Source: Phreatobacter cathodiphilus
GTDB lineage: Bacteria > Pseudomonadota > Alphaproteobacteria > Rhizobiales > Phreatobacteraceae
Direction of reading: 5' to 3'
NCBI RefSeq assembly: GCF_003008515.1
Contig: NZ_CP027668.1
Span: forward strand, 3,885,001-3,949,000
DNA: 64,000 nt
The notes beneath the pieces were generated by a model, which saw nothing but the letters and a program-made list of their open reading frames with translations, was not told where the DNA came from and searched no databases. The stretch's first letter is position 1, and every line of letters begins with the position of its first letter. The position numbers were made by a program, and so were the translations under genes. Positions 1-64,000 of this stretch are shown here, piece by piece.

Positions 1-283
1 TCTGTCGCGCCCGGCCGTCATTCGGATGGGCGTAGCGCCCGTCGGCGTCCGCCTGCCAGATCTCCAGCATGGCGTCGGGCACGGGCTCGCCGGCACCGTC
101 GATGACGCGGCCGGTGAGGACGATTTTCTCGCCCGGCGTTCCCGGTTCCGCCACCTGGCCGTCGACGGAGACGGGCACGTGGGAATAGGCCTTCCCGGGG
201 GTGAGGCCGTAATGGAAGAAGGGACCCACCGTCTGCGACGGCGAGATACCCTCGGGGCGGCCGCCCGCGCTGTCAGTGCTCAT
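1..283 (-). CDS. pcaG: protocatechuate 3,4-dioxygenase alpha subunit (5' part)
   Basis: First 94 codons of the alpha subunit; the gene runs off the left edge. Together with the beta subunit it forms the non-heme Fe(III) enzyme that cleaves protocatechuate between the two hydroxyls (intradiol) to beta-carboxymuconate. The visible part reads MSTDSAGGRPEGISPSQTVG, then GPFFHYGL and the VLTGRVIDGAGEPVPDAMLE strand typical of intradiol dioxygenases. The alpha subunit lacks the iron ligands in known enzymes; that part of the fold is outside the window. The ATG at 283 overlaps the end of pcaH by 11 bases, so the two subunits are probably translationally coupled. Confidence 0.93.
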   Translation of the reverse strand, partial: MSTDSAGGRPEGISPSQTVGPFFHYGLTPGKAYSHVPVSVDGQVAEPGTPGEKIVLTGRVIDGAGEPVPDAMLEIWQADADGRYAHPNDGRARQ

Positions 284-983
284 GCGGTTCCTCCGTCGGC
301 GTCGCCTCGCGGCCGCGCAGCACGATGTCGAACTGGTAGCCCAGCGCCCATTCCGGCTGGGTCGTCTCGAGGTCGAAGCGGGCGATCAGCCGCTCCCGCG
401 CCTTCGCGTCGGGAATGCCGTTGAAGATCGGGTCGTAGGGAAAGAGCGGGTCGCCGGGGAAATACATCTGGGTGACCAGCCGCGACAGGAAGGTCGGGCC
501 GAAGACCGAGAAGTGGATATGGGCCGGCCGCCAGGCATTGTGGTGGTTGCGCCAGGGATAGGCGCCCGGCCGCACCGTGGTGAAGCGGTAGCGGCCGTCC
601 TCAGCCGTGAGATAGCGCCCGGCGCCGGTGAAATTCGGATCCAGCGGGGCGGGGTGCTGGTCGCGCACATGGACGTAGCGGCCGGCGGAATTGGCCTGCC
701 ACAGCTCGACCAGGGCGTTCGGCACCGGGCGGCCGTCCTCGTCCAGCACGCGGCCGGAGACGATGATGCGCTCGCCCAGCGGCTCGCCGGCATGCTGGGC
801 GGTGAGGTCGGCGTCGCTGTCGCGCACCTTGCCGTGGCCATAGACCGGGCCCGTGAGTTCGGTGAGCGTGTGCGGCACGAGGACGAGCGGCTGCTGCGGC
901 GCGCGCAGCACGGTGCTCGTATAGGCGGGATGCAGGCTCGGCGGATGGGCCGCCGTGGAGCCGCGGGGCAGAACCAGGGCCAT
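273..983 (-). CDS. pcaH: protocatechuate 3,4-dioxygenase beta subunit
   Basis: A 236-residue beta subunit, the usual length, which carries the catalytic Fe(III). The N-terminal region has the family's YTSTVLRAP and LTELTGPVYG segments. The central strand is VSGRVLDEDGRPVPNALVEL, and the active-site stretch RPAHIHFSVFG holds the two histidine ligands, with tyrosines around GAYPW. It oxidises protocatechuate in the cytoplasm as the ring-opening step of the beta-ketoadipate pathway. It lies 115 bases downstream of pcaF and overlaps pcaG. The order pcaF-pcaH-pcaG suggests one leftward catabolic operon, with further pca genes probably outside the window. Confidence 0.96.
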   Translation of the reverse strand: MALVLPRGSTAAHPPSLHPAYTSTVLRAPQQPLVLVPHTLTELTGPVYGHGKVRDSDADLTAQHAGEPLGERIIVSGRVLDEDGRPVPNALVELWQANSAGRYVHVRDQHPAPLDPNFTGAGRYLTAEDGRYRFTTVRPGAYPWRNHHNAWRPAHIHFSVFGPTFLSRLVTQMYFPGDPLFPYDPIFNGIPDAKARERLIARFDLETTQPEWALGYQFDIVLRGREATPTEEPHEH

Positions 984-1098
984 CGTCAGGGTTCCTCTCG
1001 GTTGGATCGCGCCTGCCTGTCGCAGGTCTCGTTCGGGAATTGGCCGACGGGGGCTCGACGGCCACGGCCCGGCGCGCGCCGGGCCGCAGCGAAGCGAT

Positions 1099-2304
<1,206 letters not shown>

Positions 2305-2328
2305 GACATTCTCCCTGTCGCGGTCTCG

Positions 2329-2472
2329 TCAGCCGCGTGTTTCGGCATCCTGCACCAGCCCGGTGCGTCCTTCGAGGGCCGCGACAGAGGGGATGAACCC
2401 CTTCATGGCGAGGCGGTCGCCGTGCTTGGGATGGGTGGCGAGGACATCGCGCAGGGACATGAACGCGGCCAT
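2329..2472 (-). CDS. possible 47-residue ORF upstream of pcaF
   Basis: A short frame ending 24 bases before the pcaF start, between the PcaR-like boxes and pcaF. It begins MAAFMSLRDVLATHPKHGD and ends in EGRTGLVQDAETRG. Codons end mostly in G or C like real genes here, and a GGTGGAG sequence lies about ten bases before the ATG at 2472; a second ATG is at 2460. I do not recognise the protein. It could be a pathway-linked microprotein, a leader peptide, or an eroded gene end. A high-GC genome gives many open frames, so support is modest. Confidence 0.35.
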   Translation of the reverse strand: MAAFMSLRDVLATHPKHGDRLAMKGFIPSVAALEGRTGLVQDAETRG

Positions 2473-2538
2473 GCCTGGGCGGCTCCACCTGGGTTGTTCC
2501 TCGAAAGCAGTCCTCACCGCCGGGGCCGATCCTGTCAA

Positions 2539-2572
2539 GTGCGATATACGGACGTATGGGCGATAAACGCAC
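2539..2572. promoter_or_regulatory. two tandem PcaR/PcaU-like operator boxes
   Basis: Two 15-base elements, GTGCGATATACGGAC at 2539 and GGGCGATAAACGCAC at 2558, start 19 bases apart on the same strand. Both resemble the IclR-type PcaR box known from Pseudomonas (GTTCGATAATCGCAC), with 11 and 12 matches of 15. They lie between pcaF (leftward) and the transporter operon (rightward), where a regulator of either could act. The IclR protein at 36391-37197 is the obvious candidate, by inference. Confidence 0.55.
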
Positions 2573-2928
2573 AAGCCACTGATCGCCTCAAGGCTCGGGC
2601 GTTTCACTCCCCCGGAACGCCGTCCTGCAGGACGAAATTGTCGCACCCCCTGGGGCCGGTAAAAAATAAACATGCGCCGCGAATGCATGGCATTCCTGCC
2701 GAAATGGCAGTCCTGGCGCCAATTTGTGCAGTTGCGCCCGGCCCGCGCGGCCTTCTCCGCCCTGATGCAAGGCAGCGTCCTAGGAAAAGCCCCTATGGCA
2801 CGCCCCTTGCCAAGCGCTAGGCTGCGCCGTCCGGGACCCGGAAAAACCTTCGGGCCGTCTGTCGGGCGGGTTTGCGCCGTCCCAGCCGCCTTCAATGCGG
2901 GACCGGACTTCCAGGGGAGAGTATCACG
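2573..2928. other. intergenic region ahead of the transporter operon
   Basis: No credible gene. It contains a short dyad, CTGCCGAAATGGCAG, near 2696-2710, about 100 bases upstream of the sigma-54 promoter at 2796. That is where an enhancer-binding protein could sit, but the link is only positional. Confidence 0.4.
2796..2810 (+). promoter_or_regulatory. sigma-54 (RpoN) promoter
   Basis: The sequence TGGCACGCCCCTTGC matches the RpoN consensus TGGCACG-N4-TTGC at every defined base, with the -24 GG and -12 GC separated by the required ten bases. It faces the binding-protein gene that begins 118 bases downstream. Transcription would begin near 2822 and would need an enhancer-binding activator, so the peptide-type transporter is probably induced by nitrogen or a specific substrate. 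Confidence 0.8.
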
Positions 2929-4530
<1,602 letters not shown>

Positions 4531-4609
4531 CACCGCAAGTCCTGACACCGCCATTCACCGGGGGCGGGCTCCTCCCGCTCCCGGTGCATCACATGAAAAG
4601 AACCCGTTC

Positions 4610-5551
4610 ATGTTCGTTTATGTTGTCCGCCGCATCGTCGCGACGATTCCCGTCATGGCCGTCGTGGCGCTGTTCGTCTTTTCGCTGCTCTACATAGCCC
4701 CCGGCGATCCCGCGGCGGTGATCGCCGGCGACCAGGCGACCCCCGCCGACGTCGAGAAGATCCGCCAGAGCCTCGGCCTCGACCGGCCCTTCCTCATCCG
4801 CTTCGGCGAATGGGTCTGGCAGATCGCCCGCTTCGACCTCGGCACCTCCATCTTCACCGGCCTGCCGGTCACCCAGCTCATCGCCCAGCGCATCGAGCCG
4901 ACGCTCTCGCTCATGGTGGTGACGCTGATCCTCGCCGTCTCGGTGGCCGTACCGCTCGGCGTCCTCTCGGCCTGGAAGGCGGGAACCGTCATCGACCGCG
5001 GCATCATGGCCTTCGCCGTCTTCGGCTTCTCGGTGCCGGTCTTCGTCGTCGGCTACATCCTCGCCTACGTCTTCGCCCTCGAGCTCGACTGGCTTCCCGT
5101 GCAGGGCTACACGCCGATCGCCCAGGGGCTCTGGCCCTGGCTGCAGAACCTGATCCTGCCGGCCATCGCCCTGGGAATGGTCTATGTGGCGCTGATCGCC
5201 CGCATCACCCGCGCCACCATGATGGAGGTCCTTCAGCAGGACTACATCCGCACGGCGCGGGCCAAGGGCATCGGCCAGCGCGGCGTGCTCTTCCTGCACG
5301 CGCTGAAGAACGCCGCGGTGCCGATCATCACCGTCATCGGCATCGGCGTGGCGCTGCTGATCGGCGGCGCCGTGGTCACCGAGAGCGTCTTCGCCATTCC
5401 CGGCCTCGGCCGCCTGACGGTGGATGCCATCCTGAGGCGCGACTATCCCGTCATCCAGGGCCTCGTCCTGCTGTTCTCCTTCGTCTACGTCCTGGTCAAC
5501 CTCGCCGTTGATCTCGTCTACACGCTCGTCGATCCGAGGATCCGCTATTGA
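4610..5551 (+). CDS. ABC transporter permease, DppB type
   Basis: A 313-residue inner-membrane permease with about six membrane spans. The N-terminus MFVYVVRRIVATIPVMAVVA and the following segment, which contains IAPGDPA, are diagnostic of the DppB/OppB half. The EAA-type loop near residues 200-230 contains DYIRTARAKGI. It pairs with the DppC-type permease whose TTG start overlaps its stop. It probably imports the ligand delivered by the binding protein upstream. No ATP-binding subunit follows, so a shared or distant ATPase must energise it. Confidence 0.95.
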   Translation: MFVYVVRRIVATIPVMAVVALFVFSLLYIAPGDPAAVIAGDQATPADVEKIRQSLGLDRPFLIRFGEWVWQIARFDLGTSIFTGLPVTQLIAQRIEPTLSLMVVTLILAVSVAVPLGVLSAWKAGTVIDRGIMAFAVFGFSVPVFVVGYILAYVFALELDWLPVQGYTPIAQGLWPWLQNLILPAIALGMVYVALIARITRATMMEVLQQDYIRTARAKGIGQRGVLFLHALKNAAVPIITVIGIGVALLIGGAVVTESVFAIPGLGRLTVDAILRRDYPVIQGLVLLFSFVYVLVNLAVDLVYTLVDPRIRY

Positions 5552-6453
5552 CCGCGCATAGCCCCGATACAACCGCAACCCTCGGCGCCGACGGCGGCGC
5601 CGTCGACGGCGGCAAGCGCCGCGTCGGCCTCTGGCGCCTCATCCGCCGCTATCCCACCATTGCCATCGGCGGCTTCCTGGTGGCGGCGGTCATCCTCATG
5701 GCCATCTTCGCGCCCTTCCTCGGCACCACCGACCCGACGGCGATCTCGACGCGCCTGCGCACCCGCGAGCCCTCGGCGCAGTTCTGGTTCGGCACCGACA
5801 TGCTCGGCCGCGACATCTATTCCCGCGTGCTCTACGGCGCCCGCGTCTCGCTGGTGGTCGGCTTCTCGGTGGCCATCCTCGCCTCCGTCCTCGGCCTGAT
5901 GGTCGGCCTCGTCGCCGGCTTCATCCGCGCGGCGGACGCCGTCATCATGCGCGTCATGGACGGCATCATGTCGATCCCCTCCATCCTGCTCGCCGTGGCG
6001 CTGATGGCGCTGACGCGCGGCTCGGTCGGCAACGTCATCCTCGCCATCACCATCGCCGAGGTGCCGCGCGTCGCCCGCCTGGTGCGCGGCGTGGTGCTGT
6101 CCCTGCGCGAACAGCCCTATGTCGATGCTGGCGTGGCGGCCGGCACCCGCACGCCGATGATCATCCTCAAGCACATCCTGCCGAACACGCTCGCCCCCAT
6201 CATCGTCCAGGCGACCTATATCTGCGCCTCGGCAATGATCACCGAGGCGATCCTCTCCTTCATCGGTGCCGGCACCCCGCCCATCATTCCCTCCTGGGGG
6301 AACATCATGGCCGAGGGCCGGGCGCTCTGGCAGGTGAAGTTCTACATCGTGCTGATCCCGGCCATCTTCCTGTCGATCACCGTCCTCGCCGTGAACCTTC
6401 TCGGCGACGGCCTGCGCGACGCCCTCGATCCCCGCCTCGCCAAGCAGTTCTGA
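5548..6453 (+). CDS. ABC transporter permease, DppC type
   Basis: A 301-residue partner permease. The TTG start at 5548 overlaps the preceding TGA (TTGA), a translational-coupling arrangement. After a hydrophilic N-terminus comes a first span near residues 35-60, then GTDMLGRDIYSRVLYGARVSL, a DppC/OppC hallmark. The EAA loop includes EQPYVDAGVAAGTRTPMII, and the C-terminus NLLGDGLRDALDPR is typical. An in-frame ATG start would remove part of the conserved region, so TTG is preferred. This is the last gene of the operon; the usual DppD/DppF ATPases are absent. Confidence 0.95.
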   Translation: MTAHSPDTTATLGADGGAVDGGKRRVGLWRLIRRYPTIAIGGFLVAAVILMAIFAPFLGTTDPTAISTRLRTREPSAQFWFGTDMLGRDIYSRVLYGARVSLVVGFSVAILASVLGLMVGLVAGFIRAADAVIMRVMDGIMSIPSILLAVALMALTRGSVGNVILAITIAEVPRVARLVRGVVLSLREQPYVDAGVAAGTRTPMIILKHILPNTLAPIIVQATYICASAMITEAILSFIGAGTPPIIPSWGNIMAEGRALWQVKFYIVLIPAIFLSITVLAVNLLGDGLRDALDPRLAKQF

Positions 6454-6502
6454 GGCGGGGCGCAGGAACCGCTGCCGGAACGACGCGTTCTCGCACAACC
6501 GG

Positions 6503-6524
6503 CGGACCGCCCGCGGGCGGTCCG
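6503..6524. terminator. perfect GC palindrome after the transporter operon
   Basis: A perfect 22-bp palindrome with 11-base arms (CGGACCGCCCG) lies 50 bases after the DppC-type stop. There is no T-run, so it could be a weak or factor-assisted terminator or an mRNA-stabilising hairpin. Confidence 0.4.
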
Positions 6525-6654
6525 ATGCGGCACGACCGCACGGCGGACTGGCAAACCGAAAAAAATGCCTTATTTGCGTCTTCGAAAGTGCTTACACTGA
6601 GCATCCGTTCGCGGCATCTCGGATGCGGCGGGTTGGCCCCTCTCACCGGCGATC

Positions 6655-7374
6655 ATGAGCAACGTGTTCGACATCTACACGATCATCTTCCTCGCCCTTG
6701 CGGTGTTCATCTTCTTCCGCCTGCGCAGCGTGCTGGGGACGAAGACCGGGCACGAGCGCGATCCGTTCCAGCCGCGTGACAACAACCTGCCGCCCGCCGG
6801 CCGGCCCCCCGCTCCCGGCGGCGAGGTCATTCCGATGCCGGCCCGCAACGGCGCACCGCCCGTCCCCATGCCGGCCGATCCCGCCGCCCCGCGCTGGGGC
6901 GACATGGCCCCCGCCGGCACGCCGCTCGCCCGCGGCTTCGACGCCATCGCCGCCCGCGATCCCTCCTTCGAGCCGGCAGGCTTCGTCGGCGGTGCCCGCG
7001 CCGCCTATGAGATGATCGTGCTGGCCTTCGCCGGCGGCGACCGCAAGACCCTGCGCGACCTCCTCGCCAAGGACGTCTTCGAGGGTTTCGAGGCGGCCAT
7101 CCGCGACCGCGAGACCCGCGGCGAGCAGGTCGAGACCCGCTTCGTCGGCATTGAGAAGGCCGAGATCGTCGACGCCCAGGTCCGCGGCGACCAGGCGCAG
7201 GTGACGATGAAGTTCGTCTCCCAGCTCGTGACCGCCACCCGCGACCGCGCCGGCGCCGTGATCGACGGCTCGCCCGAGCGCGTCACCGACGTGACGGACG
7301 TGTGGACCTTCGCCCGCAACGTCACCGACCGCGATCCGAACTGGCGCCTGATCGCCACCGAAGCGGGCGGCTGA
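6655..7374 (+). CDS. Tim44-domain protein (TimA family)
   Basis: A 239-residue protein with one N-terminal membrane anchor (about residues 7-22, IYTIIFLALAVFIFFRL), a proline-rich linker to about residue 85, and a C-terminal Tim44-like domain (about 100-239) with FVGGARAAYEMIVLAFA and the DVWTFARNVTDRDPNWRLIA ending. Bacterial homologues of mitochondrial Tim44 are membrane-linked proteins with roles still being defined. The order Tim44-mltA-smr is common in alphaproteobacteria and is kept here. The usual upstream neighbours (secB, fxsA) are not present. Confidence 0.9.
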   Translation: MSNVFDIYTIIFLALAVFIFFRLRSVLGTKTGHERDPFQPRDNNLPPAGRPPAPGGEVIPMPARNGAPPVPMPADPAAPRWGDMAPAGTPLARGFDAIAARDPSFEPAGFVGGARAAYEMIVLAFAGGDRKTLRDLLAKDVFEGFEAAIRDRETRGEQVETRFVGIEKAEIVDAQVRGDQAQVTMKFVSQLVTATRDRAGAVIDGSPERVTDVTDVWTFARNVTDRDPNWRLIATEAGG

Positions 7375-7403
7375 GCCGCCCTTCCGCTCCCCCGGGGCCG
7401 ACC

Positions 7404-8849
7404 ATGAGCAACCGCCCGCTCTCCGCCATGGCCGTCCCGGTTCTGGCGCTCGCGGTGCTCGCGGCGGCCGCCCTGGCGCCCTCCGCGCCGGCTCGCGCCG
7501 GCTCCAACGACCTGCTGCTCCTGCTGCCGCGTCCCGCGCCGGTGGCGCCCGCTCCCGAAGAGCCGGCCTCCGAGCCCGCCGCGCCGACCGCCGAGGCTCC
7601 GGCCGTGCCGCCGTCTGCCGAGGCGGCCCCCACCCCACCCCTCGCCGACGGCGGTTTCGCGCCGCCCCCGCCCCATGCCTCCGGCTTCCCCTTCGTCTTT
7701 CCCGAGACCTGGAGCGAGGCGGTCGGCTTCGAGAGCCTGCCCGGCTGGGCCGAGGACCGCCAGGACCTGACGCTCGCCGCCTTCCGCCGCTCCTGCCGCC
7801 CGATCCTCGCCTCGCGCGCGCCGCCGCGCGCCTCGCCGGACGTCTGGCGGGCCCTGCGCGACATCTGCCCGCGGGCGCTCGCGCTGCCCGATCCGGTCGA
7901 CGCCGCCGCGGCCCGCGCCTTCTTCGAGGCGGAGTTCCGGCCCCTCCGCATCGCCCGCTTCGGCGAGAGGATCGAGGAGGACGGCTTTCTCACCGGCTAT
8001 TACGAGCCGGAGGTGCTGGCGTCCCGCGAGAAGACCGAGGCCTTCTCCGCCCCCTTCCTGACTCGCCCCGACGACCTCTCCTCCGCCCGCGGCCGCACCG
8101 CCGGCTTCGACGCCCGCTCCGGCGCCGGACGCTGGGTGGGCGGGCGCTTCCTGCCCTATTTCGACCGGGCGGAGATCGAGCAGGGTGCCCTCGACGGCCG
8201 CGGCCTGGAGATCGCCTGGGCCCGCGACCAGACCGACGTCATGTTCACCCAGATCCAGGGCTCGGCCCGCCTGCGCTTTCCCGACGGCGGCACGCTGCGC
8301 ATCGGCTATGCCGCCCACAACGGCCATCGCTACGTGCCGGTGGGCCGCGTCATGATCGAGCGGGGCCTGGCCACCCGCGAGCAGATGTCGATGGACTTCA
8401 TCCGCACCTGGATGGCCGAGAACCCGGAAGCCGCCCGCGACGTGCGCTGGCAGAACCGCTCCTACGTCTTCTTCCAGGTGAAGGGCGAGCTCTCCGCCGA
8501 GGAGGGGCCGGTGGGCGCCCAGGGCGTGCCGGTGACCGACTGGCGCACCATCGCGGTGGACCGCAACGTCCACGCCTACGGCACGCCGGTCTTCATCAGC
8601 GCCATGCTGCCGACGGGGCAGGCGGAAACCGGCGAGCCCTTCCGCCGCCTCATGGTGATGCAGGACACCGGCTCGGCCATCGTCGGCCCGGCGCGCGGCG
8701 ACCTCTATCTCGGCACCGGCGTGGAGGCCGGCTCGACGGCGGGCCGCATCCGACACCGCGCCGACTGGTACGTGCTGCTGCCGAAGGCCCTGTCGCCCGA
8801 GGCCGCCGCCGTGCCGGTTCCCGAGCCGCGCCCGGAGACCGCGCCGTGA
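7404..8849 (+). CDS. mltA: membrane-bound lytic murein transglycosylase A
   Basis: A 481-residue exported MltA. A signal segment covers about residues 8-31 (MAVPVLALAVLAAAALAPSAPARA), without an obvious lipobox. A low-complexity Ala/Pro/Glu linker runs to about residue 100. The MltA domain begins near FRRSCRPILA and includes the FLTGYYEPE motif. The C-terminal 3D domain has VMQDTGSAIVGPARGDLYLG, holding catalytic-type Asp residues. It cleaves the glycan strands of peptidoglycan to 1,6-anhydro products. An in-frame ATG 34 codons upstream overlaps the Tim44 gene and would spoil the signal peptide, so 7404 is chosen. Confidence 0.92.
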   Translation: MSNRPLSAMAVPVLALAVLAAAALAPSAPARAGSNDLLLLLPRPAPVAPAPEEPASEPAAPTAEAPAVPPSAEAAPTPPLADGGFAPPPPHASGFPFVFPETWSEAVGFESLPGWAEDRQDLTLAAFRRSCRPILASRAPPRASPDVWRALRDICPRALALPDPVDAAAARAFFEAEFRPLRIARFGERIEEDGFLTGYYEPEVLASREKTEAFSAPFLTRPDDLSSARGRTAGFDARSGAGRWVGGRFLPYFDRAEIEQGALDGRGLEIAWARDQTDVMFTQIQGSARLRFPDGGTLRIGYAAHNGHRYVPVGRVMIERGLATREQMSMDFIRTWMAENPEAARDVRWQNRSYVFFQVKGELSAEEGPVGAQGVPVTDWRTIAVDRNVHAYGTPVFISAMLPTGQAETGEPFRRLMVMQDTGSAIVGPARGDLYLGTGVEAGSTAGRIRHRADWYVLLPKALSPEAAAVPVPEPRPETAP

Positions 8850-9421
8850 GCCGCCGCCCGCGCACCCTCTCGGCGGAGGACCGCCGGCTCTGGACCCATG
8901 TGGCGGCGGGCGTGAAGCCGCTCGACCCCGCCCGCGCCATCGCGCCGCCCGCCGATCCGGAACCCGCGCCGGCGCCCGCCGCGGACAAGCCGGCGCGCCC
9001 GCCGGCCGCGGCCCGCTCCATCGTTCCCGCCGTGCCGCCTCCGCCGCCGCTGGCGGCGCTGGAGAAGGGCCTGAAGCGCAAGCTCGCCCGCGGCCGGCGC
9101 GACGCCGACGCCCGCATCGACCTTCACGGCCTGACCCAGGACGCGGCCCATCGGCGGCTCATCGCCTTCCTGCGCCAGTCGCAGGCGGCCGGCCACGGCC
9201 TCGTCATCGTCATCACCGGCAAGGGCGCGCCGAAGCGGCTGCGCGAACTCGACGAGGACGCCTTCAGGCCCGATCCCTATGCCGCCCGCGGCGTGCTGCG
9301 CCGGGTGGTGCCGCAATGGCTGGCCCTCCCGGAGATGCGGTCGCTGGTGATCGGCTTCGAGGAGGCCTCCGTCGGACATGGCGGGGCGGGCGCGCTCTAT
9401 GTCCGCATCCGCCGGCCCTGA
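8846..9421 (+). CDS. Smr/MutS2-C domain protein
   Basis: A 191-residue protein with a GTG start inside the mltA stop (GTGA). The N-terminal half is Pro/Ala-rich and probably disordered. The Smr domain occupies about residues 88-190, with DLHGLTQDAAHRRLIAFL and the VIVITGKG motif ending near YVRIRRP. Smr domains of this kind are nucleases or nucleic-acid binders acting on RNA or branched DNA. The substrate here is unknown. Confidence 0.9.
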   Translation: MSRRPRTLSAEDRRLWTHVAAGVKPLDPARAIAPPADPEPAPAPAADKPARPPAAARSIVPAVPPPPPLAALEKGLKRKLARGRRDADARIDLHGLTQDAAHRRLIAFLRQSQAAGHGLVIVITGKGAPKRLRELDEDAFRPDPYAARGVLRRVVPQWLALPEMRSLVIGFEEASVGHGGAGALYVRIRRP

Positions 9422-9531
9422 CGGACTGATGACGGCGAATTCCCGCCCGCTGTGGCCCCGCCGCTCTTGACCGGGGCGGGCGGCGCATGGATCGTCCGTC
9501 ATCATCCCGATCCGTCTCCGGAACAGCAGCC

Positions 9532-10086
9532 ATGCGGACCCGCCTTCTCGCCCTCGTCCTCGCCGCCCTCGCGGGCGTCCCGGCGGCCGGGGCCCAGACC
9601 CTCGCCTTCAACGACGGGGGGCCGCGCGGGCTCGCCGGCTCCACCTACACCACGAGCCGCGTGCCGGGCGCGGCCTATCCCGGCGCCGTGGAGGACGACC
9701 TGCGCATGCGCGGGCCCGTCGGCGTGGTCCTGTTCCGCGACCCGCGCTTCCAGAACCGGCTGCTGCCCTGCGACGAGCCGGCGGCGCTGGAGCGCATCCA
9801 GGAGACCTTCGCCGAGAAGGAGGCGCGCTTCTGGCACTCCTCGCTCGGCATCCGCGGCTTCGACCGGGTGCGCCTCGTCGTCAGCAATCCGCACGGCCAG
9901 AACCTCATTCCGCGCCGGTATTGCACCGCCCGCGCCCATCTCTCCGACGGCCGTGTGCGCACGGTCAGCTACGCCATCCTGGAGGATCAGGGCATGATCG
10001 GCGCCACCTGGGGCGTCGAATGGTGCGTCCACGGCCTCGACCGCGGCCGCAGCTTCGACCCGGCCTGCCGCATGGCGCGGCCCTGA
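9532..10086 (+). CDS. conserved secreted protein of unknown function
   Basis: A 184-residue protein beginning MRTRLLALVLAALAGVPAAG, a clear Sec signal peptide cleaved near AGAQ. An in-frame ATG 15 codons earlier would bury the signal, so 9532 is preferred. The mature part has paired cysteines in LLPCDEP, IPRRYCTARAH, GVEWCVHGLDR and FDPACRMA, suggesting two disulfides in the periplasm. The segments IPRRYC, LEDQGMIG and GVEWCVHGLDR recur in uncharacterised alphaproteobacterial proteins as I recall them. No enzyme motif is recognisable. Confidence 0.8.
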   Translation: MRTRLLALVLAALAGVPAAGAQTLAFNDGGPRGLAGSTYTTSRVPGAAYPGAVEDDLRMRGPVGVVLFRDPRFQNRLLPCDEPAALERIQETFAEKEARFWHSSLGIRGFDRVRLVVSNPHGQNLIPRRYCTARAHLSDGRVRTVSYAILEDQGMIGATWGVEWCVHGLDRGRSFDPACRMARP

Positions 10087-10175
10087 TCCGGAGGAATACG
10101 GGGGGCCCGTGCCGGTTCTTGCTTTGTTCCGGTGCCGCGGCTAGCCTCCATCCGTTGAGAGGGGGGAGGTTGCCC

Positions 10176-10883
10176 ATGGTCGCCCGCATGCTCGCCTGGT
10201 CCCGCCGCGCCGCGGCGTGGCTCGCCGCCGGCCCGCTGTTTCTCGGTCTCGCGGCAACGCCGCCGGCCCACGCCCAGGCCCGGCCGGGGGCGACGCCCGG
10301 CGAGTTCGACTTCTACGTCCTCGCCCTGTCCTGGTCGCCCTCCTTCTGCGAGGCCACGAGCGAGCGCACCTCGCGCTCCATGCAATGCGCCGGCGACCGT
10401 CCCTTCCATTTCGTCGTCCATGGCCTCTGGCCGCAGTTCCACCGCGGCTTCCCCGAATATTGCCAGGTGCCGGCCCCGGCGCTGGAGAACCGCACCGTCA
10501 GTTCCATGCTCGACATCATGCCGGCGCCCGGTCTCGTCCGGCACCAGTGGTCGAAGCATGGCACCTGTTCGGGCGCCCGCTCGGCGGGAGCCTATTTCGA
10601 GCAGGTGCGCCAGGCGCGGGCCAAGGTGCGCATCCCCGCGCAGTTCGAGAGCATCGCCGAGCCGCTCACCGTGACGCCCGACGAGGTGGAAGAGGCCTTC
10701 GTGAGGGCCAATCCCGGCCTCACCCGCGAGATGATCGCCGTGCAATGCGACCAGCGCCGGCTGCGCGAGGTGCGCATCTGCATCGGCCGCGACATGAACT
10801 TCACCGCCTGCGAGGAGATCGACCGGCGCGCCTGCCGCAGGGATCGTCTCGTCATGCCGCCGGCCCGTCCAGGCCGCAGCTGA
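10176..10883 (+). CDS. secreted ribonuclease T2 family protein
   Basis: A 235-residue exported RNase of the T2/RNase I family with a signal peptide over about residues 10-34. CAS-1 is HFVVHGLWPQ with His82, and CAS-2 is VRHQWSKHGTC with Lys127 and His128. In well-studied T2 enzymes the CAS-2 position before Trp is a catalytic Glu; here it is Gln124. Cysteines (C58, C71, C96, C131 and later ones) fit the disulfide pattern. It would cut RNA non-specifically in the periplasm via 2',3'-cyclic products. GGGGGGAGG before the ATG fixes the start. Confidence 0.92.
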   Translation: MVARMLAWSRRAAAWLAAGPLFLGLAATPPAHAQARPGATPGEFDFYVLALSWSPSFCEATSERTSRSMQCAGDRPFHFVVHGLWPQFHRGFPEYCQVPAPALENRTVSSMLDIMPAPGLVRHQWSKHGTCSGARSAGAYFEQVRQARAKVRIPAQFESIAEPLTVTPDEVEEAFVRANPGLTREMIAVQCDQRRLREVRICIGRDMNFTACEEIDRRACRRDRLVMPPARPGRS

Positions 10884-10903
10884 CCCTGTCCGGGTTCGCC
10901 GCC

Positions 10904-10944
10904 TTAACCTCCGGATCGGGGCGGGAACGAAACCCGTCCGAATC
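10904..10944 (+). repeat. 41-bp degenerate repeat, copy 1
   Basis: Pattern: TTAACCT at position 1, a GGATC/GGACC element ending at 14, GAACGAA at 22-28 and CCGAATC at 35-41. Copy 1 matches all blocks. The final GAATC is a GANTC (CcrM-type) site. Confidence 0.7.
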
Positions 10945-11371
10945 ACGTCCATCCGCCGGATCATTCTTTGTTCGGGCCTTGCGGGGCTCGTTTCGGCGAG
11001 GTCGCGCCGGGACGGCGGCCGGGCTTGGCTCCCGGAAGGGCTGTCGCGCCCTGAACCCTTAACCGCCGCGTGCCGTTTCGGAGCAGCGGTCGCGCGGCAT
11101 GATAGGCTGCAGCCGCCGTCGCGGGTCCGGATCCGGGTCGTCGCCGCGGTTCCCCGCGCTTCCCGCCCGTCCCGCGTCCGGCTCCTCGCGCCTGCCGTCC
11201 CGGCGGACGGGGCGACAATGTCCCGGAGGCGCCGGGCATCGCTGCCGACGGCCAGCCGCCCCTCCATGACACGTCCTGCCGGCCAGTCCGCTCGTCCTCG
11301 GGGAGGGGGCAACGCCGACGGGCCTGTGCCGGGCTTACAGCCCAGGGGAATGGGCGATCGCCGCCGGCCCG

Positions 11372-11412
11372 TTAACCTCGGGATCAACCGGCGAACGAAC
11401 CGGGACCGAATC
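11372..11412 (+). repeat. 41-bp degenerate repeat, copy 2
   Basis: Same block order and exactly the same internal spacing as the copy at 10904, with TTAACCT, GGGATC, GAACGAA and CCGAATC conserved and the spacers diverged. Confidence 0.7.
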
Positions 11413-11604
11413 GGGTCGCCGGCAATGTTCCGCGCCTGTCCTGCCGAATATCCGCCGGAACAGACGGTCTGCGGATCCGCCGTCGCATCAGCGCGGCGGC
11501 CGGGAGGCGCGGATCTTCACCGGAGCGTATCGAATCGGGGCAGGGCTGCGCCCTCACATCCTCTCGCCCGGGCCGGCGGCGTCGCGCGCCCGCGGATCGT
11601 CTCG

Positions 11605-11645
11605 TTAACCTGCGGACCCCAACAGGAACGAACAGCGTCCGAATC
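11605..11645 (+). repeat. 41-bp degenerate repeat, copy 3
   Basis: Third copy with TTAACCT, GCGGACC, GAACGAA and CCGAATC at the same offsets. Spacer bases differ from the other two copies, so only the blocks are kept. Confidence 0.7.
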
Positions 11646-11788
11646 GGAACCGCGGCCGCGTTGCCACTCTGTCCGGTGACGCAGGAGCGCAAACGCCATC
11701 CAACTGGCCGCGGCGACGGAACCCGGTCAGCGTCCGGGGTGAAGCGGGCGTTCGCGCGGTTAACCCTGTTGTCCCGCGCCGGGACGCC

Positions 11789-14179
11789 TCACGCCAGCGC
11801 CTTGAGATACCGGACCGGCCGTGCCCCGAGGATCGCCTGCGCCGCATGCAGGATGGCGTTGGTGTCGATGCCGTGGTGACGGTAGAGGTCGCCGACCGTG
11901 CCGGTCTGGCCGAAATGCTCGACGCCGAGCGACTTCACCCGATGGCCGTGCACCGCGCCGAGCCAGGCCAGCGTCGCCGGATGGCCATCCACCACGGTGA
12001 CGAGGCCGCAATCGCGGGTGAGGCCGCCGAGGAGGCGCTCCACATGGCTGGTGGCGTGGTGATGGCCGCGCTGGCGCGCCCGCTCGGCCGCCGTCCAGCC
12101 GGCATTGAGCCGGTCGGACGAGGTCACCGCGAGGACGCCGACGTCCCGGTGGCTCTCCGCCAGCAGGCCTGCGGCTGCGATCGCCTCCGGAGCGGTGGCG
12201 CCCATATAGGCGATGACGACGCCGGCATTGGCGCCGGGCCGCCGCAGCCAGTAGGCGCCGTTGATCACGTCGCTCGCCAGCGCCTCGTCCATGGCGCGCT
12301 GCGGCTGGTCGAGGGTGCGGGTCGACAGGCGCAGATAGACCGAGCCGCCCGTCTCGTCGCGCAGCCAGGTCTCCTCGTCCGGATCGCCCTCGCCGTCGCG
12401 CTGCATGTAGTCGAAGCCGAAGCGCATGATGGCGGCGAGCTCGTCGACGAAGGCGGGCTCGAAGGCGGCGAGCCCGTCCTGCGCCATACCGATCAGCGGC
12501 GTGGCGATGGACTGGTGGGCGCCGCCCTCGGGGGCGAGCGTCACGCCCGAGGGCGTCGCCACCAGCATGAACCGCGCGTCCTGGTAGCAGGCGTAGTTCA
12601 GGGCATCGAGGCCGCGCTGGATGAAGGGGTCGTAGAGCGTACCGACGGGCAGCAGCCGCTCGCCGTGGATGGAATGGGTGAGACCCAGCGCCGACAGGAG
12701 GATGAACAGGTTCATCTCGGCGATGCCGAGTTCGATGTGCTGGCCCTTCGGCGAGAAGTCCCAGGTGAAGGTGGAGGGGATCCGTTCCTGTTTGAACGTG
12801 TCCGCCAGCGCCTCGCGCGCGAACAGCCCGCGCCGGTTGACGAAGGCGCCGAGATTGGTCGAGACGGTGACGTCGGGCGAGCAGGTGACGATGCGCTCGG
12901 CGAAGGGCTCGCTGCCACGGGCGATCTCGTTGAGGATCAGGCCGAAGCCCTGCTGGGTCGACATGGCCGGCTGCATCGGCACGGCGAGCTTCGCCGGGAT
13001 CGGCAGCTTGGCGCCGTGGAAGCGGCGGCGGCCGCGTGCGGCGAAGGGCACGCCCTTCAGGAAGGTCTCCAGCGTCTTCGCCGGCACGGAGAGCCCCTCG
13101 AACCGGTCCCATTCATGGCCCGGCCGCACCTTCATGGCGGCGCGGAAGGCCTCCATCTGCGCCGGCGTCATCAGGCCGGCATGGTTGTCCTTGTGGCCCT
13201 GGAAGGGCAGGCCGAAGCCCTTGATCGTATAGGCGATGAAGCAGACCGGGCGGTCGTGGTCGATGCCCTCGAAGGCCTCGAGCAGCGAGGGCATGTCGTG
13301 GCCGGCGAGATTGGTCATCAGCCGGGCGAGTTCGGCGTCCGAGCGCCGGCCGATCAGGGCCGTCACCGCGCCCTGGTCGCCGATGTCGTCTTCCAGACGC
13401 TTCCGCCAGGCCGCTCCCCCCTGGTAGCAGAGCGCCGCGTAAAGCTGGTTCGGGCAGGTGTCGATCCACTGCCGCAGGGCCTCCCCGCCGGGCTCGGCGA
13501 AGGCCGCCTCCAGCAGCTTGCCATACTTCAGAATCACCACGTCCCAGCCGAAATTGCGGAACATGGCCTCGAAGCGCTCCCACAGCCCCTCGCGCACCAC
13601 GGCGTCGAGGCTCTGGCGGTTGTAGTCGACCACCCACCAGGTGTTGCGGAGACCGTGCTTCCAGCCCTCGATCAGCGCCTCGTAGATGTTGCCCTCGTCC
13701 ATCTCCGCGTCGCCGATCAGCGCCACCATGCGCCCTTCGGGTCGCTCCAGACCCCAGCCGTGGGCGCGCACATAGTCCTGGGCGAGGGACGAGAACAGCG
13801 TCTGCGCCACGCCGAGGCCGACCGAGCCGGTGGAGAAGTCCACGTCGTCGATGTCCTTGGTGCGCGAGGGATAGCTCTGTGCCCCCTTGAAGCCGCGGAA
13901 GGCCTCCAGCTTCTCCCGCGTCTGGTTGCCGAGGAGATACTGGATGGCGTGGAAGTTGGGGCTCGCATGCGGCTTCACCGCCACCCGGTCCTCCGGCCGC
14001 AGCACGGCGAAATAGAGCGCTGTCATGATGGTGGCGAGCGAGGCGGAGGAGGCCTGGTGGCCGCCGACCTTCAGCCCGTCCGCGTTGTCGCGCAGGTGGT
14101 TGGCGTTGTGGATCGTCCACGAGGCGAGCCAGAGAATCTTCTGCTCCAGCGCGGCGAGGGCGGCGAGACGGTCGGTCAT
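11789..14179 (-). CDS. transketolase-like 2-oxoacid dehydrogenase E1 (homodimeric AceE/MdeB type)
   Basis: A 796-residue thiamine-diphosphate enzyme resembling the homodimeric pyruvate dehydrogenase E1, but shorter than AceE (about 890). The ThDP motif is GDAEMDEGNIYEAL ... NTWWVVDYNRQSLD. The N-terminal HQASSASLATIMTALYF and the transketolase-type pyrimidine domain near residues 420-600 are present. The start MTDRLAALAALEQ (14179) is preferred to upstream ATGs. It is divergent from an Lrp-family gene, the layout known for Pseudomonas mdeB, whose product acts on 2-oxobutyrate; no mdeA homologue is next to it. The substrate is inferred only: pyruvate, 2-oxobutyrate or a sugar phosphate remain possible. 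Confidence 0.85.
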   Translation of the reverse strand: MTDRLAALAALEQKILWLASWTIHNANHLRDNADGLKVGGHQASSASLATIMTALYFAVLRPEDRVAVKPHASPNFHAIQYLLGNQTREKLEAFRGFKGAQSYPSRTKDIDDVDFSTGSVGLGVAQTLFSSLAQDYVRAHGWGLERPEGRMVALIGDAEMDEGNIYEALIEGWKHGLRNTWWVVDYNRQSLDAVVREGLWERFEAMFRNFGWDVVILKYGKLLEAAFAEPGGEALRQWIDTCPNQLYAALCYQGGAAWRKRLEDDIGDQGAVTALIGRRSDAELARLMTNLAGHDMPSLLEAFEGIDHDRPVCFIAYTIKGFGLPFQGHKDNHAGLMTPAQMEAFRAAMKVRPGHEWDRFEGLSVPAKTLETFLKGVPFAARGRRRFHGAKLPIPAKLAVPMQPAMSTQQGFGLILNEIARGSEPFAERIVTCSPDVTVSTNLGAFVNRRGLFAREALADTFKQERIPSTFTWDFSPKGQHIELGIAEMNLFILLSALGLTHSIHGERLLPVGTLYDPFIQRGLDALNYACYQDARFMLVATPSGVTLAPEGGAHQSIATPLIGMAQDGLAAFEPAFVDELAAIMRFGFDYMQRDGEGDPDEETWLRDETGGSVYLRLSTRTLDQPQRAMDEALASDVINGAYWLRRPGANAGVVIAYMGATAPEAIAAAGLLAESHRDVGVLAVTSSDRLNAGWTAAERARQRGHHHATSHVERLLGGLTRDCGLVTVVDGHPATLAWLGAVHGHRVKSLGVEHFGQTGTVGDLYRHHGIDTNAILHAAQAILGARPVRYLKALA

Positions 14180-14265
14180 GGCGGGCGGTGTCCGTTCAGG
14201 GTGCGTCATCATGCCGAAAGGCCCCGGCAGCCTCCTGCCAAAAAGCATCTGACAGGGGCGACACA

Positions 14266-14315
14266 ATGAGCATGATCTGCCAGGATGGCCTCCTATCCTG
14301 GCAGGTTCTGCTCAT
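14266..14315. promoter_or_regulatory. 50-bp composite palindrome, probable Lrp-family operator
   Basis: Two nested inverted repeats share one centre. The inner arms are TGCCAGGAT (14278) and ATCCTGGCA (ending 14303) with an 8-base spacer. The outer arms are ATGAGCA (14266) and TGCTCAT (ending 14315). It fills the gap between the E1 gene and the Lrp-type gene and overlaps the likely regulator start, so binding would repress lrp and could control the E1 gene. Confidence 0.75.
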
Positions 14316-14778
14316 GACCCGGCTCGACGCCATCGACCGCCGCATCCTCGCCGAACTCCAGCGCGACGGCCGCATGACCAACCAGGCCCTCGCCGAGAAG
14401 GTCGGCCTGTCGCCCACTCCCTGCCTCCGGCGCGTGCGGCGGCTGGAGGAGGCGGGCATCATCGGCGGCTATGTGGCGGTGGTCGACCAGAAGGCGGTCG
14501 ACCTGCCGGTCTCCGTCTTCATCTCCATCAAGCTGGAGCGCCAGCGCGAGGAGGATCTCGACCGCTTCGCCGAGGCCGTGTCGCGCTGGCCCGAGGTGAT
14601 GGAATGCTATCTGATGACCGGCCAGCGCGACTATCTCATGCGCGTCGTCTGCGCCGACCTGCCGGCCTATGAGCGTTTCCTCAAGGCCCGGCTGACCCGG
14701 CTCGACGGCATCGCCTCCATCGAGAGCTCCTTCGCCCTGGCGCAGGTGAAGCACACCAACGTGCTGCCGCTGGGGTGA
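14314..14778 (+). CDS. Lrp/AsnC family transcriptional regulator
   Basis: A 154-residue regulator: an N-terminal helix-turn-helix (about residues 4-60, with LDAIDRRILAELQRDGRMTN and LAEKVGLSPTPCLRRVRRLE) and a C-terminal RAM/AsnC ligand domain (about 68-150). Members form octamers and sense amino acids or oxoacids. The start is uncertain: ATG 14314 gives the usual family N-terminus, but ATG 14266 (16 residues longer) has the better ribosome site, AGGGGCG. It is divergent from the E1 gene across a composite palindrome and probably controls it. Confidence 0.93.
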   Translation: MTRLDAIDRRILAELQRDGRMTNQALAEKVGLSPTPCLRRVRRLEEAGIIGGYVAVVDQKAVDLPVSVFISIKLERQREEDLDRFAEAVSRWPEVMECYLMTGQRDYLMRVVCADLPAYERFLKARLTRLDGIASIESSFALAQVKHTNVLPLG

Positions 14779-14866
14779 GGGGCGGCGGCCGGACGCGGTC
14801 GCCGGCCTTTGACAGGCTGCGCCGAGCCTCTACCCTTCACGCCGACCTGACCGGAAGGACCCCGCC

Positions 14867-16726
14867 ATGCCGCGCCTGACCCGCCGTTCCGTCCTGACCC
14901 TCGCCGCCGCCGGCGCCGGAGCGGGCCTTCTCGGTCGCCGTGCCCTCGCGCAGGCCGCCGGCGAGAGCCATGGCATCTCCTATTTCGGCGACCTGAAATA
15001 TCCCGCGGGGTTCCCGCATTTCGACTACGTCAATCCGCAGGCGCCGAAGGGCGGCACCTTCATCCACACCGCCTCCACCTGGTCCTACAACCAGAATCCG
15101 ACCACCTTCAACACGCTGAACACCCTCGTGCTGCGCGGCGACGCCCCGCCCGGGCTCGACGACATCTTTTCGAGCCTCATGGCCGGCGGCGGCGACGAGC
15201 CCGATGCCATGTACGGCTTTGCCGCCGAAAAAGTCGCCATCTCCGAGGACGGCCTCACCTACCGCTTCACGCTCCGCGACATCGCGCGGTTCCACGACGG
15301 CACGCCCATCACCGCGGAGGACGTCGCCTGGTCGATCCTCACCCTGAAGGAGAAGGGCCACCCGCTGCTGCGCGTCGTACTGCGCGACATCGCGGGCGCC
15401 ACCGCCGAGAACGCGAAGGTGGTGGCCGTCACCTTCGCCAAGGGGCGCTCGCGCTCCCTGCCGCTCACCGTCGCCGGCCTGCCCATCCTGTCCAAGGCCT
15501 GGTACGCGAACCGCGACTTCGAGGCCTCCACCATGGACGTGCCGCTGGGCTCCGCCGCCTACAAGGTCGGCCGCTTCGAGGCCGGCCGCTTCATCGAATA
15601 CGAGCGCGTCAGGAACTGGTGGGGCGAGAAACTGCCCGTCTCCGTCGGCCAGAACAATTTCGACGTCATCCGCGTCGAGTTCTTCCGCGATCGGGACGTC
15701 GCCTTCGAGGCCTTCAAGAGCCGCACCTACACCTTCCGCGAGGAGTTCACCTCGCGCGCCTGGGCGACGCAGTATGATTTCCCCGCCGCCAGGGACGGCC
15801 GCGTCGTCCGCCGCGAGGTTCCCGACGAGACGCCCTCGGGCGCCCAGGGCTGGTTCATCAACACAAGGCGCGAGAAATTCGCCAGCCCGAAGCTGCGCGA
15901 GGCCCTCGGCCTCGCCTTCGACTTCGAATGGACGAACAAGAACGTCATGTTCGACAGCTACAAGCGCACCCATTCCTTTTTCCAGAACTCGCCGATGATG
16001 GCGGTGGGCAAGCCTTCGGCGGAGGAGCTCGCCATCCTCGAGCCGTTCCGCGGCAAGGTGCCGGATGAGGTCTTCGACGAGCCCTACGTGCCGCCGGTGT
16101 CCAACGCCTCCGGCCAGGACCGCAACCTGCTGCGCCGGGCGACCCAGCTCCTGCGCGAGGCGGGCTTCACCCTGAAGGACAACCGCCTCCTCGATCCCGC
16201 CGGCAAGCCGATGACGGTGGAGTTCCTCGACTACGACAACTCGCTGGAGCGCCACACCCAGCCCTTCGTCGCCAACCTGAGGCGCCTCGGCATCGAGGCG
16301 ACCATCCGCCGGGTCGATTCGGCCCAGTATCAGTCGCGCCTTAAGGACTACGACTTCGACCTCACCATCCGCCGCTATTCGCTCTCGCTCACCCCCGGCG
16401 AATCGCTGCGCACCTTCTTCGGCTCGGAGAGCGGCAAGCAGCCGGGCTCGCAGAACCTCGCCGGCATCGCCGATCCCGTGGTCGACGCGCTCATCCAGAA
16501 GATCCTGGCGGTGAACACCCGCCCCGAGCTGACGACGCTCTGCCTCTGCCTCGACCGCGTGCTGCGCGCGGGCCGCTACTGGGTGCCCAACTGGTACAAG
16601 GCCTCCCACTGGATCGCCTACTGGGACCAGTTCGGGTTCCCTGAGCGCAAGCCCAAATATGCCCGCGGCGTGCCGGCGACCTGGTGGTTCGATCCGGCCA
16701 AGGCGGCGAAGCTGGAGCGGACGTGA
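14867..16726 (+). CDS. extracellular solute-binding protein, YejA-like
   Basis: A 619-residue SBP_bac_5 protein of the YejA group, longer than DppA. The N-terminus MPRLTRRSVLTLAAAGAGAG has a twin-arginine motif and cleavage near RALAQA. The mature start HGISYFGDLKYPAGFPHFDYV and PQAPKGGTF is characteristic of YejA-type proteins that bind oligopeptides or related compounds for ABC import. The C-terminus contains YWVPNWYKASHWIAYWDQFG. It stands alone, with no yejBEF permease or ATPase genes beside it. The preceding Lrp gene ends 88 bases upstream, so co-transcription is possible. Confidence 0.9.
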   Translation: MPRLTRRSVLTLAAAGAGAGLLGRRALAQAAGESHGISYFGDLKYPAGFPHFDYVNPQAPKGGTFIHTASTWSYNQNPTTFNTLNTLVLRGDAPPGLDDIFSSLMAGGGDEPDAMYGFAAEKVAISEDGLTYRFTLRDIARFHDGTPITAEDVAWSILTLKEKGHPLLRVVLRDIAGATAENAKVVAVTFAKGRSRSLPLTVAGLPILSKAWYANRDFEASTMDVPLGSAAYKVGRFEAGRFIEYERVRNWWGEKLPVSVGQNNFDVIRVEFFRDRDVAFEAFKSRTYTFREEFTSRAWATQYDFPAARDGRVVRREVPDETPSGAQGWFINTRREKFASPKLREALGLAFDFEWTNKNVMFDSYKRTHSFFQNSPMMAVGKPSAEELAILEPFRGKVPDEVFDEPYVPPVSNASGQDRNLLRRATQLLREAGFTLKDNRLLDPAGKPMTVEFLDYDNSLERHTQPFVANLRRLGIEATIRRVDSAQYQSRLKDYDFDLTIRRYSLSLTPGESLRTFFGSESGKQPGSQNLAGIADPVVDALIQKILAVNTRPELTTLCLCLDRVLRAGRYWVPNWYKASHWIAYWDQFGFPERKPKYARGVPATWWFDPAKAAKLERT

Positions 16727-16877
16727 CGTGACCCCCGCCCGTCCGGGCGGCGGAGTTGATCGAGGACAAGGTCTTGTCCGTGTCCTTCGTCATCATCACG
16801 GGGGTACCGTCCCCGGATGACCCTCCTGCGCATCCCGCGCATCGGCCCCGCCGGACCGGACCACCGGAGGCGCCACC

Positions 16878-17225
16878 ATGCCGAGCCGATCCCCCCTTGC
16901 CGGAGGTTGTCGCGCCGTCCTCGCCGCCGTCCTCGCCCTGGGCCTGGCCGTGTCCGCGGCCCCTGCCACGGCCGCCAGCATCCAGCGCGGCCTGACGCTC
17001 GCCCGCACCCACTGCGCCACCTGCCACGCCATCGACCGCGTCTCGCCGAGCCCGCTGACGGCCGCTCCGCCCTTCCGCGACCTTCATCGCAGTTATGCGG
17101 TGGAGAACCTGTCGGAAGCCCTCGCCGAGGGCATCATGACCGGCCACCCCTCCATGCCGCAGTTTCGCTTCGACCAAATCGAGGACTTCATCGTCTTCCT
17201 GAAGAGCCTGGAACGGCGGCGGTGA
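16878..17225 (+). CDS. small class I cytochrome c
   Basis: A 115-residue periplasmic c-type cytochrome. The signal peptide spans about residues 9-33 (cleavage near ATAAS). One haem site is CATCH (Cys46, Cys49, His50), and Met93 in GHPSMPQF is the probable distal ligand. The C-terminal helix IEDFIVFLKSLE is typical of the fold. It would carry electrons in the periplasm; no oxidase or dehydrogenase is adjacent to show its partner. Confidence 0.9.
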   Translation: MPSRSPLAGGCRAVLAAVLALGLAVSAAPATAASIQRGLTLARTHCATCHAIDRVSPSPLTAAPPFRDLHRSYAVENLSEALAEGIMTGHPSMPQFRFDQIEDFIVFLKSLERRR

Positions 17226-17254
17226 TGGGCAATCACGGGGGCGGGGAGCAGGGA

Positions 17255-17284
17255 AGGAAGATGGTGCTGCGAGAGAGGATTGAA
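17255..17284 (+). repeat. attachment-site copy, distal end of the tRNA-Thr island
   Basis: A 30-bp perfect direct repeat of 18650-18679, matching the 3' end of tRNA-Thr and a few bases beyond. It begins AGGAAGATGG and ends AGGATTGAA. It lies on the tRNA 3' side, as expected for the far att site of an element integrated at a tRNA gene. Confidence 0.85.
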
Positions 17285-17370
17285 TTCCCCGTCCGACGCT
17301 GTATCCATAACAAAATCAGTGGTTTAAGTCACCACCTTCGTGGTGCTGTACCACAGCGTTGTCCCACGGT

Positions 17371-18024
17371 CTACGGTGTACCGTTGCGACGGGAATGCCG
17401 CTGCCGGACGCGCTCGGGCATCGTGAAGACGTAGATGAGGAACGCATCGGCAAACTCAATGGCTTCCGCCACTTCCGCCTTTGGCGGCTCACCTGCGTCG
17501 TGCGCGGCGTCGTTGCCAATGATGCGGATTTGGTGTGCCCAGCTTTTGACGGCCTCTGGGATGAGGTTGCCCTTTGCCATCTCGTCTATCCGGCTGGCAA
17601 GGGTGCCAGTGCTTTGAGGAAGGACCCGCTTGGTTGCTACCTCCAGAACCTTGCGGATCAGCATGCCTGCCGCATCCAACTCTCCTCGAAGTAGCGCCAT
17701 CCTCGCGCCGATGTAGACCCGGCCTATGTCCTCCGGGCAGTGGTCGGGGGCCTGCGGCGTTGATGCCGCCGGATAGGACGCGCGGATTGCCCAACCGGAG
17801 TGAGTAAGGGTATCGCTGCCGTCGGCCTTCGCGGCCGATGTATTGAACCAACCTTCGGTTGCTCTTGCCTGCGGGCCCGGACGAAGCAGATGGACCGCCG
17901 GTTGGGTGCACTTGGGGCAGGTCGTGAAGGCGGCAACGCCTCCGCCCGCTTGGGCGTACGCCTTGACATGCAGCCCAATCTTCTCCGTGCCGCAGTGTCC
18001 ACATGTTGTGGTTAGGACCGCCAT
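17371..18024 (-). CDS. DUF4145 (HEPN-like) protein with zinc ribbon
   Basis: A 217-residue protein. The N-terminus has a zinc-ribbon-like pair of knuckles, C8-x2-C11 and C36-x2-C39. The C-terminal part (about residues 95-205) has the DUF4145 signature: YIGARMALLRGELDAAGMLI, and IRIIGNDAAHDAGEP with Arg167 and His175. DUF4145 belongs to the HEPN superfamily, often found in defence islands or fused to restriction enzymes. The R-x7-H spacing is longer than the nuclease Rx4-6H motif, so RNase activity is uncertain. GGGGAG lies 3 bases before the ATG at 18024. It is the main cargo of the tRNA-Thr island. Confidence 0.85.
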   Translation of the reverse strand: MAVLTTTCGHCGTEKIGLHVKAYAQAGGGVAAFTTCPKCTQPAVHLLRPGPQARATEGWFNTSAAKADGSDTLTHSGWAIRASYPAASTPQAPDHCPEDIGRVYIGARMALLRGELDAAGMLIRKVLEVATKRVLPQSTGTLASRIDEMAKGNLIPEAVKSWAHQIRIIGNDAAHDAGEPPKAEVAEAIEFADAFLIYVFTMPERVRQRHSRRNGTP

Positions 18025-18093
18025 GGGCTCCCCAGTTGAATTTTGGTAGGCTACATCCTTAGCGAGGTAGAGGCGTTTGGAAAGACAGTGCTT

Positions 18094-18387
18094 ATGGACC
18101 CCATGGTGTTGTTGGCGCGGCTGGTGGGTAACGGGATCGACCCTATGCTGCTGATACCGGCCCTACTTCTGGGCTGGCTTGCCCGGGGATGGGGCGAGGT
18201 TGTTCTAGCGGCGTTCCTTGTTGCCGGGGCGGTCACTGGCATTCTGGCTTTGATTGTCAGCGGGACAGGCCGGCAGCTCCCATGGGTTGAAGTTGCTTTG
18301 TTGAAACTCGTCGCAGCCTTCATCTGGGCAGCAGCGGCCCGGGGTGTGAAGCATTTGGTGGGGAGAAGGCAGCCGTCCGGCCAGTAG
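18094..18387 (+). CDS. small membrane protein of the island
   Basis: A 97-residue hydrophobic protein with about three membrane segments (LLIPALLLGWLARG, VVLAAFLVAGAVTGILALIV and VALLKLVAAFIWAAAA) and a basic tail, VKHLVGRRQPSG. I do not recognise a family. Starts at GTG 18088 or TTG 18043 are possible; ATG 18094 is used. It is divergent from the DUF4145 gene, 69 bases away, inside the att-bounded island. A membrane effector partner is conceivable but nothing in the sequence shows it. Confidence 0.55.
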   Translation: MDPMVLLARLVGNGIDPMLLIPALLLGWLARGWGEVVLAAFLVAGAVTGILALIVSGTGRQLPWVEVALLKLVAAFIWAAAARGVKHLVGRRQPSGQ

Positions 18388-18431
18388 GACGCAACAAGAC
18401 AGATGCCGCGCAGACGCGCCGCATATTCGCG

Positions 18432-18554
18432 TCACGCCCTCTGTAACAGCCTCCGCGCCTGCTCCGCTGTCCACCTGCCGCCTCCTTTCGCAGCGGGCAC
18501 ACCGCGCTCGCTAAGGGCCTTGGCGATGCCCCCGAGGGACCTGACCCCGGAGGC
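18432..18554 (-). pseudogene. serine recombinase C-terminal remnant
   Basis: About 40 residues, from SGVRSLGGIAKALSERGVP through RWTAEQARRLLQR, match the DNA-binding helix-turn-helix tail of resolvase/large serine recombinases (SLRAIAxxLNxRGIP...W). The frame upstream has no catalytic domain and the protein would be truncated at its N-terminus. It lies between the island genes and the tRNA-side att copy, where an integrase gene would normally sit. Confidence 0.6.
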
Positions 18555-18656
18555 CCGGACCATCGATGATGGGGAGGACGTCAGCCGTGCTCCTTCGGTC
18601 GCTGGCACAGGCAAATCGGTGAAGCCGATATGGTCTCAGTTCGGTTGGCAGGAAGA

Positions 18657-18731
<75 letters not shown>

Positions 18732-18904
18732 GAGGGCACCGGAGGCGCGAAACGATGCGCGGTGCGAACGGGACGCTTCCCTGCCACAGGGTGCGGCGCG
18801 ATGCAAGGGCGGGTCTGCGATTTGCCGTGCGGTGGTGACGACGGCGTTGCGCCGGGCCGCCCGTCGCGGCATCGTCGCGGCGCGGATGCGGACGGGGAGC
18901 GGCG

Positions 18905-19078
18905 ATGGCCAGGAGCGGCGACGCGGCGGATGAAGCGGGCAGCGGCAAGGCGGGCGGCGCCCCGCCGAAGCCCAGGGATGCCCGCGCCGAGCGCCTCGCC
19001 GCCCAGCTCAAGGCCAATTTGAAGCGCCGCAAGGAGCAGGCGCGCGGCCGCGCCGCAGGCGAGGACGAAGCGGGCTGA
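18905..19078 (+). CDS. small conserved basic protein upstream of murA
   Basis: A 57-residue protein: an N-terminal Ala/Gly-rich stretch, then PRDARAERLAAQLKANLKRR and KEQARGRAAGED. A short Arg/Lys-rich helix of this type, RDARAERLAxxLRxNLxRRKxQARGR, is found beside murA in many Hyphomicrobiales as I recall. GGGAGCGGCG precedes the ATG. It reads in the same direction as murA, ending 156 bases before it. The strongly basic amphipathic helix could bind nucleic acid or ribosomes, but the function is unknown. Confidence 0.75.
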   Translation: MARSGDAADEAGSGKAGGAPPKPRDARAERLAAQLKANLKRRKEQARGRAAGEDEAG

Positions 19079-19234
19079 ACGGGCGGGCGGAATTCCGCCG
19101 CGCCTGCTTCCTTGTTTCGCCTCCTTTGGTCGGCTAGACGAAGGCCCCCGCCGGGCGGCAACGTGCTGAAACGCTGCCGGGCGATTCGACGACGGGCGCC
19201 AGTCGAGGCCAGCCCTCCCTCCGAGGAGTTCCGC

Positions 19235-20527
19235 ATGGACCGCATCCGCATCACGGGCGGCCGCCCGCTTCACGGCACCATCCCGATCTCGGGCGCCAAG
19301 AACGCCGCGCTGCCGCTGATGATCGCCTCGCTCCTCACCGAGGACGAGCTGACGCTGGCCAACGTGCCGCGCCTCTCCGACGTGTCGAACCTCGCCCGCA
19401 TCCTCGGCAATCACGGCGTCGACGTCACCATCGCCGGCAAGCGCAACGGCGACGAGGTGCTGACCGGCCAGACCGTGCGCCTCAACGCCCGCTCCATCGT
19501 CGACACCACCGCCCCTTATGAGCTCGTCTCCACCATGCGGGCGAGCTTCTGGGTCATCGCCCCGCTCGTCGCGCGCATGGGCCGCGCCAAGGTCTCGCTG
19601 CCCGGCGGCTGCGCCATCGGCACGCGCCCCGTGGACCTCCTCCTCATGGCGCTGGAGCGCCTCGGCGCCACCATCGACATCGACGCCGGCTATGCGGTGG
19701 TCTCCGCCGACAAGGGCCTCAAGGGCGCCGAGATCGACTTCGGCAAGGTCACCGTCGGCGGCACCCACGTGGCGCTCATGGCCGCCTCCCTCGCCGAGGG
19801 CACCACGGTCATCCACAACGCCGCCCGCGAACCGGAGATCGTCGACCTCGCCGATTGCCTCATCAAGATGGGCGCCCGCATCAAGGGCCACGGCACCTCC
19901 ACCATCGAGGTCACCGGCGTCTCGCGCCTGCGCGGCGCCCACCACGCCGTGGTGGCAGACCGCATCGAGACCGGCACCTATGCCATGTGCGTCGCCATGG
20001 CCGGCGGCGACGTGCTGCTGGAGGGCGCCCGGCCCGAGCTGCTGCAGTCCGCCCTCGACGTGCTGGTGGAGGCCGGCGCCGAGATCTCCTCGACCAACGA
20101 GGGCATCCGCGTGAAGCGCAACGGCCACGGCATCAGCCCGGTGGCGGTGACCACCGATCCTTTCCCCGGCTTCCCCACCGACCTGCAGGCCCAGCTCATG
20201 GGCCTGATGACCCGGGCCAAGGGCACCTCGCGCATCACCGAGACGATCTTCGAGAACCGCTTCATGCACGTGCAGGAGCTCGCCCGCCTCGGCGCCCACA
20301 TCCATCTCGACGGGCAGACCGCCACCATCGAGGGCGTCGACACGCTGAAGGGCGCTCCGGTCATGGCCACGGACCTGCGCGCCTCGGTGTCCCTCGTCAT
20401 CGCGGCGCTCGCGGCCCAGGGCGAGACGACCGTCAACCGCGTCTATCACCTCGACCGCGGCTTCGAGCGGCTGGAGACCAAGCTCTCCGCCGTCGGCGCC
20501 GATATCGAGCGCCTCTCCGGCGGCTGA
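19235..20527 (+). CDS. murA: UDP-N-acetylglucosamine 1-carboxyvinyltransferase
   Basis: A 430-residue MurA, full length. It transfers enolpyruvate from PEP to UDP-GlcNAc, the first committed step of peptidoglycan synthesis, in the cytoplasm. The substrate-binding N-terminus is [16 protein letters not shown]. The catalytic loop [12 protein letters not shown] has Cys126, so a fosfomycin-sensitive type is expected from the family. [14 protein letters not shown] and the [19 protein letters not shown] block are conserved. GAGGAG before ATG 19235 supports this start over one 41 codons upstream. Confidence 0.97.
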
Positions 20528-20601
20528 GCGGCGGCCTCCCCTGGCGTCAAGACTTCCGCAAGGGGCTGCGTGGCAGGTTGGGCCCGAGGATGGATCTCTG
20601 C

Positions 20602-20895
20602 ATGGCGCTTCCTGCCGCTTCGAACACGCGTGACCGTCGGCGCGGGCGCCGGCAAGACCTGCGCTACAAGGCGCGGATCGAGCGTCTGGCGGACGGCGCG
20701 GAAATCGCCTGCACCCTCCTCGACGTGTCGCAGACCGGCGCCCGCCTGGTGGCGCGCGAGCCGGAAGGCGTGCCCGATGAATTCCTGCTCCGGCTTGCCG
20801 TGGGCCGGCAGGCCCAGCGTCGCTGCGCCGTCGTCTGGCGTGACGGCGCCAGCATGGGCGTGCGCTTCATCGTCGAGGCCGACGAGGAACTCTGA
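20602..20895 (+). CDS. PilZ domain protein
   Basis: A 97-residue single PilZ domain. The c-di-GMP signature is complete: an R-x3-R motif (RQDLR near residue 17) and D-x-S-x2-G (DVSQTG). WRDGASMGVRFI near the end is typical. It should bind cyclic di-GMP and act as a small adaptor. An ATG 12 bases upstream (20590) is possible, but GAGGATGG favours 20602. It follows murA by 74 bases and may share its transcript. Confidence 0.85.
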   Translation: MALPAASNTRDRRRGRRQDLRYKARIERLADGAEIACTLLDVSQTGARLVAREPEGVPDEFLLRLAVGRQAQRRCAVVWRDGASMGVRFIVEADEEL

Positions 20896-20915
20896 CCGCA
20901 TATCCGAATGACGAA

Positions 20916-20939
20916 AGGCGCCCCCTCGCGGGAGCGCCT
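20916..20939. terminator. hairpin between convergent genes
   Basis: Stem AGGCGC/GCGCCT, extended inside by CCC/GGG across one mismatch. It lies between the PilZ gene (rightward) and the secreted-protein gene at 20972 (leftward). A run of A on the left but no long T-run on the right fits termination of the leftward gene better. Confidence 0.45.
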
Positions 20940-20971
20940 CGCCTGTGGTCGTCGGATGATGGCCGGCGCGA

Positions 20972-21256
20972 TCAGCCGCAGCGGCGCTCGCGGCGCACCA
21001 CCACCGTGCCGTTCGGCCGCTCGGTGCGGATCACCACGTTGCGGCAGCGCTCGCGCTCGCGGATCACGACGCGGGGCGAGCGGCGCTCGCGGATAATGAC
21101 GCGGTCGGGGCGGCGGTCACGGCGATAGCCCGGGCGGCCGTCGTCGGTACGGATCGACACGCCGCCCTCGCCGGCGCGGATGCGCACGTCCTGGGCGAAG
21201 GCGGGAGCGGAGAAGAGGAGGGCGGCGGCAAGCGCGCCGAGGGTGAGAGCTTTCAT
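20972..21256 (-). CDS. small secreted arginine-rich protein
   Basis: A 94-residue protein. The signal peptide is MKALTLGALAAALLFSAPAFA, cleaved near residue 21. The mature part is unusually rich in Arg (about a third), with repeats of the type RVIIRERRSP/RVVIRERER and RNVVIRTE, and two cysteines near the C-terminus (ERCRNVV, RRCG) that could form a disulfide. The cationic periplasmic character is clear, but no family function is known to me. Expression is independent of its convergent neighbour. Confidence 0.75.
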   Translation of the reverse strand: MKALTLGALAAALLFSAPAFAQDVRIRAGEGGVSIRTDDGRPGYRRDRRPDRVIIRERRSPRVVIRERERCRNVVIRTERPNGTVVVRRERRCG

Positions 21257-21554
21257 CGGGGGAGTCCTCGCGGATGGTCAGGACCCCGACAACCCCCGGC
21301 GGAGACGAATGTTCCCCGCATGGTCTCTCTGGAAAGACGCCCTCGGCTGCCAGTGGCCGCCGTTCATCCGCCGCCTTCCTCGGTCCACGAAGGTCGTTCC
21401 CTCCCGCTGCGGAATGGGAAGTGCTTGACCTCGTCAGGTCGCCGGCCGATCCTGATACCGTTCAACAGTTCGTTGAGGCAGCGCCGCGACGCCGAAGCTT
21501 CGGTGTGGACGAGGGTGTGGTTTGCCGAAGCAGCCTTCACGGGAGAAGGGCACG
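21257..21554. other. intergenic region between two divergent secreted-protein genes
   Basis: About 300 bases without a credible gene. It must hold the promoters of both small secreted-protein genes. No clear -35/-10 pair at 17-base spacing or operator dyad was found. Confidence 0.4.
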
Positions 21555-22079
21555 ATGCGCATCCGAATGGGGCTTCTGGCCCTCGTTACTGTGGCGGCCC
21601 TGACGCCCCTCTCGTCCACCACGGGCTTCGCCCAGCAGGCGCAGTTCGAACGCTTCTGCCGCGACTATGCCGACCATGCGGTGAGTGCGGCCAACCGGGC
21701 TGCCCAAGCCGGGTGCGCGCCGCACCGCGCATTCCGCAACGACTTCGTCGCCGACCGGGCGCTCCACTACAACTGGTGCCTTCGCGCCCCGGAGCAGGCG
21801 GTGGCCGCCGGCCGCCAATCCCGCCAGCAGGCGCTGAACGCTTGCCTTGCGCGGGCGAACCCCCAGGCGCAGTTCGACCGTTTCTGCCGTGATTACGCCG
21901 ACCACGCGGTGAACGTCGCCAATCGGGCCCGGCAGTCTCAGTGCCCGGCCAGCGGCTGGTACAGCACCAATCATGCGGGCCACCTCAACTGGTGCCGGGG
22001 AGCCCCGGAACAGACGGTGGCTGCCCACCGCCAGTCCCGCCAGCGGGCCCTGGACAACTGCCTGCGCGGCGCACCCTGA
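21555..22079 (+). CDS. secreted protein with two tandem four-cysteine repeats
   Basis: A 174-residue protein with a signal peptide over about residues 1-27 (cleavage near GFAQQ). The mature protein is two copies of one roughly 68-residue unit (28-98 and 104-170). Each has QAQFxRFCRDYADHAVxxAN, a second Cys, HxNWC, then APEQxVAAxRQSRQxAL and NxCL. The cysteines C35, C54, C75, C97 and C111, C130, C147, C169 imply two disulfides per repeat. The pattern is common in small proteobacterial secreted proteins of unknown role. The start follows GAGAAGGG; an ATG 11 codons earlier is less likely. Confidence 0.8.
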   Translation: MRIRMGLLALVTVAALTPLSSTTGFAQQAQFERFCRDYADHAVSAANRAAQAGCAPHRAFRNDFVADRALHYNWCLRAPEQAVAAGRQSRQQALNACLARANPQAQFDRFCRDYADHAVNVANRARQSQCPASGWYSTNHAGHLNWCRGAPEQTVAAHRQSRQRALDNCLRGAP

Positions 22080-22293
22080 CGCGTTGACGGGGCCCACGAG
22101 CCGGGCCGCCTCCGTCGCCTGCATGACGAGGGACGGGGGCGTATGCCCCTGATCCACTGTGTCCGAAAGCGGCATCTGTCGGGATCCGCCGGCTGGCGTG
22201 GCGCCATCGCCGCGATGATCTCGAGACAGACTCCGCCGCAACGGTTGCACCCGGCCGGACGCATTTTCGCGAAGGCGGACCCCCAGACAACAA

Positions 22294-22317
22294 AAAAGCC
22301 CGGCGAACCGGGCTTTT
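22294..22317. terminator. bidirectional intrinsic terminator
   Basis: A ten-base perfect stem, AAAAGCCCGG/CCGGGCTTTT, with a CGAA tetraloop, giving a T-run on either strand. It can end the rightward secreted-protein gene and the leftward tRNA-Leu transcript. Confidence 0.9.
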
Positions 22318-22360
22318 CTGCGGGTTTCTCGACGATCTCGGATCGTCTGAAACGTGAAAT

Positions 22361-22445
22361 TGGTGCCCAGAAGAGGACTCGAACCTCCACGCCTCGCGGC
22401 GCTGCTACCTGAAAGCAGTGCGTCTACCAATTCCGCCATCTGGGC
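22361..22445 (-). tRNA. tRNA-Leu (CAG)
   Basis: An 85-base class II tRNA with encoded CCA. The acceptor GCCCAGA pairs with the 3' TCTGGGC. The anticodon arm CTGCT-TTCAGGT-AGCAG gives CAG, followed by a variable arm and the T-arm GAGGTTCGAGTCCTC. It lies downstream of truB, where rpsO and pnp often sit in related genomes. Confidence 0.95.
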
Positions 22446-22517
22446 GAAGGCGGCTCTCATAGCGAGTGCGGCGGGACCCGTCAACGTGCTCTTTCGCGAA
22501 AGGGCTCCGCGCCGTCC

Positions 22518-23441
22518 TCACGGCCCGAAGACGAAGACGCGTTTCGGCACGAGTTCGCCGGCCTCGACCTCGCACAGGGCGATGGGATCGCCCGCGGACG
22601 ACGCCCAGACGGCCCCCTCGATCGGCGCGTCGCGGCCGCGCAGGATGGTGCTCTGGCCGCGCAGCAGGCGGGCGGCGACGTCGCGCGTCACCTTGACCTC
22701 CGGCACCTCGGCGAGCGCCGCCTCGACGGGCAGCAGCGCATCCTCCAGCGTCTGGCCCGCGATCTTGCCCTCGGCGAGTTCGCGCAGCTCCTCCAGCGTG
22801 ACGGTGTCGTCTTCCCCGAACGGGCCGACGCGCGTGCGCCGGAGCGCCGTCACGTGGCCGAGGCAGGAAAGGTCGCGGCCGATGTCGCGGGCGATGGCGC
22901 GGACATAGGTGCCCTTGCCGCATTCGGCCTCGAACTCGGCGCTCTCGGCCGAGAAGGCGGTGAGCCGCAGGTTGTCCACGGTGATGGGCCTCGCCTCCAG
23001 CACCACCTCCTCGCCGTCGCGGGCGAGGTCGTAGGCGCGCTCGCCGCCCACCTTGATCGCGGAGAATTTCGGCGGCACCTGCATGATCGTGCCGGTATAG
23101 CGCGGCAGCAGCGCCTCCACCGCCTCGCGGGTGGGCCGCAGGTCGGACCGGGCGGTCACCTCGCCTTCGGTGTCGTCGGTGCTCGTCTCCGTGCCCCAGG
23201 CCACCGTGAAGCGGTAGGTCTTGCGGCCGTCCATGACGAAGGGAACGGTCTTCGTCGCCTCCCCCAGCGCGATCGGCAGCAGGCCGGTGGCGCGCGGGTC
23301 GAGGGTGCCGGCATGGCCGCCCTTCTTGGCGTTGAACAGGCGCCGCACCTGCGACACCGCATGGGTGGACGTCTGGTCGAAATCCTTGTCGAGGACGACC
23401 CAGCCGTGCACGTCCACCTTCTTCGAGCGCGGCTGGTTCAT
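22518..23441 (-). CDS. truB: tRNA pseudouridine(55) synthase
   Basis: A 307-residue TruB that makes pseudouridine 55 in the T-loop of tRNAs. [17 protein letters not shown] begins the catalytic domain, and [20 protein letters not shown] carries the catalytic Asp. The nucleotide-binding [12 protein letters not shown] motif is near residue 180, and a C-terminal PUA-like extension follows. Its start (ATG 23441) overlaps the rbfA stop by 4 bases (ATGA), so the pair is coupled. A longer open frame upstream is not used because it crosses rbfA. Confidence 0.97.
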
Positions 23442-23842
23442 GCCTCGTCGTCCTTCTGCACGTCGCGGCGCACTTCGTCGCTCTCCAGGAGACGGTCGAT
23501 GCGCGAGCCCTCCTCGAAGGATTCGTCGATGCGGAAGCGCAGGTCGGGGGCGAATTTCAGGTTGGTGCGGTGGGCGAGCTCGCCGCGCAGGAAGCGCTTG
23601 TTGCGGGCCAGCGCCTGGATCACCTCCTGCTGGTCGTTGCCGCCCAGCGGCATGACGAAACAGGTGGCGATCTTCAGGTCCGGCGACATGCGCACCTCCG
23701 GCACGGTGACCACGTGGGTCTGCAGGACCGGATCGTGGATCTCGCCGCGTGAGAGCACTTCGGAGAGGGCGTGGCGCATCAGCTCGCCGACGCGCAATTG
23801 CCGCTGGGACGGGCCGGAGCCCGTGTCGAAACGCTTGGCCAT
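23438..23842 (-). CDS. rbfA: 30S ribosome-binding factor A
   Basis: A 134-residue RbfA, a KH-fold protein needed for late maturation of the 16S rRNA 5' end and 30S subunits. The conserved N-terminus is [19 protein letters not shown], then [20 protein letters not shown], and [20 protein letters not shown] near the C-terminus. Start MAKRFDTG at 23842 is chosen over one 20 codons earlier. It overlaps truB. In most bacteria infB lies directly upstream, but here the upstream DNA is a palindromic repeat region and a DUF559 gene. Confidence 0.96.
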
Positions 23843-23961
23843 GGTCTTTGGTCCTTCGCCCGGGGTCGGACCGGGTGGAAGTGAATGAGGAGGCGGGCAC
23901 ATACACCCTGAGGGCGCAAAAGGGAAGGCGGGGGGACCGTGGCCGGATTCTCGCCCCTCTG

Positions 23962-24001
23962 CCCCTCACCCTTACCCTCTCCCCCCTCGCGGGGAGAGGG
24001 G
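23962..24001 (+). repeat. dispersed palindromic repeat, copy 1
   Basis: Begins CCCCTCACCCTTACCCTCTC and continues into a hairpin of CTCCCC and GGGGAG arms closed by CCCTCT/AGAGGG. It is the same family as the copies at 24077 and 24641. Confidence 0.75.
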
Positions 24002-24076
24002 ACTTCGACGTCCTGTTCCTTCCGCAGCCGCAATGCCCGGCACGACGGTTCAGGCTGTGTTGCGCCACCGGTGCCC

Positions 24077-24116
24077 CCCTCTCCCCGCATGCGGGGAGAG
24101 GGTAGGGGTGAGGGGC
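24077..24116 (-). repeat. dispersed palindromic repeat, copy 2 (inverted)
   Basis: A perfect 26-bp palindrome (arms CCCTCTCCCCGCA and TGCGGGGAGAGGG) followed by TAGGGGTGAGGGG, which is the reverse complement of the leader seen in copies 1 and 3. Confidence 0.8.
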
Positions 24117-24160
24117 AACTGGACCGCCTCTATGAGTGAAGGGCCACTTCAGATCGCCGC

Positions 24161-24535
24161 TCAGACCTCGCCGGTCGGCGGCAGGCGCGCGAGGATCGCC
24201 GTGAGAACCCCGTCCATGGCGCCGAAGATATCGACGTTCCAGAACCGCAGGACCTCGAAACCCTCCGCCCGGAGAAACGCGTCGCGCCGCAGGTCGTGGG
24301 CGGACTCGCAGTGCTGCCCGCCATCGACCTCCACCACCAGGCGAGCCTCGCGGCAGACGAAATCGGTGAAATAGGGCCCGATCGGCACCTGGCGGACAAA
24401 CTTGTGCCCGGCGAGGCGGCGATCCTTGATCTGGTTCCAAAGCCGTTTTTCGGCCGGCGTGGCCTCGCGCCGGAGCCGGCGAGCACGCGCGGTGGTCCGC
24501 GGAGACGGTCCCCGGAAGCGAAGCGCCATGGCCAT
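24161..24535 (-). CDS. DUF559 domain protein (Vsr-like endonuclease fold)
   Basis: A 124-residue protein with a basic N-terminus and one DUF559 domain: REATPAEKRLWNQIKDRRLA, then HKFVRQVPIGPYFTDFVCRE, then the catalytic-type stretch LVVEVDGGQH, then LRRDAFLRAEGFEVLRFWN. This PD-(D/E)xK/Vsr-like fold has Asp and Glu in the right places (FTDF, EVDGG). DUF559 genes travel as orphans in many genomes, and the role is not established. It is bracketed by inverted palindromic repeats at 24077 and 24641, and its ORF sits where a ribosome-assembly operon is normally continuous. Confidence 0.88.
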   Translation of the reverse strand: MAMALRFRGPSPRTTARARRLRREATPAEKRLWNQIKDRRLAGHKFVRQVPIGPYFTDFVCREARLVVEVDGGQHCESAHDLRRDAFLRAEGFEVLRFWNVDIFGAMDGVLTAILARLPPTGEV

Positions 24536-24640
24536 GCGCCTCTCCTACCTCTCGTGGCACGAGCGATGGTGACAGCATCGTGCCTCTCGGCGCCTGGCGG
24601 CATCCGGTGGAAGCCGGATCGGGGCCGGATTGGTGGCTCT

Positions 24641-24675
24641 GCCCCTTACCCTCTCCCCGCATGCGGTGAGAGGGG
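24641..24675 (+). repeat. dispersed palindromic repeat, copy 3
   Basis: GCCCCTTACCCTCTCCCCGC followed by the palindromic arm ATGCGGTGAGAGGGG, with one mismatch in the second arm. It is opposite in orientation to copy 2, so the two flank the DUF559 gene as an inverted pair. Confidence 0.75.
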
Positions 24676-24734
24676 ACTATGACGTCCAGGCAGGTCGGAG
24701 ATGACGGCGTCTGGCCCGACCGGCTGCCGCGGCC

Positions 24735-25445
24735 TTACCCCTTCAGCGCCCGCTCCGCCTCGCCGATGGCGTCCGGCGTGCCGACGTGGAGCCAGAGCCC
24801 GTCCAGGACCAGCCCGCGCAGGCGGCCCTTGGCTAGCGAGGCGTTCCACAGGGCGTTGAGCGAGAAGATCTCGCCGTCCGCGCGGCCGGCGAAATCGGCC
24901 TTCCGCATGATGGCCGCGCCGGCATAGGCATAGGGCGCCCGCGCTGCCGATCCGCGCCTGGTCAGGCGGCCGTCGGCGTCGAGGAAGAAGTCGCCCGGCC
25001 CGTCGAAGCCGACACTGCCCTCCATCGGGGCCAGCAGCAGCAGGGTGTCCATGCGGTCGGGGTCGAAGGCCTCGATCATCCGCACGAGGTTGGACGGCCC
25101 CCGGTCGGTCCAGAAGGAATCGGCGTTGCGGATCAGGAAGGTCTCGCCGAGATGCGGCAGGGCGCGGGCGACGCCGCCGCCGGAATCGAGAATCTGCGCC
25201 CGCTCGTCGGAGATCACCACCTCGGGCCTCTCGCGCCCCGCCACCGCCGCCTCGATCTGGTCGGCGAGGTGGTGGACGTTGACCACGGCGCGCGTCACGC
25301 CGGCCTCGGCGAGCGGATCCAGCACGTGGTCGAGCAGGGTCTTGGACCCCACCCGCACCAGCGGCTTCGGGATGCGGTCGGTGATCGGCCGCATGCGGGT
25401 GCCGAGCCCCGCCGCCAGCACCATGGCGCTGTCGACGGCGATCAC
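24735..25445 (-). CDS. murU: N-acetylmuramate-1-phosphate uridylyltransferase
   Basis: A 236-residue nucleotidyltransferase. The signature is MVLAAGLGTRMRPITDRIPK, with a GGG near SGGGVARAL and LIRNADSFW. With AmgK it forms a peptidoglycan-recycling route that converts MurNAc to UDP-MurNAc and so bypasses fosfomycin-sensitive MurA. The ATG at 25445 overlaps the stop of the TsaE-AmgK fusion by 4 bases, which supports this specific function over a sugar-1-phosphate transferase. In related genomes addB follows; here a palindromic repeat and DUF559 do. Confidence 0.9.
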   Translation of the reverse strand: MIAVDSAMVLAAGLGTRMRPITDRIPKPLVRVGSKTLLDHVLDPLAEAGVTRAVVNVHHLADQIEAAVAGRERPEVVISDERAQILDSGGGVARALPHLGETFLIRNADSFWTDRGPSNLVRMIEAFDPDRMDTLLLLAPMEGSVGFDGPGDFFLDADGRLTRRGSAARAPYAYAGAAIMRKADFAGRADGEIFSLNALWNASLAKGRLRGLVLDGLWLHVGTPDAIGEAERALKG

Positions 25446-26950
25446 GGCGGCGGCACCCGGTCGTCGACCCAGCGCTTCACTTGGGCGAGGGCCGGATGGG
25501 CGAGGCAGCGCTGCAGATAGGCCCAGATGCGCGGCAGGTGGGCGAGGTATTGCGGCTTGCCGTCGCGCTTGTCGAGGCGAGCGAAGATGCCGAGGATCTT
25601 GGTCGCCCGCTGCGCACCCATGATGGCGTAGAGCCTGGCGAAGGCGGCCATGTCGAAGCCGGGATCGAAGGCCTTGCGCGCCGTGGCGTAGCGCGACAGC
25701 AATTGCAGCTCCAGCTCCTCCGGCACGGTGATGCGCGCGTCCTGCAGCAGCGAGGCGACGTCGTAGGCGGCCGGCCCCATCACGGCGTCCTGGAAATCGA
25801 TCAGGCCGACCTTCTCCACCCCGTCGCGGCCGGCGAGCCAGATGAGGTTGGGCGAATGGAAGTCGCGCAGCACCCAGGTCTGCGGCGCCGCCTCCACCTC
25901 GGCGAAGAGCTCGCCCCAGCGCTGCAGGAAGACGTATTTTTCGCTCGCGGGAATGCGCGCGTCCTTCATCGGCAGATACCAGTCGAGGAGCAGTTCCACC
26001 TCGATGGTCAGCGCCTCCCTGTCGTAGGCCGGCAGCGCATAGGCGCCCTTCGGCGTCGCCAGCGTCGCCGGGCGCGGTCGCGAATGGATCAGCGCCAGCA
26101 CGTCCACCGCCGCCATGTAGCGCTCAGGCAGGGGTGCGCCGTCGCGGATCACGCCCTCGCCGCCGAGATCCTCGATGATGAGAAATCCCTGGTCCAGATC
26201 GACGGCCTCGATCTCGGGGGAGGACAGGCCGATGTCGCGCAGGCCCTCGGCCATGGCGACGAAGGGCACCATGTCCTCGGCGAGATGGGCGATGCGGCTG
26301 TAGGGCAGGCCGTTCTTCACCGGGGGGCCGTCCGGCTTCTTCGGCGCGTTCATCAGCACGGCGCGGCGCTGGCCGTCGAGCAGGCGCTCGTAGGAGCGCG
26401 TCGAGGCGTCGCCCTGCAGATGGCGGCGCAGCGAGCCGCCCCATCCCGCATTGTTGAGGAAGCCGCGCAGCGCCACCAGCCGCGCCAGCCGCCCGGCCCA
26501 GGCGCCGTGGCCGGTCAGCACCGCCTGGCGGGCGCCGGGACCGCGGGCGGGGACGAGGGTCAGCGCCACCTCCAGCCGGTCGCCGGACAGGGCGCCGCCG
26601 AGGCGGTCCGGCCACTCGACGATGAGCAGCGCGCCCTCGGCCGCCTCGTCCCAGCCGAGTTCGGCGATCTCGTCCGGCGAGGTGACGCGATAGAGGTCGG
26701 CGTGGATGACCGGCAGGCGCTTCAGGTCATAGGGCTGGATCAGCGCGAAGGTCGGGCTCGGCACGTCGAGCTTCTCGTCCTCGGCGATGGCGCGGATGAG
26801 GGCGCGGGCGAGCGTCGACTTGCCGGCGCCGAGATCCCCCTCCAGCGTCACGACGTCGTGGGCCTGGGCGGCCATGGCGAGGTCCATGGCGAGTTCGCGC
26901 GTCTCCGCCTCGTTGGCGAGCATGCGGATGTGACGGAAGGGTTCGGTCAT
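25442..26950 (-). CDS. tsaE: TsaE-AmgK fusion (tRNA t6A ATPase / MurNAc kinase)
   Basis: A 502-residue two-domain protein. Residues 1-150 are TsaE: P-loop LEGDLGAGKSTLARAL near 35-50, LDVPSPTFALIQPY and the Walker B-like VEWPDRL. Residues about 165-500 are an aminoglycoside-phosphotransferase-type kinase like AmgK: LQGDASTRSYERLL, the catalytic-loop-like LRDFHSPNLIWL and IDFQDAVMGPAAYDVASLLQD. The N-terminal half works with TsaB/TsaD in t6A modification; tsaB lies nearby. The second half phosphorylates MurNAc for MurU. The fusion is common in this group. It overlaps both neighbours by 4 bases. Confidence 0.94.
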   Translation of the reverse strand: MTEPFRHIRMLANEAETRELAMDLAMAAQAHDVVTLEGDLGAGKSTLARALIRAIAEDEKLDVPSPTFALIQPYDLKRLPVIHADLYRVTSPDEIAELGWDEAAEGALLIVEWPDRLGGALSGDRLEVALTLVPARGPGARQAVLTGHGAWAGRLARLVALRGFLNNAGWGGSLRRHLQGDASTRSYERLLDGQRRAVLMNAPKKPDGPPVKNGLPYSRIAHLAEDMVPFVAMAEGLRDIGLSSPEIEAVDLDQGFLIIEDLGGEGVIRDGAPLPERYMAAVDVLALIHSRPRPATLATPKGAYALPAYDREALTIEVELLLDWYLPMKDARIPASEKYVFLQRWGELFAEVEAAPQTWVLRDFHSPNLIWLAGRDGVEKVGLIDFQDAVMGPAAYDVASLLQDARITVPEELELQLLSRYATARKAFDPGFDMAAFARLYAIMGAQRATKILGIFARLDKRDGKPQYLAHLPRIWAYLQRCLAHPALAQVKRWVDDRVPPP

Positions 26951-29478
26951 TCGGCGGCCTTGGAGAAGTCCTCGAGATGGGCCGGGAAGGTGACCTTCAC
27001 CTGCGTGCCGCTGCCCGGCGCCGTTTCCACCTCGATGCGGCCGCGATGCAGCTGGACGAAGCTCTGGACGATGGAGAGGCCGAGCCCGGCGCCGCGGTGT
27101 CGCGTGCCGGTGGAGCGGGTCTCGAAGCGCTCGAACATGCGGCCGACCATGTCGGGGGCGATGCCCGCCCCCTGGTCGCGCACCTTGAAGACGATTTCCT
27201 CGCCCTCGCGCGCCGCGTCCAGCACGACGAGGCCGCCGCGGTCGGAGAAGCCGATGGCGTTGGAGAGGAGGTTGAACAGCACCTGGCGCACGCGCTGGGC
27301 GTCGGCCCGGAACGTGCCGATGTCGCGGGCGATGCGCGTCTCGATGCGGATCTGGTTCTCGGCGATGCGATCGCGCACCGCCTCCACCGCCGCCTGGATG
27401 GTGGTGCGGATGTCGACCTCGCCGAGTTCGAGCTCCATCACGCCGGCATCGATGGTGGCGAGGTCGAGCACGTCGTTGATGATCGATAGGAGCGAGGCGG
27501 AGGAAGCGCCGATATAGCCGAGATATTCGCGCTGCTTGTCGTTCAGCGGCCCGATGGACGGGTCGTCCAGCACCTGGGCGAAACCGATGATGGTCGTGAG
27601 CGGCGTGCGCAGCTGGTAGGAGACGTGGTGAACGAAGTCGTTGCGCAGCTTCGCCGCCGATTCCAGCGCCTCGTTGCGCTCGGTCAGGGCCCGTTCGACC
27701 ATCACCATGTTGGTGACGTTACGGAAGGTGACGAGGGTGGCCCCCCCCGGCAGCGGCGCCGTGCCGGTGTCGAGCACCGAACCGTCGGTGCGCTCGATGC
27801 GGAACGAGCGTTGACGCCGCTCGTCGGCGAGCGCCGTCACCGCGGCGCGGATGTCGGACCAGATGCCGCCGTCACGGACATAGGGCATGCATAGGCTGGC
27901 GATCTGGTCGATCTTCGGCCGTCCGTCCAGGACTTTGGCGTCGAACTCCCACAGGGCGGCGAAGGCGCGGTTCGACAGCGACAGGCGGCCGTCGGAGCCG
28001 AACACCGCCACCGCCTCGTCGAGATTGTCGATGGTCTCGCGCTGGACGCGGCCGAGCGCCTGGACCTGGGTTTCGAGCTGCAGGCGCTGGGTCAGGTCCT
28101 CGAAGACATAGGTGACGCCGCCGGCCGGGTCGGGGTTCTGCACCACGCGCAGGAAACGCCCGTCGGGCAGCGGCCATTCGAGGATGCGCGGCTCGGTGTC
28201 CACCGCCTCGTAGACCCCGTGCAGGGTCTTCTTCCATTCCCGGTAGTTGGACTGCTCGGGCAGCAGCCGGCGCTCGCGCAGCCGGTCGAGAATGTCGCCG
28301 TCGGTGGGGCCCTGGTGCAGGAAGGCGGGTTCCAGGTCCCAGAGCTGGCGGAAGGCCTCGTTGTTGAAGACGAGACGCTTGCCGGCGTCGAAGATGGCCA
28401 CGGCGGTCGCGAGCTGGTCGAGGGTGCGCTTGTGCGTCTCCATCTCGACGGAGAGTTCGGAGCGCACCGTCTCGAGCTCTGTGACGTCGACGGCGAGACC
28501 GGCCGATCCGGCTCCCGCCGGCGTCTCGATGATGTCGAAGATGCGCCGCTGTCCCGCCGCCACCGCCGCCACGCGGCGGGCGAAGGGCACACGGGCGGAG
28601 CGGCAGCGCGCCGCCTCGTTGCGGTCGGCCGGATCGAGCAATTCGTGGCCGGCCGCCACCGCCCGCACGCCGTCGGCGGCATCCGTCGCGGCGGCATAGG
28701 CAGTATTGACCCAGGTGATGCGCCCCTCCGCATCGCGCAGCCAGACCGGCAGGGCGAGGGCGCCGAGGAAAGAACGGATCGTCGCCGTCTCGCGCACCAG
28801 CGCATCGTGGCCGGCGCGCAGTTGCATCAGCTCTTCGCGCACACCCCCCACGAGGCGCAGGCGGAGAACGGCGCGTCCACCGATGGGCCGGCCCTCGGCC
28901 TCGATCGGCCGGCCGCCCTGGCTCACCACGTCGAGGCGGAACGGGGTTCCGGAGGCGCGCAGCGCGTCGACGGCACGTTCCAGCTCCGCCGCCCTATCCG
29001 CCGGCAGCCAGGAGCCGAAGGCGAGCACGCGCCGGGCCGCCGGCAGGTCGGTGACGAGCGAGACGTCGCCGGCGATCTCGGGCTCGTCGCGGTCGCCGCC
29101 CCAGACGACGACCACGTGCGGATCGAGGGTCAGGAGTTCGGCATTGCGGTCGAGGGCGAGCCGGAGTTCGTTGATTTCACGGCGGGCCTGGCGCCCGGCC
29201 GCGGCGGCGCTGGCGCGCGTGCGCAGGAGCGCGATGGCGGTCACGACGCCGAAGACGACGACGCCGACATTGAGCCCGAAAGCCGCCCATTCGTGGGCAC
29301 GGATGGCGCCGACCACCTCGGAGAGGGTCGGACCCGCCTCGCTCGCCGCCACCAGGGCAGTGCTGGCGAGAAGGGCGGCGGCGGTTGCCGGGACGAGCCG
29401 CAAGGCCCGCCATGTCGGCCCCGGTCGCGGTCCGTTGTCCCCACCGGATGCGTCGTCGACCCTCGACAGGCCCGGCAT
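26947..29478 (-). CDS. divL: DivL-type PAS kinase with Tyr at the phosphoacceptor site
   Basis: An 843-residue membrane protein. Two membrane segments lie near residues 29-46 and 64-86, then PAS-like domains (about 235-340, 355-465, 480-590), a dimerisation helix and an ATP-binding domain with NLLSNAIGFSDRG, DQGAGIAP and GAGLGLSIV. The H-box reads VSYQLRTPL: the usual phospho-His is Tyr621. That substitution defines DivL, which in Caulobacter controls CckA and thereby CtrA. Two His residues at 617-618 precede it but are not at the canonical place. It is followed by TsaE-AmgK with a 4-base overlap, supporting orthology. Confidence 0.87.
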   Translation of the reverse strand: MPGLSRVDDASGGDNGPRPGPTWRALRLVPATAAALLASTALVAASEAGPTLSEVVGAIRAHEWAAFGLNVGVVVFGVVTAIALLRTRASAAAAGRQARREINELRLALDRNAELLTLDPHVVVVWGGDRDEPEIAGDVSLVTDLPAARRVLAFGSWLPADRAAELERAVDALRASGTPFRLDVVSQGGRPIEAEGRPIGGRAVLRLRLVGGVREELMQLRAGHDALVRETATIRSFLGALALPVWLRDAEGRITWVNTAYAAATDAADGVRAVAAGHELLDPADRNEAARCRSARVPFARRVAAVAAGQRRIFDIIETPAGAGSAGLAVDVTELETVRSELSVEMETHKRTLDQLATAVAIFDAGKRLVFNNEAFRQLWDLEPAFLHQGPTDGDILDRLRERRLLPEQSNYREWKKTLHGVYEAVDTEPRILEWPLPDGRFLRVVQNPDPAGGVTYVFEDLTQRLQLETQVQALGRVQRETIDNLDEAVAVFGSDGRLSLSNRAFAALWEFDAKVLDGRPKIDQIASLCMPYVRDGGIWSDIRAAVTALADERRQRSFRIERTDGSVLDTGTAPLPGGATLVTFRNVTNMVMVERALTERNEALESAAKLRNDFVHHVSYQLRTPLTTIIGFAQVLDDPSIGPLNDKQREYLGYIGASSASLLSIINDVLDLATIDAGVMELELGEVDIRTTIQAAVEAVRDRIAENQIRIETRIARDIGTFRADAQRVRQVLFNLLSNAIGFSDRGGLVVLDAAREGEEIVFKVRDQGAGIAPDMVGRMFERFETRSTGTRHRGAGLGLSIVQSFVQLHRGRIEVETAPGSGTQVKVTFPAHLEDFSKAAE

Positions 29479-29641
29479 CTCGTATCCTTACGTCACGGTG
29501 CGGCACGCGAGTGGGATCGGGGATCGCGCGCCGGTGCCGCCCGCGGCGCGAATCAGGTCCAATCTAACCTTGCGGGGACTCGCGGTCTAAGAGTCCAGAA
29601 CGGGAACGGCGGCGGGAAATTTCACGTCGCGCGGCGCGGTT

Positions 29642-30142
29642 TCAGATCGCCGGAAGGTCGCGCCGCATGGTGACGGCGTCGGCCGTGCCGGTGGCCGTGC
29701 GGTAGTAGCCCTTGCGCCGGCCGATGGGGACGAAACCGGCCCTCTCGTAGAGCTTGAGGGCGGGGGCGTTCTCCGCCTCGACCTCCAGAAAGAGACGGCG
29801 CACCCCGGCCCGCATCAGGTCGGGCAGGTGGGCAGCCACCAGCCGTCCGCCATAGCCGCGGCCGCGCAACCGCGGTGCCGTCGCCACCGTGAGAATCTCC
29901 GCCTCGTCCGCGGCGATGCGGCTGAGGATGAAGCCGCCGGCGGGCGCCGTCGTGCGGCGGCGCGCGACATGGGCGACGACGGCGGGGTCGCGCAGCATGG
30001 TCGCCAGGTCTTCCGCGCCCCAGCCGCGGTGGAATGAGGCGGCGTGGATGGCGGCGAGATCCTCGCAATCCCCGGTCGTCGCCCGCGCCAGCACCGGCTC
30101 GGACCTCGGCCACCAGACCACGAGGTCGGCGAGGGACATCAT
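29642..30142 (-). CDS. rimI: GNAT acetyltransferase, RimI-type
   Basis: A 166-residue GNAT protein. The acetyl-CoA loop is LTVATAPRLRGRGYGGRLVA, followed by LFLEVEAENAPALKLYERAGF, typical of RimI. RimI acetylates the N-terminus of ribosomal protein bS18, and its gene is widely coupled to tsaB as here (4-base overlap). Two adjacent ATGs at 30142 and 30139 are possible starts. The N-terminal tail (LVVWWPRSEP) is longer than in E. coli, so the substrate could differ. Confidence 0.88.
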   Translation of the reverse strand: MMSLADLVVWWPRSEPVLARATTGDCEDLAAIHAASFHRGWGAEDLATMLRDPAVVAHVARRRTTAPAGGFILSRIAADEAEILTVATAPRLRGRGYGGRLVAAHLPDLMRAGVRRLFLEVEAENAPALKLYERAGFVPIGRRKGYYRTATGTADAVTMRRDLPAI

Positions 30143-30831
30143 GGCCGCGCCTCCGCCGCACCCGGTCGCGCGGCCTGCGGCTTGGCGTCCACCGCCTTCA
30201 GATAGAGGGGCCGGCAGGGGGAGGCGGCGGGATCCGCCATGGCCCCCAGCCGGGCGACGACGGCGATGTCGGGCGCCGTCCGTCCGTCGAGCACGGCGGG
30301 CAGGGCGGCGCCCTCCGGCCAGGCGGCGAGCACGGCCTCGGCTCCGGGTCCGACCACGGCGACGGGACGCGCCGCCGCCAGCCGGGCGGCTTCGTGAACG
30401 GGGAGATAGGAGGGCGGCACGATGGCGGTGCCGTCGGGCGCCGTGAGGGCGGCATAGACGTGGCCGTGGCGGGCATCGACGGCGGTCAGCACCGCCAGCG
30501 CCTCAGGGCGGCCGTGCCAGGGTGCGGCGAGGGCGGCGAGGGTGGAGAGGCCCACCGCCTCGCCGCCGGCGGCGAGCGCCATGGCGCGGGCCGCGGCGAC
30601 GGCGACCCTGAGGCCGGTGAAGCTGCCGGGGCCGGTGGTGGCGACGAAGCGGTTGCAGGCGGCGGGCGCGACGCCGGCGGCGGCGCAGGTCTCGGCGGCG
30701 AGCGGGATCAGCCGCTCGGCATGGCCACGCTCCATCGGCTCCGAGAGGGCCGCGAGAATCTGCCCCGACGCGGTGTCGAGGACGGCGGCCGAACAGGCGC
30801 CGAGGGCCGTGTCGAGGGCGAGAACCAGCAT
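30139..30831 (-). CDS. tsaB: tRNA t6A synthesis protein TsaB
   Basis: A 230-residue ASKHA-fold partner of TsaD. The N-terminal strand is MLVLALDTALGACSAAVLD. MERGHAERLIPL and TTGPGSFTGLRVAVAAARAMAL are strong TsaB signatures. It forms the TsaB-TsaD-TsaE complex that installs N6-threonylcarbamoyladenosine at position 37 of ANN-decoding tRNAs. tsaE is in the same neighbourhood, inside a fusion. It overlaps rimI by 4 bases and lies 56 bases after nfu. Confidence 0.95.
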   Translation of the reverse strand: MLVLALDTALGACSAAVLDTASGQILAALSEPMERGHAERLIPLAAETCAAAGVAPAACNRFVATTGPGSFTGLRVAVAAARAMALAAGGEAVGLSTLAALAAPWHGRPEALAVLTAVDARHGHVYAALTAPDGTAIVPPSYLPVHEAARLAAARPVAVVGPGAEAVLAAWPEGAALPAVLDGRTAPDIAVVARLGAMADPAASPCRPLYLKAVDAKPQAARPGAAEARP

Positions 30832-30887
30832 GATGCGGTGCTACACCCTCGCAGGCGGGCCGAAAAGGGCCGCCGGTAACTGCGCCG

Positions 30888-31448
30888 TCAGATCGCCTGG
30901 ACTTCCCGCACGTCGGGGAGGAAGTGGCGCATCAGGTTCTGGATGCCGTGCTTCAGCGTCGCGGTGGAGGAGGGGCAGCCGGCGCAGGAGCCCTGCATGG
31001 CGAGATAGACGATGCCGTCCCTGTAGCCGCGGAAGGTGATGTCACCGCCGTCGGCCGCCACCGCCGGGCGCACCCGCGTCTCCAGCAGTTCCTTGATCGT
31101 GTCGACGGTGCCGGCATCGGCGGGATCGAAGAACTCCTCGTCGCCGCTCGGCGCCAGCGAGGTGTCGGTGCGCAGCAGCGGCTGGCCCGACATGAAGTGC
31201 TCCATGATCGCGCCGAGGATCGCCGGCTTCAGGTGCGGCCACTCGGCCCCGCCCTTGGTCACGGTGATGAAGTCGTTGCCGAAGAAGACGCCGGCGATGC
31301 CGTCGATGGCGAAGAGCTTTTCGGCCAGCGGCGACTGGCGGGCCGCCTCGGCATTGGGCATGTGCAGCGTGCCCTCGGGGAGCACGGTGCGCCCGGGCAG
31401 GAATTTCAGCGTCGCCGGATTGGGCGTGGCTTCCGTCTGGATGAACAT
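30888..31448 (-). CDS. NifU-family Fe-S carrier (Nfu)
   Basis: A 186-residue protein: an N-terminal Nfu_N domain (MFIQTEATPNPATLKFLPGR) and a C-terminal NifU-like domain with CAGCPSS (C-x2-C), which binds a bridging [4Fe-4S] cluster in the dimer. It delivers clusters to late-acting enzymes such as lipoate synthase or aconitase in related systems. It is first gene of the leftward nfu-tsaB-rimI run, with a divergent hydrolase gene 166 bases away. Confidence 0.94.
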   Translation of the reverse strand: MFIQTEATPNPATLKFLPGRTVLPEGTLHMPNAEAARQSPLAEKLFAIDGIAGVFFGNDFITVTKGGAEWPHLKPAILGAIMEHFMSGQPLLRTDTSLAPSGDEEFFDPADAGTVDTIKELLETRVRPAVAADGGDITFRGYRDGIVYLAMQGSCAGCPSSTATLKHGIQNLMRHFLPDVREVQAI

Positions 31449-31614
31449 GATGGTCCCCCGTGCGCCGGTTCAAGGCCGGGCCGATTGGAATGATTCAAAA
31501 TACTGACCCTGTTCAAGATGTGGCGATCCGCAACCGCCGCGTCAACAGGAAAGCGCCCGGCCGGGTTGACGCGGCGGCGGTCTGCACCAGTCTCATCTCC
31601 GGGGAGAATGTCCA

Positions 31615-32958
31615 ATGCCGACACGCCGCCAGATCCTCGCGACGGGCTCGACCCTCGCCATCGCCGCCGTCCTGCCCGCCCGCGCCCAGCCCGCCGCCCC
31701 CGTTCCCGTCCTTTTGGTCCACGGCAACGGCGACCATGCCGCCCTCTGGATGACGACGCTCTGGCGCTTCGAGACGAACGGCTGGCCGCGGGAGCGGCTG
31801 CACGCCTTCAACTTCACCGATCCGCTCTCCCGCAACGACGACGCCGTGCCCCAGGCCGGCCGCTCCGGCACCGCCGACCAGCTTCGCGAGCTCGCCGCCG
31901 AGGTGGAGGCGCTGATCGCCCGCACCGGCGCGGCCCGCATCGCCCTCGTCGCCAGCTCCCGCGGCGGCAATGCGGTGCGCAACTACGTCGTCGAGGCCGG
32001 CGGCGCCGCGAAGGTCAGCCACGCGGTGCTCTGCGGCACGCCGAACCGCGGCGTCTTCAACTGGGAGGCGAGCCCGGGCAGCGAGTTCAACGGCCGCGGC
32101 CCCTTCCTCACCAAGCTCAACCGCCGCGACACCGACGTGGTCGACGGCACCGCCTTCCTGACCCTGCGCAGCGACGGCAACGACAAGTTCGCGCAGGCCG
32201 ACGGCGCCTTCGTCGGCCGGCCGGGCGTCGCCACCCGCATCACGGCGGAGGGTCCGACGCTGCGCGGGGCCACCAACATCGCTCTCGGCCAGCTCGACCA
32301 CCGCGAGGTCGCCTTCCACCCCCGCGCCTTCCGCGAGATCCACCGCTTCATCGCCGGCCGCGAGCCCGCCGCCCTCGCCGTCGCGCCGGAAGCCGAGGTG
32401 CGGCTCTCCGGCCTCGTCACCGGCAATCCCGGCGGCGTGCCCACCAACCGCCCGGTGGAAGGCGCGAAGCTGAGCCTGTTCCGCGTCGATGCCGCCACCG
32501 GCGAGCGCCGCGGCGAGCCCCTGCTCGACGTCGGCACGGCGGCCGACGGCCGCTGGGGCCCGGTCACCGTCCGCCCCACCGACGCGCTGGAATTCGTCCT
32601 CGCCGTGCCCGGCCATCCGGTGACGCACATCTACCGCTCGCCCTTCCCGCGCTCTTCCGCCGTGGTGCATCTGCGCCCGGCGCGGCCGCTCTCCGAGGCG
32701 GACCGCGCCGCGGGAGCCGTGGTGCAGATGACCCGCCCGCGCGGTTACTTCGGCATTCCCCGCGACGTCGTGCTGCTCGACGGCCGCGAGCCGGCCGACG
32801 TGAAGCGCGGCGTGGCGACGGACGCGGCGACGACGCTGCGCCTGCCGGCCTCCGAGATCGGGCGCGCCGTGGTCGGGCTCTTCAACGAGGAGCGCATCGT
32901 GGCGCGCGCCTGGAGCGCCGCCGAGAACCGTGTGGCCGTGGCCGAACTGACCTGGTGA
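31615..32958 (+). CDS. exported alpha/beta hydrolase
   Basis: A 447-residue exported enzyme. MPTRRQILATGSTLAIAAVL is a twin-arginine-like signal (cleavage near ARAQ). The hydrolase domain has the oxyanion strand VLLVHGNGDHA (His36-Gly37) and the nucleophile elbow VASSRGGNAV with Ser115; the first Gly of GxSxG is Ala. The C-terminal half, from about residue 265, looks like a beta-rich carboxypeptidase-regulatory or starch-binding-like module (RLSGLVTGNPGGVPTNRPVE). It resembles secreted lipases or polyhydroxyalkanoate depolymerase-like esterases; the substrate is unknown. Confidence 0.82.
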   Translation: MPTRRQILATGSTLAIAAVLPARAQPAAPVPVLLVHGNGDHAALWMTTLWRFETNGWPRERLHAFNFTDPLSRNDDAVPQAGRSGTADQLRELAAEVEALIARTGAARIALVASSRGGNAVRNYVVEAGGAAKVSHAVLCGTPNRGVFNWEASPGSEFNGRGPFLTKLNRRDTDVVDGTAFLTLRSDGNDKFAQADGAFVGRPGVATRITAEGPTLRGATNIALGQLDHREVAFHPRAFREIHRFIAGREPAALAVAPEAEVRLSGLVTGNPGGVPTNRPVEGAKLSLFRVDAATGERRGEPLLDVGTAADGRWGPVTVRPTDALEFVLAVPGHPVTHIYRSPFPRSSAVVHLRPARPLSEADRAAGAVVQMTRPRGYFGIPRDVVLLDGREPADVKRGVATDAATTLRLPASEIGRAVVGLFNEERIVARAWSAAENRVAVAELTW

Positions 32959-32965
32959 GGCGCCG

Positions 32966-33463
32966 TCAGGCCAGGGCCTCGATCTCCTCGTCGGAGAGCT
33001 GGCCGGGCACGATGGCGACGGGAATGGGATAGGAGCCGGCGGTCCGCGCCAGGCCGGAGACGAGCGGGCCCGGCCCGTCCTTGCCCGCGCCGGCGGCGAG
33101 GATGAGGATGGAGACGTCGGGATCGTCCTCGATCTGGGCGATGATCGCCTCTGCGAGCGTGCCCTCGCGCACCACCAGTTCCGGCTCGACGCCGACGAGC
33201 TTCATGGCGCGGTCCGCCGCCGCGTCGAGCTTGGCGCGCGCATCGGCATGGGCTTCCGCGCGCATGACGTCGGCGACGCCGAACAGCGCCTGGCCGTCTC
33301 CGATCTTCGGTTCCACCACCGCCAGCATCTGCAGCCGGTGCCCGGTGCGCGAGGCCCGGCGGGCGGCGAAGACGATGGCGCGGTCGCATTCGGGGCTGTC
33401 GTCCACCACCACCATGAACTTGGGCGTGTGGCCGGAATGATAGGCTTCGCGCTTGCGGGTCAT
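32966..33463 (-). CDS. universal stress protein family
   Basis: A 165-residue UspA-fold protein. The first strand is [20 protein letters not shown], with a central [15 protein letters not shown]. The ATP-loop region [19 protein letters not shown] keeps Gly residues like the GxxGxG motif but is irregular, so nucleotide binding is uncertain. The C-terminus PIPVAIVPG is typical. The start MTRKREAY is chosen over an upstream ATG with non-coding-looking sequence. It is convergent with the hydrolase gene, 7 bases apart. Confidence 0.88.
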
Positions 33464-33609
33464 CGTGGCCTCTCTGTGCACCGCAACAGGCGCTATGTCG
33501 CACCCGGGCGCCCGACTTGGCAAGCCGGGGACCCTCGGGGCAGGGCCCGCGCGGGCGTCACGGCGTCGCAATCCTTCCAAACCGGCCGCTTCGCTGCTAT
33601 GTGCGGGCC

Positions 33610-35415
33610 ATGACCGACACGCCGCTCGACCTCATCCGCAACTTCTCGATCGTGGCCCATATCGACCACGGCAAATCGACGCTCGCCGACCGCCTCATCC
33701 AGGTGACGGGCGGCCTCACCGCGCGCGAGATGACCGAGCAGGTTCTCGACAACATGGACATCGAGAAGGAGCGCGGCATCACCATCAAGGCGCAGACCGT
33801 GCGCCTCGACTATCCGGCCAAGGACGGCAAGACCTATGTCCTGAACCTGATGGACACGCCCGGCCACGTCGACTTCGCCTACGAGGTGTCGCGCTCGCTC
33901 GCCGCCTGCGAGGGCTCGATCCTCGTCGTCGACGCCTCCCAGGGGGTCGAGGCCCAGACGCTCGCCAACGTCTACCAGGCGCTGGATGCCGGCCACGAGA
34001 TCGTCCCCGTCCTCAACAAGATCGACCTGCCGGCCGCCGAGCCGGACCGGGTCAAGCAGCAGATCGAGGACGTCATCGGCCTCGACGCCTCCGACGCCAT
34101 TGAGGTCTCGGCCAAGACCGGCATCAACATCGAGGGCGTGCTGGAGGCCATCGTCACCCGGCTCCCCGCCCCGAAGGGCGACCGCGCGGCCCCGCTCAAG
34201 GCCATGCTGGTCGACTCGTGGTACGACCCCTATCTCGGCGTCGTCGTGCTCGTCCGCATCATCGACGGCGTGATGAAGAAGAACCAGCGCATCAAGATGA
34301 TGGGCACCGACGCCGTCTACGACATCGACAAGATCGGCGTCTTCACCCCGAAGATGAAGGACGTGGCGGACCTCGGCCCCGGCGAGGTCGGCTTCATCAC
34401 CGCCTCGATCAAGGAGGTGGCGGACACCCGCGTCGGCGACACCATCACCGACGAGAAGAAGCCCACGGCCCAGGCGCTGCCCGGCTTCAAGCCGGCCCAG
34501 CCGGTGGTCTTCTGCGGCCTCTTCCCCCAGGACGCCGCCGACTTCGAGGACCTGCGCGCCGCCATGGGCCGCCTCAGGCTCAACGATGCCAGCTTCTCCT
34601 TCGAGATGGAGAGCTCGGCCGCCCTCGGCTTCGGCTTCCGCTGCGGCTTCCTCGGCCTGCTCCACCTCGAGATCATCCAGGAGCGGCTGGAGCGCGAGTT
34701 CAACCTCGACCTCATCGCCACCGCCCCTTCCGTCGTCTACCAGATCCTGCAGCGCGACGGCTCGCTGATCGAGCTGCACAACCCCGCCGACATGCCCGAT
34801 CCGATGAAGATCGAGATCATCTCGGAGCCGTGGATCCGCGCCAAGATCATGACGCCGGACGACTATCTCGGCTCGGTGCTGAAGCTCTGCCAGGACCGCC
34901 GCGGCGTGCAGATCGACCTGACCTATGTCGGCTCGCGCGCCATGGTCACCTACGACCTGCCGCTCAACGAGGTCGTCTTCGACTTCTACGACCGGCTGAA
35001 GTCGATCTCGAAGGGCTACGCCTCCTTCGACTACCAGATCACCGACTATCGCGAGGGCGACCTCGTGAAGATGTCGATCCTCGTCAACGGCGAGCCGGTC
35101 GACGCCCTCTCGATGCTGGTCCACAGGAACCGCGCCGAGAGCCGCGGCCGCGCCATGTGCGAGAAGCTGAAGGACCTCATCCCGCAGCACCTCTTCAAGA
35201 TCCCGATCCAGGCCTCCATCGGCGCCAAGGTCATCGCCCGCGAGACCATCTCCGCCCTGCGCAAGGACGTCACCGCCAAGTGCTACGGCGGCGACATCTC
35301 GAGAAAGCGCAAGCTTCTCGACAAGCAGAAGGAGGGCAAGAAGAAGATGCGCCAGTTCGGCAAGGTCGACATCCCGCAGGAAGCCTTCATCGCCGCCCTG
35401 AAGATGGACGCCTGA
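33610..35415 (+). CDS. lepA: elongation factor 4 (LepA)
   Basis: A 601-residue translational GTPase of full length. G1 is [10 protein letters not shown] (residues 15-24), switch regions include [15 protein letters not shown]3 is DTPGHVDF and G4 is NKIDLP. Domains II, III and V follow, and the unique LepA C-terminal domain (from about residue 490) ends with [21 protein letters not shown]. It acts on stalled ribosomes and 30S assembly. The start 33610 is preceded by GTGCGGGCC rather than a strong Shine-Dalgarno, but it matches the family N-terminus. Confidence 0.98.
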
Positions 35416-35419
35416 AGCC

Positions 35420-36283
35420 TCAGCCCCGGCCGCGCCGACTCTTGGCCGGCCGCACCTGCGCGGCGAGCCAGTTGACGAGTTCGGTGCGCCGCACGGCGGG
35501 GTCGAGCACGTCGCGGTCGAAGCCGTGGCGCCAGGCGATGGTGCGGTTCGCCGGATCGGCCTCCAGGGCGTCGAGATCGGTGCTCCACCGCGCCGCCGCC
35601 TCGCCGTCCTCGAAGAAGCCCTCCTCCACCAGCCGCGGCGCGATGGCCCGGCCGATGGCGGCGACCTCGCCGAGCGAGAATTCCGGGTGGTACTGCACCG
35701 CCCAGGCGGTGGCCGGCCCGACGCGGATCTCCACCGCCTGCACCTCGCTCATGCCGTTGGAGGCGAGCAGCACCGTGCCCGGCGCCATGGTCTCCACCTC
35801 GTCCTGATGCACCGCCGGCGCGTCGAAAGCGGCGGGCCGTCCGGCCAGCAGCGGATGGGCGCGCCCCGCCTCGGTCGGCGTGATCTTGCGGGCGAAGCCC
35901 ATCTCGCGGCCCTTGGGGTTGCGTCGGACGACGCCGCCCGCCGCGGTGGTCAGGACCTGCAGGCCCCAGCACGAGCCGAAGACCGGCGTCCCTGAGGCGA
36001 AGACGGCGCGGGCGAGATCGATCTGCGACCGGATGGCCGGGGTCATGTCGTAGAGGTTCAGCGAGGAGCCGGTGAGCGCCACCCCGTCATAGCCCTCGAG
36101 GCCGCCGGAATCCGGCAGGTTGGCGCCGGGATCGGCGGGGAAGGCGAGGTCGATCACGGCGTCCGGCGCGAGCGCGCGCAGCACCTCGGCATAGGCCTCG
36201 GACGGCGTGGCGCCGCGATGGGCGGCATGGCGGGCGCGGTCGGCGGCCGTATTGCCTTCGACGACGAGGAGGCGGAGGGTCAT
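35420..36283 (-). CDS. class I glutamine amidotransferase-like protein
   Basis: A 287-residue protein of the GMP-synthase-like amidotransferase type. The nucleophile loop is FGSCWGLQVL, the downstream triad HPE is in QYHPEFSLG, and YDGVALTGSSLNLYD precedes the active site. It would release ammonia from glutamine or act as a gamma-glutamyl hydrolase. No synthase partner is nearby, so the acceptor is unknown. The start MTLRLLVVEG (36283) is preferred over an ATG 39 codons upstream. It is convergent with lepA, 4 bases apart. Confidence 0.85.
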   Translation of the reverse strand: MTLRLLVVEGNTAADRARHAAHRGATPSEAYAEVLRALAPDAVIDLAFPADPGANLPDSGGLEGYDGVALTGSSLNLYDMTPAIRSQIDLARAVFASGTPVFGSCWGLQVLTTAAGGVVRRNPKGREMGFARKITPTEAGRAHPLLAGRPAAFDAPAVHQDEVETMAPGTVLLASNGMSEVQAVEIRVGPATAWAVQYHPEFSLGEVAAIGRAIAPRLVEEGFFEDGEAAARWSTDLDALEADPANRTIAWRHGFDRDVLDPAVRRTELVNWLAAQVRPAKSRRGRG

Positions 36284-36384
36284 GGGGGCCTGCGGATGGG
36301 TCGTGGATGCGCTCCAGATGGCACATCCGGGGCCGGAGGAAAATGCCCCGCCACCATTGCCGGGCGGCCGGGGACGGGCGACAC

Positions 36385-36401
36385 TGTGCGGTGACCGCAC
36401 A
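36385..36401. promoter_or_regulatory. 17-bp perfect palindrome at the IclR gene start
   Basis: TGTGCGGTGACCGCACA has 8-base arms around one central base. It lies in the divergent gap upstream of the IclR regulator and overlaps the proposed GTG start at 36391. It is a good autoregulatory-site candidate, though its half-site differs from the 2539/2558 boxes. Confidence 0.55.
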
Positions 36402-37197
36402 AGACCCGCGAGCCTCCGTGGACCAGCCGGCCTCCCGCTTCCTCCAGGTCGATCGCGACCACATGCTGGGCCTCGAAAAGGGCCTGGCGGTGATCGCCTG
36501 TTTCGATGCCGCCCACCCGCGCCTCACCATCGCCGACGTGGCGCGCATGACCGGCCTCACCCGCGCCACCGCCCGCCGCTGCCTGATCACCCTCGCCCGT
36601 ATCGGCTATGCCGAGACCGATGGGCGCTTCTTCACCCTCACCCCGCGCGTGCTCAAGCTCGGCTACGCCTATCTCGCCTCCACCCCGCTCACCGCCGTGT
36701 TGCAGAGCGCGCTGGAGCGGCTGAGCGAGGCCATCGGCGAGAGCTCCTCCGCCTCCATCCTCGACGGCGGCGAGATCGTCTATGTCGCCCGCGCCGCCAC
36801 CAAGCGCATCATGTCGGTCGGCCTCGCGGTGGGCGCGCGGCTGCCGGCCTATTGCACCTCCATGGGCCGCGTGCTGCTGGCGGCGCTCCCCGAGACGGAG
36901 GCGCGGACGAGGGTCGCGGCGTCCCCCCGGCCGGCGCTGACCGCCCGCACCATCACCGGGGTCGAGGAGGTCATGGCGGTTTTGGCGCGCGCCCGCGCCG
37001 AGGGACACGTGGTCATCGACCAGGAGCTGGAACTCGGCCTCACCTCCATCGCCGTGCCGGTGGTGGACCGCGCCGGACGGGTTCTCGCGGCGGTCAATAT
37101 CGGCACGCAAGCCGCCCGCTTCCCGCCCGACGCTCTGGTCCGCGAATTCCTGCCACGGCTGCAGGCGGTGCAGGCGGATCTCGCGCGGATTGTGTGA
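36391..37197 (+). CDS. IclR-family regulator, PcaR/PobR subgroup
   Basis: A regulator of 268 residues from GTG 36391, matching PcaU-type lengths. The winged HTH is about residues 30-80 (LTIADVARMTGLTRATARRC). The effector domain has SASILDGGEIVYVARAATKR and LAVGARLPAYCTSMGRVLLA, hallmarks of regulators of the beta-ketoadipate pathway. It should activate pca or pob genes in response to protocatechuate, beta-ketoadipate or p-hydroxybenzoate. The start is uncertain: GTG 36418 and ATG 36463 are alternatives, and a palindrome overlaps 36391. It lies 34 kb from the pca operon in this window. Confidence 0.88.
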   Translation: MTAQDPRASVDQPASRFLQVDRDHMLGLEKGLAVIACFDAAHPRLTIADVARMTGLTRATARRCLITLARIGYAETDGRFFTLTPRVLKLGYAYLASTPLTAVLQSALERLSEAIGESSSASILDGGEIVYVARAATKRIMSVGLAVGARLPAYCTSMGRVLLAALPETEARTRVAASPRPALTARTITGVEEVMAVLARARAEGHVVIDQELELGLTSIAVPVVDRAGRVLAAVNIGTQAARFPPDALVREFLPRLQAVQADLARIV

Positions 37198-37321
37198 GGG
37201 CGAGGGCTTGCGTCCCAACGGCCCGAAACGTGCGTGCGGCCCGACCCCTGACGCCAAAGCCTGTGGGCGGTGTGCCGCTCCAGGTTGAATTCGCGGTCGC
37301 CACCTGCGAGCGTCGCCGCCG

Positions 37322-40042
37322 ATGTCTGACGCTCCCGACCACCCGCCGGCCCCGACCCCGCCCGCCGAAGCGGAAGGCCGTGTCACGCCGCTGATGGAGC
37401 AGTACATCGAGATCAAGGCCGCGAACCCCGATTCGCTGCTGTTCTACCGGATGGGCGATTTCTACGAGCTGTTCTTCGACGACGCGGTGGCCGCCTCGCG
37501 CGCCCTCGGCATCGCGCTGACCAAGCGCGGCAAGCATCTCGGCGAGGACATCCCCATGGCCGGGGTGCCGATCCACGCCGCCGACGACTATCTCCAGCGC
37601 CTCATCCAGCTCGGCTTCAAGGTGGCCGTCTGCGAGCAGGTCGAGGACCCGGCGGAAGCCAAGAAGCGCGGCTCCAAATCGGTGGTGAAGCGCGACGTCG
37701 TCCGCCTGGTCACCCCCGGCACGCTCACCGAGGACTCGCTGCTCGAGCCCCGCCGCAGCAACTTCCTCCTCGCCGTCGCCCGCGCCCGCACCGCCTCGGT
37801 CGGACCCGGCGACGGCTACGGCCTCGCCTGGGTCGACATCTCCACCGGCGAGTTCCGCGTCGCCGAGACCGACGGCGCCCGCCTCTCCGCCGACATCGCC
37901 CGCATCGACCCGCGCGAGATCGTCGTCTCCGACGTGCTCTATTCCGATCCCGCCCTCGCCGAGTTCTGGCGCGGCTTCAAGGCGGTCTCTCCCACCCCGC
38001 GCGACCTCTTCGACGGCGCCAGCGCCGAACGCCGGCTCGCCGCCTATTTCGGTGTCGGCACGCTCGACGGATTCGGCGCCTTCACCCGGCTCGAACTCTC
38101 GGCGGCCGCCGCCGTCGCCACCTATGTCGAGCGCACCCAGATCGCCACGCGGGCGCCGCTCTCCCCGCCGGTGCGCGAGCCGGCCGGCGCCGCCATGCTC
38201 ATCGACGCGGCGACCCGCGCCAATCTCGAACTCGTGCGCACCCTCGGCGGCGAGCGGCATGGCTCGCTCCTCGCCGCCGTCGACCGCACGGTGACCGCGG
38301 CGGGCGCCCGCCTCCTCGCCGCCCGCATCGCCAGCCCCCTCACCGATCCCGCCGCCATCGCCGCCCGGCTCGATGCGGTGGAGGCCCTCGTCGAGGCGCC
38401 CGCCCTGCGCGCCGAGATCCGCGCCCGCCTGCAGAACGCGCCGGACATGGCCCGCGCCCTGACCCGCATCGCCATGGACCGCGGCGGCCCGCGCGACCTC
38501 GCCGCCATCGGCCAGGGCCTCGTCGCCGCCGCGAGCCTCGCCGACCTCGTCGCCGGCACGGCGGCGGGCGAACTCGCCGCCGCGGCCGAGGGCCTCGCTC
38601 TCCCCGATGCGGCGCTCGCCGCCCACCTGGCGGCGGCGCTCGCCGAGGACCTGCCGCTGCTCAAGCGCGACGGCGGCTTCGTGCGCCCCGGCTACCGCGA
38701 CGGCCTCGACGAGACGCGGGCGCTGCGCGACGAGAGCCGCCGCGTCATCGCCTCGCTGCAGACCCGCTACGCCGAGGAGACCGGCATCCGAACCCTCAAG
38801 GTCAAGCACAACAACGTGCTCGGCTATTTCGTCGAGGTCGCCCAGCAGCACGGCGAGACCTTCCTGAAGGCGCCGCTGAACGAGACCTTCATCCACCGCC
38901 AGACCATGGCGGGGGCGATGCGCTTCTCCACCACCGAGCTCGGCCAGCTCGAGGCGAAGATCGCCGGTGCCGCCGACCGGGCGCTCGGCATCGAGCTCGA
39001 CATCTTCGCCGAGCTGGAGCGCGCCGTTCTCGACCGCTCGGACGCCATCCGCGCCGCCGCCGGCGCCGTCGCCGTGCTCGACGTCGCCGCCTCCAACGCG
39101 ACCCTCGCCGCCGAGGAGACCTGGTGCCGGCCGCTGGTCGACAATTCGCTCGCCTTCGCGGTGAAACAGGCGCGCCATCCTGTGGTGGAACAGGCGATCC
39201 GCGGCCGCGCCCCCTTCGTCGCCAACGACTGCGACCTCTCGGGCAGCGACGGCAAGAGCCACGAGCCGCGCGGCCGCATCTGGCTGATCACCGGCCCCAA
39301 CATGGCGGGCAAATCGACCTTCCTGCGTCAGAACGCCCTCGTCGCCGTGCTCGCCCAGGCCGGCGCCTACGTGCCGGCGGCCTCGGCCCATATCGGCATC
39401 GTCGACCGGCTGTTCTCGCGCGTCGGCGCCGCCGACGACCTCGCCCGCGGCCGCTCCACCTTCATGGTCGAGATGGTCGAGACGGCGGCGATCCTCAACC
39501 AGTCGGGCCCGCGCGCCCTGGTCATCCTCGACGAGATCGGGCGCGGCACCGCCACCTTCGACGGCCTCTCCATCGCCTGGGCGGCGGTGGAGCACCTGCA
39601 CGAGACCAACCGCTGCCGGGCGCTCTTCGCCACCCATTTCCACGAACTGACCGTGCTCTCGCGCCGCCTCGACCGGCTCTCCAACGCCACCATGCGGGTG
39701 AAGGAATGGCGCGGCGACGTGATCTTCCTGCACGAGGTGACGGAAGGGGCCGCCGACCGCTCCTACGGCATCCAGGTGGCGAAGCTCGCCGGCCTGCCGT
39801 CCTCGGTCGTCGAGCGGGCGCGGCAGGTGCTGGCCGAACTCGAGGCGACCGACAGGTCGGCACCGACGCGGCGCATGGTCGACGACCTGCCCCTCTTCGC
39901 CGTGGCGCCCCGGCCCGTCGCCGCGCCCGCACCCGACCCGGTCCTCGACCTCCTCGACGGCATGGACCCCGACGACATGACGCCCCGCGAGGCCCACGAG
40001 GCGCTCTATGCGCTGAAGGCGCGGCGCGTCAGGACGCCCTGA
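37322..40042 (+). CDS. mutS: DNA mismatch repair protein MutS
   Basis: A 906-residue MutS. The mismatch-binding N-terminus has [18 protein letters not shown], with the Phe-x-Glu wedge just after. Core and clamp domains follow, and the ATPase has Walker [10 protein letters not shown] near residue 658, the signature-like [14 protein letters not shown], Walker [17 protein letters not shown] and the helix ATHFHELT. It recognises mispairs and recruits MutL; mutL is not in the window. The C-terminal end overlaps the convergent membrane-protein gene by 14 bases. Confidence 0.98.
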
Positions 40043-40811
40043 CGCGGTTCAGCATCAGAAGCAGCGCCGACCAGGCGAGCGGGATGGCGAGGCCGAGCGC
40101 CATGCCCGTCCACACCTCGCCGCGCAGCGCGAAGAGGTGCATGACGAGCAGGTAGCCGGTGAAGCCGAAGATCATCGTCATGCCGTTGACGAAGGCGGCC
40201 GCCACCGCCGGGCCGCCGAGGCGGCGGTGCATCAGCAGGATGAAGCTGGAAAAGCTCGCGGGGAACAGCGCCGCCATGCCGGTCGCCGCCGGCCCCACCC
40301 GCTCCGACACGAGGATGACGCCGACCACGACCGAGACGACGATGGCGGCGCGCAGCGGGATGTCGAACCAGCGCCGGCGCATGGCCGGCGGCTTCTCGCC
40401 GCTCCGCCACGACCAGGTCAGCGCCGCCGCGCCGGCGAAGACCACGAGGTTGAGGATCAGCGCCGAGCCGATGGTCCAGTCGAAGGCCTTCACCGCGAGG
40501 ACGCCGGCGAGCCAGGCGGCGAGCATGCCGGCATAGGCGGTGGCGAGGCGGGCGCCGCGCCGGGCGAGAAAGGCATAGGCGAGCGCCGCCGGCACGATGG
40601 CGACGTTGCCGGCGAGGCTCGACAGCGCCGCGCGCGCGATGAAGGCGGCGTCGTGGTCGAGTGCCAGCAGCACATAGGCCGGCCCGGTCGAGACCGGCAG
40701 GGCGAGGACAAGCGCGGCGATGAAGGGGCGCGAGCGCTCGGCGACCAGCGAGGCCGCGACGACGATGATCGCGGTGGTCGCGGCCTTCAGGATGAGGGAG
40801 AGGAGGAACAC
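40029..40811 (-). CDS. integral membrane protein of unknown function
   Basis: A 260-residue polytopic protein with about eight membrane segments: [20 protein letters not shown] at the N-terminus, [22 protein letters not shown] next, and the last near [19 protein letters not shown] loop [12 protein letters not shown] is basic and probably cytoplasmic. [15 protein letters not shown] near residues 37-51 suggests a transporter-like core, but I cannot name the family. Its stop lies inside the end of mutS (14-base tail-to-tail overlap). Confidence 0.8.
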
Positions 40812-40879
40812 GGGGATCAGGGCGCGCCGGCGGGAGGGACCCGAGCCTTATCCGCTTCGCGCGCGCCGGGGCAGCCGTC

Positions 40880-41437
40880 TCAGTGCAGGACGCGCCCGCC
40901 GTTGGCGTGCATCTCGGCGACGAGGGCGGCGACCCCCTCCAGGTGCGGGTTCACCGCCAGCGCCGCCTCGAAGGCGATCAGCGCCTCCATCTCGCGGCCG
41001 TGGCGCAGGCAGATCTGGGCGAAGCCGGACAGCGCGCCGAAATGGCGCGGCTCGCGCTTCAGCGCCTCCATCACGTCGCGCACCGCATAGGCGTCGTCGC
41101 CGCGGATGAAGTTGAGGGTGGCGCGCTTGTTCCAGGCCTCCGACCATTCCGGACGGGCGTCCACCAGCGCGTCGAGCACGAGCTGGGCGACGTCGTAGTC
41201 CTTCAGGGCGATGGCGTTGATCGCCTGTTCCATCGCCTCGTCGGCATAGTCGTCCTCGTGATTGGTCCAGATCGCCCAGATCAGGTCCTGCAGCTCATAG
41301 GCGGGCTGGTGCGGCTTGAACCGCGCGAGGTCGCGGAACAGCGCGTCGAGCCGCTTCGGCTGGCTCTCCGCCGGCTTCATGGCGTCGAGCTTCAGCACGA
41401 GTTGCAGACAATCGTCGAAGGCGATCCGCTCGGACAC
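40880..41437 (-). CDS. tetratricopeptide-repeat protein
   Basis: A 185-residue soluble protein, mostly helical. TPR-like pairs are visible: AWNKRATLNFIRGDDAYAVRDVMEALKREP and GALSGFAQICLRHGREMEALIAFEAALAVNP. A preceding stretch, WAIWTNHEDDYADEAMEQAI, continues the array. It has no signal peptide and probably scaffolds protein interactions in the cytoplasm. A short hairpin (GGGACC/GGTCCC at 41462-41478) lies just before the gene. Confidence 0.85.
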   Translation of the reverse strand: MSERIAFDDCLQLVLKLDAMKPAESQPKRLDALFRDLARFKPHQPAYELQDLIWAIWTNHEDDYADEAMEQAINAIALKDYDVAQLVLDALVDARPEWSEAWNKRATLNFIRGDDAYAVRDVMEALKREPRHFGALSGFAQICLRHGREMEALIAFEAALAVNPHLEGVAALVAEMHANGGRVLH

Positions 41438-41560
41438 GCTGTCTCCGCTCTGGCATCGGTCGGGACCCTGTCGGTCCCGTCCAGTCTATCTGGGCCCGCC
41501 CGCCCGGCAAGCCGCGAGCAGACAATGCTGGCCGCCAATTGCGGCGGTTCGGTGCCCGGA

Positions 41561-42367
41561 TCACCGGGCGAGGCCGGCGCGGGCCTCTTCCATGAGGCGA
41601 AAGGCCGCGACGAATCCCGGGCCCGGGCAGAGGGTCAGCGCGTCCGGCACCACCACCCGCTTCTGCGGCGGGTAGAGCCGCGCGAGCGCGGGATGGGCGA
41701 GAAGTGCGGCGCCCTGGTCGGCGGCGCCGGGGGCGCCCTCGCCGAGGATCAGCACGTCGGGACGCCGCGCCACCACCGTTTCCAGGCTGACGAAGCCGCC
41801 GAGGCCGGTCGTGGGAGCGGCGTGGGCGAAGCCTGCCCGCGCCGCGAGTTCACCGAGGATCGAGTGCGGCCCCGCCGCATAGCCCCGCCGCTCGTAGGGC
41901 AGCGCCGTGACGGTCCTGCCGTCGCGAGCCACCGGCAGGTCGAGCGCTTGCGCCAGGGCCTCGCCGCGCTCGGGATGGCCGAGCAGCGCGGCCGTGTGCC
42001 GCACCAGGGCCGCCGCCTCGTCGAGCGAGCGGGGCAGCGGGAGGCGTTCCACCTTGAGGCCACGCGCTGCGAGGACGCGCCCCGTTCCCAGCCTGTCGAG
42101 CGGACCGAGGAGGACGAGGTCCGGCCGCAGCGCCAGGGCTTCCTCGGCCGTCCCTCCGGTCTGCGGCAGGTCGCGCGCGGCCTCGGCCGCCGCCGAGACG
42201 CCGGGGTCGCGGGCGAGCGAGGAGAGGGCGGCGATCTGGCTTCGGTCGGCGAGCGCCAGCACGAGCTGGTCGGCGCAGAGGTTGAGGGAGACGATGCGTC
42301 GCGGGGCCGCCTCGGCGAGGCCGAGCCCCGCCGCCATCAGGCAGGCGGAGAGGACGAGGCCTCTCAC
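41561..42367 (-). CDS. metal-chelate-type periplasmic binding protein (BtuF/FhuD-like)
   Basis: A 268-residue exported protein, signal about residues 1-20 (AEAAPRR). The start of the mature domain RRIVSLNLCADQLVLALADR, then ALRPDLVLLGPLDRLGTGRVL and RRPDVLILGEGAPG, fit the cobalamin/siderophore-binding fold (class III). The ligand could be vitamin B12 or a siderophore. No permease or ATPase is present beside it. It overlaps ptsN by 4 bases, an unusual operon partner. Confidence 0.85.
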   Translation of the reverse strand: MRGLVLSACLMAAGLGLAEAAPRRIVSLNLCADQLVLALADRSQIAALSSLARDPGVSAAAEAARDLPQTGGTAEEALALRPDLVLLGPLDRLGTGRVLAARGLKVERLPLPRSLDEAAALVRHTAALLGHPERGEALAQALDLPVARDGRTVTALPYERRGYAAGPHSILGELAARAGFAHAAPTTGLGGFVSLETVVARRPDVLILGEGAPGAADQGAALLAHPALARLYPPQKRVVVPDALTLCPGPGFVAAFRLMEEARAGLAR

Positions 42368-42828
42368 GCCGCGTGGGTTTCCGGCGGGCTGGCGAGAAGG
42401 GCGCGCAGCGTCGCCTCGTCCCGGGCGTTGCGCAGCTTCTGCACATTGCCGGGATCGCGGGTGAGCCGGGCGATTCGCGACAGCGCCTTCAGGTGGTCGG
42501 CGCCGGCGCCCTCGGGCGCCAGCAGGGTGAAGACGAGGTCGACCGGCTGGCCGTCGATGGCGTCGAAATCCACCGGGCGCTCCAGCCGCGCGAACAGGCC
42601 GAAGACCCGCTCCAGCTTGGGCAGCTTGCCGTGGGGAATGGCGATTCCGCTGCCGGCGCCCGTGGAGCCCAGGGTTTCGCGTTCGTTCAGCGTGTCGAAA
42701 ATGTCCTGCGCGGGCCTGCCGGTCAGGGCGGCCGCACGGGCCGCGAGTTCCTGGAGCAGATGCTTCTTCGAGGTCGCCCTGAGGGCGGGAATGATCGCGC
42801 CTTCGGCTATGATGTCTGGAAGCGGCAT
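42364..42828 (-). CDS. ptsN: PTS-Ntr EIIA component
   Basis: A 154-residue EIIA-Ntr. The phosphoacceptor is His66 in GIAIPHGKLPKL. TLNERETLGSTGAGSG and DLVFTLLAPEGAGADHLKAL are conserved. Phosphorylated through EI-Ntr and NPr, it regulates potassium transport, nitrogen and stress responses rather than sugar uptake. It follows hpf as in other proteobacteria, but rpoN, which normally begins this cluster, is absent here. The start MPLPDII (42828) is chosen over an ATG 16 codons upstream. Confidence 0.95.
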   Translation of the reverse strand: MPLPDIIAEGAIIPALRATSKKHLLQELAARAAALTGRPAQDIFDTLNERETLGSTGAGSGIAIPHGKLPKLERVFGLFARLERPVDFDAIDGQPVDLVFTLLAPEGAGADHLKALSRIARLTRDPGNVQKLRNARDEATLRALLASPPETHAA

Positions 42829-42909
42829 GGCTGCCTTCTCGGATAGGACGCGGACCGATTCGTCAGGGCCCGCCATTAAACTCCATGCAATGACGGTGCC
42901 ATGACGCGC

Positions 42910-43500
42910 TCAGGCGGAGCCGTTCGCCATGGCCGGCGGGTCGATCCAACCCACATGGCCATCCGCGCGCCTGTAGACCACATTCACGCGGCCGTGAACA
43001 GCGTGATGGAAGACGAGCGCGGCGGCGCCGGTCAGGTCGAGCTCCAGCACGGCGTCGGCGACGGTCATGCGCCGCATGGACGAGGTCTGCTCGGCGATGA
43101 TGACCGGCTCGAAGGCGCCGTTCGCGCCCTCGTCCTCGGTCTCCTCCTTCGGAGCCTCGATGACGACATAGGGCATCTCGATGCCGGCGGGCTGGGCATG
43201 GTGCCCGGCACGGTCCTTCAGCCGGCGCGCATAGCGCCTGAGGCGCTTCTCGATCCGCTCCACGCCGAGGTCGCAGGCGGCATAGGCGTCCGGTGCAAAG
43301 GCCTCGGCCTGCAGGGACATGCCGGTGGGAAGATGGAGGGCGGCGATGGTGCGGAAGCCGTGCGCCTCTTTTTCCACCGTGACGTGGCCCGTCACCCGCC
43401 CGTCGATATAGCGCTGCGCCGCCTCGTTGACCCGTCCGGCGATCCTGTCGCGGAGCGCCTCGCCGATGTCGAGATTCTTGCCGGAAATGCGCAGAGCCAT
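42910..43500 (-). CDS. hpf: ribosome hibernation-promoting factor, long form
   Basis: A 196-residue long-type HPF. The N-terminal ribosome-binding domain is about residues 1-110 (MALRISGKNLDIGEALRDRI, and VTVEKEAHGFRTIAALHLP). The C-terminal dimerisation domain is about 140-196 (MTVADAVLELDLTGAAALVF, then GRVNVVYRRADGHVGWIDP). It pairs ribosomes into 100S dimers in stationary phase. The start MALRISGK at 43500 is the family start. ptsN lies 81 bases downstream. Confidence 0.95.
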   Translation of the reverse strand: MALRISGKNLDIGEALRDRIAGRVNEAAQRYIDGRVTGHVTVEKEAHGFRTIAALHLPTGMSLQAEAFAPDAYAACDLGVERIEKRLRRYARRLKDRAGHHAQPAGIEMPYVVIEAPKEETEDEGANGAFEPVIIAEQTSSMRRMTVADAVLELDLTGAAALVFHHAVHGRVNVVYRRADGHVGWIDPPAMANGSA

Positions 43501-43742
43501 GGGGCTCCTCCGATGTTCTGTTCGATCCGGCGCCGCCGATCGGCGGCGCTTCGAAGCCTTCTTCTTATGGTCCAAGGGGTAAGGACTGCCTTGGGACAAG
43601 TCAATGCGACCGGCCGTCCATGACGTTCGGGAACACCCTCGGGCAGCAGCGCTGAGCTGCCGTTAAACCCTTGGAATGAATGCGGGTTTCAAATCGACTC
43701 CGGCCCCGGTGTCGCGGTGCCGGGGAGGGGCTGCGGCGGCGT

Positions 43743-44660
43743 TCAGCGGTCGGGAACGAAGGGCGTGCCGAGGGAGGCCGGCGCCTGCGCCTCGCCCTGT
43801 CGCCGGAGGGCGATGACGACGAGCACGGCGATGGTCGCGAGGTAGGGCAGCGCCGACATGGCCTGGCTCGGAATGCCCCAGCCGCGCGCCTGGGCGTGCA
43901 GTTGCAGCACCGTGACGCCGCCGAAGAGATAGGCGCCGATCACCGCCCGCAGCGGCAGCCAGCCGGCGAAGACGACGATGGCGAGCGCGATCCAGCCGCG
44001 GCCCGCCGTCATGCCCGGCGACCAGAAGGGCGTATAGGCTAGCGACAGATAGGCGCCCGCGAGGCCGGCGCAGCCGCCGCCGAACAGCACGGCGAGGAGG
44101 CGGATCCTCAGCACCGGATAGCCGAGCGCATGGGCGGCGCCGTGGCTTTCGCCCACCGCCCGGAGCACGAGGCCGGCGCGCGTCTTCCACAGGAACCACC
44201 AGACCCCCACCGCCAGCAGCGCCGAGGCATAGACGATCGGATCCTGCGCGAAGAGCACCTTGCCCACCATCGGCAGGTCGGAGAGCCATGGGACCGCGAT
44301 CTTCGCCAGCGGGTCGCGGCGCGCACCGACGAAGTCACGGCCGATGAGGCCCGACAGGCCGATGCCGAGGATGGTGAGGGCGAGGCCCGTCGCCACCTGG
44401 TTCGCCGCCAGGCCGAGGGCGAGCGCGGCGAAGATGGCGGCGAGAATCATGCCTGCCGCGATGCCCGCGAGGACGCCGACGAGGGTCGACCCCGTCAGGA
44501 CGGCGGCGGCGAAGCCGGTGGCGGCGCCGACGATCATCATCCCCTCGACGCCGAGATTGAGCACCCCCGAACGCTCCACCACCAGTTCGCCGAGCGCGGC
44601 GATGAGCAGCGGCGTCGCCGCGGTGATGATGGTGAGGAGGATCGCTTCGGTCATGCCCAT
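43743..44660 (-). CDS. nucleoside-type ABC transporter permease (second)
   Basis: A 305-residue BPD_transp_2 permease with eight or nine membrane spans. ERSGVLNLGVEGMMIVGAATGF is diagnostic of the nucleoside/BMP-family permeases. LAANQVATGLALTILGIGLSG and YTPFWSPGMTAGRGWIALAIV follow. The ATG at 44660 shares a base with the stop of the preceding permease (TGATG). It probably forms the membrane channel with its partner for purine nucleosides or bases. Confidence 0.94.
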   Translation of the reverse strand: MGMTEAILLTIITAATPLLIAALGELVVERSGVLNLGVEGMMIVGAATGFAAAVLTGSTLVGVLAGIAAGMILAAIFAALALGLAANQVATGLALTILGIGLSGLIGRDFVGARRDPLAKIAVPWLSDLPMVGKVLFAQDPIVYASALLAVGVWWFLWKTRAGLVLRAVGESHGAAHALGYPVLRIRLLAVLFGGGCAGLAGAYLSLAYTPFWSPGMTAGRGWIALAIVVFAGWLPLRAVIGAYLFGGVTVLQLHAQARGWGIPSQAMSALPYLATIAVLVVIALRRQGEAQAPASLGTPFVPDR

Positions 44661-45736
44661 CAGGCGGCCCTCGCGGCGGGCGCCAGCCGCAGCCGGTAGA
44701 GCAGGAACGTGTCGCAGCCGAGCACGAAGAACAGCAGCAGCCCCTGAAAGACGCGCGTCAAGTCGAGGGGGATGCGCATGGCGATCTGCGCGTTCTCGCC
44801 GCCGATGAAGGTGAGCGCCAGGAACAGGCCGGCGATCAGCGCGCCGATGGGGTTCAGCCGCCCGAGGAAGGCGACGATGATGGCGGTGAAACCATAGCCG
44901 GGCGAGATGGAGGGCTGGAGCTGCCCGATGGGACCGGCCACCTCGATCATGCCGGCGAGCCCCGCGAGGCCGCCTGAGACGGCGAAGACGAGGAGCGTCG
45001 TGCGCGCCGTGTCGAAGCCGGCGAAACGGGCGGCGCGCGGCGCCTCTCCGGCGAGGCGGATCTCGAAGCCCCTGAGGCTGCGTCCCATCATCAGCGCCGC
45101 GGCGAGGGCCACGGCGACGGCGATGGGGAAGCCGAGATGCAGGCGACCCGCCTCGAACAACAGCGGCATGGTCGCCTCCGGCTCGAAATTCACCGATTGC
45201 GGGAAGTTGAAGCCCTTGGGATCGCGCCAGCGGCCGCGCACCAGATAGTCGAGGGCGAGTTCGGCGACATAGACAAGCATCAGGCTGGTCAGAATCTCGT
45301 TCACCCCGAGCCGCGCCTTGAGCAGGGCCGGGATCAGCGCCCAGGCCATGCCGCCGAGAACGCCGAGGGCGAGCATGAGGGCGATGACCCAGGGACCGTT
45401 CGGCGCGCCGTGGGTGGCGAGCGCCAGCCAGGAGCCGAAGACGGCGCCCATGACGAGCTGGCCCTCGGCGCCGATGTTCCAGACATTGGCGCGGTAGCAG
45501 AGCGTCAGGCCGACGCCGATGAGGATCAGCGGCGTCGCCTTGACGCCAAGCTCCTGCAGCGCCCAGCCATCGCTCAGGGGATCGACGAAGAAGACCTTCA
45601 GCGCGGCGAGCGGGTTCTTGCCGAGCAGGGCGAAGAGGATGGCGCCGGCGACCAGCGTCAGGCCGACGGCGGCCAGCGGCGAGGCGAGGGAGAGCCACAG
45701 CGGGCGGTCGTCGCGGCGTTCGAGGATCAGGCGCAT
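44660..45736 (-). CDS. nucleoside-type ABC transporter permease (first)
   Basis: A 358-residue permease of the same family. LTLCYRANVWNIGAEGQLVMG and the LGVNEILTSLMLVYVAEL stretch are typical, and SPGYGFTAIIVAFLGRLNPIGALIAGL marks the core. The start MRLILERRDD (45736) is used; an ATG 8 codons upstream is weaker. It lies between the ATPase and the second permease in one leftward operon. Confidence 0.94.
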   Translation of the reverse strand: MRLILERRDDRPLWLSLASPLAAVGLTLVAGAILFALLGKNPLAALKVFFVDPLSDGWALQELGVKATPLILIGVGLTLCYRANVWNIGAEGQLVMGAVFGSWLALATHGAPNGPWVIALMLALGVLGGMAWALIPALLKARLGVNEILTSLMLVYVAELALDYLVRGRWRDPKGFNFPQSVNFEPEATMPLLFEAGRLHLGFPIAVAVALAAALMMGRSLRGFEIRLAGEAPRAARFAGFDTARTTLLVFAVSGGLAGLAGMIEVAGPIGQLQPSISPGYGFTAIIVAFLGRLNPIGALIAGLFLALTFIGGENAQIAMRIPLDLTRVFQGLLLFFVLGCDTFLLYRLRLAPAARAA

Positions 45737-45791
45737 GGGCGCCTCCCGGAGATGGGGCATACCGTCCCGGATACCTGAAATCCCGCCGCCG

Positions 45792-47296
<1,505 letters not shown>

Positions 47297-47297
<1 letters not shown>

Positions 47298-47776
47298 CAA
47301 TAGGCGACCTTGTCGGGCTTGGCGGCCCATTCGAGGAAGACGCCGCGCGCCTCCGCCGAGGGCCGGTGGTCCATGCGCGCCATGGTGACGGCGGGCGCGC
47401 GCGCCACCTCCGCATAGAACGGCGCGTCGTCGAAGCCGATGGCGGCGGCATCCTCGCGGGTGTTGCCGTAGACGATGCGGTCGACCCGCGCCCACAGCGC
47501 CGCGGTGAGGCACATGGGGCAGGGCTCGCAGCTCGAATAGAGGGTCGCGCCCTTCAGGTCGAAGCGGTTCAGCGCCGTGCAGGCGCGGCGGATGGCGACG
47601 ACCTCGGCATGGGCTGTAGGGTCGTTGGTGGAGGTGACCTGGTTCCAGCCCTCGGCCACCGCCTTGCCGTCCATCACCACGACGGCGCCGAAGGGCCCGC
47701 CGTGGCCGGCCTGCATGTGCTCGCGCGACAGGGCGACGGTGCGGGCCATGAACAGGGCGTCGAGATCGGTGCTCAT
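47297..47776 (-). CDS. guaD: guanine deaminase-like nucleoside deaminase
   Basis: A 159-residue cytidine-deaminase-fold enzyme. The zinc site is PTAHAEVVAIRRA plus SSCEPCPMCLTA, with Glu as the proton shuttle. GGPFGAVVVMDGK and QVTSTNDPTAHAE resemble bacterial GuaD more than tRNA-adenosine deaminase TadA, and the C-terminus DDAPFYAEVARAP is GuaD-like. It would turn guanine into xanthine. It opens the operon with the nucleoside-type transporter, suggesting purine salvage or catabolism. Other purine deaminations cannot be excluded. Confidence 0.85.
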
Positions 47777-47870
47777 CGGCCGATCTCACGCGGGCAGGCG
47801 GGGGAAGTCAATTCGGGGCCGTGGGGAACTTGAGGAGGCTGGAACCTTTTGGCGCCATGACCTGCGTCGG

Positions 47871-47925
47871 GCAAGTGCGTCCTTCGAGGCTCGCCCTTTG
47901 GGCTCGCACCTCAGGATGAGGAGGG
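47871..47925 (+). repeat. dispersed repeat, inverted pair, left copy
   Basis: A 55-base unit made of an outer 24-base module starting GCAAGTGCGTCCTTCGAGG, a short loop, and an inner 24-base module ending CAGGATGAGGAGGG. Both modules are perfect reverse complements of modules in the copy at 47977. The sequence type (CTCATCCTGAGGTGCGAG...CCTCGAAGGA) is a known abundant intergenic repeat in Bradyrhizobium-like genomes. Confidence 0.85.
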
Positions 47926-47976
47926 CTGAGACCTGCACTCACCCGTGCCGCCGGGACAGCGTTCCTGCCAGGCACT

Positions 47977-48053
47977 CCCTCCTCATCCTGAGGTGCGAGC
48001 TCCCGGCGATGCGTCAGCATCGTCGGGTAGCGAGCCTCGAAGGACGCACTTGC
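47977..48053 (-). repeat. dispersed repeat, inverted pair, right copy
   Basis: A 77-base unit: an inner module starting CCCTCCTCATCCTGAGGTGC, a 29-base insert containing the hairpin CGATGC-GTCA-GCATCG, and an outer module ending GGACGCACTTGC. It differs from the left copy only by the longer insert. Confidence 0.85.
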
Positions 48054-48092
48054 CGATGCAGAACGCCCCGCGCCGCAGCCAAACTCTTCTTC

Positions 48093-49310
48093 TCAGAGCA
48101 CCCCGCCCGTCCGCATCGCCGCGATCTCCTCGGCCGAGTAGCCGGCCGCCGCCAGCACCGCGTCCGTATGCTCCCCCAGCTTCGCCCCGGTCCAGCGGAT
48201 GGCGCCGGGGGTGCGGGTGAGCTTCGGCACGATGCCCTGCATCAGCATGCGGCCGAGACCTTGCGCCTCCACCTCGACGATCATGTCGCGGGCACGGAAG
48301 TGTGGGTCCGCCGCCACCGCCGCGGCATCGTTCACCCCGCCCGCCGGCACCGAGGCGCCATCGAGCAGCTTCAACAGTTCGTCGCGCGGCTTGGTGCGCG
48401 TCCAGTCGGCGATGATGCGGTCGATCTCCGCCTGGTTGTCCGGCTGGCCGCGGGCGCCGTGGGTCGCAAAGCGCGGGTCCTCCATCAGGAAGTCCATGCC
48501 CATGACGGCGAAGAGCCGCTTGCAGATGGTGTCGGCATTGGCGCCGATGACGATGTGGTGGCCGTCGAGCGTCGGATAGATGTTGGAGGGGGCAAAGCCC
48601 GGCGAGGTGAGGCCGGTGCGGCCGCGCACATGGCCGGTGACCGAATATTCCGCCACGATCCCTTCGATGGAGGCGAGGATGGCGTCGGTAAGGCCGACGT
48701 CGATCACCTGGCCGCGGCCGTCGCGCTCCCGCTGGTGGAGGGCGGAGACGATGCCGAAGGCGGTGTAGATTCCGGCCAGCGTGTCGCCGATCGACAGGCC
48801 CGTGCGCGTCGGCAGCCGGTCCGGATAGCCGTTGATGGTGCGCATGCCGCCCATGGCCTCGGCGACCGCGGCAAATCCCGCCTTCTCCGCATAGGGCCCG
48901 TACTGGCCGTAGCCCGACACGCGGGCGATGACGAGCTTCGGATTGAGCGCGTGCAGGGCCTCCACGGTGAGGCCCCATTTCTCCAGCGTGCCCGGCCGGA
49001 AATTCTCCAGCAGTACGTCGGCCTCGGTGAGGAGCCGGCGCAGGATCTCCTGTCCCTCGCCCTTCCTCAGGTCCACGGTGACGCTCTTCTTGTTGCGGCC
49101 GATGACCGGCCACCAGACCGAGGCGCCGTCCTTCTTGGCGAAGCCCCATTGCCGCATCGGGTCACCCTTGCCGGGATCCTCGAACTTGATGAGGTCCGCG
49201 CCCATGTCGGCGAGGAGCTGGCCGCAATAGGGCCCGGCGATGAAGGAGCCGAGCTCGACGACCTTGATGTCGGAGAGCGGGCCGGTGGCCGGCGGAGTGG
49301 GAATGTTCAT
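48093..49310 (-). CDS. class III CoA-transferase (CaiB/BaiF family)
   Basis: A 405-residue enzyme of the formyl-CoA-transferase type. The N-terminus has IKVVELGSFIAGPYCGQLLADMGADLIKFE, VTVDLRKGEGQ and LLENFRPGTLEKWGL. GRGQVIDVGLTDAILAS carries the conserved catalytic Asp. It moves CoA between carboxylic acids through a covalent Asp intermediate. The donor and acceptor (succinyl-CoA, oxalate, carnitine, mesaconate and others) cannot be told from the sequence, and no partner gene flanks it. Confidence 0.92.
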   Translation of the reverse strand: MNIPTPPATGPLSDIKVVELGSFIAGPYCGQLLADMGADLIKFEDPGKGDPMRQWGFAKKDGASVWWPVIGRNKKSVTVDLRKGEGQEILRRLLTEADVLLENFRPGTLEKWGLTVEALHALNPKLVIARVSGYGQYGPYAEKAGFAAVAEAMGGMRTINGYPDRLPTRTGLSIGDTLAGIYTAFGIVSALHQRERDGRGQVIDVGLTDAILASIEGIVAEYSVTGHVRGRTGLTSPGFAPSNIYPTLDGHHIVIGANADTICKRLFAVMGMDFLMEDPRFATHGARGQPDNQAEIDRIIADWTRTKPRDELLKLLDGASVPAGGVNDAAAVAADPHFRARDMIVEVEAQGLGRMLMQGIVPKLTRTPGAIRWTGAKLGEHTDAVLAAAGYSAEEIAAMRTGGVL

Positions 49311-49466
49311 TTGTCTGAGGTTCCGGACGCACTGTGGAGGGCAGAACTAGCGCCGTGGCTCAAGACTCGCAACGCGACCCTGGAACAGACTTTCAAGGAC
49401 GAGAATCACGCGACAAGAAGACAAACGAGGTCATAGATCGCAAGTCAACGCACCTCCGCGTCAAAG

Positions 49467-49967
49467 TCACTGCTGTCGAAATATCATCATGATGCCGATT
49501 AAAAGAAACATTATATGAACGCCAATGAGCACAAAATGGTGCGCGTTTACGAGATAATTATTTGACAATATTCGATATTTATGTTTGAATACAGAATCCG
49601 TTCGCATTGTGACGTCATCTAGTACAACGCTGCAGCCCGACTTCTCAAATATAACCTTCCGAAATTCTTTTGCATATATATCACATAATTCATAGTATCG
49701 AAAATAGCCGATGAGTGAAATAATGGTCGCTACACTGATAAAAATGATGAGTACAGCTAAAGGATTTATGCTAAATCCAAGAGTGTTTATTTTCAATATG
49801 TCGACTAAATTCCTGTGCATGCTAGAAATGGCCGATAGGGATGATATTCCTACTGCTCCCACGCCAATCTTGATCTCGCAATCATGATAAATCTGAGACC
49901 ACTTCGCGTGGAACTCAAATTGCTGTTTACATGCGTCAATGATCAGTTTGGGATCTTCGTCGACCAT
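49467..49967 (-). CDS. AT-rich orphan membrane protein, possibly SLATT-like
   Basis: A 166-residue protein with composition far below the surrounding GC and A/T-ending codons, so probably transferred. MVDEDPKLIIDACKQQFEFH leads into a hydrophobic region near residues 35-65, a clear span at about 75-95 (PLAVLIIFISVATIISLIGYF) and a last span near the C-terminus (FVLIGVHIMFLLIGIMMIF). ATG 49967 has GGAG eight bases before it, better than the ATG 25 codons upstream. A helical pair followed by a long helix recalls SLATT-type two-span effectors, but this is a weak resemblance. Confidence 0.65.
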   Translation of the reverse strand: MVDEDPKLIIDACKQQFEFHAKWSQIYHDCEIKIGVGAVGISSLSAISSMHRNLVDILKINTLGFSINPLAVLIIFISVATIISLIGYFRYYELCDIYAKEFRKVIFEKSGCSVVLDDVTMRTDSVFKHKYRILSNNYLVNAHHFVLIGVHIMFLLIGIMMIFRQQ

Positions 49968-50122
49968 CTGCACACTCCAGAAGCGAAGAAAATCTGTCAA
50001 TGGAGGAGACAATGGTCTGAAGACCGCGCCAGCCTCCAACAAAGAGCATTACCCACTGAATGACGATCTACAACCGGGGGCTTAAACGTATCCCCCATAT
50101 GACCGATTAGAAAATTGCGGAA

Positions 50123-51202
50123 TCAGTGCGTCGTCTTGCGCGACGTCTCGAGGTGCCGCGACCAGCGCGACAGGCCGAAACAGATGAGCCAGTAGACCGT
50201 GCCGGCGAAGGCATAGGCCTCCATGTTCATGCCCACCCAGGCGGGGTCGGCGAGCGAGGCCTGGGCGATGCCGAGGAGGTCGAAGATCGAGACGATGGAA
50301 ACCAGCGAGGTGTTCTTCACCAGCGCGATGAACTCGTTGGTCATGGCCGGCATGGAGATGCGCAGCGCCTGGGGCAGGACGATGAGCCCCGTCGTCTGCC
50401 AGTAGCCGAGCCCCTGGGCGCTCGCTGCCTCCCATTGCCCCTTCGGCACCGCCTGCAGGCCGCCGCGCACGGCCTCCGCCATATAGGCCGCGATGACGAA
50501 GGCGAGGCCGACGAGAGCGCGGATCAGGCGGTCGATGTCCCAACCCGCCGGCATGACGAGGGGCAGGAGGAGGGACGCGAGAAAGATCACGGTGATGATC
50601 GGCACGCCGCGCCAGAATTCGATGAAGATGGTGGCCACCAGCCGGATCACCGGCAGCTCCGACTGGCGGCCGAGAGCGAGCAGGATGCCGAGCGGCACGG
50701 CCAGAGCTCCGGCATAGACCGACAGGAACACGGTGAGCATCAGCCCGCCCCACTGGCGGGTCTCGACCCGCGGCAGGCCGGCGCCGCCGGCGAGCAGCCA
50801 GGCCGCGACGACGAGGAGCCCGGCCCAGAGGAGCGGCACCGTGAGCGCCCGCCGCGGCAGGCCCGGCCAGAAGGAGAGCGCCGTCGCGCCGATCATCAGC
50901 AGCGCGGCGAGATTGACCCGCCAGCGCTCGGAGGGCGGGTAGAAGCCGTACATGAACTGGCCGAACCGCGCCTTGACGAAGACCCAGCAGGCGCCGCCCC
51001 CGGTGCAGTCGGCCCGCGTCGTGCCGGCGAAATCCGCGTTGATCACGGCCCAGCGGACGAGCGGCACCACGATCGCAACGATGGCGGCGAGGCAGGCGAG
51101 CGACACGAGCGCGTTGAGCGGCGTCGAGAAATAATCGGCCTTCAGGCGCCGGATGAGCGAGGCGCGCAGCGGCCTGACGCCGAGGGTGCCGGCGGCGGTC
51201 AT
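50123..51202 (-). CDS. aapM: general L-amino-acid ABC transporter permease AapM
   Basis: A 359-residue HisM-type permease. The first span is near residues 30-55. An unusual periplasmic loop contains ADCTGGGACWVFVKARFGQF. The C-terminal EAA core has IEFWRGVPIITVIFL and LPQALRISMPAMTNEFIALVKNTSLVSI. Together with AapQ it imports a broad range of L-amino acids in Rhizobium. Its start overlaps the aapQ stop by 4 bases. The gene that should follow, aapP, is missing; an AT-rich gene lies there. Confidence 0.94.
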   Translation of the reverse strand: MTAAGTLGVRPLRASLIRRLKADYFSTPLNALVSLACLAAIVAIVVPLVRWAVINADFAGTTRADCTGGGACWVFVKARFGQFMYGFYPPSERWRVNLAALLMIGATALSFWPGLPRRALTVPLLWAGLLVVAAWLLAGGAGLPRVETRQWGGLMLTVFLSVYAGALAVPLGILLALGRQSELPVIRLVATIFIEFWRGVPIITVIFLASLLLPLVMPAGWDIDRLIRALVGLAFVIAAYMAEAVRGGLQAVPKGQWEAASAQGLGYWQTTGLIVLPQALRISMPAMTNEFIALVKNTSLVSIVSIFDLLGIAQASLADPAWVGMNMEAYAFAGTVYWLICFGLSRWSRHLETSRKTTH

Positions 51203-52353
51203 CGGGTCACCAGCCGCGTGCGGGCATTGTACCAGTTCATGAAGGCGGAGACCGCCAGGCCGAGGGCGAGATAGATCGCCAGCGTGATGGCGATGATCTC
51301 GATGGCCTGGCCGGTATTGGTCAGGGCGGAGCCGACGAAGACGCTGACCAGCTCGGGAAAGGCGATGGCGGCTCCGAAGGAGGAGTTCTTCAGCACGTTG
51401 AGATACTGGCTGGTGAGCGGCGGGATCATCACCCGCATCGCCTGCGGAATGACCACGAGGTTGAGCGCCCGGTTGGGCCGGAGGCCGAGCGCATAGGCGG
51501 CCTCCCACTGGCCCTTGACGACGGACTGGATGCCGCCGCGCACGATTTCGGCGATGAAGCCGGCGGTATAGGTGGCGAGCGCGGCGAAGAGCGCCACGAA
51601 CTCCGGCACCAGCACGAAGCCGCCGCGGAAATTGAAGCCGCGCAGCGCCGGCACGTCCCAGGCGCTCACCACGGCGGCGACGCCGAATGCCACCGCCGGA
51701 ACGCCGAGGAACAGGGCGAGGCCCGTCGCCCACACGGGGAAGATGGCGCCGGTGGCGTCGCGCCGCCGCTTCGCCCAGACCGCGATGGCCGCCTGGGCGA
51801 GGAAGCCGGCGAGGACCACGACGGCGGCGATGCGGAACGCCGTCCCGTCGGTCGGGATCGGGATGGTCAGGCCGCGGTTGTTGAGGAAGGCGACGGCGAA
51901 GAGGCCGATGGACTGGCGCGGTCCCGGCAGGGCGGCGATGACCCCGAAATACCAGAACAGCACGAAGAACAGCAGCGGGATGTTGCGCACGAACTCGATA
52001 TAGGCCCCCGCGAGGCCCGAGAGCAGCTTGTTCGGCGAGAGCCGGGCGACGCCGATGACGAAGCCCAGCAGCGTCGCGGCGATCGCCGCGACGAAGGTGA
52101 TCACCAGCGTGTTGGCGACGCCGACCCAGAGGAGCGCGAGGATGTTGGACTCGGGCGTGTAGGAGGTCAGCACGAAGGGCACGTCGATGCCGGACGTCCG
52201 CCACAGGAAATCGAAGCCGGAGGCCATGCCGGCATTGACCATGTTCTGCGAGGCGTTGCGCACCACGAGGACGATGGTCACGGCGAGGCCGGCCAGAAGG
52301 GCCACCTGCCAGAAGATCTCGCGCACGCGCTTGTCGTAGAAGTAACGGGTCAC
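51199..52353 (-). CDS. aapQ: general L-amino-acid ABC transporter permease AapQ
   Basis: A 384-residue permease partner. SQNMVNAGMASGFDFLWRTSGID at about 35-57 is distinctive of AapQ. IEFVRNIPLLFFVLFWYFG and the EAA stretch GQWEAAYALGLRPNRALNLVVIPQ follow, with LTSQYLNVLKNSSFGAAIAFPELV at the C-terminal end. It overlaps aapM by 4 bases and lies 81 bases downstream of aapJ, so the three are one leftward operon. Confidence 0.94.
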   Translation of the reverse strand: MTRYFYDKRVREIFWQVALLAGLAVTIVLVVRNASQNMVNAGMASGFDFLWRTSGIDVPFVLTSYTPESNILALLWVGVANTLVITFVAAIAATLLGFVIGVARLSPNKLLSGLAGAYIEFVRNIPLLFFVLFWYFGVIAALPGPRQSIGLFAVAFLNNRGLTIPIPTDGTAFRIAAVVVLAGFLAQAAIAVWAKRRRDATGAIFPVWATGLALFLGVPAVAFGVAAVVSAWDVPALRGFNFRGGFVLVPEFVALFAALATYTAGFIAEIVRGGIQSVVKGQWEAAYALGLRPNRALNLVVIPQAMRVMIPPLTSQYLNVLKNSSFGAAIAFPELVSVFVGSALTNTGQAIEIIAITLAIYLALGLAVSAFMNWYNARTRLVTR

Positions 52354-52434
52354 GTCGGTGGCCGGCGGTTGGAACGGCAGACGGCCTCCCGCCGGGGCGG
52401 GAGGCCGATGGCGGCGCGGATCAGCGCGTGCCGG

Positions 52435-53472
52435 TCACTGGAAGGGCGGGGTGAACAGCAGGCCGCCGCGGGTCCAGAGCTGGTTGGAGCCGCGCTCCAG
52501 GCCCAGCGGGGAGCCCTTGCCGACGGTGCGCTCGTAGCTCTCGGAATAATTGCCGACCTGCTTGATGGCGTTGAACATCCACTCGTTCGGCAGGCCGAGC
52601 ATGGCGCCGAAATTGCCGTCGGCGCCGAGCAGGCGGCGGATCTCGGCATTCTTAGAATTGGCGCGCATGTCCTCGACGTTCTTCGAGGTGACGCCGAGCT
52701 GTTCGGCGGCGATCATGCCGTTGAGCACCCAGCGCACGACGGCCTGCCAGCGCTCGTCGCCCCAGCGGGTGACCGGGCCCTGCGGATCGTTCGAGATCAG
52801 CTCCGTCATGATCGTGTGCTCGCCCGGGGTCTTCAGCTTGATGCGCTGGCCGGCGAGGGCGCCGACGCCAGCGGTGTAGCTGTCGCAGCGGCCGGCATCG
52901 TAGGCGGCGATGGCGTCGTCGTTCTTCTGGAAGTTGATGATCGAGACCTTGATGTTCCGCTCGCGGAAATAGTCGGCGGCGGTGCGCTCTTCGGTCGAGC
53001 CGGCGGCGACGCAGATCGAGGCGTTCTCCAGGTCGGTCGGCTTCTTGGCGCCCGAGGCGGTGCGCACGATGAAGGTCTGGCCCTCGTAGAAGTTGATGCC
53101 CTGGAAGTTCACGCCGAGGGTGGCGTTGCGCGAGTAGGTGATGGTGGTGTTGCGCGACAGGAGGTCGACCTGGCCCGACTGCAGCACCGGCCAGCGCTGC
53201 TGCACGGAGGTCGGGGTGTAGCGCACCTTGTTGGCATCGCCGAGCACGGCGGCGGCCACGGCGCGGCAGAAGTCGACATCCAGGCCGGTCCACTCGCCCT
53301 TGTCGTTGGCGAAGGAGAAGCCCGGCAGGCCGAGGTGCACGCCGCATTCCAGATGGCCGCGGGCGCGGATGGCGTCCAGCGTCGGCGAGGGCGCCAGCTG
53401 CTGGGCGCTCGCGGCGCCGGCGCCGAGCGCGAGAAGGGCGGCGCCGAAGACGCCACGGGCGAGAAGGGTCAT
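52435..53472 (-). CDS. aapJ: general L-amino-acid-binding protein AapJ
   Basis: A 345-residue class II binding protein with a Sec signal at residues 1-23 (GAASAQQLA). TLDAIRARGHLECGVHLGLPGFS and GLDVDFCRAVAAAVLGDANKVRYTP are AapJ signatures, and the C-terminus RGSNQLWTRGGLLFTPPF is typical. It captures amino acids in the periplasm for AapQM. The start 53472 is used; the longer frame upstream has no signal-like sequence. The 245-base gap before the divergent hydrolase gene should hold its promoter. Confidence 0.95.
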   Translation of the reverse strand: MTLLARGVFGAALLALGAGAASAQQLAPSPTLDAIRARGHLECGVHLGLPGFSFANDKGEWTGLDVDFCRAVAAAVLGDANKVRYTPTSVQQRWPVLQSGQVDLLSRNTTITYSRNATLGVNFQGINFYEGQTFIVRTASGAKKPTDLENASICVAAGSTEERTAADYFRERNIKVSIINFQKNDDAIAAYDAGRCDSYTAGVGALAGQRIKLKTPGEHTIMTELISNDPQGPVTRWGDERWQAVVRWVLNGMIAAEQLGVTSKNVEDMRANSKNAEIRRLLGADGNFGAMLGLPNEWMFNAIKQVGNYSESYERTVGKGSPLGLERGSNQLWTRGGLLFTPPFQ

Positions 53473-53717
53473 TGGAAAGGCTCCCGGTAGGCTCCGGCGG
53501 AACTGTATTGCCGGAGAAATTTCCGCGCCACACTCCGAATGTGGGCGAAAGGAGTCAACCATCAAACGTCACGCCGAGCGTTCCGCCCGGCGGGTGGCCG
53601 CCAGCTCCCGGGCTGCTGGATGGAGCGGCAAAAGCGCCACCGTGAAAAGATCGCCGCGGTACTTTACCGGGTTTAGGAGTTGTGAAAGCCTCTTCTGGTG
53701 TTCACCTAGAGGCGCAC

Positions 53718-55106
53718 ATGCCCGAGAATGAACCTTCGCTGCCGTCGCACCAACCCACCGAGCCAACTGAAGTAGTGCTGCTGATACATGGTATCAGGAC
53801 TCATGCGGCCTGGGCAGAAATGGTCGCATCGGTTCTTTCATCGGTGCCGAAATTGCGCGTTCAGCCCATCAGATACGGCTATTTTGATCTAATTCGATTT
53901 CTATCGCCTTTCTTCACACGCCAGAAGGCAGTTGCAAGGCTGGTGCGTGAGTATCGGGACCTGAGGGTGCGATATCCAAACGCGCGGATTTCGGCGATAG
54001 CCCACAGTTTTGGGACCTACGCCCTTGTGAAAGCCTTGAATGAGCCGGACATCGTCTTCCACAGGGTGATCTTCTGTGGATCAATCGTGCCCGACGATTT
54101 CAGGATCGCGCCTTTTCGCGCACAGCTCGGCCCCAGTCCTATTTTGAACGACTGCGGCACCCACGATGTCCTGCCCGTCCTCGCGAAATCGGTCACCTGG
54201 GGATATGGGGCCTCCGGCACGTTTGGTTTCGGCACTGCCGGTATCCATGACCGCTTTAGCAAATTTTCCCACAGCAGCTATTTTTCTCGCGATTTCGTGG
54301 AGGAATACTGGCTTCCGTTTATCGCCGGCGGCGAGATACGGGAAACCGAGTGGGAGAAAGTTCGAAGAACCCCGCCATACTGGCAATCGCTCCTGTCGGC
54401 GCTCCCCCTGAAGTGGCTGCCGATCATCGGTCTGGCAGCGGCCGTCGTTTCGCCCTTGTGGGGCTTGAGGAGCAGAATGGAGGTCAGCCAGAAAGTCTAC
54501 GTGGGTCAATGGGTTGGAGTGACGAATATATTCGCGCGAATACATATGATCAACGATTCGCTGTCCGAGCGGCATTTTTCCGTCGCGGGTGCGAGAGTGG
54601 ATTTGCCGTCCGGCAGACAGGAAACCCTGCTGTTGGAAGGAATTGCGCAGTGCAATGGGTCGGTCCCGCAAACCCAGATCATCACCGTAGCGCCGGCCAG
54701 TCGGGTGTCGTGCGATTATTCGTTCGTTTTCCCGTCGAACACGCTGCCGGGACTGCTGTTCGACATCAACAATTACCTGATGGCGAACGCGGCGAACGTG
54801 CAGAACGCATTTCCTGTTCGGACCCTGTTCTCGGCCGAAATGATGAGCAAAATTCGCTCGTCTGCCCAAGCAGACTTCTCCGCCGAACCCGGCATCTGGC
54901 AGATGTCGATCACGTATCTCTTGTCCGGGGAGGAGCATAACCTCAAGGTCCGGCTCGAAGTGTCAGAGGCGGACGTGCGCCGCCTGAAGGCGCAGATCGA
55001 CTACGCCCACACCGGGCTTGGTGTGCTTCAACACTGGAAGTACATGGCTCCGGACGGGAGCCAGGCTTTCCGGGAGGTCAAGGCTGTCCCCGTCGAGGCC
55101 CCCTAG
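53718..55106 (+). CDS. membrane-anchored alpha/beta hydrolase with beta-rich C-terminal domain
   Basis: A 462-residue protein with lower GC and less biased codons than its neighbours. Residues 18-205 are an alpha/beta hydrolase: VVLLIHGIRTHAAW (His24-Gly25), nucleophile elbow IAHSFGTYA with Ser97, and probable triad partners Asp150 (CGTHDVLPVL) and His185. Then comes one membrane span at about 229-249 (ALPLKWLPIIGLAAAVVSPL). The C-terminal 210 residues look beta-rich with no known domain. No signal peptide precedes the hydrolase, so it is likely cytoplasmic with a periplasmic tail. GTG 53682 is an alternative start. The function is unknown; phospholipase-like defence or envelope remodelling are guesses. 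Confidence 0.75.
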   Translation: MPENEPSLPSHQPTEPTEVVLLIHGIRTHAAWAEMVASVLSSVPKLRVQPIRYGYFDLIRFLSPFFTRQKAVARLVREYRDLRVRYPNARISAIAHSFGTYALVKALNEPDIVFHRVIFCGSIVPDDFRIAPFRAQLGPSPILNDCGTHDVLPVLAKSVTWGYGASGTFGFGTAGIHDRFSKFSHSSYFSRDFVEEYWLPFIAGGEIRETEWEKVRRTPPYWQSLLSALPLKWLPIIGLAAAVVSPLWGLRSRMEVSQKVYVGQWVGVTNIFARIHMINDSLSERHFSVAGARVDLPSGRQETLLLEGIAQCNGSVPQTQIITVAPASRVSCDYSFVFPSNTLPGLLFDINNYLMANAANVQNAFPVRTLFSAEMMSKIRSSAQADFSAEPGIWQMSITYLLSGEEHNLKVRLEVSEADVRRLKAQIDYAHTGLGVLQHWKYMAPDGSQAFREVKAVPVEAP

Positions 55107-55108
55107 GC

Positions 55109-56149
55109 TCAACCGCCCCGCACGAACCCCACGATGTCCTTCACCTGGTCCATGACCGGGCGGGCGATGGCACGGGCCCGCGCCGCGCCGTCGGCGAGGA
55201 TGCGGTCGATCTCGCCGGGATCGGCCACGAGGCGCTTCATCTCCGAGGTGATCGGCGAGAGCTTGGCTACCGACAGGTCGGCCAGCGCCGTCTTGAAACC
55301 GGAGAACTGGCCGCCGCCGAACTCGGCAAGCACGTCCGCCTTGGTCCGCCCGGCGAGCGCCGCGAAGATGCCGACGAGGTTGTCGGCCTCCGCCCGGCCC
55401 TTCAGGCCGGCTTCCTCGGAGGGCAGCGCTTCCGGATCGGTGCGGGCCTTGCGGATCTTCTGCGCGATCGTGTCGGCGTCGTCGGTGAGCGCGATGCGCG
55501 AATAGTCCGAAGGGTCCGACTTCGACATCTTCTTGGTGCCGTCGCGCAGGCTCATCACACGCGTCGCCGGTCCCATGATCACGGGCTCGGTGACGGGGAA
55601 GAAGGCGTCGCCCAGGCCGAGCTCGGCGATGCGCTCGGCATAGTCGTTGTTGAATTTGATGGCGATGTCGCGGGTCAGTTCCAGGTGCTGCTTCTGGTCC
55701 TCGCCCACCGGCACGTGGGTTGCGCGATAGGCCAGGATGTCGGCGGCCATCAGGCTCGGATAGGCGAAGAGGCCGAGAGAGGCGTTCTCCTTGTCCTTGC
55801 CGGCCTTGTCCTTGAACTGCGTCATGCGGCTCATCCAGCCCATCCGCGCGATGCAGTTGAACACCCAGGCGAGCTCGGCGTGTTCGTGCACCTGGCTCTG
55901 GTTGAACAGGATCGAGCGCTTCGGGTCGATGCCGGCGGCGATATAGGCGGCGGTGACCTCTCGGATCGCCTTCTGCAGCGCCTTCGGGTCCTGCCAGACG
56001 GTGATGGCGTGCATGTCGACGACGCAATAGATGCAATCGTGGGTCTCCTGCATCGCCACCCAGTTCACCAGGGCGCCGAGGTAATTGCCGAGGTGCAGGT
56101 CGCCGGAAGGCTGCATGCCCGAGAAGACGAGCGGCTTGAAGGTCGCCAT
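55109..56149 (-). CDS. trpS: tryptophan-tRNA ligase
   Basis: A 346-residue class I synthetase that charges tRNA-Trp. The HIGH-like motif is [14 protein letters not shown] (about residues 14-27), and [18 protein letters not shown] contains [24 protein letters not shown] and [19 protein letters not shown] line the substrate pocket. Its stop is 2 bases from the end of the convergent hydrolase gene. The murJ or uspA neighbours often seen in related genomes are not here. Confidence 0.97.
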
Positions 56150-56242
56150 GGTGGTGGAATCCCAGAGCAGGGGCGGCCGTCTGCCGCCCCGGAGGCCGGC
56201 TTCCTCGCATGCGGCGCGAGGCGATTCAAGCGGTTGCCGGGT

Positions 56243-59200
56243 TCACTCCGCCAGCACGCGCGTCGGCGGGAACACCACCTCCACCAGCGTGCCCTGGTTC
56301 GGCGTCGAGGAGATGCCGAAGCTCGCCCGGTTCGCCTCCACCAGCGCCTTGGTCAGCGGCAGGCCGAGGCCCGTGCCCTTGGCGGCGCGCGGGCTGGACG
56401 TCGCCACCTGGCGGAAGGGCTCCATGGCGGCCTTCAGTTCGGTCTCGGTCATGCCGACGCCGGTGTCGCGCACCCGCAGCACCGCTTCGCCCGCATCCGA
56501 CAGGCCGGTGGAGACGATGATCTGCCCGCCGGCCGGGGTGAACTTCACCGAGTTGGACAGGAGGTTCAGCACGATCTGCCGCAGCGAGCGGGAATCGGCC
56601 ACCACGTTCGGCAGGCGCGGTTGCAGCGAGGAGCGGATGATGACGCGCTCGCGGTTCGCCTGCGGCTGCATGATCGCCACCGTCGACTGCACCATGTCGT
56701 TGAGGTCGACGCTGGTGAAGGCGAGCTCGAGCTTGCCGGCCTCGATCTTGGAGAGGTCGAGCAGGTCGTTGATCAGCGACAGGACATGGCCGCCCGAGGC
56801 GTGGATGTCCTTCAGATAGTCGCGGTAGCGCTCGTTGCCGACGGGGCCGAAGCGCTCCTCCATCATCACCTCGGAGAAGCCGATGATGGCGTTGAGCGGC
56901 GTGCGGATCTCGTGGCTGATCTTGGCGAGGAAGTCCGACTTCTGCGACGACGCCTGCTCCGCCTGGCGCTTGGCGGCGATGAGGTCCTCCTCCGCCTTCT
57001 TCCAGTTGGTCATGTCGCGGAACACGGCGGCGAGCTTCGGCCGGGCCGCCGGGCCCGTCCGGCCCATGGTCATGTAGAGCGGGATGAGGCCGCCCTGCTT
57101 GACCCGCCCGATGATCTGGCGGCCGTCGTTGAGCACGCTGGCGACGCCGTTGGACAGGAGCCCGTCGCAATAGTCGAGGGCCGAGCGGTGGCTTTCGGGC
57201 GCGAAGAGCGTCGTCACCGACAGCCCCTTCACCTCCGCCGATTCATAACCGAACAGGGCTTCTGCCGAGCGGTTCATGCTCTCGATCGCTCCGTCCGAGG
57301 TGACGATGACGATGCCGTCGGTGGCGGTGTCGAGGATCTGCTCGACCTCCTCCAGCCGGCCGCGCAATTCGCTGAGCGTCGCCGATTCCTGGTCGGCGGC
57401 GGCGTCAGACACGGATGCGCGGGTCAGCGTGAACAGGAAGGCGGACTGCCCGTCCCAGGTGACGCGCGACAGATGCGCCTCCACCGGAACGTCGCGGCCT
57501 TCTGCGGTGGTCAGCGTGACCGCCTCTCCGCCGTCCTCGGTCCCGCCGGCGAAGAGGCGCGACACGCCGCCCGCTTCCTCCAGCGCCGCGGCGTCGACGA
57601 AGCCGACCCAGTCGAGCAGGGTGCGGTTGGCGAAGAGCACGGCGTTGCCGCGATGGACGATGAGCCCGGTCGGCACCTTGTCGAGAAGGGCCGCGAGATC
57701 GGCGCCCCGGCCGGGCTCGCCCGCCGTCGCCTCGGTGCCGAAGGCGCTCGGCAGCGGGCCGAAGGGCGTCCCGGAATCGACGAAGGACGTGGTGGCAGCC
57801 TCGCCGGCGGTCGCCGGGGACGCCGTCTGCGGCAGGTCCGTGGGCTCTGCGGCGGGCTCGGAGACGGGCTCGTCCATCGACGGAGTCGACCCGGACTGCT
57901 CGGCCGGGGGCGGCAACGGGTCCGGGGTGCGGGGGCCCTGGGGGTCGGCCGGAACGGCATCGTCGGTGCGGGCGCCGAGGGCGCGGGCGATCTCGCGGAA
58001 GGCGTTGCGCTCGCCGGGGGAGAGCTGCGGCCGCTTGATGTCCTGTCCGACCGAGGTGCGCAGGGCGACAACGTTCGGCGGATTGGTGTGGACCGTCAGG
58101 ACAGGGCGCGTTTCCGCCGCGGGGCGGGTGGCGTCGGGTTCGGCTGCGGGCGGCACCTCGCCGGTCGCCGCAGCGGGCGCGTCGGCCGCTTCCGAACCGG
58201 CCACCGGCCTGTCCGTCGCCGGATCGCGCGGCTCGATTGCCGGGTCTTCCGCCACGGCGTCGGCGTCGTGGGGCTCGCCGGTCGCGACGTCGTCAGCCGT
58301 CAACTTTTCGGCCGACGAACCGTCCATCGAAACCGGATCGGCCGCAGGCGCGTCGAGCACCGGGGCGGCGGGAAGGGGGGCCTCGTCCGACTGCGGCTCG
58401 TCCGCTGCAGTCTCGGCGGCCGCAGTGTCGGCCACCGGTTCCTCGGCCCGAGGCGCCGGGGGTTCAGCCGTGGCAGCGACATCGTCCGCCGCCGCGGTCT
58501 CGGAGGCTTCGGTCGTGCTGTCCGCCTCGCGGCTCGCCGCCTCGTCCGGCCCCGCGACGAGCAGGACGGCGGAAGGGGCGTCGGCGGCGGGAGCTTCGGC
58601 CTCGGGCGCGCTCTCCGTCGTTTCGGGGGCGGGCTCAGCCACCGCCGGGGCCAATTCGCCCTCCGGCGCGGCTTCAGCCGGCGCGTCGGTGATCTCGTCT
58701 GCCGCCTCCTCGGCCAGGGGCGCATCCGGCGCGGCAGCTTCCGCCTCCTCGACCACCAGCCCGAAGCCGGCATAGCCCTGGAAGGCGCCGTCGCGCAGGG
58801 TCGGGAAGGCGGCGAGCGTCACGGCGAGCCGCCGCCGTCCGCCGCCGAGCGGCCAGAGGGCGGGCACGCCGCTGAAGGGGCGCAGCGCCGTCACGGCGGC
58901 GGTGAAGGTGCCCTGCGGATCGAGGCCGAAACGGTCGACGGCCGCCGCGAAGGTCTCGCCGGCCGGTGCCGCGACCTCGTCGGGCGCGATGGTGTGGAAG
59001 CGATAATCCGCGTCCATCCGCCAGGAGAAGCGCTGCGGCGGTGCGAGATGGTCGTCTGCGGCGTCGTGCGCGACGACCACCGGAGCGGGATCGGACGGCG
59101 GCGTTTCGGCCGCTGCGTCGTCCGAGGCCGCAGCGGGCGCCTCCGTCGTGACGTCGGCGGTCTCGCCGGTCGGGGGCTCCGCCGCCGCGGCGAGGGTCGT

Positions 59201-60052
59201 TTCGGTCGGGGTCGGCTCCAGGGGCGACGGCAGGTCGGTCGCGATCGCCTCGGCGGGCTCCGGCCGGTGGGGGGCCTCGTCCGAGGCCTGACCGCCGGCG
59301 TCCGGCTCCACCGCCGCAGGCTCGTCCGCGGGTATCGCCTCGGCCGCGGGCATGGCCGGCGCACCGCCGCCCGCCACCAGGCGCAAGCCCGTTTCCGGCA
59401 AGACCCGGGCGAGGGGCGCGAGAAATGCGACGAGAACCTCGCCCTCCGGCAGGGCCAGCACCGTCATCGGCCCGTTCACCAGGTCGATGGTCGCGCGGCC
59501 CTCGGCCGCCAGGCGGTCGAAAAGCGGACCGGCTGCCGGCCCGACCAGATCCGCCAGCGGCGTCTGCGCCACTGCGGAGGCCTCCTCGCTCGCCGCCAGC
59601 GGGCGGCCGGCGCGGTCGAAGGCGAGGGCGGGCACACGGAGCGTCGCGACCAGGCCGAGGGCCGCGTCGCGGGCCGATCCCTGCCGCATCGAGGGCAGGC
59701 GCACGGCGATGAGGCTGGCCTCGCCGGCGCGCAGGCGGAAGGCCTCCGCGACGACGCTCTCGGAGCCGAAACGGCCGGCGATGCGCAGCCGCTCGCTGCG
59801 CGGCGTTCCGTCGGCGGGAAGCGTCGGCGCCAGGCGGGCGATCTGCGCGGCGAAGGCGTGGGTGGCGGAATAGTCGCGGTCGAGTGCGGCGGCGAGGCCG
59901 CCGGCGCCCATGGCGCGCGCGCCGGTCGTGTTGGCCACCAGCAGACGGCTCGCATCCGCGGTCCACAGCCACCAGGGGCCGGGTTCCGCCAGCAGGCGTG
60001 CGACGTCCGGCTCCGCCAGGATCGTCGACAGGTGGGGGAGCGGGGATGTCAT
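56243..60052 (-). CDS. large soluble PAS histidine kinase, PleC/DivJ/PdhS-like
   Basis: A 1,269-residue kinase without membrane spans. The N-terminal part (about 1-330) contains PAS-like folds (PGPWWLWTADASRLLVAN). From about 330 to 830 it is dominated by Ala/Glu/Pro-rich acidic linkers around two more PAS-like stretches. A final PAS is near 910-1030 (LDTATDGIVIVTSDGAIESMN). The transmitter has His1047 in KISHEIRTPLNAIIGFSEVM, then NLLSNSVKFTP, DTGVGMTE and GTGLGLPL. The GNERYRDYLKDIHASG segment recalls PleC/PdhS kinases that act on DivK. A start 17 codons upstream is possible. No response regulator is adjacent. Confidence 0.85.
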   Translation of the reverse strand: MTSPLPHLSTILAEPDVARLLAEPGPWWLWTADASRLLVANTTGARAMGAGGLAAALDRDYSATHAFAAQIARLAPTLPADGTPRSERLRIAGRFGSESVVAEAFRLRAGEASLIAVRLPSMRQGSARDAALGLVATLRVPALAFDRAGRPLAASEEASAVAQTPLADLVGPAAGPLFDRLAAEGRATIDLVNGPMTVLALPEGEVLVAFLAPLARVLPETGLRLVAGGGAPAMPAAEAIPADEPAAVEPDAGGQASDEAPHRPEPAEAIATDLPSPLEPTPTETTLAAAAEPPTGETADVTTEAPAAASDDAAAETPPSDPAPVVVAHDAADDHLAPPQRFSWRMDADYRFHTIAPDEVAAPAGETFAAAVDRFGLDPQGTFTAAVTALRPFSGVPALWPLGGGRRRLAVTLAAFPTLRDGAFQGYAGFGLVVEEAEAAAPDAPLAEEAADEITDAPAEAAPEGELAPAVAEPAPETTESAPEAEAPAADAPSAVLLVAGPDEAASREADSTTEASETAAADDVAATAEPPAPRAEEPVADTAAAETAADEPQSDEAPLPAAPVLDAPAADPVSMDGSSAEKLTADDVATGEPHDADAVAEDPAIEPRDPATDRPVAGSEAADAPAAATGEVPPAAEPDATRPAAETRPVLTVHTNPPNVVALRTSVGQDIKRPQLSPGERNAFREIARALGARTDDAVPADPQGPRTPDPLPPPAEQSGSTPSMDEPVSEPAAEPTDLPQTASPATAGEAATTSFVDSGTPFGPLPSAFGTEATAGEPGRGADLAALLDKVPTGLIVHRGNAVLFANRTLLDWVGFVDAAALEEAGGVSRLFAGGTEDGGEAVTLTTAEGRDVPVEAHLSRVTWDGQSAFLFTLTRASVSDAAADQESATLSELRGRLEEVEQILDTATDGIVIVTSDGAIESMNRSAEALFGYESAEVKGLSVTTLFAPESHRSALDYCDGLLSNGVASVLNDGRQIIGRVKQGGLIPLYMTMGRTGPAARPKLAAVFRDMTNWKKAEEDLIAAKRQAEQASSQKSDFLAKISHEIRTPLNAIIGFSEVMMEERFGPVGNERYRDYLKDIHASGGHVLSLINDLLDLSKIEAGKLELAFTSVDLNDMVQSTVAIMQPQANRERVIIRSSLQPRLPNVVADSRSLRQIVLNLLSNSVKFTPAGGQIIVSTGLSDAGEAVLRVRDTGVGMTETELKAAMEPFRQVATSSPRAAKGTGLGLPLTKALVEANRASFGISSTPNQGTLVEVVFPPTRVLAE

Positions 60053-60298
60053 GCGGTCGATCCCGGGCACGAGGCGCGGCGTGCCGCCGACGGCACGCCC
60101 CATTGGTAAATGATCTGTTGAGGGATTGTGTCGGAACAGAGCCGAAACGTCCACGCCGCGGAGGCGCTTCCCCTTCGTCAACCCGAAGTTAGGGTTAATC
60201 CTGACCTCTGGCTCGCCCTTCTCTGCCCGCGCTGCCGTGGCGGCAGTCAAGGACCCGTGTTAGGCAGGGTAAATCCAGTCCCGAGACCGATTCATCCC

Positions 60299-61120
60299 AT
60301 GATCGCCAAGCTGCGCGCCCTGATCGAGCACCCGCGGTTCGAGACCGCCATCGTCGTCCTCATCGTGATCAACGCCATCTCCCTGGGGCTGGAGACCAGT
60401 CCCACGGTCATGGCCCAGATCGGCGGTCTCCTCACCACCATCGACCACGTCATTCTCACCATCTTCGTCGCCGAGATCATCGCCCGCATCGCCGTGAAGC
60501 GCGGCGCCTTCTTCCGCGATCCCTGGAGCCTGTTCGACCTCTTCGTCGTCTCCATTGCCCTCGTCCCCGCCACCGACAGCCTTTCGGTGCTGCGGGCCCT
60601 CAGGATCCTGCGCGTCCTGCGCCTCGTCACCGCCGTGCCCTCGCTGCGCCGCGTCGTCGGCGGCCTCATCGCCGCCATGCCCGGCATGGGATCGATCGGC
60701 CTGCTGCTCGGCCTGATCTTCTACGTCTTCGCGGTCATCGTGACGAAGCTCTACGGCCAGGCCCTGCCCGACCATTTCGGCAGCATCGGCGCCTCCACCT
60801 ACACGCTGTTCCAGGCCATGACCTTCGACGACTGGTCCGGCGGTATCGTCAAGCCGTTGACCGAGAAGGGCTTCACCTACAGCTGGTTCGTGCTGATCAC
60901 CTTCATGGTGATCACCGCCTTCATGGCGCTCAACCTCTTCATCGGCGTGGTCGTCACGGCGCTCGACGCGGAGACGGACGAGGGCCAGCCCAAGCTCACC
61001 CATCCGGCGGGTGCCGAGGCCGAACTGCGCGCCCGGCTGGACACCATCGTCGCCGAACTGTCCCTGGTCCGCGGCGAGCTCGCCCGGCTCCGCCCGCCGG
61101 GCGAGGCGGGCGGCGGGTGA
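60299..61120 (+). CDS. voltage-gated cation channel, NaChBac family
   Basis: A 273-residue six-span ion channel with one pore domain per subunit (tetramer expected). S4 has Arg99, Arg102, Arg105 and Arg108 at every third position (SLSVLRALRILRVLRLV). The pore is LFQAMTFDDWSGG, so the selectivity filter is T175-F-D-D-W-S-G181. S6 is near 200-235 (WFVLITFMVITAFMALNLFIG), with a coiled-coil-like C-terminus from about 245. Known sodium-selective relatives have TLESWSM; the Asp pair here resembles engineered calcium-selective CavAb. A longer frame upstream is non-coding-looking; ATG 60299 fits. Confidence 0.92.
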   Translation: MIAKLRALIEHPRFETAIVVLIVINAISLGLETSPTVMAQIGGLLTTIDHVILTIFVAEIIARIAVKRGAFFRDPWSLFDLFVVSIALVPATDSLSVLRALRILRVLRLVTAVPSLRRVVGGLIAAMPGMGSIGLLLGLIFYVFAVIVTKLYGQALPDHFGSIGASTYTLFQAMTFDDWSGGIVKPLTEKGFTYSWFVLITFMVITAFMALNLFIGVVVTALDAETDEGQPKLTHPAGAEAELRARLDTIVAELSLVRGELARLRPPGEAGGG

Positions 61121-61228
61121 GATCCACAGCTCTTCCCCGCGCGTAGCTCGCGGGAGCTTTCGCGCCGCTTGCGCGCGGGCCATGATGACGCGACGTCGCC
61201 ACGGGCGGCCGCGATTCGGGAGGTTTGC

Positions 61229-61603
61229 ATGTCCGGCAAGACCCCTGGGGCCTACGAGATTCCGCAGGAGATGCGGGAGTTCGCCGACAAGAGCGTGGAA
61301 CAGGCCCGCAAGGCCTTCGACGGGTTCGTCGGGGCCGCCCAGCGCACCGTCTCGGCCATGGACGCCTCGGCCGGTCCGCTCCAACCCAGCGTCCACGACA
61401 TCGGCCGCAAGGCGATCGCCTTCGCCGAGACCAACGTCGCCGCCAGCTTCGCCTATGCCCAGCGCCTGGTTCAGGCGCGCGACATGGCCGAGGTGATGGA
61501 TATCCAGACGCGCTTCCTGCAGGACCAGATGAAGGCGATGGAACAGCAGGCTCGCGAACTCGGCGATGCCCTGTCGCCCGCCGCCGGTAAAGGCAAGGAC
61601 TGA
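61229..61603 (+). CDS. phasin family protein (short)
   Basis: A 124-residue helical protein of the Phasin_2 type: EMREFADKSVEQARKAFDGFV, then FAETNVAASFAYAQRLVQARDMAEVMDIQTRFLQDQM and a Lys-rich tail. Phasins coat polyhydroxyalkanoate granules and limit their size. The start MSGKTPGAYEIP follows GGGAGG. It lies 172 bases before the second phasin gene, so the two may have separate promoters. Confidence 0.88.
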   Translation: MSGKTPGAYEIPQEMREFADKSVEQARKAFDGFVGAAQRTVSAMDASAGPLQPSVHDIGRKAIAFAETNVAASFAYAQRLVQARDMAEVMDIQTRFLQDQMKAMEQQARELGDALSPAAGKGKD

Positions 61604-61636
61604 CCTGTCTCAGCAGTTGTGCGACGCAATATTTTA

Positions 61637-61646
61637 TTGCATTGCA
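61637..61646. promoter_or_regulatory. TTGCATTGCA element upstream of the second phasin
   Basis: Two TTGCA pentamers in tandem, 130 bases upstream of the phasin start. PHA regulators of the PhaR type bind TGC-rich dyads, so this is a candidate site. TGCA-rich motifs also recur at 63411-63448. Confidence 0.3.
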
Positions 61647-61775
61647 CCATGAACGTGCCTATATTGGCGGCGTGATGGTCTGCGAACGACATGCGGACCG
61701 GCTCGTCGTGCCACCTCCAGCGGGGAAGCGGAAGCGACGACATACCGTTCAAGCGTCCCCGCGAGGAGGCCCATC

Positions 61776-62300
61776 ATGAGCCAGGCTGCCAAAGCGCCGA
61801 AGACCGACAAGCCGGCGACCGCCGCCATCTTCCCCTTCCCGACCTTCGACCTCACCAAGTTCGAGATGCCGAAGTTCGACACTGCTCCCTTCGACTTCAG
61901 CAAGGTCGAGGTTCCCGCCGCCATGCGCGAGGCCGCCGACAAGGCCGTCGCCCAGCTCAAGGACGGCTACGCCAAGATGAAGGCGGCTGCCGAAGAGACC
62001 ACCGACCTGGTGGAGGACACCTATTCCACCGCCACCGCCGGCATGAAGGACTTCAACCTGAAGGCCCTCGAAGCCGCCCGCATCAACATGAACGCCGGTT
62101 TCGACCATGCCCGCGACCTCATGGGCGCCAAGTCGCTCGCCGAGGTCATCGAGCTTCAGACGGCCTATGCCCGCAAGCTGTTCGAAACCTTCCAGGCCCA
62201 GGGCAAGGACCTGTCCGCTCTCGCCCAGAAGACCGCCACCGACACCGTCGAGCCGGTCAAGGAAAAGGTCGGCAAGGCTCTGAAGAGCGCCACCGCCTGA
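61776..62300 (+). CDS. phasin family protein
   Basis: A 174-residue phasin. The N-terminus has a repeat-like stretch (FPFPTFDLTKFEMPKFDTAP), then helices EAADKAVAQLKDGYAKMKAAAEE and ARINMNAGFDHARDLMGAKSLAEVIELQTAYARKLFETF, closing with EPVKEKVGKALKSATA. It would bind PHA granule surfaces. GCGAGGAGG precedes the ATG, and an intrinsic terminator follows 76 bases after the stop. Confidence 0.92.
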   Translation: MSQAAKAPKTDKPATAAIFPFPTFDLTKFEMPKFDTAPFDFSKVEVPAAMREAADKAVAQLKDGYAKMKAAAEETTDLVEDTYSTATAGMKDFNLKALEAARINMNAGFDHARDLMGAKSLAEVIELQTAYARKLFETFQAQGKDLSALAQKTATDTVEPVKEKVGKALKSATA

Positions 62301-62375
62301 TCCGGCCGCCGCCTCTGAAGGTGGCGCCCTCCACGATCTCCCCGACCGCGTCTTGCAGCTGCGGTCACACCTCGA

Positions 62376-62402
62376 AGCCCGGGCCCCCGCCCGGGCTTTT
62401 TT
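62376..62402 (+). terminator. intrinsic terminator after the phasin gene
   Basis: Nine-base stem AGCCCGGGC/GCCCGGGCT with a CCCC loop, followed by TTTTTT. Confidence 0.92.
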
Positions 62403-62560
62403 CTCATGCGGCCTGGTCCGGGCGGCGAAATTCGCTTTCTCTGTCAAAGGCTTGAAAAAATGAACCGGGGAGGCTCCCGCCCCGTCTCGCGCGCCTTGCA
62501 TTGCCAGCCCCTTCGGACTAGGTTGCGCGCCGCTCGGGAGGTTTCCTCCCATGGGCATGT

Positions 62561-62637
62561 GCAGCCGTAGCTCAGTTGGTTAGAGCGCCAGATTGTGGCT
62601 CTGGAGGTCCCCCGTTCGATCCGGGGCGGCTGTACCA
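62561..62637 (+). tRNA. tRNA-His (GTG), alphaproteobacterial type
   Basis: A 77-base cloverleaf with encoded CCA. The anticodon arm CCAGA-TTGTGGC-TCTGG gives GTG. The acceptor GCAGCCG pairs with CGGCTGT through a terminal G-U. The discriminator is A73 and the base before position 1 is T, so there is no template-encoded G-1:C73 pair. This is the alternative tRNA-His identity described in alphaproteobacteria. Confidence 0.95.
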
Positions 62638-62699
62638 TTCTCCGTCACCCCCAGGTCTCCGCCCGAGGTTTGCCCCGTTCCGTCTGCGGCGCACGCGAA

Positions 62700-62726
62700 A
62701 GCGCCGGGGCGATGGGCCCCGGCGCT
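62700..62726. terminator. strong GC hairpin between tRNA-His and a convergent gene
   Basis: An 11-base stem, AGCGCCGGGGC/GCCCCGGCGCT, with a five-base loop and no T-run. It could stop either convergent transcript. Confidence 0.6.
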
Positions 62727-62752
62727 CGGCAGTCTCTCAGGTCTGTAAGGCG

Positions 62753-62959
62753 TCAGAAATTGCCGCCCTGCAGCTGGTTGTTCGGGGCCTGCTGGGCCTG
62801 CGAAGCCGGCGCCTCGTAGCCGCGGCGCGCGGTGAACTCGCGGGGCGACTGCGTCTGGTACTGCGTCACCGTGTTGCGCTCGGTGGCCTCGACCTGGGCG
62901 AAGGCGGGAGCGGCGGCGAGGGGGGCCAGCAGGGTGGCCGCGAGGATGATCTTCTTCAT
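62753..62959 (-). CDS. tiny secreted protein, paralogue A
   Basis: A 68-residue protein: signal peptide MKKIILAATLLAPLAAAPAFAQ, then a 46-residue polar mature part rich in Gln, Thr and Ala, with a PREFTARRGYEAPA motif and the C-terminal GNF. It shares its signal, the PREFT-R core and the last three residues with the gene at 63056. No function is known to me. Confidence 0.75.
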   Translation of the reverse strand: MKKIILAATLLAPLAAAPAFAQVEATERNTVTQYQTQSPREFTARRGYEAPASQAQQAPNNQLQGGNF

Positions 62960-63055
62960 GACATGTCTCCTTCAGATGTCCGGCGGGCTCTCATGTCCCT
63001 GCCGGTCGGGGGTTGGGGCGAGCGGGCTGATGCCCGCCCTGCCCGGGTTGCGTGA

Positions 63056-63271
63056 TCAGAAATTGCCGGACTGACCCTGGCGGTTGATCTGGCTCTGCTC
63101 GCCGCGGTTCAGGGCGGCAGGAACCTCGAGGATGCGGCGGGAGGTGAACTCGCGCGGGGCCTCACGGGCCGGGGTGACCGCGACGTTGGCCGAGGCGTCG
63201 ACCTGGGCGAGAGCGGGCACGGCGGTGGCGAGGGGCGCCAGCAGGGTGGCGGCGAGGATGATCTTCTTCAT
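63056..63271 (-). CDS. tiny secreted protein, paralogue B
   Basis: A 71-residue protein beginning MKKIILAATLLAPLATAVPA, cleaved near LAQVD, then a polar mature chain with APREFTSRRILEVPA and the end QGQSGNF. It is a close tandem paralogue of the gene at 62753, 97 bases away. An ATG 12 codons upstream is possible but would precede the signal. The role is unknown. Confidence 0.75.
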   Translation of the reverse strand: MKKIILAATLLAPLATAVPALAQVDASANVAVTPAREAPREFTSRRILEVPAALNRGEQSQINRQGQSGNF

Positions 63272-63634
63272 GACGTACTCCAGTCGGAACCGGGCGGGGA
63301 GGGACACGCGCCACCCGGAAGGTGTTGGTGTGTCGGCGGGAGGTGTCCGCCGTCGACAACGGTGAAATGGGCCCGTCGGCGATCACTTGCCAATCACGAA
63401 CTTGAGAAAATGCAATAACTGACGCAATCGAGTGGTTGCATCGTTGCACAGTCGCATTTTTGTGAGCGCGGGTCGCGCGTCCGTGATCCATTACCTCTTG
63501 CGGTGCCGACCTACCCGCACCACGCACGCCGCCCATCTGCGGCCTTGCCGCCCGGAACAAAGTCCCGCCGTGCCGCTTCTTCCCGGCGAGGGCGCCCCCG
63601 GGCGCCGGCGACGATCGACCCGGAGACGGACGAG
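63272..63634. other. 363-bp divergent intergenic region
   Basis: No credible gene. It contains a cluster of TGCAA/TTGCA words at 63411-63448 in AT-richer DNA, likely upstream regulatory DNA for the divergent small genes on either side. Confidence 0.45.
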
Positions 63635-63940
63635 ATGGCGGATGAAAGCGTGCGGACCGTGTCTGCGACCTTCGCGACGCGCGAAAAGGCGGAGACCGCG
63701 GTCGAGCACATCGTGCAGCAGCACAAGGTCAATCGTGCCGACGTCTTCGTCGAGCCCGAGGGCTCGGACAATTCCGCCGGCACCGACCGGTCCGGGGCCG
63801 ATGTCGGCAAGCCGGGCTCGGGCGGTGCGCCGGCCCTTCACGGCAGGTTGCGGGTTTCCGTCGACCTAAGCCGTGGCCACATCGCCGAGATCGAGACGGT
63901 GCTGCGCGAGCTCGGCGGCGAGGATGTCGGCTCGCGCTGA
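63635..63940 (+). CDS. small conserved protein, stress-protein-like fold
   Basis: A 101-residue protein. It starts ADESVRTVSATFATREKAET, then AVEHIVQQHKVNRADVFVEPEG, a Gly/Asp/Ser-rich middle, and LRVSVDLSRGHIAEIETVLRELGG. The beta-alpha pattern recalls general-stress or YflT-like small domains, but I cannot assign a family firmly. ATG 63635 is preferred to the longer frame upstream. A GC hairpin lies 15 bases after the stop. Confidence 0.7.
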   Translation: MADESVRTVSATFATREKAETAVEHIVQQHKVNRADVFVEPEGSDNSAGTDRSGADVGKPGSGGAPALHGRLRVSVDLSRGHIAEIETVLRELGGEDVGSR

Positions 63941-63955
63941 GGGGGACATGAAAAA

Positions 63956-63975
63956 GGGCGGCCCCGAGGCCGCCC
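63956..63975 (+). terminator. hairpin after the last gene
   Basis: Stem GGGCGGCC/GGCCGCCC with a CCGA loop, preceded by AAAAA and followed by only CTT. It may act bidirectionally. Confidence 0.6.
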
Positions 63976-64000
63976 CTTCACCTGCCGCAATCGGATAGAA

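Follow-up and report, generated by a model that had tools for sequence, protein, structure and literature searches.

What kind of element are the three short repeats that lie together in one intergenic gap of a Phreatobacter chromosome, and what constrains them? In the window (the whole 64-kb stretch of DNA analyzed), a preliminary description had placed three copies of a 41-bp repeat at 10904, 11372, and 11605, with TTAACCT, a GGATC-like block, GAACGAA, and CCGAATC at the same offsets. All of this held, the second block reading GGA(T/C)C and each copy agreeing at 25 of 25 core positions. The array and its surroundings are laid out as follows.

10176..10883, plus strand: gene for an RNase T2 family protein (PF00445, E 3.2e-17), its 3′ end just upstream of copy 1
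10884..11788, no strand: 905-bp intergenic gap with the array, delimited by the open reading frames and flanked on both sides by the 3′ ends of convergent genes
10904..10978, plus strand: element copy 1 (41-bp core 10904-10944, GAATC 10940-10944; 52.9 bits with model R2)
11059..11064, plus strand: extra TTAACC in the gap, outside the scoring copies
11372..11453, plus strand: element copy 2 (41-bp core 11372-11412, GAATC 11408-11412; 44.8 bits with model R2)
11605..11677, plus strand: element copy 3 (41-bp core 11605-11645, GAATC 11641-11645; 41.2 bits with model R2)
11758..11765, no strand: GGTTAACC palindrome close to the end of the gap, found in the sequence
11789..14266, minus strand: transketolase-family gene (PF00456 and PF22613), which by recognition we take to be homodimeric pyruvate-dehydrogenase-E1-like, its 3′ end towards the array

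Outside the three copies, the best match of model R2 in the window reached 10.1 bits. In the complete 4,494,445-bp genome, the TTAACCT..CCGAATC pattern is present at three places, all in this gap, and at none when read backwards. With a weight matrix containing no Phreatobacter row, the copies scored 48.7, 43.5, and 23.7 and the rest of the window at most -16.6, while six simulated 64-kb Markov sequences reached -20.8 at best. As this cross-genus matrix picks only the three copies and the simulated sequences score far lower, the feature is real and far above chance. Nor was the array missing from syntenic relatives, since six further genomes of Phreatobacter have two to four copies at the equivalent locus. 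In G007, a four-copy array follows the 3′ end of the equivalent E1 gene and is opposed by the 3′ end of an acyl-CoA dehydrogenase gene. Five of the six TTAACC/GGTTAA sites of the 64-kb window fall in the 905-bp gap, and the two of these that lie outside the copies (11059 and 11760) each stand 155 bp past a copy start (10904 and 11605, respectively).

To define the element, we aligned 32 Phreatobacter elements first and then 83 drawn from the whole order (Hyphomicrobiales). The 41-bp core was real, but conservation ran ~30-45 bp further in the 3′ direction, giving a true element of ~75-86 bp. It consists of a TTAA, then three 11-bp direct repeats (consensus GGAACGAATCG) opposed by two inverted copies, and then a CnAnATnTnG dyad. 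The blocks conserved in the 83-element alignment are TTAA (1-4), GGAACG (10-15), GGAACGAA (21-28), G33, and CCGAATCGCTGAC (35-47), followed in the 3′ part by TTC (57-59), TTTGTTC (64-70), and the tail CnAnATnTnG (75-84). GAAC (22-25) and GAATC (37-41) were invariant in 83/83 elements, and the CGAATC block was present in 81 of the 83. Autocorrelation of the 83-element profile gave a single dominant and sharp period of 11 bp, and the strongest palindrome centres fell at 40.5, 46, and 51.5, which fits an arrangement of three direct 11-mers opposed by two inverted ones. The preliminary description had likened the leading TTAACC to a CtrA half-site (the full site being TTAA-N7-TTAA), a link that stays putative: the TTAA is conserved at 80-87% order-wide, the next two positions (CC) at only 52% and 49%, and there is no second TTAA at 11 bp. 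The blocks are conserved across genera and orders and the spacers are not, in line with the initial reading of constrained sites rather than recent duplication. The tail dyad (75-84) has the same conserved positions as the NrdR box core, which we take to be CwAtATaTwG; this may be a coincidence.

The letters of the half-sites and their 11-bp spacing are also those of the LexA box of Alphaproteobacteria (GTTC-N7-GTTC), and a LexA site may overlap with GANTC (PMC7987155; PMC12700426), so that each element could be read as an SOS operator with paired GAAC-N7-GAAC and GTTC-N7-GTTC boxes. The element half-sites, however, are often imperfect: the left pair is perfect in 43 of the 83 elements, the right pair in 7, and both pairs in only 5, and it is on this half-site intactness that a LexA operator was rejected. 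Moreover, the most conserved block is CCGAATC, whose CGAATC (81/83) is dispensable for LexA and yet better conserved than the box pairs, and a cleaner LexA-type box stands nearby, upstream of the RNase T2 gene, so that we consider this reading very improbable. That nearby box (GTTCTTGCTTTGTTC, 10115-10129) has the GTTC-N7-GTTC form, precedes the start of the RNase T2 gene by ~50 bp, and is kept, as GTTCTTG[C/A/T]TT[T/C]GTTC, in each of the six Phreatobacter genomes inspected; the RNase T2 of the window may belong to the SOS regulon.

A structured non-coding RNA was also considered and rejected, as RNAalifold predicted 0 pairs for both 28 and 83 sequences and the element had no match in Rfam. 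With neither conserved pairing nor an Rfam match, the constraint most likely acts on the DNA.

The distribution of the element was then described at three levels. In the 12 Phreatobacter genomes, a sequence-only model separated true copies (at least 37.9 bits) from all else (at most 17.5 bits), and every genome carries one to six copies, that of the window five. Matches at E ≤ 0.001 were found in 294 of 397 genomes and 100 of 141 genera of the Hyphomicrobiales, these order-wide E-values being rough because the calibration was shortened, and a second model gave matches in 25 genomes of other alphaproteobacterial orders. None of the viral contigs matched the element pattern, which together with the one to six copies per genome speaks against a mobile or phage repeat. 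The presence of several copies per genome in variable places could still recall a neutral repeat family or chance similarity, but such a family is barely credible given the low copy number, a syntenic home that is fixed class-wide, invariant blocks with free spacers, the lack of any viral contig match, and a cross-genus match that persists under an independent matrix.

That home lies directly upstream of a gene for a Suv3-type helicase, the element always being in the opposite orientation to it, in 43 of 51 loci of the order, which are the best matches and hence a biased sample. In other orders, at least seven loci share this suv3-upstream placement and opposite orientation, while the neighbour on the other side changes. 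The helicase of Phreatobacter matches PF22527, and in Sinorhizobium and Rhizobium the operon runs in the order helicase, S4 RNA-binding protein, ferredoxin, CarD; the Rhizobium suv3 gap contains three copies ~200 bp apart. In Phreatobacter, the suv3 gap (L050 7741-8099; G000:C1 ~3718.7-3719.1 kb) lies between the 3′ end of a PAS/hybrid histidine kinase gene and suv3. Suv3 is still present in 19 of the 20 order genomes where the first model found no element, which means that the element can be lost; the suv3 upstream regions of this element-less set contained a clear diverged copy in only two cases and a partial copy in two. The suv3-locus copy is 32-46 kb from the parS cluster in three Phreatobacter genomes (G000, G007, and G008); in ten other genomes, complete or nearly so, its distance to parS is 0.11-0.93 Mb. 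On these distances, a parS or oriC identity was rejected. Around suv3 in Phreatobacter, GC skew is weak.

The array in the window is a satellite of this suv3-locus element in Phreatobacter. Arrays are found between convergent 3′ ends (the window and G007) or, in genome G057, adjoining a DUF3108 gene with no suv3 beside it; such positions speak against an ordinary promoter function for these copies, so that the element is independent of promoter position.

The 41-bp core of each copy ends in GAATC, and the preliminary description had connected it with CcrM methylation of GANTC. In 49 suv3-proximal loci, GANTC occurred at 35.8 per kb inside the element and 13.3 per kb in the next ~200 bp (86-300), against 1.0-1.3 per kb in the flanks. 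Seven control pentamers of the same composition showed no such enrichment at these loci, and the density beyond the element was still 13.2 per kb once second copies were excluded. Outside the element, N was A 72, G 48, C 36, and T 27 times, the variation expected of methylation sites, while in the central GAATC N is always A, where a pure methylation site would permit variation. Neighbouring GANTC spacings favour whole helical turns (p ~0.002-0.008, a statistic inflated by the relatedness of the sequences). This phasing is clearest in Phreatobacter, with spacings of 21, 21, 21, and 31 bp, where as many as 14 GANTC fall within 300 bp of the suv3 gap, most of them two to three helical turns apart, the densest cluster of the 200 kb around. 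Compared with Ensifer genomes, which contain 0.9-1.83 GANTC per kb with a ~2-fold intergenic excess (PMC8725594), the suv3 cluster is an outlier. Three suv3-proximal copies (L100, L104, and L130) have just one GANTC in 330 bp. Support for the proposed CcrM link is stronger than first described at the suv3 locus, where GANTC is 10- to 35-fold enriched in or beside the element and partly in helical phase, and the window copies keep the core with only one GANTC each. A methylation linkage of the element is probable. GcrA is present in all the genomes checked, whether or not an element was detected in them, and so does not discriminate the carriers; the Pfam search for the GcrA family also gave a match above the cut-off in the Sulfolobus acidocaldarius control genome. 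We infer that the element may take part in cell-cycle control, as had been suggested.

Array spacing was regular as well. Successive copies, in unrelated lineages and loci, stood a median of 235 bp apart (IQR 222-258, n = 49), with 41 of the 49 distances within 180-300 bp. In the window, the start-to-start distances are 468 bp (2 x 234) and then 233 bp, and the full-model scan saw no residual copy at ~11138, where a 234-bp spacing predicts one. The DNA between copies differs in both length and content among congeneric species (468/233, 267, 561, and 416 bp), and a regular ~235-bp spacing despite this changing DNA suggests a spacing constraint between neighbouring putative complexes. The regularity would also suit a promoter for a small RNA, the arrays being tandem ~235-bp sRNA genes, and so would the intergenic position, the fixed polarity, and the conserved AT-rich 3′ tail. 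This is quite unlikely in our view, because the spacers vary in length and content between congeneric species, no Rfam match or conserved pairing was found, and the window gap lacks a sigma-70-like promoter and has no more terminators than chance would give.

The explanation that we favour, with about even confidence, is that the element is a composite DNA site on which a single oligomeric DNA-binding protein lands, with a link to methylation at the suv3 locus. The five 11-bp half-sites of each element, three direct GGAACGAATCG-type ones facing two inverted ones, would be occupied on about one face of the helix, the upstream TTAA and the small AT dyad downstream completing the element. Elements ~235 bp apart would be joined into a single nucleoprotein complex, which at the ancestral suv3-upstream locus would sit within the ~300-bp cluster of CcrM (GANTC) sites. 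Binding or release of this complex might then depend on the methylation state and, through it, on when the replication fork passes. We infer the protein, its oligomeric or cooperative assembly, its sensing of methylation, and any link with replication or suv3 expression from the sequence features described above.

The main rival is a plain operator. OmpR-type response regulators bind direct repeats of 10-11 bp, and a conserved transcription factor of this or another type could control suv3 and a few lineage-specific targets, GANTC being merely part of its recognition sequence. This would account for the 11-bp direct repeats, the class-wide position upstream of suv3, the A fixed at N of the central GAATC, and those dispersed copies that lie upstream of genes such as leuA (G007) or an MFS gene. 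It fits poorly with the arrays between convergent 3′ ends or beside DUF3108 without suv3, and with a GANTC cluster that reaches ~200 bp past the element and varies in its N there. Of the conserved OmpR-type motifs, that of CenR (TGA-N8-TGA, PMC9275681) was compared and did not match. We regard a plain operator as possible but somewhat unlikely.

Known systems resemble parts of the composite landing site that we prefer. At the E. coli oriC, GATC, the target of an orphan DNA adenine methylase tied to the cell cycle, forms a dense cluster that tends to whole helical turns and is read by SeqA. The suv3 cluster is similarly dense and tends to whole turns, but it uses GANTC and CcrM and lies away from the origin, 0.11-0.93 Mb from parS in ten of the complete genomes checked; to our knowledge, no SeqA-type reader is known for the element. 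The RctB iterons of Vibrio chromosome II are repeats of 11 to 12 bp, each with a methylase site, in intergenic arrays. The element shares the 11-bp class of repeat, the methylase site, and the intergenic arrays, but its sequence and methylase differ, and no initiator gene or replication origin was found alongside. An iteron array with its initiator was accordingly rejected, the neighbours being suv3 or various other genes. As in the GcrA/CcrM promoters of Caulobacter, GANTC lies in conserved intergenic DNA and GcrA is present in all genomes checked; unlike them, the element is an 86-bp composite with 11-bp repeats and is often outside promoter position. A more far-reaching and, we think, unlikely version is that of a class-wide alphaproteobacterial chromosomal control site, at which a dedicated protein would bind the 11-bp repeats and read the methylation of the helically phased GANTC cluster. 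It would be the missing GANTC counterpart of replication timing of the SeqA/oriC or iteron/crtS type, with satellite arrays added in lineages such as Phreatobacter.

The element is apparently undescribed so far, although it may have been described outside the open-access literature. It does not appear in the open-access papers searched on CcrM, GcrA, and hypomethylation, Suv3 (including its promoter), LexA, CenR, ChvI, GANTC clusters, and rhizobial sRNAs. The word helicase is absent from the main texts of the CcrM/GcrA literature examined, and a text search of the literature with the element sequence returned only unrelated subjects. A one-locus, class-wide non-coding element with a 10- to 35-fold enrichment in CcrM sites suggests that a DNA-binding protein awaits description, and offers a single 300-bp target for testing methylation-dependent control in common laboratory strains. 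It also brings sites of cell-cycle methylation to the front of the rhizobial operon for the Suv3 helicase, the S4 RNA-binding protein, the ferredoxin, and the CarD regulator.

Phreatobacter carries a third copy between an EamA transporter gene and leuA (L051 6762-6833; L065 ~1501-1575). In G007, rpsT lies ~1 kb and dnaA ~2.5 kb away from this copy. The genome of the window also has an element copy at C1:3039398.
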